Below are positions 1-32,397 of a DNA stretch of 32,397 nt, piece by piece. Numbering within the stretch: the first letter of the stretch is position 1; each line of letters begins with the position of its first letter. A program made the translations under genes and the position numbers. Source of the stretch: a virus; the IMG/VR virus record IMGVR_UViG_3300024262_000146, positions 1 through 32,397 of that record; one strand, written 5' to 3'. The notes beneath the pieces were generated by a model. That model worked only from the letters and a program-made list of their open reading frames with translations. It made no database searches and had not been told where the DNA came from.

Positions 1-450
1 TTTTAATGGTGGTAAGTTTTTTAACCACAGACAAGTTTTCTTTTTAAAGGGGTGTCCAAAAAAATAAGGTTCTATTGTCTGGTCATACTTTTGTATTCTA
101 AATACTTTACTTTGTACTGGATTTTCTACTGCTATCTTTTCAATAGGTGCATCTAAAAGTTTCATAAAAAATTCTTTTGCTTCTAATCCTAGTTTTAGTC
201 TGTCTTCATTCAAGATACCCTTTGGGTAAAGAAATCTTGCACCTGCGTTTGAGAGATAAGTACAAGGTGGGTGTGCAATCATCACATCGTATTTGCCACT
301 ATATGCTTCTTCAATCGCATCACCTTGAATATGCCACTCAGGGTGTCCACCACTACAAGGCAAAATATCGCAAGAGTATGCTTCGTGTCCTTTTGCTCTA
401 AATGCTTTACAAACTGTTTGAGATTCTTCGCAAGCGATAAGTATTTTCAT
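1..450 (-). CDS. DNA (cytosine-type) methyltransferase, N-terminal part, cut by window edge
   Basis: This is an open frame of 150 codons starting at ATG 448-450 and running off the left edge with no stop. The N-terminus (MKILIACEESQTVCKAF) resembles the AdoMet-binding start of phage DNA methylases. HPPCTYLS at residues 60-67 matches the Pro-Pro-Cys catalytic motif IV of C5-cytosine methyltransferases, and VENP at 108-111 resembles the ENV motif VI. The likely role is modification of phage DNA against host restriction, by methyl transfer from AdoMet to cytosine. The C-terminal target-recognition region lies outside the window, so specificity and completeness cannot be judged. It is the last gene of the leftward series, 36 nt after a small zinc-ribbon gene. 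A purine-rich AAGAAAGAG lies upstream of the start. Function assignment is fairly secure at family level, less so for the exact modified base. Confidence 0.8.
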   Translation of the reverse strand, partial: MKILIACEESQTVCKAFRAKGHEAYSCDILPCSGGHPEWHIQGDAIEEAYSGKYDVMIAHPPCTYLSNAGARFLYPKGILNEDRLKLGLEAKEFFMKLLDAPIEKIAVENPVQSKVFRIQKYDQTIEPYFFGHPFKKKTCLWLKNLPPLK

Positions 451-486
451 TTTTCTATTCTCTTTCTTCCCAATGGAACTCAGGAA

Positions 487-681
487 TTAACCTCCAATGG
501 CACTTATATTTTTTTCTGCTCTTAGGGTGAAGCAATTTACGCACAAAATACCCGAACAATTTTTGCTTCCAACAATGTCATCAACCATTACATTGTTCCA
601 AAAAACATTGTCAGTGAACCACACAGCGTTGTCTTCTGTTTTACAATCTTGGCAAGGATAATCTCCTCTTGATACTTTCAT
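487..681 (-). CDS. small zinc-ribbon-like phage protein (64 aa)
   Basis: This 64-residue protein has two Cys pairs, CQDC near residues 10-13 and CSGILCVNC near residues 42-50, the pattern of a small zinc-binding ribbon. Between them is the segment WFTDNVFWNNVM. I recall similar short proteins with a Cys pair, a 'W-x-L/T-D-x-x-W/F-N' segment and a final C-x-x-C from many phage genomes, where they have no known function. It follows a terminator and has its own extended -10 (TGATATACT) ending six bases before the ATG, so it may start a small unit with the methyltransferase. There is no Shine-Dalgarno sequence. No catalytic residues are visible, so nucleic-acid or protein binding is only a guess. 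Confidence 0.65.
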   Translation of the reverse strand: MKVSRGDYPCQDCKTEDNAVWFTDNVFWNNVMVDDIVGSKNCSGILCVNCFTLRAEKNISAIGG

Positions 682-687
682 AATTTC

Positions 688-696
688 AGTATATCA
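688..696 (-). promoter_or_regulatory. extended -10 promoter candidate, leaderless spacing, for the 681 gene
   Basis: On the minus strand TGATATACT has an extended -10 TG followed by the TATACT hexamer at 688-693. Exactly six bases separate it from the ATG at 679-681, which predicts transcription starting on the A of the start codon. No convincing -35 is present at 16-18 bp. The preceding TTTTATTTG is shared with the element before the gene at 1915 (TTTTATTTGGTATATT). Confidence 0.45.
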
Positions 697-734
697 AATA
701 AAAAACTATAAATAAAAACTTATACACAGAAAAT

Positions 735-762
735 AAATCTCCCCCTGTTATGAGGGAGATTT
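735..762 (-). terminator. intrinsic terminator after the 765-992 gene
   Basis: A perfect 9-bp stem (735-743 with 754-762, AAATCTCCC/GGGAGATTT) encloses a 10-nt loop. It begins three bases after the TAA stop at 765-767. In the minus direction it is followed by ATTTTC, a moderate U-rich tail. It separates the HNH-like gene from the zinc-ribbon and methyltransferase genes. Confidence 0.75.
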
Positions 763-764
763 TG

Positions 765-992
765 TTAAGGTTTTTTGCGTACACGTTTGCGAACGCATAC
801 AAGTTTGAACTCTGAATCTAACCAGCGTTCATTGATTATTGAAGCGATAGTTTCTGCTGAATGATTTGCAAACAACAGATGCCACGCACAATGTTGATTA
901 GCTGAAACGTACGAGATATTTCTATCTTCATTTGTTCCACCTATCGAAGTTGGTTTTCGATGGTGTTTAGTAAGTTTGTGTTTTAGTTTCAA
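765..992 (-). CDS. HNH-like small His-rich protein (75 aa, TTG start)
   Basis: This basic 75-residue protein carries KHHRKPTSIGG near residues 9-19, NISYV near 25-29 and HCAWHLLF near 34-41. The order His-His, Asn, His-x-x-x-His resembles a degenerate HNH/beta-beta-alpha-metal fold without the usual Cys pairs. I recall similar stand-alone proteins with 'HHRKP-GG-N-NIS-V-H-WH-LF' from uncultivated bacterial (CPR-type) and phage genomes, but no established function. The start is TTG at 990-992. It is chosen because a perfect GGAGG lies five bases upstream and no ATG fits. This is the only clear Shine-Dalgarno seen in the window. The gene follows the 59-residue gene by 13 nt and ends at a terminator. 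A DNA-binding or nicking role is inference. Confidence 0.65.
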   Translation of the reverse strand: MKLKHKLTKHHRKPTSIGGTNEDRNISYVSANQHCAWHLLFANHSAETIASIINERWLDSEFKLVCVRKRVRKKP

Positions 993-997
993 TAAAA

Positions 998-1002
998 CCT
1001 CC
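998..1002 (-). promoter_or_regulatory. Shine-Dalgarno GGAGG deciding a TTG start
   Basis: The minus strand reads AACAAGGAGGTTTTATTG, with the full GGAGG core five bases before a TTG codon at 990-992. Because almost all other starts in the window lack such a motif, this site both fixes the start and shows that the expected host ribosome can use anti-SD pairing. Confidence 0.75.
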
Positions 1003-1005
1003 TTG

Positions 1006-1185
1006 TTAAATTATTCCCTCTAACATATCTTTTTCAAACCCCGAAAGGTATGGATATGTACTGGGGGTTTCTGTGGTGTCGAGGATAATTGTATTTTCAA
1101 CTTCCTCCCATTGTGGAATGACTGGGTATTCACCGAGAAATTCCATATCTTCTTGTTCGTAATCTGGTTCTTTGATATTGCTCAT
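1006..1185 (-). CDS. acidic hypothetical protein (59 aa)
   Basis: An intact frame from ATG 1183-1185 to TAA 1006-1008 encodes an acidic 59-residue protein starting MSNIKEPDYEQEDMEFLGEY and ending GFEKDMLEGII. It has no transmembrane segment, Cys pair or known motif, and I do not recognise the family. The first half is rich in Glu and Asp, suggesting a soluble protein-interaction role such as mimicry or an inhibitor, but that is only compositional. It lies between two upstream terminators (1243-1325) and the TTG-started HNH-like gene. It is therefore probably transcribed by readthrough or from a promoter not obvious to me. Confidence 0.55.
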   Translation of the reverse strand: MSNIKEPDYEQEDMEFLGEYPVIPQWEEVENTIILDTTETPSTYPYLSGFEKDMLEGII

Positions 1186-1242
1186 AATGTAAAGGGCTTG
1201 TCTTATTTATTATGGACTCAAAATAGAGGTTTGTAAAACAAA

Positions 1243-1266
1243 GATAATCCCTCAAAGGAGATTATC
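1243..1266 (-). terminator. second of two tandem intrinsic terminators
   Basis: On the minus strand GATAATC pairs with GATTATC (1260-1266 with 1243-1249), continuing as CC/GG after one unpaired base, around a short UUUGA loop. The sequence after the stem is TTTGTTTTAC. It lies about 38 nt beyond the stronger terminator at 1304-1325 and would act as a backup stop. Confidence 0.65.
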
Positions 1267-1292
1267 ACACACTTAAATCTTAACACACTTCT

Positions 1293-1325
1293 AAAAAAGA
1301 AAAACAGCCCTGTATGTAGAGCTGT
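1293..1325 (-). terminator. strong intrinsic terminator
   Basis: The stem ACAGCTC/GGGCTGT (1319-1325 with 1304-1310, one G-U pair) has an 8-nt loop. It is followed on the minus strand by TTTTTCTTTTTT, the best U-tract in the window. A smaller ACCAC/GTGGT hairpin lies just upstream (about 1341-1355). It ends the unit containing the HNH gene at 1454-1915 and the 26-residue ORF. Confidence 0.85.
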
Positions 1326-1368
1326 CGTTCTTTAATCAAGACCACAAACAGTGGTTAGTTTTATTTTA

Positions 1369-1449
1369 CTATTCTCCCTCTACCTCTGCAACTGTTTCTT
1401 CCACAGTTTCTACAACTTCCTCTACACCTTGTACTTCATTTTCTTCCAT
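1369..1449 (-). CDS. very small acidic ORF (26 aa), doubtful
   Basis: ATG 1447-1449 to TAG 1369-1371 gives a 26-residue peptide made almost only of Glu and Val, with repeats of the type VEEVVETVEETVAEVE. It begins four bases after the stop of the HNH gene and ends before a strong terminator, so the spacing fits a last gene of that unit. The AT-rich start context matches other genes here. The regular Glu/Val heptad-like pattern could form one amphipathic helix. With so short a frame and no homologue I can name, this could be a chance ORF. Confidence 0.3.
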   Translation of the reverse strand: MEENEVQGVEEVVETVEETVAEVEGE

Positions 1450-1453
1450 AAAT

Positions 1454-1915
1454 TTATTTCTTAAAAGTTTCTTTTAATATTTGTTTGGCTCTTTCTAAAC
1501 TACCTCTATATTCTATCGTGTTGTTGATGATAGTAAAAGCAATAATTTCGTTGTTGTTAGGTTTCTTAAATTTAGGCTTTTTAATAACAGTAAGTTTTCC
1601 TCTAAGGCTTTTTTGCTTAGGTTTCTTTATCTTTTTGCTCTTATAAGTAATATGCAGAAATGGTTTAGTTCGTACCTTTCCATCTCTAAATCTTTTTTTG
1701 TACCTACTAAACATTAAGTTTTTTTCTAGAATTGGATTGTAAATACCAATAACTTTTCCGTCTGTAATAATTTCTTTTGAGTATTTCTCTTTAAAGTCGT
1801 GGCAAGGTCGGCACAAAATCATTATATTCAACTTGTCACTGGTTGAGTTGTATCTTTTAGGAATTATGTGGTCTTTTGTTAGTTTTTCGGTAGCAGGGCA
1901 TCTGTAACATTTCAT
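1454..1915 (-). CDS. HNH endonuclease (153 aa)
   Basis: The start is ATG 1913-1915. The upstream in-frame GTG at 1970-1972 is rejected because it lies inside a terminator hairpin and would add residues before a compact Cys-pair N-terminus. The protein shows C3-x-x-C6, D15-H16, N29, and C35-x-x-C38-H39, the ordered metal and catalytic residues of the HNH fold. A Lys-rich tail of about 100 residues follows, perhaps for DNA binding. The family consists of phage HNH nucleases, often free-standing homing or packaging-associated enzymes. It has its own promoter candidate (TGGTATATT six bases before ATG) and sits between two terminators, so it is an independent cassette. The target site is unknown. 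Confidence 0.8.
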   Translation of the reverse strand: MKCYRCPATEKLTKDHIIPKRYNSTSDKLNIMILCRPCHDFKEKYSKEIITDGKVIGIYNPILEKNLMFSRYKKRFRDGKVRTKPFLHITYKSKKIKKPKQKSLRGKLTVIKKPKFKKPNNNEIIAFTIINNTIEYRGSLERAKQILKETFKK

Positions 1916-1921
1916 ATTTAA

Positions 1922-1930
1922 AATATACCA
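1922..1930 (-). promoter_or_regulatory. extended -10 promoter candidate, leaderless spacing, for the 1915 HNH gene
   Basis: The minus strand has TGGTATATT, an extended -10 TG plus the hexamer TATATT at 1922-1927. Six bases separate it from the ATG, predicting an mRNA that begins at the start codon. It immediately follows the 1964-1986 terminator, which isolates this gene from the lysis unit upstream. No good -35 is seen. Confidence 0.5.
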
Positions 1931-1963
1931 AATAAAAGACTCCCTATTTTGACTTATCAACAC

Positions 1964-1986
1964 AAAACCCACTCGTTAAAGTGGGT
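1964..1986 (-). terminator. intrinsic terminator after the lysis genes
   Basis: The stem ACCCACT/AGTGGGT (1980-1986 with 1967-1973) has a 6-nt loop and is followed by TTTTGTG on the minus strand. It is the last of four consecutive hairpins after the transglycosylase gene and precedes the HNH gene. Confidence 0.75.
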
Positions 1987-1988
1987 CT

Positions 1989-2058
1989 GTGTAACTGGTT
2001 ACACCTTTTGATGTGAGAGGGTAAATACCCACCAGTCCGTTAGTAGCCCTTACGGGCT
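1989..2058 (-). other. three tandem hairpins in the 3' untranslated region
   Basis: Between the transglycosylase stop (2072) and the terminator lie three further perfect stems. These are AGCCC/GGGCT with a GTAA tetraloop (2045-2058), GGGTA/TACCC (2019-2030) and GTGTAAC/GTTACAC (1989-2004). Together with the terminator they make a row of four hairpins in about 95 nt. The first one, read on the plus strand, is followed by TTTTC and could also stop opposite transcription. This looks like a structured 3' UTR or a small RNA. I cannot name a family. Confidence 0.5.
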
Positions 2059-2071
2059 TTTCAATACTAAC

Positions 2072-2476
2072 CTAATAATGATTATTTGCATTATGAAATA
2101 TAATTGCTTGTCTTGGTGTTCCGTAAACTGCTTTTATATATTTGATTGTGCAATCTATTTGAGTATTTTTATCGGTTGTCTTTTCGCACCCTACCAGTTT
2201 CCAAGTTGAGTTTAAAAATTGTCCGTAACCGAACGCAGTTGAAATTGGATTTTGTGCTAGGTTATACCAGCTACTTTCTCTTTGAATTAAATCATCAAAG
2301 TGTTTCCATTCTTCTACACTCCATTCTTGTAATACTTTATCGTATGCGTACTCTTTCTCTTCTGTAATGTGTTCTGGGTATATTTTTATTATCTCTACTG
2401 TTGGAGCATCAGCTTGTGCTGTTTTCCAAAGCAATAAAAATAAAATTATTATTATGAATATTATTATTCGTTTTAT
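2072..2476 (-). CDS. secreted lytic transglycosylase-like protein; non-canonical start (ATA at 2474-2476)
   Basis: The mature part reads like the small SLT/APF-type lytic transglycosylase fold. It has an RESSW catalytic-Glu motif, QNPISTAFGYGQF, a Cys pair and CTIKYIKAVYGTPRQAI with a final HNANNHY. It would cut glycan strands of peptidoglycan outside the membrane. Upstream in the same frame, codons 1-24 encode a textbook signal peptide: KR, then about 15 residues of Ile, Leu and Phe, then WKTAQADA with AxA cleavage. This frame has no ATG, GTG or TTG before the hydrophobic core. The fitting first codon is ATA at 2474-2476. Further up the same frame is ATG GAC TAA (2486-2494), two codons closed by a stop. 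A TTG at 2432-2434 would give a 120-residue protein with a destroyed signal. Either a rare ATA start, a nonsense mutation or a sequence error is involved. Confidence 0.65.
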   Translation of the reverse strand: MKRIIIFIIIILFLLLWKTAQADAPTVEIIKIYPEHITEEKEYAYDKVLQEWSVEEWKHFDDLIQRESSWYNLAQNPISTAFGYGQFLNSTWKLVGCEKTTDKNTQIDCTIKYIKAVYGTPRQAIIFHNANNHY

Positions 2477-2818
2477 ATTGGTGATTTAGTCCATTACCAG
2501 ATGTGCAAAGCACTGTCGGTAAATTTTAATAAATTTCTAAGCAGACCCGACAGTATTTCACACACCTTTCTCGTTTCTCATTACAAGAATAGCCGACTAG
2601 AAAATTCTTGTTTTTGCTGTGCTGCATAAAAGAACAATCAGATGTGCAAGTGGGGAGTTAAGTGCCGAGTTTCACGACCTAGCAGTCATTTTAATTGGGA
2701 CCAATATTTCAGGTTGAAAGCCAACAAAATCTGTCTATCATATAAAACTTATTCCCCCATCTGCACACCTTCTATAAATAATTATACTACGATTTCGTCA
2801 GCGAAACAGAGTTTTCCA
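2477..2818 (-). other. 342-nt non-coding gap with promoter-like element and inverted repeats
   Basis: This is the only gap above 300 nt in the window. It contains GTAGTATAAT at 2781-2790 facing left, then several pairable segments on the minus strand. TGTGCA-GATGGGGGA near 2749-2763 matches TCCCC-ACTTGCACA near 2643-2657. CAAGAAT/ATTCTTG pair (2604-2610 with 2584-2590). ACTGTCGG/CCGACAGT pair around a 27-nt loop (about 2511-2554). GTGC-TTT-GCAC lies near 2502-2512. The 11-mer TTGCACATCTG occurs twice (about 2499-2509 and 2640-2650). No convincing ORF is present on the minus strand. A structured leader or a small non-coding RNA fits best. Confidence 0.5.
2781..2790 (-). promoter_or_regulatory. 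promoter candidate GTAGTATAAT upstream of the structured gap
   Basis: This is a perfect TATAAT (2781-2786) preceded by GTAG. It is the same 10-mer found before the genes at 15744 and 23256. The -35 region at 16-18 bp is poor. A small TTTCG/CGAAA hairpin overlaps the spacer (about 2792-2806). It would drive a transcript with a leader of about 300 nt ahead of the transglycosylase gene. Confidence 0.45.
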
Positions 2819-3853
2819 CTATGAGTACCTTAAATTTAATTCTTCGAGTGTTTTTGAACCAACTCGTTTTCCTTTAACAATCAATAGTTCCCATAAAGAT
2901 GCAACTTGATAATGTACTTGAAATTTATCAACAGCTTTTTGTGTGATAGTTCCATAGTAACCAGTTGAGTCTGTTGTAACTGGAAAGAATCCCTCTAACT
3001 TTAAAATGTCTTGTAAGATTTTAATATCTTTACTTCGTTGTCCCATTTCCATAACACTTGTAAAAGTGTGTTTTATTTTTTTAGGGAGTACAGAATTATC
3101 TCTATCAAAGAAAACTCCTGCACTATAAATTCTCGTCAAAAATGACTCGTCTAGGTATCTTACGGAGTATTTATTGAAATGAGCACTATCTTCGATTCTA
3201 AGGTACTTTTTGCCCTTAATAAGCCCATAATCTACTGCTGTTACAGCGTGTCTGATGTAACATTTATTTATATCTAGATTAGGATACTTGATTGTAGGAT
3301 ATTCTCCGTACTCATCAACTTCTGCGTATAAGAAAAGCATAACTGGTCTTCCTGCTTCTATATGACTTGCTAGTACATCAATGTTTGGGTTTTGAATATA
3401 GGCGTAGGCTTCGATTCCATATTCCAATGAAATATTAACATCATCAACGCTCCATTTCTTTGCTTCTTTTTCCATTTGAGAATCGTTAATCATTTGCGAT
3501 TTGATTCTTTGTTCAGTTGTTGTTCCGTACTTTTTAACAATGTCAAAAACATCATACATAGCCATTCCTGCATTGGGTTTGTTTATTCTCTTTGCGTAGA
3601 TTGGTGAAGCTGAAAATACAACTGTTTTGTTTTCTTCTAGTTTATTTAAAACTTCTAGCATTTTAGAAGCTGTTTGTGCTACACAAGAGTTTGATGATTT
3701 TTGATTTCGTTCTGTGTATGACTTCCACTTTTTCTTTTCTTTCCAATCAACAAAATTAGTAGAAGCTAATTCAATATCTTGATAGTCTTTTTTCTTTTGA
3801 CTATTAGGGCGATTGTCGAGTATTGCTCCTTGATATTTATTTAATTTTGCCAT
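2819..3853 (-). CDS. endolysin candidate: papain-like (C1) cysteine peptidase plus peptidoglycan-binding domain
   Basis: This 344-residue protein has two domains. Residues about 45-250 look like a C1 papain-type peptidase: Q51 and C57 have the papain Q19-C25 spacing, H202 lies in RHAVTAVDYG, and D222 in RIEDSAHF occupies the Asn position. Residues about 268-341 resemble a PG_binding_1 domain (GQRSKDIKILQDIL, TGYYGTITQKAVDKFQ, VGSKTLEEL). The domain pair and the place next to a two-helix holin candidate suggest a lysin that cleaves peptide bonds in the cell wall or a surface protein. There is no signal peptide, so export would depend on the holin. It starts two bases after the holin gene's TAA, indicating co-translation. 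Asp in place of Asn in the triad is unusual but tolerated in some C1 relatives. The peptidase class is a family-level inference; the substrate is unknown. Confidence 0.75.
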   Translation of the reverse strand: MAKLNKYQGAILDNRPNSQKKKDYQDIELASTNFVDWKEKKKWKSYTERNQKSSNSCVAQTASKMLEVLNKLEENKTVVFSASPIYAKRINKPNAGMAMYDVFDIVKKYGTTTEQRIKSQMINDSQMEKEAKKWSVDDVNISLEYGIEAYAYIQNPNIDVLASHIEAGRPVMLFLYAEVDEYGEYPTIKYPNLDINKCYIRHAVTAVDYGLIKGKKYLRIEDSAHFNKYSVRYLDESFLTRIYSAGVFFDRDNSVLPKKIKHTFTSVMEMGQRSKDIKILQDILKLEGFFPVTTDSTGYYGTITQKAVDKFQVHYQVASLWELLIVKGKRVGSKTLEELNLRYS

Positions 3854-3854
3854 A

Positions 3855-4091
3855 TTACATTTCTAGTTCTTCTAGTCGTTCTCTTTCTTTTATTTTATTT
3901 GTTATATGCTTTGAAACTTCTCCAAAGAATAATCCCAAAACAACAGCAAAGCCAACTGGCAATCCTAATTCTGTAATTGAGTTTGTAAGTAGTGTCAAGA
4001 GTCCTGCAAGAAACATCATTGCATTTCTCCAGTAAAAAGATTTGAAACGTGGACTTAATAAAACTTGATTTATTTTTTCTAATGTTTTCAT
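3855..4091 (-). CDS. holin-like membrane protein (78 aa)
   Basis: The 78 residues contain two predicted membrane helices, about 24-40 (AMMFLAGLLTLLT) and 44-57 (LPVGFAVVLGLFFG). They are separated by a short turn and followed by a highly charged tail (KHITNKIKERERLEELEM). Size, topology and position directly before the peptidase-lysin match class II phage holins, which permeabilise the inner membrane at lysis. A perfect TATAAT ends six bases before the ATG, so it may begin a leaderless lysis transcript. There is no Shine-Dalgarno sequence. Function is inferred from topology and context, not from a recognised family. Confidence 0.7.
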   Translation of the reverse strand: MKTLEKINQVLLSPRFKSFYWRNAMMFLAGLLTLLTNSITELGLPVGFAVVLGLFFGEVSKHITNKIKERERLEELEM

Positions 4092-4097
4092 AACTTA

Positions 4098-4103
4098 ATT
4101 ATA
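4098..4103 (-). promoter_or_regulatory. TATAAT six bases before the holin ATG
   Basis: The minus strand reads TTTTTGATATATAATTAAGTTATG. The perfect -10 hexamer at 4098-4103 is followed by six bases and the holin start codon. There is no strong -35. The element lies just past the stop of the preceding 52-residue gene and may give timed expression of the holin and lysin. Confidence 0.5.
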
Positions 4104-4105
4104 TA

Positions 4106-4264
4106 TCAAAAATGTAATATTTCTACATTTGTGTCTAACATATCTTTTCGCTTTATCTTTTTGGCATTTTCATAACGTGCTATTTCACTTTTCTCTAAGT
4201 CAGTATTACAAGGACTTCTGTTTATGTGTTGCTGCAGGAAATCTTTGTAACACGTTGGTTTCAT
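4106..4264 (-). CDS. small basic hypothetical protein (52 aa)
   Basis: ATG 4262-4264 to TGA 4106-4108 encodes a 52-residue protein starting MKPTCYKDFLQQHINRSPCN. It has Cys at 5 and 19 and a Lys-rich middle (NAKKIKRKDM). I do not recognise it. It begins one base past the TGA of the upstream 83-residue gene and ends just before the holin promoter. The compact spacing is the main support. No membrane segment is present. Confidence 0.55.
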   Translation of the reverse strand: MKPTCYKDFLQQHINRSPCNTDLEKSEIARYENAKKIKRKDMLDTNVEILHF

Positions 4265-4265
4265 A

Positions 4266-4517
4266 TCATTTGCTTACTTTAAATATCCACTGCTTTTTCC
4301 ATCTGTGAATAAACAAATAGATAATAACTAGATTGTTATCTTCAAAAGGATTCCAAGTTTTAAAGTACACTACTCCATATCTTCTTCGTCGGTATTCTTT
4401 CCAGTCTTCTTCTATTCTTGTTAAGACTTTATAGTCAGGTACATACTTCCAAGTTCCCCAATGAAATGGATTTCTGAACTGGTCGTCTATGGTTAAGTTA
4501 ATTAGCTTGTCTTGCAT
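4266..4517 (-). CDS. hypothetical basic aromatic-rich protein (83 aa)
   Basis: This 83-residue protein is rich in Trp, Tyr and Arg. It contains FHWGTWKYVPDYKVLTRIEE, EYRRRRYG and NNLVIIYLFIHRWKKQW. The C-terminal Leu/Ile/Phe stretch is too short and too charged at its edge to be a firm membrane helix. Family unknown. Its start overlaps the end of the small lipoprotein-like gene by 20 nt, and it is followed at once by the 52-residue gene. Membership in the lysis region is the only functional hint. Confidence 0.6.
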   Translation of the reverse strand: MQDKLINLTIDDQFRNPFHWGTWKYVPDYKVLTRIEEDWKEYRRRRYGVVYFKTWNPFEDNNLVIIYLFIHRWKKQWIFKVSK

Positions 4518-4644
4518 TATATTGATAAGGTGTTTTATTCACACGCCAGTATTCACACGCTCCTAAAAACATACAGCTATAAATCATCGCTAAAAGAAAA
4601 ATAAGGAAGCCAAGTAAGTAAAAGTTTGTTTGTGTTAATCTCAT
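4498..4644 (-). CDS. small signal-anchored or lipoprotein-like protein (48 aa)
   Basis: ATG 4642-4644 to TAA 4498-4500 gives 48 residues with a hydrophobic segment at about 9-29 (YLLGFLIFLLAMIYSCMFLG) ending in LGAC. That fits a lipobox with Cys30 as the acylated residue; YSC at 22-24 is an alternative. The tail EYWRVNKTPYQYNARQAN is short and soluble. The ATG overlaps the TGA of the preceding coiled-coil membrane gene (ATGA type), so the two are probably co-translated. A lysis accessory such as an outer spanin-like lipoprotein is possible, but the partner gene has its membrane helix at the wrong end for a classic inner spanin. Confidence 0.6.
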   Translation of the reverse strand: MRLTQTNFYLLGFLIFLLAMIYSCMFLGACEYWRVNKTPYQYNARQAN

Positions 4645-5030
4645 AATATAAATTTAATTAAATCTTTGTTTACCAATCCAACAGAAGCTAGTGTAAATAA
4701 TACCAGTAAAACTAAAGTATAGATAACTCTCTTGTTGAAAACTTCTTTTGCCAACTCATCCCGTTCAATCTTTTTAGATTGTTCTAGAATTAAATTATCT
4801 TTAGCTTTATCAGATTCTTGTTTGTAATAACTAATTATTGTTGAGTGTCCTGAAATTATAGTTAGAGCATTTGCTATATCTTTTTTTGCTGCAACTAATT
4901 CTAACTCTAAGTTAGTGACTCTACCATTAGTCTTTTTACCAAGCTCTTTTGTTTCTTCTCCTGTAGATTCAATACTGTTTAGTTTAGATAGTATCAGTTC
5001 GTGTATTTCTTTGTGCTCTTCCTTTGCCAT
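4641..5030 (-). CDS. coiled-coil protein with C-terminal membrane helix (129 aa), XhlA-like topology
   Basis: The first 90 residues are charged and helical (KEIHELILSKLNSIE, RVTNLELELVAAKKDIANAL), typical of a coiled coil. A membrane helix follows at about 101-119 (VIYTLVLLVLFTLASVGLV) with a short tail. This is the topology of XhlA/hemolysin-type phage lysis accessories and some antiholins. I have no sequence-level match. It lies at the head of the lysis genes, just after the fiber-associated small genes, and couples to the next small lipoprotein-like gene. Its role in holin control or membrane disruption is inference from topology. Confidence 0.65.
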   Translation of the reverse strand: MAKEEHKEIHELILSKLNSIESTGEETKELGKKTNGRVTNLELELVAAKKDIANALTIISGHSTIISYYKQESDKAKDNLILEQSKKIERDELAKEVFNKRVIYTLVLLVLFTLASVGLVNKDLIKFIL

Positions 5031-5042
5031 TTGACTAATAAA

Positions 5043-5183
5043 CTATTTCTTCTGCTCTGTTTTTATTTCTGGTAATTCTTTAAAAAGTTTTTGCAAAGAG
5101 GCATAAACTTGTACTGGTACATTTAATTGAAAAATAGTATCTTCAATCATTTTAATTTGTTCTTCTGTAATTTTTTTAAACAT
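5043..5183 (-). CDS. small hypothetical protein (46 aa)
   Basis: ATG 5181-5183 to TAG 5043-5045 encodes 46 residues beginning MFKKITEEQIKMIEDTIFQL and continuing NVPVQVYASLQKLFKELPEI. It has the look of two amphipathic helices joined at a Pro. Family unknown. It has a perfect TATAAT exactly six bases before its ATG, and the stop is 13 nt before the next gene. It fills the gap between the fiber-associated gene and the coiled-coil membrane protein. Confidence 0.6.
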   Translation of the reverse strand: MFKKITEEQIKMIEDTIFQLNVPVQVYASLQKLFKELPEIKTEQKK

Positions 5184-5189
5184 AAATTT

Positions 5190-5195
5190 ATTATA
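5190..5195 (-). promoter_or_regulatory. TATAAT six bases before ATG 5183
   Basis: The minus strand reads TTGTATAATAAATTTATG, a perfect -10 at 5190-5195 with six bases to the start codon. TG lies directly before the hexamer, as also seen at 23929 and 26030. This may separate lysis transcription from the structural genes upstream. Confidence 0.5.
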
Positions 5196-5202
5196 CAATA
5201 GA

Positions 5203-5454
5203 TTATTTCTTTGGAGAAATTACCTTTTCCACTTCTGCTTTCTTTGTAATTAATCTGTTTAACTCATTTTGTGCAGTTTCAATTTGTTCATCTAATAGTT
5301 TTGTATAATCTGTCACAGGAATAGTTTCTTTTCTATAAAGAGTTTCTACCTTTCCGAAGTCGTCTGCTACTTCGTAAGCTTCTTTAATCTCAAAAACTGA
5401 GTTATCTACATCTGCATCTGTTCGTTCTATTTTTTTTATTTCAAAATTTTCCAT
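5203..5454 (-). CDS. hypothetical protein after tail fiber (83 aa)
   Basis: This 83-residue acidic protein has an N-terminal mixed region (KKIERTDADVDNSVFEIKEAY) and a C-terminal coiled-coil helix (LLDEQIETAQNELNRLITKK). I do not recognise the family. It follows the fiber gene by 10 nt and the start has no Shine-Dalgarno. Small coiled-coil proteins in this place can be fiber-assembly chaperones, but there is no direct evidence for that here. Confidence 0.6.
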   Translation of the reverse strand: MENFEIKKIERTDADVDNSVFEIKEAYEVADDFGKVETLYRKETIPVTDYTKLLDEQIETAQNELNRLITKKAEVEKVISPKK

Positions 5455-5464
5455 ATATTTATTG

Positions 5465-8365
5465 TTAAATTACTTGATAAGTGTATGTGTAAGTAATTGT
5501 ATCTAATGCCCCGTTTGTTTCGTAATAATCCATCTCGGCTCTATCGTTTGTTGCATCAGCATAGATAGCAACTCCGTGTCCTGCACCAACATTCGGCGCA
5601 GTATGACCTGCACCTCCACATTGGTAAGCTGTGGTAAAGGCTGAAGCAATAGGAAGTGAGATACCGATAGTTGTTTGTGTGTTGTTTGCTGTTGGTGTTA
5701 CGTCTATTTGTCCTGAAACTGTTACTGTATTTCCAACTCGCATATAAGTAGCTTGTCGTGCTGTTGATGAAGATACATTTGATACTCCTGTAAGTGTTGG
5801 TGTGTATGTTCCTGAAGCAAGTCCTGTATCGTTTACAATTGAATCACATTGAAGTGAAGAGGTTATGTTTACAGCATCACTGAAAGTAAATCCTGCTCCA
5901 CTTCCAACTGCATCAAATGTCACTCCTCCTGTTGAACTTACTGTCGTAGAGAAGTAGTTAGACACATCGTAACCAGTTCTTACTTGCTCTGTTGTAGAAA
6001 TTGTATGGAATCTTGCAGACGGTGAAGCAACTCCTACACCAACATTACCAGAAGAATCTATTGAGATTCTATCTGCTCCATTAGCCCTCAACACCATTGA
6101 AGTACCTGCTGAAGTCACAATTCCAGCAGTATTTCCTGATGTGTTTGTTGTACCCAACAGACTTAAACTTCCGCTACCGAAGATATTTCCTGCTGTTGCG
6201 TTAATGTTTGAACTTGCTCCTGTTGTGATATTGAAGACTGAACTATTACCTACTGAGAAATTGAAAGTAGTCGAAGAAGCTCCTGATAGGAAAAAATTAT
6301 TCGTACCATCAATTCCAATACTTCCAACAACTGTACTTCCTGCATAGTAGTAGTGTCCTAAAGTACCGACCCCGCTCCCTTTACCCCAATTAACAACCTG
6401 ACTTGCATTAGTATCATAAATAGACGGTAATAATTCCAGCTCGGTATAGTTTTGTGCAACTTTAACTGAAAATCTGTCATCCCCACCACCTCTGTTATCT
6501 CTTAAATCTAGTGCATTTCCATAAGTGTTGGAAGCTTTTAATATATTCAAATATTTGTTTGTAGAATCCCAAGTAAGACCAGAATCCCCTGTAAGCACCC
6601 CTCCTGCACTACCATAACCTACCTGTGTCGCTGCTAAAGAAACAGATGAGAGTTTTGTGTTAAGTTGTGTTTGGATTGCACTTGTAACACCTTTGACATA
6701 AGAAAGTTCTGTAAGACTTGGATATGTAGCTACTGCACCAGATACGATATTCTTTGAAGCGTCTGTAATTAGTATTTCAGAAGCTGTAAGACCTGACATA
6801 CTTAAAACTCCTGCATCTGTAACTTTAAACTTATCTATTCCAGCTACAATTAAATCTCCTGAACCACCATCACCAATATTTAATTTAGTTCCTGAGCCTG
6901 TATGTGTTATGTCTATCGCAGTTCCTGAACCTGAACCATTAGCTACTAACGCACCATTGTTTCCACTTGGAGAAAGCGTAATTGTGTTATCAGTTGTCGC
7001 ACCTCTGCCTGTTACAGTGTCTAAGGTATCGGCTTCTGCTTGTAATGCACTATCTGCTAAATCAAGTGAAGCGTTTACAGATGCATCTAATTTAGATTCG
7101 TCTATTGAACTTGCAACAATTGAAGCCGTTAGAGCTCGTGCTGTGACAGTCAAATCAATCTCTGCTGTGTCTGTAACTGTGTCGATTGTGTTTACCTCTG
7201 CTCCAGTTTCTATTCCGTCAAGTTTAGTTTTATCACCATCAACAAAAGCTCCCTCTGAAAGAATATTTTGTTTTCCTGATATATCTTGGTCACCTGTGTT
7301 AGTTCCTGATGTATTTCCAATAACAGTAAGTTGTGCATCTGTGACATATCTTTTGTTTGAACTGTCTGCAATATCGGCTGTTGTTGCATCTGCTCCTGCT
7401 GTTACTAATCCTTTTGCATCGTAAGTTATTTTAGTTTTAGTAGCTCCTGTAATAGAAGCGTTTTCATCTACTTTTCCGTCTAATGCTGTTTGTAAGTCAG
7501 TTTGATTTGAGAGTGTGCCTGTAATATCTCCCCATGCTGGTGCTAAAGCTGTTGCTGCAACAATAGGGTTAGCTGGGTCTGTTGCATCTACTGTAATACC
7601 TGTACCAGCTACGACAGATTGTACTCCACCACTACCCCCTGAACCTAGATTATACTTACCATTAGTTTGAGTAAGTCCTGTTAGATTTACATCATCTAAT
7701 TCTGTAAGAGAAGTAGTTTTAGAAGAAGGTTTCCATACGGGAGCATTTTTAATTTCTGTGTATTCTATTCCAGCTTCTAATAGTTTATCTTTAACCTCTT
7801 TTGAAGTAATAGACTTTGCTTTAATTTCTTTTAGCTTTGGGATTAAAGGTTTAATGATTTTCTCTATTTCTGCTTTGCTAGGTGTTTTTCCATCGTTATA
7901 ATCAACACCTTTAATTGGTGTGTAGCCATCAACTCCGTCTTTACCATCTTCTCCCTTGATAGGAGCTGGAATCATAGGCTTTATAAGCCCTACAAGCTCC
8001 ATAGGCGATGGTTTATCTCCTTTATCACCCTTTTCCCCTTTATCTCCTTTTACTTTAAGTGCTTCTAGTTGTTCATCTGTAAAATCTTCATATTTAAAGT
8101 CTTTTCCTTTGATTGTTACAAATTCTGCACCAATCAGTTCTACTTTTTGAACTTCTGGTTTAGGTTCTGCTGCTTTCTCTATAAGAATATCAACAGAACG
8201 GTTAAGCTCATTTAACTCAGCGTTTGTTTCCATAATCCCCTGTACTTGAACATCGCTTGATTCTGCAATATCTGCTAACTTGTCGTTAGTTTCCATTGTT
8301 GCATCTATTAAAATGTCGTTTGAGTTATCTTCGGGCATATTATTTTGTGGTTGAATTGGTGGCAT
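5465..8365 (-). CDS. tail fiber protein with collagen-like segment (966 aa)
   Basis: The order of parts is as follows. Residues about 1-75 are an acidic helical N-terminus that probably attaches to the virion. A collagen-like Gly-x-y stretch follows at about 107-118 (GDKGEKGDKGDK), and another at 138-148 (GEDGKDGVDGY). Then comes a long Thr/Ser/Gly/Ala-rich repetitive beta region (about 210-840). The C-terminal domain of about 115 residues (SGTYTPTLTG ... VGNTVTVSGQ ... TYTYQVI) is a type I recall at the end of many phage fibers. The shaft contains fiber-repeat phrases such as GNTSGTNTGDQDISGKQN and SSGNVGVG. The role would be receptor binding and trimeric shaft formation. It is immediately downstream of the large virion protein. 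Repetitive low-complexity content makes boundaries approximate. Confidence 0.85.
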   Translation of the reverse strand: MPPIQPQNNMPEDNSNDILIDATMETNDKLADIAESSDVQVQGIMETNAELNELNRSVDILIEKAAEPKPEVQKVELIGAEFVTIKGKDFKYEDFTDEQLEALKVKGDKGEKGDKGDKPSPMELVGLIKPMIPAPIKGEDGKDGVDGYTPIKGVDYNDGKTPSKAEIEKIIKPLIPKLKEIKAKSITSKEVKDKLLEAGIEYTEIKNAPVWKPSSKTTSLTELDDVNLTGLTQTNGKYNLGSGGSGGVQSVVAGTGITVDATDPANPIVAATALAPAWGDITGTLSNQTDLQTALDGKVDENASITGATKTKITYDAKGLVTAGADATTADIADSSNKRYVTDAQLTVIGNTSGTNTGDQDISGKQNILSEGAFVDGDKTKLDGIETGAEVNTIDTVTDTAEIDLTVTARALTASIVASSIDESKLDASVNASLDLADSALQAEADTLDTVTGRGATTDNTITLSPSGNNGALVANGSGSGTAIDITHTGSGTKLNIGDGGSGDLIVAGIDKFKVTDAGVLSMSGLTASEILITDASKNIVSGAVATYPSLTELSYVKGVTSAIQTQLNTKLSSVSLAATQVGYGSAGGVLTGDSGLTWDSTNKYLNILKASNTYGNALDLRDNRGGGDDRFSVKVAQNYTELELLPSIYDTNASQVVNWGKGSGVGTLGHYYYAGSTVVGSIGIDGTNNFFLSGASSTTFNFSVGNSSVFNITTGASSNINATAGNIFGSGSLSLLGTTNTSGNTAGIVTSAGTSMVLRANGADRISIDSSGNVGVGVASPSARFHTISTTEQVRTGYDVSNYFSTTVSSTGGVTFDAVGSGAGFTFSDAVNITSSLQCDSIVNDTGLASGTYTPTLTGVSNVSSSTARQATYMRVGNTVTVSGQIDVTPTANNTQTTIGISLPIASAFTTAYQCGGAGHTAPNVGAGHGVAIYADATNDRAEMDYYETNGALDTITYTYTYQVI

Positions 8366-8366
8366 A

Positions 8367-11300
8367 TTATTCGTTTGACATTAAAGAAGCTCCTCCTAAT
8401 GCACCTATTATACCAAATGCTTCTATTGGAATATTCTTGTATTCTTTGGTTACAGGCACTTCAAACCAAGACACACCTTGTGCGTCTGTTACTTGTTTTG
8501 CGTTGAAGTTGTTTTTGAGATACTTCTGTAGTTCTTTATCGTAGAACTTGTAGATAGGGTTGTTGGTGTCTACTTTACCTGAGATGTCGAACTCCTCTTT
8601 AGCACTTTGTAATTGTGCTTCTATTTGTCTTTGAACATAGGCATCACTAGGTTGAGTTCCTTTGCTAAATTGAATCTTGCCAGTACGCAAATCTTCTAGT
8701 TGTTGGAATCTATCTTTCGGCACAGCCTTAAACTTCCCATCTCCTAGTACGTCGGTGATTATCCAGTCAGCTTGTCCGACATTTGAATCAAAAATCTCCT
8801 GTCCCACTTTTAGGTCGTTAGGGTTTAGTCCAGTAGGATTTCCATTTCTCACAATTCGCCAGTTATTATTTGTCCCTAACCCCTCTATCTTCATTGCGGT
8901 TTCACCAGTAGGGAATTGTAGTTTAGTCTTACCATCTTTAGATGCTTTTTGTATTTCTTCTCGTACCATACGGAAGTGAGCTGTTGGGTTGTTGTATTGT
9001 TGGAGAGGTTTTTTCTCATTTATTATTTTTGTAGCATTTTCAACATCTAATTTAGCCTCTGGTAGATTGCTCCCTTTTGCCAAAGTTAATAATTGTTCTG
9101 CATCGGCTGTTTCCCTCTCCAAATTACCCTTCTGAAACAAATCAGACTGTACTTCAATAACTCTACGAGTTTTGTTATCTGCCATATCTTCTATACGAGT
9201 GTGACCGAAGTATTTGTCAGAAACATTATCAAAATGTGTTGAACCTGCCGAAGTTTTAATAGGGCTTTCATAAATATTCTCTTTATAATTCTTAACCTTT
9301 CCACGAAGCTCGTTAGGCAACGCAATACTTTCATATTTTGCATTAAATGACCCTTCTTCAACTGTTTTTGGGTAGTATTTGCCATTTAAGGTAGAGTCTT
9401 CAAACACAGCACTATTTTTAGCTTTCAAAGGTAACAACTCTGCTTCTACTTCTTTACCAAACTCTGCAACATTTATTCTATCTCCTTTACCCTCTAACTT
9501 TGCTCTAATTAAATCTTTCTCTACTTGTTTTAAGTCTGGTGAGTTAGTTAAGTCTGAAATGAATTGTTTTGATACAGTAGTTTTACCCTCTAGTTTCTTT
9601 AGAAGTTTAGTAGTAATTGGAGCTGGTTTATACCCTTCTTCTACTTTCCCCATGAATGTTTCTTTGGTATTCTTAGGTAATGATACAGATTCGTTTACTT
9701 TTGGTTTTGGGAGTTGTGGGGTTGATTTGTTTTCAGACAATATTTTTGGTAGCTGGGATTTTGCTTCATTAGTAAAAATAACAGGTACATCTTTCACTCC
9801 AAGTTCTGAATATGCGGTTGCCCTATGGTTTCCGTCTAACACTTTTAGCTTTCCATCTTCCATACCAACTAGTATGGGTGGTCTTTCTCCTTTCTCTATT
9901 TTTTTAAGCCAATAATCAGAGGTAAGTTTTCCTGTTGTTTGTTTTGATAAATCTCTAGTGTCTAAACCGATTTTGTTTCTTAACAGTCCACTATCTATTT
10001 TAAGAGTTTCAATCTGCTTATTTTTGGGTAGAGTATCTAAAATGTGACCTGAGTCCGTTACATTCATGCCTAATTCTTCCGCACTTTTATACCTATTTAT
10101 TTTTTGTCCTAAGTTATCTCCTTTCCCTTGTGGTAGTTTTATAAATCCACCTTGTTTATTAGGGGTATTTTTTATTTTGTCTGAAAATTGTTGTAGTTTT
10201 GACTTTGTGGTGATGTCTGCTAACTTTATATCTCCATAATTTTTCTCTATAAACTTTTTAGAAATCATCAGAGGGTTTTCTCCATTTTTAAAAGTAACCC
10301 TAAAGAAATCTCCCTCATCTGCAATTTTATTAAGACCTGACCCATTTTTCTTAAGTGCCCTATCTATTGATGCTTTTATTTCAGTTATACCTTTTTCTTT
10401 GGTGTTGATAAGTCCTGTTGACTTTTGAGGTAAAGTGTTAGATTGTTGGGTTATGACATTTGTATTAGGAGTCGTTGGAATATTAGCACTTGGTTGGGTA
10501 CTTAATCGGGTTGTTCCTGAGGGTATTACCGAAGGGCTAGGCAACGCTGTTGCTTGGCTTTTTGGTATTGACCGTTGATTAAGTTTTTCTGCTGATTGAA
10601 ACATCTTATTAACAGCTCTGTTAGGGCTATTTAAGTATTTGTAAAACTCTTTAATACCTCTTGTTACTCCACCTCTTGCTAGTTGTGCAGGGTTAAATGT
10701 AATAAGACCTATGACAATATCTCCTCCAGTTAGAATATCTGTGTAGTCTAATAACCCTTTATTGTTTTTTCTTGCATCTCTTAAAGCAGCTTTAATAATA
10801 TCTTTTTCAACAGCCTTTAAAGAAGCGTACTGATTTTTAATAGTTTGGTATTGTTGCCCTGTAAGCCCTGTAATCCCCTCATCAAGTTGCAGACGAAACT
10901 GGTTTGCAACCATAGCATCAATACTTGCTTTTGATGCAGACTCGTAAGTTGGATTTCTATAAAATGCTTTTAAAGACTCATTATAGTTTTGTATGACATC
11001 TTGCACAATCTCAGCATCTAGTTCTCTATATAAAAGTCTTTCTTGCAGTTCTTGTGCGTACTTACCTGCTTGTGGGTTAGTGATTTGCAACGCTTCGTTA
11101 TTGATAACAGTATCTAATTCTTTTGCAATAGGATTAGTTTTTATTTTAAGACCTTGTTGCCCAGCTTGTTTTGCTAGTGAGTCGTAGTCTTTAAATACTT
11201 GTTTCTTTGTTTGCTCTAGTGCATCTGAAAGTTCTGCAAGTGTCTTTGGATTTCTTCCAATAGTTTCTTCCCCAATATCATCAACAAATTTAAGGTTTCC

Positions 11301-12626
11301 TTTATTTCTATCAATAACTTGTGCAGCTTGAACAATATCACCCTCAAACTTTGTAGCTTGGGTTGGTGTCATATTCATATTTATACGAGGCTTAACTCCT
11401 TTTTGGAAGTTATCTACTACAACTGATTCTAGTTTAGCTGTTGTAGGTTCAAAGGCTTTTGATGTGATGTCTTTTCCTTTTATTGCCACCTTCTTTGTAG
11501 TATCAATAACAGGTCTAGCTGTTGCAGAAATTGTGTCAGTTGTTACCCCAGTACCTCGCACCTTACTTGGTGCGTAAATAATACTTGGGATTAGTAATGG
11601 GTCTTCAATTCCAACTCTTGCTACTTCAGAAGCACCTTGCCCTAAAGAAACACCAACACCTTTTGAAACAGAGTTTTCTCCCATTACATTTTGTTGTAGA
11701 TTGTTATAAATAGCTTCTCCCACTCCTTTATAAATATCAGCTCCTTTTGCAAGGGTTGAACCTGTACCACTTAGTGTATTTCCTATCGCTGAACTTCGAA
11801 CTTTACTATCTTGTGGTACTGCTAATCCTCGTCTTCTTAATTCTGCTTCTGCTTCTTTACCTGCTCTATTAGCCTTGTTTACTGCTCGGTTACTAGAAAA
11901 AATACTTCCTAACGCACTTACACCTTTTGAAATATTAGAACCAATGTTTAATGGAGCATCTATATCTAATGGGTTAAATGGAGCTATAACTTCTCTTGTT
12001 AGTTTTGCTGCTGAACTTGGTAAGTTACCTGCTGTTCTAGCTAAGTTTGGAATAATTGCTTCTGCTCCTCCCATATCAGCTTTATAGCTAGTTTCTCCTT
12101 TAAGTGTACCCATACTGAATAGTCCTACCCCTTTGTCTGGTACTACAGGTGTTTCTTGTGCAGTTGTTTGTTGTTGAGTTGTACTTTGTTCAACTGTTGG
12201 TTCTTCCAAAGACTTTAATGCTTTTGCTTTTGATAGAACATCACCAACATATTGTGGTGTGTTATATGACACTCCAATCTTTTGATTGTAGCCAATATTA
12301 GTTTTCCAAGTACCATCTAATGCTTTTTGTTCTCCTGCATTCCAAGCAGCTGCGATTTGAGCTGGTGTCCAACCTGAATCTTTCCAAGATTTTATCTTTT
12401 TGTAAGCTACTTGGTTTTGATTTGCCTTATTCATTGGAGCATTTTCATCTCCTAAAACATCTTTTGCGTAACCTTTCCAAGTAGCATCTTGAAATTGAAA
12501 AGCCCCCGTAGAAGTCGCATTATCTCCTACTGCATTATAGTTTCCTCCACTTTCCTTTTCTCTTATTGCTTTAAATAATCGGTAGGCTTGTGGGTCTAAT
12601 TGTTCTCCGTTTATTGTTTTTGGCAT
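8367..12626 (-). CDS. very large internal virion / polyvalent protein with transglycosylase domain (1419 aa)
   Basis: Residues about 10-135 form a murein transglycosylase-like domain with E25 in EKESGGNY, STGAFQFQDATW, and IAAAWNAG. Residues about 860-955 resemble a ParB/Srx-type domain, with ERPPILVG and VLDGNHRATAYSELG (929-943). Residues about 1110-1250 contain YKENIYESPI, FGHTRIEDM and VIEVQSD, followed by helices and KTKLQFPTG. I recall that arrangement from large polyvalent proteins of phages and mobile elements. Between them are Ala/Gly-rich helical regions (190-350) and a low-complexity Pro/Thr/Ser linker (690-735). It probably enters the cell with the DNA, opens the wall and carries effector domains. 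It lies between an ejection-type protein and the fiber. Domain names beyond the transglycosylase are by memory of motifs. Confidence 0.8.
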   Translation of the reverse strand: MPKTINGEQLDPQAYRLFKAIREKESGGNYNAVGDNATSTGAFQFQDATWKGYAKDVLGDENAPMNKANQNQVAYKKIKSWKDSGWTPAQIAAAWNAGEQKALDGTWKTNIGYNQKIGVSYNTPQYVGDVLSKAKALKSLEEPTVEQSTTQQQTTAQETPVVPDKGVGLFSMGTLKGETSYKADMGGAEAIIPNLARTAGNLPSSAAKLTREVIAPFNPLDIDAPLNIGSNISKGVSALGSIFSSNRAVNKANRAGKEAEAELRRRGLAVPQDSKVRSSAIGNTLSGTGSTLAKGADIYKGVGEAIYNNLQQNVMGENSVSKGVGVSLGQGASEVARVGIEDPLLIPSIIYAPSKVRGTGVTTDTISATARPVIDTTKKVAIKGKDITSKAFEPTTAKLESVVVDNFQKGVKPRINMNMTPTQATKFEGDIVQAAQVIDRNKGNLKFVDDIGEETIGRNPKTLAELSDALEQTKKQVFKDYDSLAKQAGQQGLKIKTNPIAKELDTVINNEALQITNPQAGKYAQELQERLLYRELDAEIVQDVIQNYNESLKAFYRNPTYESASKASIDAMVANQFRLQLDEGITGLTGQQYQTIKNQYASLKAVEKDIIKAALRDARKNNKGLLDYTDILTGGDIVIGLITFNPAQLARGGVTRGIKEFYKYLNSPNRAVNKMFQSAEKLNQRSIPKSQATALPSPSVIPSGTTRLSTQPSANIPTTPNTNVITQQSNTLPQKSTGLINTKEKGITEIKASIDRALKKNGSGLNKIADEGDFFRVTFKNGENPLMISKKFIEKNYGDIKLADITTKSKLQQFSDKIKNTPNKQGGFIKLPQGKGDNLGQKINRYKSAEELGMNVTDSGHILDTLPKNKQIETLKIDSGLLRNKIGLDTRDLSKQTTGKLTSDYWLKKIEKGERPPILVGMEDGKLKVLDGNHRATAYSELGVKDVPVIFTNEAKSQLPKILSENKSTPQLPKPKVNESVSLPKNTKETFMGKVEEGYKPAPITTKLLKKLEGKTTVSKQFISDLTNSPDLKQVEKDLIRAKLEGKGDRINVAEFGKEVEAELLPLKAKNSAVFEDSTLNGKYYPKTVEEGSFNAKYESIALPNELRGKVKNYKENIYESPIKTSAGSTHFDNVSDKYFGHTRIEDMADNKTRRVIEVQSDLFQKGNLERETADAEQLLTLAKGSNLPEAKLDVENATKIINEKKPLQQYNNPTAHFRMVREEIQKASKDGKTKLQFPTGETAMKIEGLGTNNNWRIVRNGNPTGLNPNDLKVGQEIFDSNVGQADWIITDVLGDGKFKAVPKDRFQQLEDLRTGKIQFSKGTQPSDAYVQRQIEAQLQSAKEEFDISGKVDTNNPIYKFYDKELQKYLKNNFNAKQVTDAQGVSWFEVPVTKEYKNIPIEAFGIIGALGGASLMSNE

Positions 12627-12629
12627 ATT

Positions 12630-13976
12630 TTATAAATCTTCCCAGCTTACATCGTCTGGACTTGTTTGTGTGTAACCTCCCGTTGTTACAAAGTCTGGAT
12701 TAAGCCCAAATTGCCCTGCCATTGACCTTGCTCTTTCGTTTTGTTGTAGAACACTAGCTTGTGATTCTTTTAGGTATTGGTCAGCAATATCAGCTGCTTC
12801 TTTGATAGTTGCATCTGTAATTCCTGCTCCTCCTGTTGCAATTTGTTGTACCTTTCCTTCAAGTTGTGCAATCAATGATTGACCTGCAGCTGTTCTGTCA
12901 TATTCTGATTCTCTAACAACTGATGTTGGGTCTAGAATCTTGTTAAATGATGTAACAATGGCTTGTGTATTTAAACTTCTGTCGCCACCTCCTACAATAT
13001 TATTGTAAGACTGTTTTATTAGTTGAGCTTGTCTTGACATTTCTCTTGCATTCTCTGTTCTTGCTTGTGTATCTTTTGCAATGGATTGAGTTGCTGTGAA
13101 TTGTTGGTATGGAGTTAGGTCATTAGATTTCTCTGATTGATAGATTATTTCCCCAGTTTCAGGATTAACTAATGCAGAACCAGAACCTACTGTTTGATAC
13201 TTCTCTTTCATATCTGCTGATTTATTTTCCAAGTAAGAGTTAATAATATCTCCTTCTGACACTCCATATTTCTTTGAAAGGTCTTTTAAGAGTTTCGCAT
13301 TTGTTTGAGGGTCAATGTTACCAAGTAAAAATGATTGAGAAAGTTTTTTTAGGTTTGTAGCATTTCTTTCATCTTCTTCTGCTTTCCATTGTTTTCTACC
13401 TTCATATCCATACTGATTAGCAGTTCGTTTGTCTAGTACAGCTTGTCGTGCATCTGCATTTGCTTTTGCCATAATAGCAGATATAGCTTGTGCCTCTGCA
13501 AGTAATACATTTTGTTCTTGATTTTGGTTGTATGCTCGTATTTTATCTGTTTGTGCTTGTCCAAAATCAGAACCTAGAAGACCTCCTCTTGCTTGTTGAG
13601 CAGTACCTTCTCCAAGTCTTCCTGTTCCTTGTAGTCTTGTATCATTAAATAGTTGTGAAAATGCTCCTTTTGTTGCATCAAGTTGACTTTGATAAGACTG
13701 TAAAACATCTCTTTTAACTTTATCTTCGTCTATATCTTTATAAGGTGTGTTTGCTCCTGTTGGAGTTGGTGCTTGATAGTTAGAAGTTCCAAGAGCATCT
13801 CCTAAAGTTGGTGTTGATTGAGTAAAAACTCCTGCATTATAAAGTTTTCCTAAATCTTGGTCAGCAGTCGGTGTTACTTTATACAAATCAGAGACTTCAG
13901 ATTCAGATAACATATTACCTGTTTTAGGTTCTTTCTTGTAAGAGTTATTTATATTTGGTGCGTTGTAGATTTCCAT
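12630..13976 (-). CDS. internal virion / DNA-ejection protein (448 aa)
   Basis: This 448-residue protein is largely helical, rich in Gln, Ala and Asn, without Cys or membrane segments. Its C-terminal half includes SFNKILDPTSVVRESEYDRT and IAQLEGKVQQIATGGAGI, phrases I recall from internal core or injection proteins of short-tailed phages. The N-terminus is proline-rich and probably disordered. It sits directly between the Gly-rich adhesin (one base away) and the 1419-residue virion protein (three bases away), as expected for the ejectosome of P22/T7-like phages. The general assignment is good; the exact equivalent is unknown. Confidence 0.65.
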   Translation of the reverse strand: MEIYNAPNINNSYKKEPKTGNMLSESEVSDLYKVTPTADQDLGKLYNAGVFTQSTPTLGDALGTSNYQAPTPTGANTPYKDIDEDKVKRDVLQSYQSQLDATKGAFSQLFNDTRLQGTGRLGEGTAQQARGGLLGSDFGQAQTDKIRAYNQNQEQNVLLAEAQAISAIMAKANADARQAVLDKRTANQYGYEGRKQWKAEEDERNATNLKKLSQSFLLGNIDPQTNAKLLKDLSKKYGVSEGDIINSYLENKSADMKEKYQTVGSGSALVNPETGEIIYQSEKSNDLTPYQQFTATQSIAKDTQARTENAREMSRQAQLIKQSYNNIVGGGDRSLNTQAIVTSFNKILDPTSVVRESEYDRTAAGQSLIAQLEGKVQQIATGGAGITDATIKEAADIADQYLKESQASVLQQNERARSMAGQFGLNPDFVTTGGYTQTSPDDVSWEDL

Positions 13977-13977
13977 A

Positions 13978-15744
13978 TTAGTTTAGATATAGATTAGCGA
14001 TTCTGACTGCTGTCATAGTAGAACCAGCAGCTCCAGCAGTTCCTGTTCCACCACCACCTGTGGCTCCACCTCCTCCACCACCACTACCTACCCCACCAGC
14101 AGAACCATTACCTCCTGAATAGTTACCACCAGTTCCACCGTTACCTTGTGCAGATGCAGCTCCACCTCCCCCTGCTGAGTTTGTACCTCCTCCTCCAGCA
14201 GCGCCTGCTCCTCCTAACATAGAGTAAGTACCACTATCGGTAGTAAGTGTGTTGTAGTAAACAATTACAGAGCCAGCAGCACCTCCACCTCCACCACCAC
14301 CTGAATTTGAAGCACCTGCAGTTCCTGATGTGTTTATAATTCCTGTAAAATTATATGCACCAGCACATTCAATAATAAGACCAGCACCACCACGACCACC
14401 AGCAGCGGTTCCTCCATTTCCTCCTCCCGAACCTACAAGTAATCTAGCACCCTCACCTTGTTGTAGTTGCCAAGTATTGTTTGTGTAATAAACAGGCAGT
14501 GTCGAACCTCCAGCTCCTCCAGTATTTCCTGATGAGTTTTTTCCATTTGGTGTTAAAGAACCATCTACATAGAAGTTAAATCCTGATGTGTTTGCGGCAG
14601 CTCCTCCACCCCTTAAATCAAGAGTTGCTGAGATTGTTACAGCTCCCTGTGAACGTAGAATCAAAAGTGTACCAGTTGAAGCTGGATTCGATACTGTCAC
14701 ATTGTTTGTAACGATATTTATGCTTGTGTAGTTTTTTACTACAATGTTTGCTCCTCCTAAATCAATGTCTACTGTTCCTCCTGATGTGTCTAGAGCACCA
14801 TCAGCTCCTGTACCACCAAACTTTTTAAGAGCACCGTTTGTTTCTGTTAGAAATTTGTTTGAAGAAGATGGTGTACCGAAATCGCCACCACCTGCCATAG
14901 CATCTCTTTCTGCTCCTGTTGGGATTGAATAAGCTTTAAATTCCAATGAAATAGAAGTTGTTGATGTTGCTACTCCGATAGAGATTTTAGGTGTTCCTGC
15001 TGATGTTGATACTCCCCCTGCTGTTGATGACAAATAATAAAGTGTATCTGCTGTTAGTCCTGTAAATGAAGCACAAGTACCTGATAATTGAACTCCTCCT
15101 GAGATAGCGTTTCCTGCTGTTCCTGCTCCAAGAGCAACTCCTAGTTGTACTTTATCGTATGTAGTTGAATCGTCTGCATCTGCTTTCCACCATCTAGAAT
15201 CTGAAGCTTTAAGATAGACGATATCTCCTGTTGCGACTGTTTCTCCTGCTGTTTGTGAAGCTAGAATTATTCTATCTGCATTAACTGTTCCTCCTGATAC
15301 AACTGAATCTACATAACCTTTTGTTGCAAGTTGACCTGCTGATGAAAGTGTTGGATTTGATGTGTAAGCAAGTGGTGCTGTTGGGTCAATAGTTCCTTGA
15401 CCTCTAAAGATATTTGAAAGTGCAGACAAGATAGAGTGGTCTGAAATGATTACATTAGCTCCGATTCTGTGTGCTTTTTGTGAATTTGCTGTAAGTACAC
15501 CTTGTGCAGACACAGAATACACACTAGATACTGTCTTGGTTGCGTTGTTTAGTTGTCCTACAAGATATTGTTTTGCTGATGCATTGTCTCGGTCAATCGT
15601 GAAGCAACATGTTCCGTTTGGTACAGTATTTCCATCTGCATCTAGTACAGATTGAATCGTAAATGATGTTGCGCCTACTGAAATTGCGCCACTAAGTTGC
15701 GTTTGGAAGTCACTTACTATGATTGGTATATCTTGTTCTGCCAT
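13978..15744 (-). CDS. tail adhesin with long glycine-rich C-terminal domain (588 aa)
   Basis: Residues about 1-110 form a virion-anchoring type N-terminus (IIVSDFQTQLSGAISVGATS, HRIGANVIISDHS). Residues about 130-280 form a beta-rich part with TKGYVDSVVSG, a common fiber motif. From about 380 to the end the protein is dominated by runs of Gly (GGGGGGGAAGS, GGGGGGATGGGGTG) with interspersed Ala, Ser and Asn, ending in RIANLYLN. Polyglycine sheets or polyglycine-II helices form host-binding tips in some phages, such as the S16 gp38 adhesin. A similar fold here is inference. It has its own near-consensus promoter (TTAACA-N17-TATAAT) only nine bases before the ATG. Confidence 0.75.
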   Translation of the reverse strand: MAEQDIPIIVSDFQTQLSGAISVGATSFTIQSVLDADGNTVPNGTCCFTIDRDNASAKQYLVGQLNNATKTVSSVYSVSAQGVLTANSQKAHRIGANVIISDHSILSALSNIFRGQGTIDPTAPLAYTSNPTLSSAGQLATKGYVDSVVSGGTVNADRIILASQTAGETVATGDIVYLKASDSRWWKADADDSTTYDKVQLGVALGAGTAGNAISGGVQLSGTCASFTGLTADTLYYLSSTAGGVSTSAGTPKISIGVATSTTSISLEFKAYSIPTGAERDAMAGGGDFGTPSSSNKFLTETNGALKKFGGTGADGALDTSGGTVDIDLGGANIVVKNYTSINIVTNNVTVSNPASTGTLLILRSQGAVTISATLDLRGGGAAANTSGFNFYVDGSLTPNGKNSSGNTGGAGGSTLPVYYTNNTWQLQQGEGARLLVGSGGGNGGTAAGGRGGAGLIIECAGAYNFTGIINTSGTAGASNSGGGGGGGAAGSVIVYYNTLTTDSGTYSMLGGAGAAGGGGTNSAGGGGAASAQGNGGTGGNYSGGNGSAGGVGSGGGGGGATGGGGTGTAGAAGSTMTAVRIANLYLN

Positions 15745-15753
15745 ATATTTATA

Positions 15754-15782
15754 ATTATACTACTTTTTTTAATGCTTGTTAA
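15754..15782 (-). promoter_or_regulatory. sigma70-type promoter with leaderless spacing for the adhesin gene
   Basis: The minus strand has TTAACA (15777-15782), a 17-bp spacer and TATAAT (15754-15759), matching the consensus at 11 of 12 positions. Only nine bases lie between the hexamer and ATG 15742-15744, so the transcript would have a leader of at most a few bases. The upstream part overlaps the stop codon of the nozzle gene. Confidence 0.7.
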
Positions 15783-17650
15783 TAATTTGGTTCTGCTAAA
15801 TCTGTAATTGTTCCATCATTGATAGATACATTTTGCTTTTGTCGAAACTTCTTTGGAATTTTATTTTCGTAAGTCCAAATATCAAAATCCACTTGGTTTT
15901 TAATTGACACATAACCAAATCCTTGTGCTACAAATTTTAATGCTCGTACTCTAAACTTTGGTGTTTTTATTTTTAGAGATACAAGGTATGGATAAGCAAG
16001 AGTTGTACCTTCACCCCCAACTACACCGTCCCCAATTAGGTTATAACCAATAGTGTCTGGGTTATCTGTGTCTACATATCCTGCATCTCCTGACACATTA
16101 CCTATTAAAGTATCAGTTCCATCATCAAAGTTGGCGTACACATTGTAACTTTGTCCTCTTGCAATAAGCCCTCTTAAAATAAGTCTTTTATATTTTTTAA
16201 GTTTAGTGTTATCTCCGAAGTCATCACTCTTTGAAGTAATAAAGTTTTCTAGTACATTTCCTAAATCATCAAACCCTGAGAATGTTTGGTACACAGATTG
16301 TGTAAGTGAATCCCCTGTATAAAGTACTCCTCCGTCTTGTGCAAAAGATTTTACTTGAAAAGGAACAATGTCGACTGTTTCATTTATAAAATCACATACT
16401 AAAACTCTGTTGTTAGCATCTGCTGTTTTTGTTTTGCAAGATACCAAAACATAATTTCCGTATGAGAATAAAACAACATCATCAAATACATAGTCTGCAA
16501 ATTTAAAGTGTGCAAACTTCTCTACCAAGTCAAAGTTATCCCCAATAGCATTTCTAGTAATCATTCTCATAACAGGGTCTTCTCTGTTTGATGTATCAAG
16601 TAACAAAATACCAAGTGATGTTGCAATACCTGCTGTTGAAGTAAGAACACCTACATTGTTTCTAAATACTTCGTTAGTTGCATCTAAATCGTCATCTGAA
16701 ATATTTAAAGAATAAATACTATTTGCTTTTAGTGAGTAATAAATCCCCTCCAAAACTAATACTTGCTGAATCTTATCTCCACCAATATCTTGTCTAAATG
16801 TAAAACCTTCTGATTGTATTCGGGGAGCTGACTTTGTAAAGTCTGTAACACCCTTTTCGTTCGAATTTTCCCATTGATAATTGGCTGTTCCTGCGCCTGA
16901 TTGTCCTGATATAGTAAATGCACCAGTGGTGTAGTTAATCGTGCCTGTTGAGCCCAATGAGCCTGTTAGAACACCATTGTAGTTGTCGGTAAAGACTTCT
17001 CCTGATGAGGTGTGGGTAATCTGTACTACAAAACAAGTTCGTGTAGCTCCTCCTGCCTTAAATGCGAGTGTTCCTGACGCAACATTTGTAATTGATTCTC
17101 CTGATACCACTGTATATACCACAGAGTTTTGTGCATCAGTATAAGAACCATATAGACCTGTTGGGTCTTCTGGTCTACCCCATAAAATAGTTCTACTTTT
17201 ATCAATAAAGCCAAGCCCTTTGAAGTTCTTTGTGCTGTCGTAGAGTGATGTATATGAAGCTGGGTTAGCAGTAACTATCTTGTAGATGCCGTCTGTAGAG
17301 AAAATATACACAAACGCTCCTGCAACTGAGGAGTAGTTAGTAAAAGTAATTGGTGCATCTTCTGTAAGTCCTGTAATGACATCTTGCCAAGCAGAACCAT
17401 CATAGTATTGAACCTTTGTACCTACTTTTGAGAATAAAACTGTATCTCCGTTTACTTTGTATGCTCTATGAATAATAGCATTTCCAGCTGCACCTGATGC
17501 TCCTAGCAACGCTCTTGCTCGTGAGATTTCCATAGCACCATCTTTTGTAAGCCAACCAAGAGAATCAGAAAATGAATCATCTTTGATAATTTCCTTATCA
17601 AATTTATTGTGAGTTCCACTTAAAAATGCTTTGATTTCTCTTTTATTCAT
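15779..17650 (-). CDS. beta-propeller tail nozzle / stabilisation protein (623 aa)
   Basis: This 623-residue protein is almost wholly beta-strand. It has repeated hydrophobic-aromatic blades such as GDTVLFSKVGTKVQYYDGS, GAFVYIFSTDGIYKI and GNYVLVSCKTK. These are typical of nozzle (tail tubular B or gp10-like) beta-propellers in short-tailed phages. An insertion at about 190-270 (GEVFTDNYNGVLTG, GTINYTTGAF) looks like an added beta domain. It is translationally coupled to the adaptor gene (TAATG overlap). It would close the portal channel and carry the fibers. The family call rests on fold signature, length and gene order. Confidence 0.7.
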   Translation of the reverse strand: MNKREIKAFLSGTHNKFDKEIIKDDSFSDSLGWLTKDGAMEISRARALLGASGAAGNAIIHRAYKVNGDTVLFSKVGTKVQYYDGSAWQDVITGLTEDAPITFTNYSSVAGAFVYIFSTDGIYKIVTANPASYTSLYDSTKNFKGLGFIDKSRTILWGRPEDPTGLYGSYTDAQNSVVYTVVSGESITNVASGTLAFKAGGATRTCFVVQITHTSSGEVFTDNYNGVLTGSLGSTGTINYTTGAFTISGQSGAGTANYQWENSNEKGVTDFTKSAPRIQSEGFTFRQDIGGDKIQQVLVLEGIYYSLKANSIYSLNISDDDLDATNEVFRNNVGVLTSTAGIATSLGILLLDTSNREDPVMRMITRNAIGDNFDLVEKFAHFKFADYVFDDVVLFSYGNYVLVSCKTKTADANNRVLVCDFINETVDIVPFQVKSFAQDGGVLYTGDSLTQSVYQTFSGFDDLGNVLENFITSKSDDFGDNTKLKKYKRLILRGLIARGQSYNVYANFDDGTDTLIGNVSGDAGYVDTDNPDTIGYNLIGDGVVGGEGTTLAYPYLVSLKIKTPKFRVRALKFVAQGFGYVSIKNQVDFDIWTYENKIPKKFRQKQNVSINDGTITDLAEPNY

Positions 17651-18264
17651 TAGATTATTTGAAGTTTACTATTCCACATAGCCATATTGTTCATATATCT
17701 TTCTGATTCTGCTCTATTCATTCCTGCCATTGCTGCTGCTCTATCTGACATTTGAATAATAGTGTCTTGAATAGCCATATCGTATGCAAACTTTTTATGG
17801 AATCTATCAGGGAATACTGGTTCTGTGTCTAGCGTTAATTCTGCTGGTACTTTTACATAATCAAACTCGTAACTAGTATCTGTTGGTGTTTGTGTAAATA
17901 CTATTTTGTTGTTTGCCATATCAAGATATGCGTAACCAGAAGCATTACGATATTGTCTTCGTTCTGAAAAGTTTACAACTCGGTATGGTTGATATGTTGA
18001 ACCTACAAAGATAACAGGTTGAGTATTTTCTGTTGTTGTTCCATTGTAATTATGATTAGTAAACAAGTAAGAGAAGTCAGCTGGTAGGGTAATTTCGTTG
18101 TTTACAATAGTACCTGTTGCACTTGTTTTAAATATTTCCCAAGTTCTATCTGATGCACATTGAAGATAAACATCATTTAAGAGTTGTAGTTCTTCTGTTG
18201 AAGATAACTCTGTTGAGTCGTCTACTTGAAGTCTGAAGGCGTTGATTATGTTCTGTCCTGTCAT
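17650..18264 (-). CDS. head-to-tail adaptor protein (204 aa)
   Basis: The 204 residues contain a helical start (NIINAFRLQVDDSTELSSTE), followed by a beta part (EITLPADFSYLF, QPYRVVNFSERRQY) and a C-terminal helical pair (FPDRFHKKFAYDMAIQDTII). This resembles the P22 gp4 / T7 gp11 type adaptor ring that binds below the portal. The position between capsid and nozzle genes is the classic one. It is preceded by two stem-loops that separate it from the capsid gene, so its mRNA level may be lower than that of the capsid. Confidence 0.7.
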   Translation of the reverse strand: MTGQNIINAFRLQVDDSTELSSTEELQLLNDVYLQCASDRTWEIFKTSATGTIVNNEITLPADFSYLFTNHNYNGTTTENTQPVIFVGSTYQPYRVVNFSERRQYRNASGYAYLDMANNKIVFTQTPTDTSYEFDYVKVPAELTLDTEPVFPDRFHKKFAYDMAIQDTIIQMSDRAAAMAGMNRAESERYMNNMAMWNSKLQII

Positions 18265-18284
18265 TTTAATTTCTTATGGATAAA

Positions 18285-18329
18285 GTACAAGGTATCTTCC
18301 CTGTACCCTACCCACAATGTGGGTTAGGG
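18285..18329 (-). terminator. double hairpin after the capsid gene (attenuator or terminator)
   Basis: On the minus strand CCCT-A-ACCCAC pairs with GTGGGT-AGGG (18306-18329), ten base pairs with one bulge and a 3-nt loop. It is followed at once by GTACAGG...CC(T)TGTAC (18285-18306). There is no U-tract, so partial termination, RNA processing or mRNA stabilisation is more likely than full termination. It lies between the stop of the capsid gene (18336) and the adaptor start. Confidence 0.6.
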
Positions 18330-18335
18330 AATTAA

Positions 18336-19541
18336 CTATGCTGCGATTTTTACGTTTAGGAATTGTTGTGCTCCATCGTTGAACGTTTTGAACCCATACA
18401 ATGCGTCTGCAAGTACGTTAGTTGCTCTCTGTTTTGGTTCATCTCTCATTTCCATATCTACTTGGTCTTGGATAACTACGTCGATTGCTCCTTTCTTTCC
18501 AAAGTAACAAGAGATGTAATTTGATGTCCAAGCATCTGTCGCGTCTGTCAAAGTTTCTGCTACTGTCAAACGACCAGCTCCTTTTCCTACGATTGTAAGA
18601 GTGTTTGCTGTGTCATCGTTAGTTGCAACGATTCTAGCGTTTGTAAGGATAGCTCGGTTAGCTGCTGATACTTCAAAGTATCCAGTTGCTGAGTCTTGTC
18701 CTGTTGCTGAGCCGTTGATTGCGTTAGCAATAATTGCTCGTGTAGCATCTGCTGAACCTGCAACATCAAATTCTCCTGCTACTGCTGGTGTTGCTTTTGC
18801 TGTGAATGTAACCCCTTCAACTGAGATAGTATCGTCTGCTGTTACGTTAGTTGCTAGTGAAAGCACTGCTGTTCCAGTTAGATTTTCTGATACATACACT
18901 TCTGCTGTTGATACTGTTCCTGTGTAACCGTTTGCGTATGTAGAACCTGCTAGGTCAATATTCTTTCCTAATAGGTATTCTGTCATAGAAGCTGCTGCGT
19001 ATGAGTCAACTACAAAACATAGGTTTGTTAATGTTTGGTTGTTAGCTCGTAGCTTTGCTGGTGCTCGTGATACAAGTTGTGGAACTGTTGTAGAAGATAG
19101 TGTGATAGCTACTCCTGATGAAGTTGTAGCTGTAAGGTCTCCAGTATCGAATGTACTGAAAGCGTTTACAGTTTCTCCAAGAATATCTGCATCAATAAAT
19201 TCTGCTAGTTTGTGTGCAACTTTAGCTCCTAGAACTGTTGCAGGTGAAAGTGGTCCAGCTTGTACTTTCTCATATACTGAGATAGCAAATGTTGTTCCAT
19301 ACTTTTGGTCAACTGCTAGTAATTCTTCAGAGTCTGTAATTGAGTCAACTGTTCGGTCTGAACCAATAGTTACTGAACGAACTAGTACGTTTGCGATATC
19401 GTACTTGATTCTTGTAACTGATTCTCCGTATCGAAGACCACTTCTTAATGTTGTGTTTGCTACTTTAAGTCCAACTAGGACTTTTTGGAAAATGTCTTGA
19501 TATGAATCTGAGAACACTTCCTTGAAATTGTCTAAAGCCAT
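18336..19541 (-). CDS. major capsid protein (401 aa)
   Basis: Length, position after the scaffold gene, and the HK97-like start (MALDNFKEVFSDSYQDIF ... GLRYGESVTRIKYDIANV) support the major coat protein. The P-domain/A-domain pattern includes VAHKLAEFIDADIL, LTNLCFVVDSYAAAS and a C-terminal EPKQRATNVLADALYGFKTF. Residues about 215-335 contain a separate Ala/Thr/Gly-rich beta insert (LSLATNVTADDTISVEGVTF, ATRAIIANAINGSATG), as found in some P22-like coat proteins. About 60 copies per face group would form the head. A promoter candidate with a 7-nt leader precedes the gene, and a double hairpin follows it, giving it an independent expression unit. Confidence 0.85.
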   Translation of the reverse strand: MALDNFKEVFSDSYQDIFQKVLVGLKVANTTLRSGLRYGESVTRIKYDIANVLVRSVTIGSDRTVDSITDSEELLAVDQKYGTTFAISVYEKVQAGPLSPATVLGAKVAHKLAEFIDADILGETVNAFSTFDTGDLTATTSSGVAITLSSTTVPQLVSRAPAKLRANNQTLTNLCFVVDSYAAASMTEYLLGKNIDLAGSTYANGYTGTVSTAEVYVSENLTGTAVLSLATNVTADDTISVEGVTFTAKATPAVAGEFDVAGSADATRAIIANAINGSATGQDSATGYFEVSAANRAILTNARIVATNDDTANTLTIVGKGAGRLTVAETLTDATDAWTSNYISCYFGKKGAIDVVIQDQVDMEMRDEPKQRATNVLADALYGFKTFNDGAQQFLNVKIAA

Positions 19542-19548
19542 TGTGTTA

Positions 19549-19577
19549 TTTATAATTTATTTAATAAGGTTTCTAAA
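19549..19577 (-). promoter_or_regulatory. promoter candidate just before the capsid gene
   Basis: TTTAGA (19572-19577), a 17-bp spacer and TATAAA (19549-19554) lie on the minus strand, with seven bases to the capsid ATG. A perfect AGGTTT/AAACCT hairpin (19567-19580) covers the -35 and could act as an operator or RNA element. The leader would be absent or one base long. The match is moderate (4 of 6 and 5 of 6). Confidence 0.45.
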
Positions 19578-19594
19578 CCTCATCAATATAAACT

Positions 19595-20305
19595 TTAAAT
19601 ATTCAAGTTCTTCATAACGTAGTCTCGGTATTCTTTATGCAGTTTAGGGTCAGCTTTTATTTTTGCATATACTTCAGGGTTTCCTGCTTCTGCAAAGTTT
19701 ACTGTTTCATCACCTCTACCACCGTTAGGTTGAGCTGTTTCCATAGTTTTCTTACCTTGTACTGTATGTCCGTATACCTCCTCTACTAGTTGTGGCATTG
19801 TCTTATTAGCGTTCTCTGGGCTTGTTGCTAATTGCTTTAAAATTTCTTTATTGGCAATGTCCTTTAAATAAGGCATTGATTCAATAGTTTTGTTGTAAAG
19901 GTCATCAAACTTCTTGCTTTGAGATTCTCTTTTAGAAATGTTTTCCAACTCTGATATTTTAGTTGAATATTTTTCCTCAAATTTGTTAACCGTTGATGAT
20001 TCTACTGCGTTTGCCAATTTCTTGATAAAATCTGAGTCTACATCTGGGTACTCATTGATGATTGTGTCTATTGATGAGTTGCTTATAACTGATTCACTTT
20101 TTGAGTTCTTCAAGTCTTTAAGCTCTTTTTTTAGTTCAAGGAAAAGTTCGATAGGAACAGTTTTTGGCTTTTCTTTTCGAGGAGCTACCTCTACTTCCTT
20201 TCCAATAACTTCCCCAAGAGTTTCCTCTTGTTTAGCTTCTTCTTGTACTTCTTCTGCACCTTTTATTTCCTCTTGTGCCTGAGTATTTTCTTCATTTGTT
20301 GTCAT
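19595..20305 (-). CDS. scaffolding-like protein (236 aa)
   Basis: This is an acidic, highly charged helical protein of 236 residues. It has a Glu/Gln-rich disordered N-terminus (EEIKGAEEVQEEAKQEET), a coiled-coil middle (LFLELKKELKDLKNSKSES) and a basic C-terminal segment (HKEYRDYVMKNLNI) of the kind that binds coat protein. Position directly upstream of the capsid gene fits internal scaffold proteins. No protease motif is visible, so scaffold exit without cleavage is likely. The call rests on composition and order. Confidence 0.7.
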   Translation of the reverse strand: MTTNEENTQAQEEIKGAEEVQEEAKQEETLGEVIGKEVEVAPRKEKPKTVPIELFLELKKELKDLKNSKSESVISNSSIDTIINEYPDVDSDFIKKLANAVESSTVNKFEEKYSTKISELENISKRESQSKKFDDLYNKTIESMPYLKDIANKEILKQLATSPENANKTMPQLVEEVYGHTVQGKKTMETAQPNGGRGDETVNFAEAGNPEVYAKIKADPKLHKEYRDYVMKNLNI

Positions 20306-20373
20306 ATACTTTATTTAAATGGTTAGTCCCATTGTAGTTGCTTAACCGTGAACTACTTACCGTACTTAATAAT

Positions 20374-20382
20374 ATTATACCA
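20374..20382 (-). promoter_or_regulatory. extended -10 promoter for the scaffold-capsid unit
   Basis: The minus strand contains TGGTATAATATT, a perfect TATAAT at 20374-20379 preceded by TGG (extended -10). The -35 region is weak. The predicted leader is about 60 nt. The hexamer is followed by ATATT, as in the element at 23264. It lies downstream of the 20405-20427 hairpin. Confidence 0.55.
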
Positions 20383-20404
20383 CAGAAGTGTTTTGCGTGG
20401 TAAT

Positions 20405-20427
20405 CAAGAGGCACATAATGCCCCTTG
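20405..20427 (-). terminator. terminator-like hairpin before the scaffold promoter
   Basis: CAAGGGGCA pairs with TGCCTCTTG (one G-U) around a TTATG loop, 9 bp. There is no U-tract after it (ATTACC), so termination would be weak or need a factor. It begins 12 nt after the stop of the 84-residue gene, a place where it could reset transcription before the scaffold-capsid promoter. Confidence 0.5.
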
Positions 20428-20438
20428 TTACAACACAA

Positions 20439-20693
20439 TTACTCTACTGATTCTTCGATAACCTTTCTAATATCTCCTGCTCCTGTTATTTTCTTAACCA
20501 TTTCTAGTTTTTCTTTTAACTGACAAGATAAAGAAATGTAATTATTTAGGTTAGGATTATTTAATTCTGCAACAAACTTAAACATCATATCGTTAATGTC
20601 TTTGTTCAACGCTTTAACAATTAGTTTTCCTGCGTTTGAATTAGAAAACTTCTCAATCTCAATTATTTCTTGTAGGTCTTTATCTTTACTCAT
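20439..20693 (-). CDS. small helical protein between portal and scaffold (84 aa)
   Basis: This 84-residue, all-helical protein has EIEKFSNSNAGKLIVKALNK and SLSCQLKEKLEMVKKITGAG. I recall similar small proteins, 'WxxSxGGKxL' followed by a heptad helix, in the head modules of other short-tailed phages, without assigned function. The start overlaps the end of the preceding gene by 8 nt. A head-assembly or minor packaging role is inferred from its location. Confidence 0.6.
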   Translation of the reverse strand: MSKDKDLQEIIEIEKFSNSNAGKLIVKALNKDINDMMFKFVAELNNPNLNNYISLSCQLKEKLEMVKKITGAGDIRKVIEESVE

Positions 20694-21123
20694 AAGATTC
20701 TGGGTTAGCCTTTGTAAATCCTATTTTAATAGGTTTTGGGATATCAAGAGCTTTGTGGATAACATCTAGTTCTTCTTCATACTCTTTGATAAGAGCTTCT
20801 CGTTCTTCCAACATTTTAGTGTTGTTATCGATTTCAATATCTTCTTTAATCCATAGGAATAGAGTTGCTAATACTCCATTAGGATTTTCTTTCTTCTTAA
20901 TAGAATCAACAATCTTTTTAATATCTTTATGGTTTTCTTCGATGTTAGTTTGTTTTGCTTTTGAAAGTTCAATAGTTGATTTCTTTTCTTGTATTTCTTG
21001 CTCTACTTTTAGTTTGTGGTCATACACTTGTTTAAGTGAAAACTCTGCAACAAGTCCTGTTTTACTTACAATAGTTTCTTGTGTATCGTTGTCGTCTTTT
21101 TTTACAATTTTATATTCGTACAT
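20686..21123 (-). CDS. coiled-coil protein in head module (145 aa)
   Basis: The 145 residues are mostly a long charged coiled coil (FSLKQVYDHKLKVEQEIQEK, NNTKMLEEREALIKEYEEEL), with a beta-like start (MYEYKIVKKDDNDTQETIV) and a short C-terminal tail. I recognise no family. It lies two bases downstream of the portal stop and overlaps the next small gene. A structural role inside the head or a chaperone is possible; nothing catalytic is visible. Confidence 0.6.
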   Translation of the reverse strand: MYEYKIVKKDDNDTQETIVSKTGLVAEFSLKQVYDHKLKVEQEIQEKKSTIELSKAKQTNIEENHKDIKKIVDSIKKKENPNGVLATLFLWIKEDIEIDNNTKMLEEREALIKEYEEELDVIHKALDIPKPIKIGFTKANPESYE

Positions 21124-21125
21124 AT

Positions 21126-23102
21126 TTATATTGATTGGTTAAACTGTTCTAATTCTTGTACTGGTAATAGATTTGGATTAGCTTCTGGGTTAGGTGTAAC
21201 TTCGTTTAAATCCACTGGCTTTGCTCCCATTTGTTGTGCCTGTTGCATCTGTTGATTTACTGCATAGCTTACCATATTCTGTTGAACGATTGGTTGCAAA
21301 ATATCAATGTATGCAAATATCATTTGGAATGTTTCTGCATCTAGGAACTCTCTTTGGTTCTTTGCGTAGTCTAGTAGTTTTTGTACATAAGCCACGTTAG
21401 CCATAAGGTTAGGTGTTGGCATTTTTCCATTGATGATAGTTTCTAAATCTCTATCGGCTTCTGACATTAAGTCGATTGAACCGTAACTATCTTTATCTAG
21501 TAGTTGTTTAATATCATCATCTGTTAGTCCTGCATCGTGTGCTGATAGTTCAAATAGTTTCTTTTGGTTAATCTCTGGGTTCATAACATTAGCATTGTAG
21601 AAAGCCATTCTGTTTTTCTTTTGAAGTGATGAGATATTCATTTCTGCATTACCAGCTTCTACTTTGATAAAGAAGTCATTTTTAGCAGGAATAATATCTT
21701 TTCGAGTGATTTCTTCTGTTTCAACTCCATCTGGTCCAAGTAAATCAACTGCAATCTTTTTAGTAAGGTGTTCTTTAATACCCTCATAGTGAAGTTGTGC
21801 AAATCTTTTATATCCGTGTGAATATGACCTGTTTAAAAGCCCAAAAAGGTCTGCTGTTGCCATTTGATTACCCTCATAGATAGCAACTCGTTCTTCTTCT
21901 GCAACTCCCATAGAGCTTCCTGTAACACCTGATGATTTTTCTTGGATAGCTTCTAGTATTTTATACACTTGAATAGGAGTATTGATACTAGGAACATCAA
22001 CAATTCTCATTGCCTTGTTTACATCTACACCTGTCTTGAATCTAATAAGTCCGTCTTTTCGGTACTTCAACTCATTTAAGTCTTCAACTGCTGATACATC
22101 AACTCCTTTTTGTGGTTTGTTGATTTGCTCTGCGTTATCAAGCATTTGATTGATTGATACTGATTGAGCCATAAACACTTCTCTAACATAATCACAATAA
22201 GATGGTGTCCAGAACTCTGTAAGGTCAGGAAATGAAGCCCAAGTCCAAAAAGGGTACATATTACTTTCAAACAAGTCTTTAAGTTTCTCTACTCTGATTG
22301 CATAACCTCCGTCAGTCATCAACAAGTAGTATCTTTCTCCCTCATAAGTAGTAAACCATTCCCAGAACTTATACTTGTCAGGGTTGTCTAGTTGCTTTTG
22401 TTCAATCATATTCCCAACAGCAATCTCTCTGTTTTGCTTATTGGTTTCTTCCTGTGTCATCTCTGTTGAGTTTCCAACACCTTGAATAAGACTATCTACT
22501 TCTGTCTTGATGTAGATTCCACTTTTCTTACCCTCTTTAAGGTCTTCTTTACTCTTAATAATTCCATATCTTCCCAAGTACCACGCTTGTTCTATGTCTA
22601 ATCCTCCACAAGACGGGTCAATAAGAAAGTCATATACATCTACGTTTTCTAGTTTTGATTTGTAACCTCCAACTGATTCTGCGTGGTAAGCATAAATAGC
22701 CCGACCATACATAACTGCTTGTTTCTTTCCAAGCAAGTCTTTCATATCCCAATCGTCATTGTCTGCATCTAAATCACGAATAGCATTTGCTCTTAATGCT
22801 CGTTTATAGTCTGAGTTCTTTTTCTTTCCGTATTTAAATATAAGTGGGTTATCTATCTTTGAAAGGATTGTATTAACAAAACCTTGCATCTTTCCTAATT
22901 CCACGTTAGCTCTTGAATCTCCTTTTCCTTGTGGTGAGAATACAACATTACCGTATTGGTCTAGAATACGATTCTTTAAACCATAGTACATATTCTCGTT
23001 CTTAAACCAAGATTGTGTACGACTTTGTTTATAATTTCGTGCATAAGTTATCTCATCTAGTGCTTGTGCCCGAATTTTGTCACGGGTAACTTTATTTATC
23101 AT
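21126..23102 (-). CDS. portal protein (658 aa)
   Basis: This 658-residue protein has the pattern of a P22-type portal. It has a charged N-terminal helix with KNENMYYGLKNRIL, then GKGDSRANVELGKMQGFVNT, a clip/wing region with YHAESVGGYKSKLENVDVYD and FLIDPSCGG, and a stem-like part with SVSINQMLDNAEQINKPQ. A Gln-rich helical C-terminus (VNQQMQQAQQMGA) follows, comparable to a barrel. It would form the dodecameric DNA channel at one head vertex and bind the terminase. It follows TerL, from which it is separated by an inserted HNH gene and a 54-residue gene that overlaps its start by 11 nt. Confidence 0.85.
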   Translation of the reverse strand: MINKVTRDKIRAQALDEITYARNYKQSRTQSWFKNENMYYGLKNRILDQYGNVVFSPQGKGDSRANVELGKMQGFVNTILSKIDNPLIFKYGKKKNSDYKRALRANAIRDLDADNDDWDMKDLLGKKQAVMYGRAIYAYHAESVGGYKSKLENVDVYDFLIDPSCGGLDIEQAWYLGRYGIIKSKEDLKEGKKSGIYIKTEVDSLIQGVGNSTEMTQEETNKQNREIAVGNMIEQKQLDNPDKYKFWEWFTTYEGERYYLLMTDGGYAIRVEKLKDLFESNMYPFWTWASFPDLTEFWTPSYCDYVREVFMAQSVSINQMLDNAEQINKPQKGVDVSAVEDLNELKYRKDGLIRFKTGVDVNKAMRIVDVPSINTPIQVYKILEAIQEKSSGVTGSSMGVAEEERVAIYEGNQMATADLFGLLNRSYSHGYKRFAQLHYEGIKEHLTKKIAVDLLGPDGVETEEITRKDIIPAKNDFFIKVEAGNAEMNISSLQKKNRMAFYNANVMNPEINQKKLFELSAHDAGLTDDDIKQLLDKDSYGSIDLMSEADRDLETIINGKMPTPNLMANVAYVQKLLDYAKNQREFLDAETFQMIFAYIDILQPIVQQNMVSYAVNQQMQQAQQMGAKPVDLNEVTPNPEANPNLLPVQELEQFNQSI

Positions 23103-23256
23103 AGTGAATTGTGTAGTCAGGCTTCTTTGAAGCGAATGTTTCAGCTAAAATAAGGTACTCATCACCGTGTTCTTCCTTAGAGTAGGTTCTAATAAGTGTA
23201 TTGTTTTGATAAATGTGTGCGTATGGATAACTTTCTTGCATTTTTTTCTTTGCCAT
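23092..23256 (-). CDS. small hypothetical protein before the portal (54 aa)
   Basis: ATG 23254-23256 to TAA 23092-23094 encodes 54 residues beginning MAKKKMQESYPYAHIYQNNT and ending FASKKPDYTIHYDK. It looks like one compact beta/alpha unit with no Cys. The family is unknown. The end overlaps the portal start by 11 nt, suggesting translational coupling, so expression of the portal may depend on it. It has a strong TATAAT seven bases before the ATG. Confidence 0.6.
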   Translation of the reverse strand: MAKKKMQESYPYAHIYQNNTLIRTYSKEEHGDEYLILAETFASKKPDYTIHYDK

Positions 23257-23263
23257 ATTGAAT

Positions 23264-23293
23264 ATTATACTACATTTATCGTGTCAAGTACAA
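23264..23293 (-). promoter_or_regulatory. promoter with leaderless spacing for the portal unit
   Basis: The minus strand shows TTGTAC (23288-23293), an 18-bp spacer and TATAAT (23264-23269), preceded by GTAG and followed by seven bases and an ATG. An overlapping TTGACACGATA motif resembles TTGAAACGATA at the 30906-30933 promoter. It lies immediately after the HNH gene stop and would start the portal-scaffold transcript. Confidence 0.6.
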
Positions 23294-23295
23294 AT

Positions 23296-23940
23296 CTATG
23301 TATTTTTAATTCTTTCTTCTGTAAATGAAATACCCCAGTTTTCTTTTTCTAACTCAATTCTTTTGCTAATAGCTTCTTCCAAAGAATCATATCTACTTGT
23401 TTCAAGTCTACCAATCCTTGCTGTATATTTCTTACCAACTTTTCTGACACCAGCACACCCATATTTATAAGTTTTTTTCTTTTGGTTTCGTATGTTATTT
23501 GCAAAAGTTAAATACCTTAAATTACTTCCTCTATTATCTAATGAATCGCCATTTATATGGTCAACAACAAACCCTTCTTTTTTTGGTAAAACTAAATGGT
23601 GTAAGGAAATTAAACCACTTTTTGTAGTGGGTCTTCTTTGTAAATACCTGTTATCAAAAGACAAAGACCAACTGTATCCACTTATCGAGTTATTCTCGTA
23701 ATCACTTTTATCTATTTTAGAATCATATTTAACTCCTTTTTTATTTACCCTAATCACAACGTAGTCTTCAAAAACATCATAGTCGTTTGGTTTTGGCTTT
23801 CTTCCTGACACAATCCTTGAACACTTAAAAGAGCAATATGTTGCTATGTTATTCCAATATGATTTGGAGTGATGTTGTTTTTTATAAAAAGGTTTCGTAC
23901 AATTCTTACATAGTTTATACATACCTATATTATACATCAT
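23296..23940 (-). CDS. HNH homing-type endonuclease between terminase and portal (214 aa)
   Basis: The protein begins with a Cys-pair zinc knuckle (CKNCTKPF ... YCSFKCSRI). A central HNH core follows (LHHLVLPKKEGFVVDHINGD, SLDNRGSNLRYLT, ANNIRNQKK), and then an AP2-like DNA-binding segment (GCAGVRKVGKKYTARIG ... SLEEAISKR). This architecture is typical of free-standing phage homing endonucleases. The start at 23940 uses ATGA overlap with the TerL stop. The ATG at 23922, six bases after a TATAAT, is an equally good alternative giving 208 residues. Insertion between terminase and portal genes is a usual position for such selfish elements. It carries Zn and HNH residues and appears intact. Confidence 0.85.
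   Translation of the reverse strand: MMYNIGMYKLCKNCTKPFYKKQHHSKSYWNNIATYCSFKCSRIVSGRKPKPNDYDVFEDYVVIRVNKKGVKYDSKIDKSDYENNSISGYSWSLSFDNRYLQRRPTTKSGLISLHHLVLPKKEGFVVDHINGDSLDNRGSNLRYLTFANNIRNQKKKTYKYGCAGVRKVGKKYTARIGRLETSRYDSLEEAISKRIELEKENWGISFTEERIKNT
23929..23934 (-). promoter_or_regulatory. TATAAT six bases before the alternative HNH start
   Basis: TATAAT at 23929-23934 is followed by ATAGGT and ATG 23920-23922. TG lies directly before the hexamer. It overlaps the end of the TerL gene, so part of the match is constrained by coding. It may give the homing nuclease its own expression. Confidence 0.35.
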
Positions 23941-25169
23941 AAACCGATATCTTGAAACGTAGGAGCATCTGGTTGATAGATGTAAGGTTTCGATACTGTG
24001 GTTGTAACAGAATTAAATCCATATCGTACTGCATCAAGTGCATCAGAGAACATATGATTAGGTACATTTAATAGTTTTCCACTTTTATCTGTATCCCATA
24101 AATAATTTAGATACGCTTCCCATAAATGAGTTGACCTTTCTGTAACTGAAATCTTTTGTGATTGCACAAATTGAATACCTTGACTTACACTTCCTGCTCC
24201 TTTGTTTGCTCCAATGATACTTACACCAAACATTCTTATCTCATCAATACTTTTAGGCTCTGCACTATCTGCAATAGTTAAAACGCTTTCTTGTTTGTCT
24301 GAAAGATATAGGTTGATTATGTCTGCTATTTGTTTGTTTGATAGTCCTTTTCTAAAAGCTATCTCATCTAGAATATACCCACCATTGTAGTAGTAGATTG
24401 CAACAATAGCAGTAGGGTCGTTTGTGTATCCAAAGTCTAATCCAATACTATTAAGTCTTGCTTCGTGTGGTATTTCTTCTGTCTTAACCCAACCATTGTA
24501 GATTTTACCTTCCTTACTTGATGGTTCTCCTAACCATTTATATTTATATAGTCTTGGTCTGTTTAGTTTATCTGACTCCATTTCTTCCATAATAACTTTT
24601 GGCATCCATCCATACTTAATAGCTATGTCGTAGTTTAGATTTATTATAAGTGTATTTGGTCTTCCCTCTATTACAAGTCTTTTGTGTACTGGGTCTTCTT
24701 CTAATAGTCTGTTGTATGTATATATAATCTGTGAACCGTCTTTACGCACAGTAGGAGTTAGTATTTCAATAGAACTCTCTGATACTGTTTGTGCTTCTTC
24801 TACCCAAGCTATATCAATACCTTCAATAGATTTAACTGATTGCTCGTTTCTTCTTAAACCTTTAAATAAAAAGTCTGAACCATTAACTGTGTTTACAATA
24901 GACTTATCTGTTACTACAAAGTCTGTTAGTTCATATTGTTTTATCAAATCACTTAATAGTTGGTGTGATGAATCACTTATAGAGTTTTGGAACTCTCTGA
25001 AACATCCTACTCTTATCTTTGATTGTCTTGCTCTTATGAGTAGTATCCTAGCTACTGTATGTGACTTTAAAGAGAATCTACCACCATATACAGCGGCTTC
25101 TCTCCAATCCTTATCTAGTAAGCGTGATAACTCACTCGGTATCTGTATTTTCTTCTGGTTGTTTTGCAT
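23937..25169 (-). CDS. terminase large subunit (410 aa)
   Basis: This 410-residue PBSX-type packaging motor has a Walker A-like GGRFSLKS (29-36) and a Walker B GIDIAWVEEA (117-126). A coupling motif region follows with YTYNRLLEEDP. The RNase-H-like nuclease has D245 in GLDFGYTNDP, D301 in ADSAEPKS and D376/D379 in DALDAVRYG. It would pump DNA into the head through the portal and cut the concatemer. The Walker A has Leu where Gly is common (SLKS instead of SGKS), an unusual but probably active form. The start overlaps the small subunit by 38 nt. The stop TGA overlaps the HNH start. Confidence 0.93.
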   Translation of the reverse strand: MQNNQKKIQIPSELSRLLDKDWREAAVYGGRFSLKSHTVARILLIRARQSKIRVGCFREFQNSISDSSHQLLSDLIKQYELTDFVVTDKSIVNTVNGSDFLFKGLRRNEQSVKSIEGIDIAWVEEAQTVSESSIEILTPTVRKDGSQIIYTYNRLLEEDPVHKRLVIEGRPNTLIINLNYDIAIKYGWMPKVIMEEMESDKLNRPRLYKYKWLGEPSSKEGKIYNGWVKTEEIPHEARLNSIGLDFGYTNDPTAIVAIYYYNGGYILDEIAFRKGLSNKQIADIINLYLSDKQESVLTIADSAEPKSIDEIRMFGVSIIGANKGAGSVSQGIQFVQSQKISVTERSTHLWEAYLNYLWDTDKSGKLLNVPNHMFSDALDAVRYGFNSVTTTVSKPYIYQPDAPTFQDIGL

Positions 25170-25488
25170 ATACTATTTCTACTAATACTGGTTGTAGTTT
25201 ACCATCAGGGTTATTTATATCTGTGGATTGCTTTGCTTTATCCATTACTCTATCGTGTATTTCTTTAATAGCTGTCATATCTCCATCCATAGCCTTTGCT
25301 TTTAGGATGGGTAGTATCAATGGTAGAGCCTCTCCTAATGCTTCTTTATACTCTGCAATAATCTCTTTTGTTGCTTTCTTTATTATCTTATCTTCTAAAG
25401 TATCAGGAGTTCTTCCACCCCCAATATTCCCCTTTCCAAAAGTTCCATCTTCATTCCGTTTCCAATCGTTTTTATCCGATTCTGTCAT
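25132..25488 (-). CDS. terminase small subunit (118 aa)
   Basis: The 118 residues begin with an RNxDGTFGKGNIGGGRTP motif, as in many TerS-like proteins. A helical middle (KATKEIIAEYKEALGEALPL) and GDMTAIKEIHDRVMDKAKQS follow, with a short beta tail (LQPVLVEIVYA). It would recognise the packaging site and feed DNA to TerL. Position directly before and overlapping TerL is diagnostic. There is no HTH long enough to name with certainty. Confidence 0.75.
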   Translation of the reverse strand: MTESDKNDWKRNEDGTFGKGNIGGGRTPDTLEDKIIKKATKEIIAEYKEALGEALPLILPILKAKAMDGDMTAIKEIHDRVMDKAKQSTDINNPDGKLQPVLVEIVYAKQPEENTDTE

Positions 25489-25493
25489 ACTAT

Positions 25494-25796
25494 TTAAACT
25501 TTATCGCTGTAAAATATTTGAGTAAATCCCTTGTCAGTTGTAATCAAAATATCATTGTCACCTACTTCTATATCTTTAATTAAGAAGTTAGTTTTAATGT
25601 CGTCTGTATAATCTGTACTCACGCCCGTAACAGTTCTTTCTTTACCCGTATAACAAACAATGAAACTAGCTGTAACCCCTAATGCTCTTTGTGGTTCTAA
25701 AAACTCTAAATAGCCATCATTTATTTTTAAAGATGCAACTATTTTGCCAATTATAGGATTCAATATTTTTTTTATTTCTTTATTTATCATTGCCAT
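25494..25796 (-). CDS. hypothetical protein (100 aa)
   Basis: This 100-residue protein has a helical start (INKEIKKILNPIIGKIVASL) and a beta-rich rest (GYLEFLEPQRALGVTASFIV, DNDILITTDKGFTQIFYS). I do not recognise it. It ends six bases before the TerS start and begins five bases after the preceding small gene, so it belongs to the same unit. A structural or packaging accessory role is possible. A second Met at residue 3 could also be the start. Confidence 0.6.
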   Translation of the reverse strand: MAMINKEIKKILNPIIGKIVASLKINDGYLEFLEPQRALGVTASFIVCYTGKERTVTGVSTDYTDDIKTNFLIKDIEVGDNDILITTDKGFTQIFYSDKV

Positions 25797-25800
25797 AGTT

Positions 25801-26001
25801 TTAATATCCTACTCCTACACCATTAGAGAATCTTCCCACCTTACCTGCTTGTACAGCTCTATCCATTCTTTTTCTCTCTTGTTTATCCTTTTTAACCTTT
25901 CTATTCGCTAGTGATTTTTTAACACCTTTCAATAGAAAATCTGAATCTTCTTTGCTGTATATGAATACTGGTTTTTTTCTTTTGAATAGTCCTTTTGCCA
26001 T
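25801..26001 (-). CDS. small very basic protein (66 aa)
   Basis: The 66 residues are rich in Lys and Arg (LFKRKKPVFIYSKED, SLANRKVKKDKQERKRMDRA) and end in a flexible GRFSNGVGVGY. The charge suggests nucleic-acid binding, but no named fold is visible. A sigma70-type promoter (TTACCA-N17-TATAAT) lies 29 nt upstream, so this may be the first gene of the packaging transcript. Confidence 0.6.
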   Translation of the reverse strand: MAKGLFKRKKPVFIYSKEDSDFLLKGVKKSLANRKVKKDKQERKRMDRAVQAGKVGRFSNGVGVGY

Positions 26002-26029
26002 ATTACTTATTGTTATTTATATACTTATT

Positions 26030-26058
26030 ATTATACACTATTTCGCTTCTTGTGGTAA
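26030..26058 (-). promoter_or_regulatory. promoter for the packaging unit
   Basis: TTACCA (26053-26058), a 17-bp spacer and TATAAT (26030-26035) lie on the minus strand within the end of the Cys-rich 72-residue gene. The predicted leader is about 22 nt before ATG 26001. The -10 is perfect and the -35 matches at four of six positions. It marks the border between accessory and packaging genes. Confidence 0.55.
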
Positions 26059-26249
26059 TAGCTTAACTGATATTCATTTACCTTTTCTCTATTCTCCTTA
26101 ACATATTTTTCAGTTCTTTTCTTTGAGCAGTCTTTACACGCTGATTTATATATTTCAGTCTTTGATGTTTTCTTTATAGGCTTTCTTTTTTCTTTGTAGA
26201 AGTCTTCTAAAGGTTTTTCTATCTTACATTGAGTACATTTCTTTGACAT
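26031..26249 (-). CDS. small Cys-pair zinc protein, endonuclease VII N-terminal type (72 aa)
   Basis: The 72 residues contain KKCTQCKIEKPLEDFYKEKR and SACKDCSKKRTEKY, the CxxC...CxxC knuckle found at the N-terminus of many phage recombination endonuclease VII or HNH proteins. The nuclease part is missing, since the frame stops after HKKRNSV. It may be a stand-alone DNA-binding zinc protein or the remnant of a larger nuclease. It overlaps the end of the HNH gene by 31 nt in another frame, which suggests coupled translation. Confidence 0.65.
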   Translation of the reverse strand: MSKKCTQCKIEKPLEDFYKEKRKPIKKTSKTEIYKSACKDCSKKRTEKYVKENREKVNEYQLSYYHKKRNSV

Positions 26250-26689
26250 ATTACTTTTTGTTTAGTGCTAACCATAAACTTCCCTTTACCATCTCTTTCT
26301 CTAATTGGAGCTTTTCTATTTTTTGCAGAGCATCTATTAGAACAGAAAATAGATTCTTTACGTCTTGGAGTAAATTCATCTTTACAATATTTACATTCTT
26401 TTGGCTTAATAGGGTTTTGGTGTGCATAAGTTTTCTTAAGTGCTTCGAGGTTTTTTTGTGTCCACTGTTCTGTCTTGTCGTATTTAATATGACACCGTTT
26501 ACAAAGTTCAATATAGTTATCAATTCCTCTAGAATGTGATTTGCCGTGAAGTAAAGCCCATTCATATTTTTTTGCTGTTTTAGTATAACAATGGGAGCAT
26601 TTATTTTGCTTTGGGTACTTACTATTATTCCAAGAATGAATGGTTGCATAATTAGTTGGATTCTTTATTAAGTGGTGTTTCGCCATCAT
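26219..26689 (-). CDS. HNH endonuclease (156 aa)
   Basis: The first part shows NKCSHCYTKTAKKYEWALLHG, HSRGIDNYIELCKRCHIKYD: paired Cys, catalytic His and Asn, and a CxxCH end, a clear HNH motif. The second part (CKYCKDEFTPRRKESIFCSN RCSAKNR) is an additional Cys4 zinc knuckle. The start is inside the end of the preceding gene. The C-terminal 20 residues (VSTKQKVICQRN) look less natural and run into the next gene. Such nucleases act in homing or near DNA packaging. The target is unknown. Confidence 0.8.
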   Translation of the reverse strand: MMAKHHLIKNPTNYATIHSWNNSKYPKQNKCSHCYTKTAKKYEWALLHGKSHSRGIDNYIELCKRCHIKYDKTEQWTQKNLEALKKTYAHQNPIKPKECKYCKDEFTPRRKESIFCSNRCSAKNRKAPIRERDGKGKFMVSTKQKVICQRNVLNVR

Positions 26690-26954
26690 TTATAATTTTA
26701 TCACGTTTTAATGACAAGTACAAATTGGCTACTGCTTCTTCTGGTGTTGAATATAAAGGTTCTCCTGTAGAGTTTTCATCTTCCATAAAATGACAACTCC
26801 ACTTATCCTTTTCTAACCTGTTGAGACCCCAGAAACCTTCTCCACACGCTTCTATAAGTTCTGATAATGTTGGATAAGGTAAATTGTCCCTATACTCACA
26901 AGGCTCTCTAAACCCATTGTCCTTTAATTCTTTTGCTGTTTCGTATGTAATCAT
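26652..26954 (-). CDS. conserved phage hypothetical protein (100 aa)
   Basis: This is a 100-residue protein with YPTLSELIEACGEGFWGLN, WSCHFMEDENST and STPEEAVANLYLSLKRD. I recall this pattern ('PTLSELIEACG...F...L', '...TPEEAVA.L.L.L') from many phage and bacterial accessory genes of unknown function. It overlaps the RusA gene by four bases (ATGA), so it is co-translated with it. It sits in the DNA-metabolism block. No catalytic motif can be named. Confidence 0.7.
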   Translation of the reverse strand: MITYETAKELKDNGFREPCEYRDNLPYPTLSELIEACGEGFWGLNRLEKDKWSCHFMEDENSTGEPLYSTPEEAVANLYLSLKRDKIINDGETPLNKESN

Positions 26955-27280
26955 ATCTCTGAAAGGGTTATTCTTATCTTTTCTTCATCACTTTGGTATT
27001 TATAAGCGTGTAATTCGTATATATATCTATCATCTTCAATAATGTTTGTGTCCTTTAGAGTGTCCAATAGACTTTTAAAGAAGTTATCTATATCGGACAT
27101 CTTATCGTTCTTTATGTAAAATTCAGCTATTAAAGAAATTTGTCCTTTAAGGGGAGTTTGCTTTCCTACTAATAGTTTAAAGTCTTGTTGCCACTCTTTA
27201 TATTCAGGGGTTTTAAATCTCCTACCTTGATAGGCTTTTGAAATTCTCAACGGACTTATTGGTATCTCTATTTGTTTCAT
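26951..27280 (-). CDS. rusA: RusA-type Holliday junction resolvase (109 aa)
   Basis: The 109 residues match RusA family size. The active-site acidic residues D63 and D65 (MSDIDNFFKSLLDTLK) and D84 (IIEDDRYIYEL) keep the spacing of E. coli RusA D70, D72 and D91 exactly. A basic N-terminal part (RISKAYQGRRFKTPEYKEW) precedes them. It cuts four-way DNA junctions, supporting recombination-dependent replication and branch removal before packaging. Together with the ERF protein and SSB-like protein in this window it makes a recombination set. AAAGG seven bases before the ATG is one of the few Shine-Dalgarno-like sites. Confidence 0.9.
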   Translation of the reverse strand: MKQIEIPISPLRISKAYQGRRFKTPEYKEWQQDFKLLVGKQTPLKGQISLIAEFYIKNDKMSDIDNFFKSLLDTLKDTNIIEDDRYIYELHAYKYQSDEEKIRITLSEI

Positions 27281-27299
27281 TTCTTACCTTTATTTTACA

Positions 27300-27620
27300 T
27301 TACAACTCCATTTCATACAAGTGTTTATTGGTGGAAAAGAAGTCTACATCTTTCTTAGTTAGTTCGTATTGTTGTTTTAGTACCTGTCGCATTGTGTATT
27401 GGAGTAAGGGTGCTTGGTATTCTCTATCTGATACATTATGGCAATCTGCTTCTTTGTGGTGTTCGTAACAAAGCATTATTCCGTTTAAGATACTATCGCT
27501 TACAGTTCCAAGTATGTGGTGGATTGAGCAGTTTTGATTTGATGTACAGATTGCACAAAATTTGTGGTCTAACCATATACGCTGCTTATCTATGTCTTTA
27601 AACCTATTAGCTAATTTCAC
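27300..27620 (-). CDS. HNH/His-Me-type nuclease (106 aa, GTG start)
   Basis: The protein contains KFCAICTSNQNCSIHHILG, a CxxC followed by HH, and GIMLCYEHHKEADCHN, with Asn/His pairs placed as in small HNH enzymes encoded near resolvases (NinG-like neighbours). The C-terminal half is helical and charged. The start is GTG 27618-27620, because no ATG fits before the conserved part. It lies 19 nt upstream of rusA and probably takes part in recombination or DNA end processing. Confidence 0.65.
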   Translation of the reverse strand: MKLANRFKDIDKQRIWLDHKFCAICTSNQNCSIHHILGTVSDSILNGIMLCYEHHKEADCHNVSDREYQAPLLQYTMRQVLKQQYELTKKDVDFFSTNKHLYEMEL

Positions 27621-27625
27621 TATAT

Positions 27626-27787
27626 TTATTTGTTATCTTGTAATTCTTCTAAAAATAATGCTCTCATTTTTTCTTTCAACAATTCTTTTAACTCTAACAA
27701 CTCTTCATAATCTAACCTCCAATACAATTTGTCTTCTACAAAGTCGTTTATTATTGGTAATGCTTTGTCTATATCAATCTTACTCAT
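27626..27787 (-). CDS. small acidic helical protein (53 aa)
   Basis: ATG 27785-27787 to TAA 27626-27628 encodes 53 residues (MSKIDIDKALPIINDFVEDK ... LLELKELLKEKMRALFLEEL), strongly helical and amphipathic. It overlaps the preceding gene by an ATGA junction. Family unknown. Typical of small accessory proteins that bind a host or phage partner; nothing more is visible. Confidence 0.55.
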   Translation of the reverse strand: MSKIDIDKALPIINDFVEDKLYWRLDYEELLELKELLKEKMRALFLEELQDNK

Positions 27788-27915
27788 TTTCTTTTTCCAT
27801 TAACTTTTAATCTGCTCTCGTTGTAAACACCTCCCCCAATATATCTTTTATTACCAGCTTGTTTACAGCCTTCACAAAGACAATTTTCAGAGTAGTGTAT
27901 TCCATCAATTATCAT
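27784..27915 (-). CDS. small Cys-rich protein (43 aa)
   Basis: ATG 27913-27915 to TGA 27784-27786 gives 43 residues with CLCEGC near 12-17 and a Gly/basic tail (RYIGGGVYNESRLKVNGKRK). Three Cys within six residues could bind zinc with another ligand such as the nearby His7. Both ends are ATGA overlaps with neighbours, strong support that it is translated. Function unknown. Confidence 0.55.
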   Translation of the reverse strand: MIIDGIHYSENCLCEGCKQAGNKRYIGGGVYNESRLKVNGKRK

Positions 27916-28076
27916 TTGTTTTCCATTAACTTAATAAACTCATCGTCTTCTAATTTAGTAAAATATCTTTCAAAATTATTATAATCATCATCGACATTTC
28001 TCCACCTTTCGTAAATCCACTCTGCAATACTAAACTCCTTTGGTACTTTTAATAGTTCTCGTAGTTGGTCTTTCAT
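27912..28076 (-). CDS. small acidic protein (54 aa)
   Basis: ATG 28074-28076 to TGA 27912-27914 encodes 54 residues starting MKDQLRELLKVPKEFSIAEW and continuing IYERWRNVDDDYNNFERYFT. It is helical, acidic and without Cys. It begins one base past the stop of the 167-residue gene and overlaps the next gene by an ATGA junction. No family is recognised. Confidence 0.55.
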   Translation of the reverse strand: MKDQLRELLKVPKEFSIAEWIYERWRNVDDDYNNFERYFTKLEDDEFIKLMENK

Positions 28077-28077
28077 A

Positions 28078-28581
28078 TTATTTAGTGTTAGATAATTGAT
28101 TGATAATTTCTAGTAATGTTTCAAATTGATGTCTGTATGGTGCGACTTGGTCTGAAACTGCTGTTTTATATGATTGTTCGGCTTTATCTAGAAATGGTTT
28201 AATCACCTCCACAATCTCTTTATCTCTTTCTTCTTTAGCTTGTTGTATTAAGTTTAAGTGGTCAACAACTCTAATCCAGTTATGCCCATCTTTTTCTATT
28301 GATGGCATATTATATTCTTCCCTCTCTTTCAATGTATCTTTCTCTCTCCAACATATTTGAGGTGTATGATGTTCATAATTACTGTCTATCGTGTGGTATC
28401 TGCTTGTTTTAGAACAATGACACTCTTCTGCTATCTCTTTCTTCAACGCCCCTTTCTCTTTCAATGTATCTTTATTCATAGAAGAAACATAAGTTGTTAC
28501 ACTTTTTGGCTCGTTTGCTCTTTCTTCTGGTGTTCTAGCATCTACATAATTTGTATTCATACTCATTTCATTAAACGCCAT
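28078..28581 (-). CDS. hypothetical protein with internal KDTLKE repeat (167 aa)
   Basis: This 167-residue protein has an N-terminal Thr/Ser-rich region. The phrase KDTLKE occurs twice (residues about 37-42 and 81-86), encoded by an 18-bp direct repeat. A Cys/His-rich stretch lies between (ECHCSKTSRYHTID, HHTPQICW). The C-terminal half is a charged helix (NLIQQAKEERDKEIVEVIKP) followed by EQSYKTAVSDQVAPYRHQF. It is followed one base later by the 54-residue gene. The Cys/His stretch could bind metal. I cannot name a function. Confidence 0.55.
   Translation of the reverse strand: MAFNEMSMNTNYVDARTPEERANEPKSVTTYVSSMNKDTLKEKGALKKEIAEECHCSKTSRYHTIDSNYEHHTPQICWREKDTLKEREEYNMPSIEKDGHNWIRVVDHLNLIQQAKEERDKEIVEVIKPFLDKAEQSYKTAVSDQVAPYRHQFETLLEIINQLSNTK
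28324..28341 (-). repeat. 18-bp direct repeat, copy 1 (in the 28078-28581 gene)
   Basis: CTCTTTCAATGTATCTTT on the plus strand at 28324-28341 recurs exactly at 28456-28473, in the same reading frame, giving KDTLKE each time. The copies are 132 nt apart (44 codons), so recombination between them would remove whole codons only. Confidence 0.8.
28456..28473 (-). repeat. 18-bp direct repeat, copy 2
   Basis: Second exact copy of the repeat at 28324-28341, within the same gene and frame. It probably reflects a small internal duplication. Confidence 0.8.
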
Positions 28582-28599
28582 TCTGATAATTGTTGTTTA

Positions 28600-28797
28600 C
28601 TATTCATAAGTTACGCTGATAATGTGTTCTCCTTTGTATTCTGTGTTTCCTTGATGGTATGTGTTTGTTTCTTGGTTGTATGTGAATTCAGGTTTTTCAG
28701 TTTCAATTATTCCGTCTGCTCTTATTCTTATGTCAATATTTTCTAACCACCCAAGTTCTCCTATCTCCCTTACATAAATTGATTTTATTTTTTTCAT
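28600..28797 (-). CDS. small hypothetical protein (65 aa)
   Basis: The 65 residues (MKKIKSIYVREIGELGWLEN ... TNTYHQGNTEYKGEHIISVT) suggest a small beta-rich soluble fold. No family is recognised. The ATG overlaps the TGA of the 34-residue Cys protein (ATGA), so they form a coupled pair. It ends 18 nt before the 167-residue gene. Confidence 0.55.
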   Translation of the reverse strand: MKKIKSIYVREIGELGWLENIDIRIRADGIIETEKPEFTYNQETNTYHQGNTEYKGEHIISVTYE

Positions 28798-28898
28798 ATA
28801 TTTTTAATTCTTTTTGTTGTTTTAAATGAGGCTTTCTTAGACTCATATAATTTACAATCAAATCCACCCTTGCAATTATAATAAGTACAAGTGTGCAT
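28794..28898 (-). CDS. very small Cys4-type protein (34 aa)
   Basis: ATG 28896-28898 to TGA 28794-28796 encodes 34 residues with Cys at 4, 9 and 15 (CTYYNCKGGFDC), followed by a basic tail (KASFKTTKRIKNI). It could be a tiny zinc knuckle, with His2 as fourth ligand. It starts directly after the stop of the membrane-anchored gene and is coupled by ATGA to the next one. A longer ORF (28733-28924) in another frame is rejected in its favour. Confidence 0.55.
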   Translation of the reverse strand: MHTCTYYNCKGGFDCKLYESKKASFKTTKRIKNI

Positions 28899-29117
28899 TT
28901 AATTTTTATATTTATCACAAACAAATACCTCTACTTGCTTTGCATTTCCTACTGGGATTGCAACTCCACCAAAACCATTATTTCCACCACCAACAACCAT
29001 ACTTGATGGCATATCCCATTGTGTTTCTATATGTCCATATTCACACTCTCTAGATAGAACATATGTAAATATTCCTGCAATCAATACTACTGCTAAAATT
29101 ACTATCGTTACTTTCAT
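28899..29117 (-). CDS. signal-anchored small protein (72 aa)
   Basis: Residues about 3-21 are a hydrophobic anchor or signal (VTIVILAVVLIAGIFTYVL). They are followed by RECEYGHIETQWDMPSSMVV, a Gly-rich turn (GGGNNGFGGVAI) and VEVFVCDKYKN. Two Cys in the exported part could form a disulphide. It would sit at the membrane facing outward. Family unknown; superinfection exclusion or other surface functions are typical for such early genes but unproven. It starts two bases after the stop of the 68-residue gene. Confidence 0.6.
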   Translation of the reverse strand: MKVTIVILAVVLIAGIFTYVLSRECEYGHIETQWDMPSSMVVGGGNNGFGGVAIPVGNAKQVEVFVCDKYKN

Positions 29118-29119
29118 TT

Positions 29120-29326
29120 TTATTTATTATATCCATTAAGCATCTGTGCATCGTTTCTTGGGAGTACCTTTCCGTCTATTAAATGGTTAGTTTGTACTTC
29201 TGAAAATAATGCTTGTAGGGCAATGTACAAAATAATTACTGATAGTCCTATACAAAACCAAGCTCCTAGTTCCCAATTAAGTTGAGCTTGTTTTGCTTCT
29301 TTATCTTTTAACCATTGTGATTTCAT
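29120..29326 (-). CDS. small single-span membrane protein (68 aa)
   Basis: The 68 residues have a charged N-terminus (MKSQWLKDKEAKQAQLNWEL), one membrane helix at about 21-40 (GAWFCIGLSVIILYIALQAL) and a short outer tail. It is not recognised. It stands next to another small membrane protein, so the two may act together at the envelope. A TATAAA preceded by GTAG lies about 40 nt upstream (29365-29370) and might be its promoter. Confidence 0.55.
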   Translation of the reverse strand: MKSQWLKDKEAKQAQLNWELGAWFCIGLSVIILYIALQALFSEVQTNHLIDGKVLPRNDAQMLNGYNK

Positions 29327-29370
29327 TTGTTTTTGATTAACTTTATAATTAACTACTCTTTTAGTTTATA

Positions 29371-29850
29371 CTACTTTGAAAGATTGTCTAGTGAGTTATC
29401 AACAGGTAAATGTTCCTTTATAATATGACACTTTCTGCATAAAACCTGCAGATTACTTAACTCTGAATTATGATGTATTGCCAATTTTTCTATATGGTCT
29501 ATTGTTACTGTTTTTTTGTTTAACTTTTCTTTGCAGTCTTCACACTTTAAACAGTTATACTTTATGAGATTCAATTTCATACATTCAAGTCTCCTAATGT
29601 TCCATTCATAAACATTGAGCCCAGATTTTTTTCTGTTTTTCTTATATCTTTGTTGTTTTCTTCTGTCGTTTAAATACTTTGAAAGTATTACGTCTTCTTT
29701 TTTTAAGAAAAAGTTTAAGTAATATCTTACCCACATTAAAAACAGTTCTAGCTTTCTTTTGTACCTTTGTTTAAAAGGTTTCCTAAATGTTTTCTGTCTA
29801 TTCATAACAGTCCACTTAAATATTTCTTTTTCAATCTGAGAATAATTCAT
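29371..29850 (-). CDS. HNH endonuclease with basic N-terminus (159 aa)
   Basis: The start is ATG 29848-29850, with GGGAG ten bases upstream. A GTG at 29869-29871 gives a longer, less likely form. The N-terminal 90 residues are extremely basic (KTFRKPFKQRYKRKLELF, DRRKQQRYKKNRKKSG). The C-terminus carries CLKCEDCKEKL, TVTIDHIEKLAIHHNSELSN and LQVLCRKCHIIKEH, all HNH landmarks in order. It is a free-standing DNA endonuclease, probably a homing type. It is located between the early recombination genes and the small membrane genes. Confidence 0.8.
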   Translation of the reverse strand: MNYSQIEKEIFKWTVMNRQKTFRKPFKQRYKRKLELFLMWVRYYLNFFLKKEDVILSKYLNDRRKQQRYKKNRKKSGLNVYEWNIRRLECMKLNLIKYNCLKCEDCKEKLNKKTVTIDHIEKLAIHHNSELSNLQVLCRKCHIIKEHLPVDNSLDNLSK

Positions 29851-29910
29851 AAGCAATGTTCTCCCTACCACTACTAGAAAAGTTAATCAGAATTTTCGGT
29901 GATAGAGAGG

Positions 29911-29928
29911 ACACTACTTATGTAGTGT
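29911..29928 (-). other. perfect hairpin over a stop codon
   Basis: ACACTAC/GTAGTGT with a 4-nt loop (29911-29917 with 29922-29928) contains the TAA stop of the 29918-30268 gene. There is no U-run after it, so it may protect the mRNA end or cause weak termination before the HNH gene. Confidence 0.5.
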
Positions 29929-30268
29929 GTCTACTTGGTAAATTTCTGTGTGTAAGTTCTGCTATGTCTGGGTCATCGGCTGGAAAAGCAATATGGCACA
30001 TAAACTCCCTCCCTAGCCAAGCGTTAAACATTTCATAAACTCTATCTACTTCTCCTTTGTCTAGTTCCGTTGTGCTTTTCTTGTTAAACATAGCAATCTG
30101 AAATTCTTTCCATATTTGCTTTATGTTTTCAGGTGTTGGTCTAATCTCTGCATTTTTAAGTTTAGATACTATATTTTGGAAGCTTTCACCTTGTCTATCT
30201 AGTTCTTCGGCTACTTGCGAAAAATACAGGTGCATTGCTTTCGATTGTTGATTAGTTCGTTGTGCCAT
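29918..30268 (-). CDS. conserved phage protein of recombination region (116 aa)
   Basis: The 116 residues start MAQRTNQQSKAMHLYFSQVA and continue with EELDRQGESFQNIVSKLKN, KQIWKEFQIAMFNKKSTTEL and HIAFPADDPD. I recall this pattern ('RTxxQxKAxHxxxxxxAExL...STTEL...FPS') as a common protein of unknown function next to phage recombination genes. It overlaps nothing but begins two bases after the HTH gene stop. No catalytic motif is obvious; a role in DNA replication or recombination is inferred from context. Confidence 0.7.
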   Translation of the reverse strand: MAQRTNQQSKAMHLYFSQVAEELDRQGESFQNIVSKLKNAEIRPTPENIKQIWKEFQIAMFNKKSTTELDKGEVDRVYEMFNAWLGREFMCHIAFPADDPDIAELTHRNLPSRHTT

Positions 30269-30270
30269 AT

Positions 30271-30426
30271 TTATTCTTGTGTTTCTATCATCAGTCTTGT
30301 TACGGTCTTTTCAATTTTCTTTACATTTTCTTCTGGAATTTTTCTTTCCCTAATCCAACGGTAAGCAGTCTGCAAAGAAATACCTTGCTGTTGTGCGTAT
30401 TCATATACTGGTATTAGTTTAGTCAT
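30271..30426 (-). CDS. small helix-turn-helix protein (51 aa)
   Basis: MTKLIPVYEYAQQQGISLQT then AYRWIRERKIPEENVKKIEK shows a helix-turn-helix of the excisionase/MerR-N-terminal type. The start ATG 30424-30426 overlaps the end of the nuclease gene by 8 nt. An upstream in-frame ATG (30504) is rejected because it lies deep in that gene and adds an unrelated 26-residue stretch. It may regulate early genes or bind a specific DNA site. It has no dimerisation domain of its own. Confidence 0.65.
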   Translation of the reverse strand: MTKLIPVYEYAQQQGISLQTAYRWIRERKIPEENVKKIEKTVTRLMIETQE

Positions 30427-30871
30427 AATCTTCGTCTTTAAAATCTGGTATATCAATGTTAATAAATGTTCCCACCTCCCATTGTTCTCTCCTTTCCCCC
30501 ACAATATCCTTAATCAAGCTTTTGTAGAAAGACTTTTTGTAAGTATCAAAGAAATCTTTTTCATTTACTCTGATACAAACCCAATTATTTTCGTGCAAAT
30601 ATGTATCTCTGCTTTTATCTTTTAACTTTTGCTTTTTCTCCTTATGGTCTTCTCCATCAACCTCTAAGGCAACTTGTTCTTTGATGAAAGCAAAGTCTAG
30701 GACAAACGCTTCTCCAATCGGGTGCTGTCTTACGAAATCAACACCTTGGACATAACCTATATCTTTTAAAAACTCTAATACTTTTATTTCATTTTTTCCT
30801 GACATTTGGTCTTTCCAAGCCTGTTGATGTACGTGAATTTGAAAGAACCTTCGTCTATTTACCTTTGTCAT
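30419..30871 (-). CDS. DUF559/Vsr-like PD-(D/E)XK endonuclease (150 aa)
   Basis: Residues 56-104 read FVLDFAF...ALEVDGEDHKEK...DTYLHENNWVCIRV. D59, E70 and D72 are placed like the acidic metal ligands of PD-(D/E)XK enzymes of the DUF559 (very-short-patch-repair-like) group. The N-terminus is basic. It would cleave or nick DNA, possibly in mismatch repair, replication or host-DNA breakdown. It has its own sigma70-type promoter with a leader of about 28 nt. It overlaps the HTH gene at its end. Confidence 0.75.
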   Translation of the reverse strand: MTKVNRRRFFQIHVHQQAWKDQMSGKNEIKVLEFLKDIGYVQGVDFVRQHPIGEAFVLDFAFIKEQVALEVDGEDHKEKKQKLKDKSRDTYLHENNWVCIRVNEKDFFDTYKKSFYKSLIKDIVGERREQWEVGTFINIDIPDFKDEDYD

Positions 30872-30905
30872 CTTTGTGTTTAAAAGTTAATTAAGTAACT
30901 AACTA

Positions 30906-30933
30906 ATTGTATCATACTTAACTATCGTTTCAA
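30906..30933 (-). promoter_or_regulatory. sigma70-type promoter for the DUF559 nuclease unit
   Basis: TTGAAA (30928-30933), 16 bp and TACAAT (30906-30911) lie on the minus strand, 10 of 12 matches to consensus. The TTGAAACGATA part is nearly the same as TTGACACGATA near 23282, and TATGAT overlaps the spacer end. The predicted leader is about 28 nt. Confidence 0.65.
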
Positions 30934-30944
30934 GCACCTACACA

Positions 30945-31268
30945 TCAAAATGGTATGTTTGAAATATCATCTAATGGGCTTTCATCAATTCCATCTGTAT
31001 TTACTGATTCGTTTTTATCCTCAAAGATAGTACCTATACCCACATAGTTATTTTCCTCTCCTTTTTCACGCTTTTCTGCAATAAAGTATTTTTCTACTAA
31101 TGTCCAAGTATCACCCTCTTTAATAACTCGTGGTTCTTTCTTTTCAATCAATACAAGTTCTGCGTTTACTTCGTTTACTTGTGTTCCATCTCGTTTAGTA
31201 AAAGAGTTTTTCTTTAATCTGTTTTTGTCTAACTTTGAAACGTCAATCTTTAAGTTTATGTTGCTCAT
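30945..31268 (-). CDS. single-stranded DNA-binding-like protein (107 aa)
   Basis: This 107-residue protein has a beta-rich core (INLKIDVSKLDKNRL, GTQVNEVNAELVLIEKKEP, TWTLVEKYFIAEKRE). The acidic end DGIDESPLDDISNIPF resembles the DDDIPF interaction tip of bacterial SSB. With the ERF annealing protein directly upstream (one-base overlap), this suggests a phage SSB that protects single strands and hands them to the recombinase. The OB fold itself cannot be proven by eye. Confidence 0.6.
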   Translation of the reverse strand: MSNINLKIDVSKLDKNRLKKNSFTKRDGTQVNEVNAELVLIEKKEPRVIKEGDTWTLVEKYFIAEKREKGEENNYVGIGTIFEDKNESVNTDGIDESPLDDISNIPF

Positions 31269-31765
31269 TATATTTGTTGGTTACCTGCTAATTTTGCCTT
31301 TTTAATTTCTGTAATAATCTTCTTTTGTTCTGCGTTACACTTTTCCCAATCTTCTGGACTTATCTTACCTTCGTTTTGGTAAGTGTTCCTAACTGTTGCC
31401 CAATCTTTAACATTTAGTCCTGTTGTACTTGCACTCTTGCCATCATCATCTTCGGCTTCAAGAGCAAGGAGTGATACAAGTGTATATCTTCGGTAGTATG
31501 TTATTGCACTTCCTAATTTCTGTGGCTCGACGTCTTCAGGTAGTTTAATTGAAGACTTTATTTGGTGCGAGTCGTCTTTTTCGCTAATTATAGTTACAAC
31601 ACTTCCGTCAATAATTGGTTGCGTAATAACTAACCCCTCTTCTTCTAAAAGAGGTTGTAGCTTTTCTAGTAGTTGGTTGATGTCAAAGTATTTGTAATTA
31701 AAACCTTTTGTGTCTTTTGTAAGTTTTCCTATTTTCTTTTGTATATTTTGAATTTTATCTAACAT
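31268..31765 (-). CDS. erf: ERF-family single-strand annealing recombinase (165 aa)
   Basis: The family signature is clear: GFNYKYFDINQLLEKLQPLL, GLVITQP, IKLPEDVEPQKLGSAITYYR, RYTLVSLLALEAEDDDGKSA. ERF (P22 essential recombination function) proteins form rings that anneal complementary single strands, allowing genome circularisation and recombination-dependent replication. The C-terminal 50 residues (about 115-165) are variable and helical, maybe for partner binding. It is coupled with the SSB-like gene. The length of 165 residues is somewhat shorter than P22 Erf. Confidence 0.9.
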   Translation of the reverse strand: MLDKIQNIQKKIGKLTKDTKGFNYKYFDINQLLEKLQPLLEEEGLVITQPIIDGSVVTIISEKDDSHQIKSSIKLPEDVEPQKLGSAITYYRRYTLVSLLALEAEDDDGKSASTTGLNVKDWATVRNTYQNEGKISPEDWEKCNAEQKKIITEIKKAKLAGNQQI

Positions 31766-31766
31766 T

Positions 31767-32024
31767 TTATTTTTCGTATTTAGTTGCTACTAATTTTCCG
31801 TCTACCCAGTATTCTTTCTTTTGAAATGGATTTGTTTTTAATTTATAAACATAATCCTTTCCACTTGTTGTTTTTCTAAACTCTGCTTCAAACTCGTACC
31901 CTTCTTTTTTCAGGTCGCAGATTATTGCTCCTAACCTTGATATGTAATTCTGTAAGCAATAGTTTCTTGAAATCTCCCCGTGTTCTCTTAAATGTTTTAT
32001 GACAAACTGTTCTTGGTTTTTCAT
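31767..32024 (-). CDS. winged helix-turn-helix protein (85 aa)
   Basis: The 85 residues include FVIKHLREHGEISRNYCLQN YISRLGAIICDLKKEGYEFE, a winged-helix arrangement: helix, turn, recognition helix RLGAIICDLKKEG, then a beta wing (SGKDYVYKL). Similar small proteins are common in phage early regions. It may control early transcription or bind replication origins. It lies one base upstream of erf and overlaps no neighbour. Confidence 0.65.
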   Translation of the reverse strand: MKNQEQFVIKHLREHGEISRNYCLQNYISRLGAIICDLKKEGYEFEAEFRKTTSGKDYVYKLKTNPFQKKEYWVDGKLVATKYEK

Positions 32025-32025
32025 A

Positions 32026-32283
32026 TTAGCTTATCTGTTCTTTAATTAACTCTAGTGTTTTTATTAACTCATCAATTTTTTCTTCGTCTAGTGCAACAAA
32101 GACAAAATCATCATCTTTCCTTGATTTTTCAAAGTCTGCCTTTTCTGTGTTCCAATGACCTCTTTGAAATTCTAGGTAAGCAATATCTTCATACACTTCA
32201 GTATCAAACCTTATTCCTATCTTGCCTATAACTTTGTCTACATCTTGCCAATGGTCGACTAAAAACTTTGTTTCTATTTTCAT
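32026..32283 (-). CDS. hypothetical acidic protein (85 aa)
   Basis: The 85 residues have FLVDHWQDVDKVIGKIGIRF, YEDIAYLEFQRGHWNTEK and a C-terminal helix (DEEKIDELIKTLELIKEQIS). It is acidic, with no Cys and no membrane part. I do not recognise the family. It starts two bases after the stop of the partial gene at the edge and ends one base before the wHTH gene. Confidence 0.55.
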   Translation of the reverse strand: MKIETKFLVDHWQDVDKVIGKIGIRFDTEVYEDIAYLEFQRGHWNTEKADFEKSRKDDDFVFVALDEEKIDELIKTLELIKEQIS

Positions 32284-32285
32284 AT

Positions 32286-32397
32286 TTACTTATTTACAAT
32301 TTCCACTAATTCTCTAATTGCTTCACAATCGTATATTTCTTTAAAGTCGTGTTCGTCTTCTAGGTGGTAAACTCTTTCAAATGAACCAAAACTTCCG
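32286..32397 (-). CDS. partial hypothetical protein, C-terminus only
   Basis: The frame is open to the right edge and stops at TAA 32286-32288. The last 36 residues are visible (GSFGSFERVYHLEDEHDFKE and then IYDCEAIRELVEIVNK). It is an acidic helical end with no diagnostic motif. The start and the main part lie outside the window. Confidence 0.5.
   Translation of the reverse strand, partial: GSFGSFERVYHLEDEHDFKEIYDCEAIRELVEIVNK

Follow-up and report, generated by a model that had tools for sequence, protein, structure and literature searches.

Endolysins whose catalytic domains belong to the papain superfamily are established, and include the CHAP and NlpC/P60 enzymes and the mycobacteriophage LysA N5 type (PMC3314691, PMC10318531). 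CHAP and NlpC/P60 domains are Cys-His wall hydrolases that frequently come joined to a wall-binding domain (PMC5146660, PMC10318531), whereas the N5 domain gives an HHpred match to a C39-like peptidase and was assigned by its authors to the papain family (PMC3314691). Here, we describe a viral protein that, like LysA N5, is a predicted phage endolysin with a papain-superfamily catalytic domain and a C-terminal wall-binding region, but whose catalytic domain matches Peptidase_C1. It is encoded in a window of 32,397 nucleotides, the whole stretch of DNA that we analyzed. What distinguishes it is the combination of a C1A-type catalytic domain, Asp in place of the catalytic Asn, a fused PG_binding_1 domain, and a holin neighborhood. 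In the open-licence papers that we searched, we found no description of a phage endolysin joining Peptidase_C1 to PG_binding_1, and the main text of a survey devoted to uncultured-phage endolysins contains neither “papain” nor “Peptidase_C.”

Our preferred reading, to which we assign a probability of roughly 0.7, is that this protein is a holin-released, wall-anchored papain-fold endopeptidase that acts in lysis beside a lysozyme-like enzyme. The gene and its parts are as follows (codons in plus-strand coordinates):

2819..3853, minus strand: papain-type cysteine peptidase with a PG-binding domain, 344 aa, proposed endolysin (ORF, Pfam, six homologues)
3104..3754, minus strand: catalytic papain-type domain, residues about 34-250 (Peptidase_C1, profile versus PDB C1A chains, Foldseek)
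2822..3058, minus strand: C-terminal PG_binding_1-type domain, residues about 266-344 (PF01471, endolysin PHROGs, PDB endolysin PG-binding domains)
3755..3853, minus strand: N-terminal extension, residues 1-33, with a conserved D.R.......D motif (D13, R15, D23)
3701-3703, 3683-3685, 3248-3250 and 3188-3190: predicted catalytic codons of Q51, C57, H202 and D222, respectively

An initial annotation had placed the ORF at exactly these coordinates, leaving unsaid that it lies on the minus strand; the frame starts with ATG at 3853. In Pfam, residues 34-223 match Peptidase_C1 (PF00112; E = 2.7e-9, 37.9 bits versus a gathering cut-off of 20.7) and residues 274-316 match PG_binding_1 (PF01471; E = 6.3e-6, above the gathering score), a union of catalytic and wall-binding domains in one protein that is also seen in phage endolysins. 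The PHROGs matches cover the C-terminal part only and are to endolysin PHROGs, and an NCBIfam search of the protein returned nothing above cut-off, which places the catalytic part outside both collections. The three named residues of the N-terminal extension are invariant in all seven aligned proteins (the window protein and six homologues); AlphaFold2 confidence is low over residues 1-33, and hydropathy analysis detects neither a hydrophobic N-terminus nor an export signal. We rejected membership in CHAP or NlpC/P60, for which there is no Pfam match, and in C39, since Peptidase_C39_2 (PF13529) stays below threshold (17.7 bits versus a cut-off of 24, E = 0.0055), a difference from the C39-like LysA N5. 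A chance ORF is ruled out, as profile, structure, and conservation all concur.

Structure prediction supports a papain-type fold for the catalytic domain over that of another clan. An AlphaFold2 model built from the window protein and five relatives has a mean pLDDT of 69, and a second, seeded on the homologue from contig L017, has a mean of 59; confidence is thus moderate to low, and as both use the same six sequences, the two models are not independent. In the window model, helix 57-74 starts at C57, so that the Cys heads the central helix as in C1A enzymes, and H202 sits, like its papain counterpart, in strand one of the C-terminal sheet. The best Foldseek match of this model in the PDB is cathepsin S (E = 1.2e-8), and the matches listed are C1A enzymes (cathepsins S and K, actinidin, chymopapain, xylellain; target-normalized TM about 0.6-0.7); the L017 model likewise matches C1A enzymes (9.1e-7). 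A profile of the seven sequences searched against PDB chains gives procerain B as the best hit (5.5e-8) and caricain (1e-6), and separately recovers the PG-binding domains of enzymes acting on the cell wall, endolysins among them. The papain-type fold and the PG_binding_1-like C-terminus, both anticipated in the initial annotation, are borne out, the first by models that match cathepsins and plant relatives of papain and not a fold of another clan, the second by the Pfam and profile searches. In BFVD, the window model matches A0A6J5MXS7 (“Peptidoglycan binding-like”; 3.6e-13 over 312 alignment columns) and A0A6J5TCZ4 (“Peptidase_C1 domain containing protein”; 1.0e-8). These are two examples of proteins from uncultured phages, compared by fold alone; C1-type proteins of phages, perhaps with PG-binding parts, have therefore already been deposited.

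Residues Q51, C57, H202, and D222 stand where they had been reported and follow the C1-peptidase order, in agreement with the Peptidase_C1 match. N50, Q51, C57, and H202 do not vary among the seven aligned proteins, nor does the Ser at position 223, while position 222 is Asp in six proteins, including that of the window, and Asn in the seventh (L011); the replacement of Asn by Asp that had been pointed out is therefore real and widespread among the relatives. Of the four predicted catalytic residues, three (Q51, C57, H202) fall among the only 26 columns that are invariant over the seven, and by our own arithmetic the chance that three random residues would all hit such columns is about 4e-4. 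The motif at position 222 reads NSW, as in papain, in L011, DSW in L017, and DSA in the window, L015, L004, L012, and the phage genome ctPCi537. In this series, D222 lines up with the catalytic Asn of papain, and the Trp two residues past it is gone in most members, being Ala in 5/7. A tree of the seven separates the window, L015, L017, and L011 from ctPCi537, L004, and L012; DSA occurs in both sets and the branches are few and long, so we do not infer a direction of change.

With C1A peptidases such as papain, the cathepsins, procerain B, and xylellain, the window peptidase shares the fold, the Gln-Cys-His order, and the Gln-Cys spacing, as all seven proteins have Gln and Cys six residues apart and then His. 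Its full spacings are 6 (Q-C), 145 (C-H), and 20 (H-D), compared with 6, 134, and 16 in papain. It departs from them in the Asp for Asn, in the lost Trp, in a Cys-Val where papain has Cys-Trp, in a short N-terminal extension that is not a recognized propeptide, and in the added PG-binding domain. The Cys-His distance is also far from that of a CHAP example (61 residues, Cys100-His161; PMC5146660). Because we tested for Asn as the third catalytic residue and found Asp222, we do not file the protein as a canonical C1A member but describe it as one that would work like C1A. One could read the changes at these sites, Trp to Ala in 5/7 and Asn to Asp in 6/7, as signs of a degenerate, inactive papain-like protein kept for wall binding alone. 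We regard this as the least probable of the explanations considered, since Gln, Cys, and His are kept down to about 21% pairwise identity and Asp is the third residue in other papain-superfamily families, e.g., C39.

A tblastn search over 50,697 phage records returned one match, in Caudoviricetes sp. ctPCi537 from Manatee Spring (29% identity over 96% of the query), where the homologue (MW202577.1, 288-1337) is annotated “hypothetical protein.” A further five contigs came from scanning IMG/VR (3300020152_000031, 3300020152_000016, 3300002242_001985, 3300025066_000080, and 3300008255_000055). The six homologues are 26-45% identical to the window protein, and the two-part layout of papain-type and PG-binding domains is found in 7/7. 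The L015 homologue scores 25.2 bits for Peptidase_C1, above the 20.7 cut-off, and the other homologues fall below it. Few genes are common to the window and the homologue contigs, which had been fetched by the peptidase gene, and these vary by contig. The ctPCi537 protein resembles that of the window over nearly its full length, has the Q/C/H/D residues and a PG-binding C-terminus, and is encoded next to a small membrane protein with an SLT-like protein nearby; its catalytic domain, however, is more divergent and alone gives no Peptidase_C1 match, and the genome differs from the window except for similarity in the terminase and the capsid region. Four loci found by DNA-motif matches (L005, L007, L008, L010) were rejected, as they encode no relative. 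A plasmid search for the window peptidase gave no match, and two scans of bacterial genomes by short exact peptide motifs, which are weak evidence of absence, found no relatives.

A C1A-type domain with Asp joined to PG_binding_1 is an uncommon form of an otherwise well-known type of wall-cutting enzyme, with a single tblastn match in the 50,697 phage records. Papain-superfamily endolysins as a whole are less exceptional than the initial annotation implied. We offer only tentatively, and consider rather doubtful, the stronger proposal that a C1A-type protease, its third residue changed from Asn to Asp, was recruited against the wall peptides, or else a protein layer, of uncultured hosts and constitutes a distinct endolysin family, with NSW, DSW, and DSA as intermediates among the relatives. 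If the enzyme cuts peptidoglycan, the C1A-type domain would take its place beside CHAP, NlpC/P60, and C39-like domains among the modules that cut the wall; such a lysin might prefer a different bond, and would illustrate how a general protease fold turns into a wall hydrolase. For proteins so far deposited as hypothetical, the analysis provides a function that can be tested.

The gene order around the peptidase bears on its role, and involves three further features:

3855..4091, minus strand: candidate holin, 78 aa, ending 1 nt before the peptidase start (hydropathy)
2072..2434, minus strand: lysozyme/transglycosylase-like ORF with an APF C-terminal-like domain, a candidate for a second wall enzyme (NCBIfam, PHROGs)
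4641..5030, minus strand: 129-aa protein with one C-terminal transmembrane segment (hydropathy)

The lysis-cassette position proposed for the peptidase is supported by profile-confirmed holins beside two homologues, namely a LydA-type holin directly before that of L012/L006 (PF16083, 1.5e-7; phrog_6384, 1.1e-10) and an A118-type holin directly after that of L017 (PF06946, 1.9e-5; phrog_1299, 3.7e-11). In ctPCi537, a 67-aa protein with two transmembrane segments by hydropathy directly follows the homologue. The window's own neighbor had been called a two-helix holin; by hydropathy and by eye, the 78-aa ORF has a clear hydrophobic segment at residues 39-57 and a weaker one before it, but it matches no holin family in Pfam, PHROGs, or NCBIfam, so that the designation is plausible from its position and from the homologous loci. 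No recognizable holin or lysozyme lies beside the homologue in L011, nor is either adjacent to it in L015. The latter contig encodes, upstream of the peptidase gene, a 101-aa protein that looks similar to the window's 129-aa protein, itself a possible accessory membrane protein of the lysis region. Also in L015, an ORF between the tail-fiber-like and peptidase genes (4472-4852) reads by eye like a response-regulator receiver domain.

Downstream of the peptidase gene, the lysozyme-like ORF matches NF052397 in NCBIfam (2.3e-17) and, in PHROGs, phrog_15428 (6.4e-21) and the transglycosylase phrog_12661 (6e-13); hydropathy indicates a hydrophobic, signal-peptide-like N-terminus in a frame that extends to about 2476. 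Lysozyme/transglycosylase (SLT)-like genes also lie near the homologues in ctPCi537 and L004, and in L017 one is seen by eye, without Pfam support. The view of the peptidase as the single likely endolysin accordingly gives way to one in which it is probably one of two wall enzymes.

On the preferred reading, the 78-aa membrane protein, product of the adjacent upstream gene, would permeabilize the cytoplasmic membrane at a late stage of infection, and the papain-fold enzyme, having no export signal, would then escape through it and bind the wall via its C-terminal PG-binding domain. There, the Cys57/His202/Asp222 triad, with Gln51 as the predicted oxyanion-hole residue, would cleave the peptide stem or the cross-bridge at one of its peptide bonds, and the lysozyme-like protein encoded next would cut the glycan strands; the phage would be a tailed phage with a holin-dependent endolysin. 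The data establish the fold family, the conservation of the catalytic residues, the fusion of the two domains, the order of the genes, and the recurrence in other phages, and from these we infer catalysis, a peptidoglycan-peptide substrate, the holin role of the window's neighbor, and the timing. PG_binding_1 is found also in proteins without a cell-lysing role, and C1A enzymes are proteases of ordinary L-peptides. This last point favors an alternative in which the true endolysin would be the lysozyme-like protein (2072-2476), with the papain-type protein as an accessory lysis protease acting on wall-attached, surface-layer, or host proteins. The neighbor's lysozyme/transglycosylase-type domain and signal-peptide-like start are in keeping with this, as is the membership of known papain-superfamily wall hydrolases in other families (PMC10318531). 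In the window, L012, and L017, the peptidase nevertheless abuts a holin, whether candidate or confirmed, and its PG-binding domain, kept in every homologue, suits a wall substrate; we therefore think the alternative unlikely, while giving it more weight than any other rival. That the peptidase is a virion-associated lysin used for entry seems to us highly improbable: its gene does come after a tail-fiber-like region (5465-8365) on the same strand, as it does in ctPCi537, but the window already encodes a large SLT-domain protein in its structural region (8367-12626), and the peptidase gene adjoins that of a membrane protein.

Several minor observations concern the same region. In the lysozyme-like frame (2420-2500, minus strand), the signal-peptide-like start KRIIIFIIIILFLLLWKTAQADA has no ATG, GTG, or TTG directly before it, and upstream the frame reads ATG GAC TAA; a non-standard start codon or a break in the frame may account for this. 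The 339 nt between the peptidase and lysozyme-like ORFs (2480-2818, minus strand) are predicted to fold as RNA far more stably than shuffled versions (z = -3.35, 0/100 shuffles as good), with two long hairpins, have no Rfam match, and contain TTGCACATCTG twice, at 2498 and 2639. In L017 (7208-7509), a terminator-like hairpin seen by eye (GATCCCCATTTAGGGGG followed by a T-run) comes after the holin gene and separates the peptidase and holin from the lysozyme-like gene.

As to the host, the window terminase is < 60% identical to terminases from phages of many hosts, those of Nitratiruptor phages being among the top matches, whereas the lysozyme-like ORF is similar to proteins of actinobacterial phages; as these resemblances disagree, we claim no host, and the unusual host envelope suggested in the initial annotation stays conjectural. 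No tRNA was found in the window. Elsewhere on its minus strand are the large SLT-domain protein mentioned above (8367-12626; 1419 aa, with the SLT domain at its N-terminus and a weak ParB-like stretch around residues 911-970), a DUF559-type nuclease-like protein (30419-30871; 8.1e-11), an ERF-family recombination protein (31268-31765; 4.7e-19), and a portal protein (21126-23102; SU10 portal family in Pfam, 5.5e-19). A 401-aa ORF (18336-19541, minus strand), without a significant family match, resembles proteins of ctPCi537 and of the L017 contig and is probably the capsid protein.
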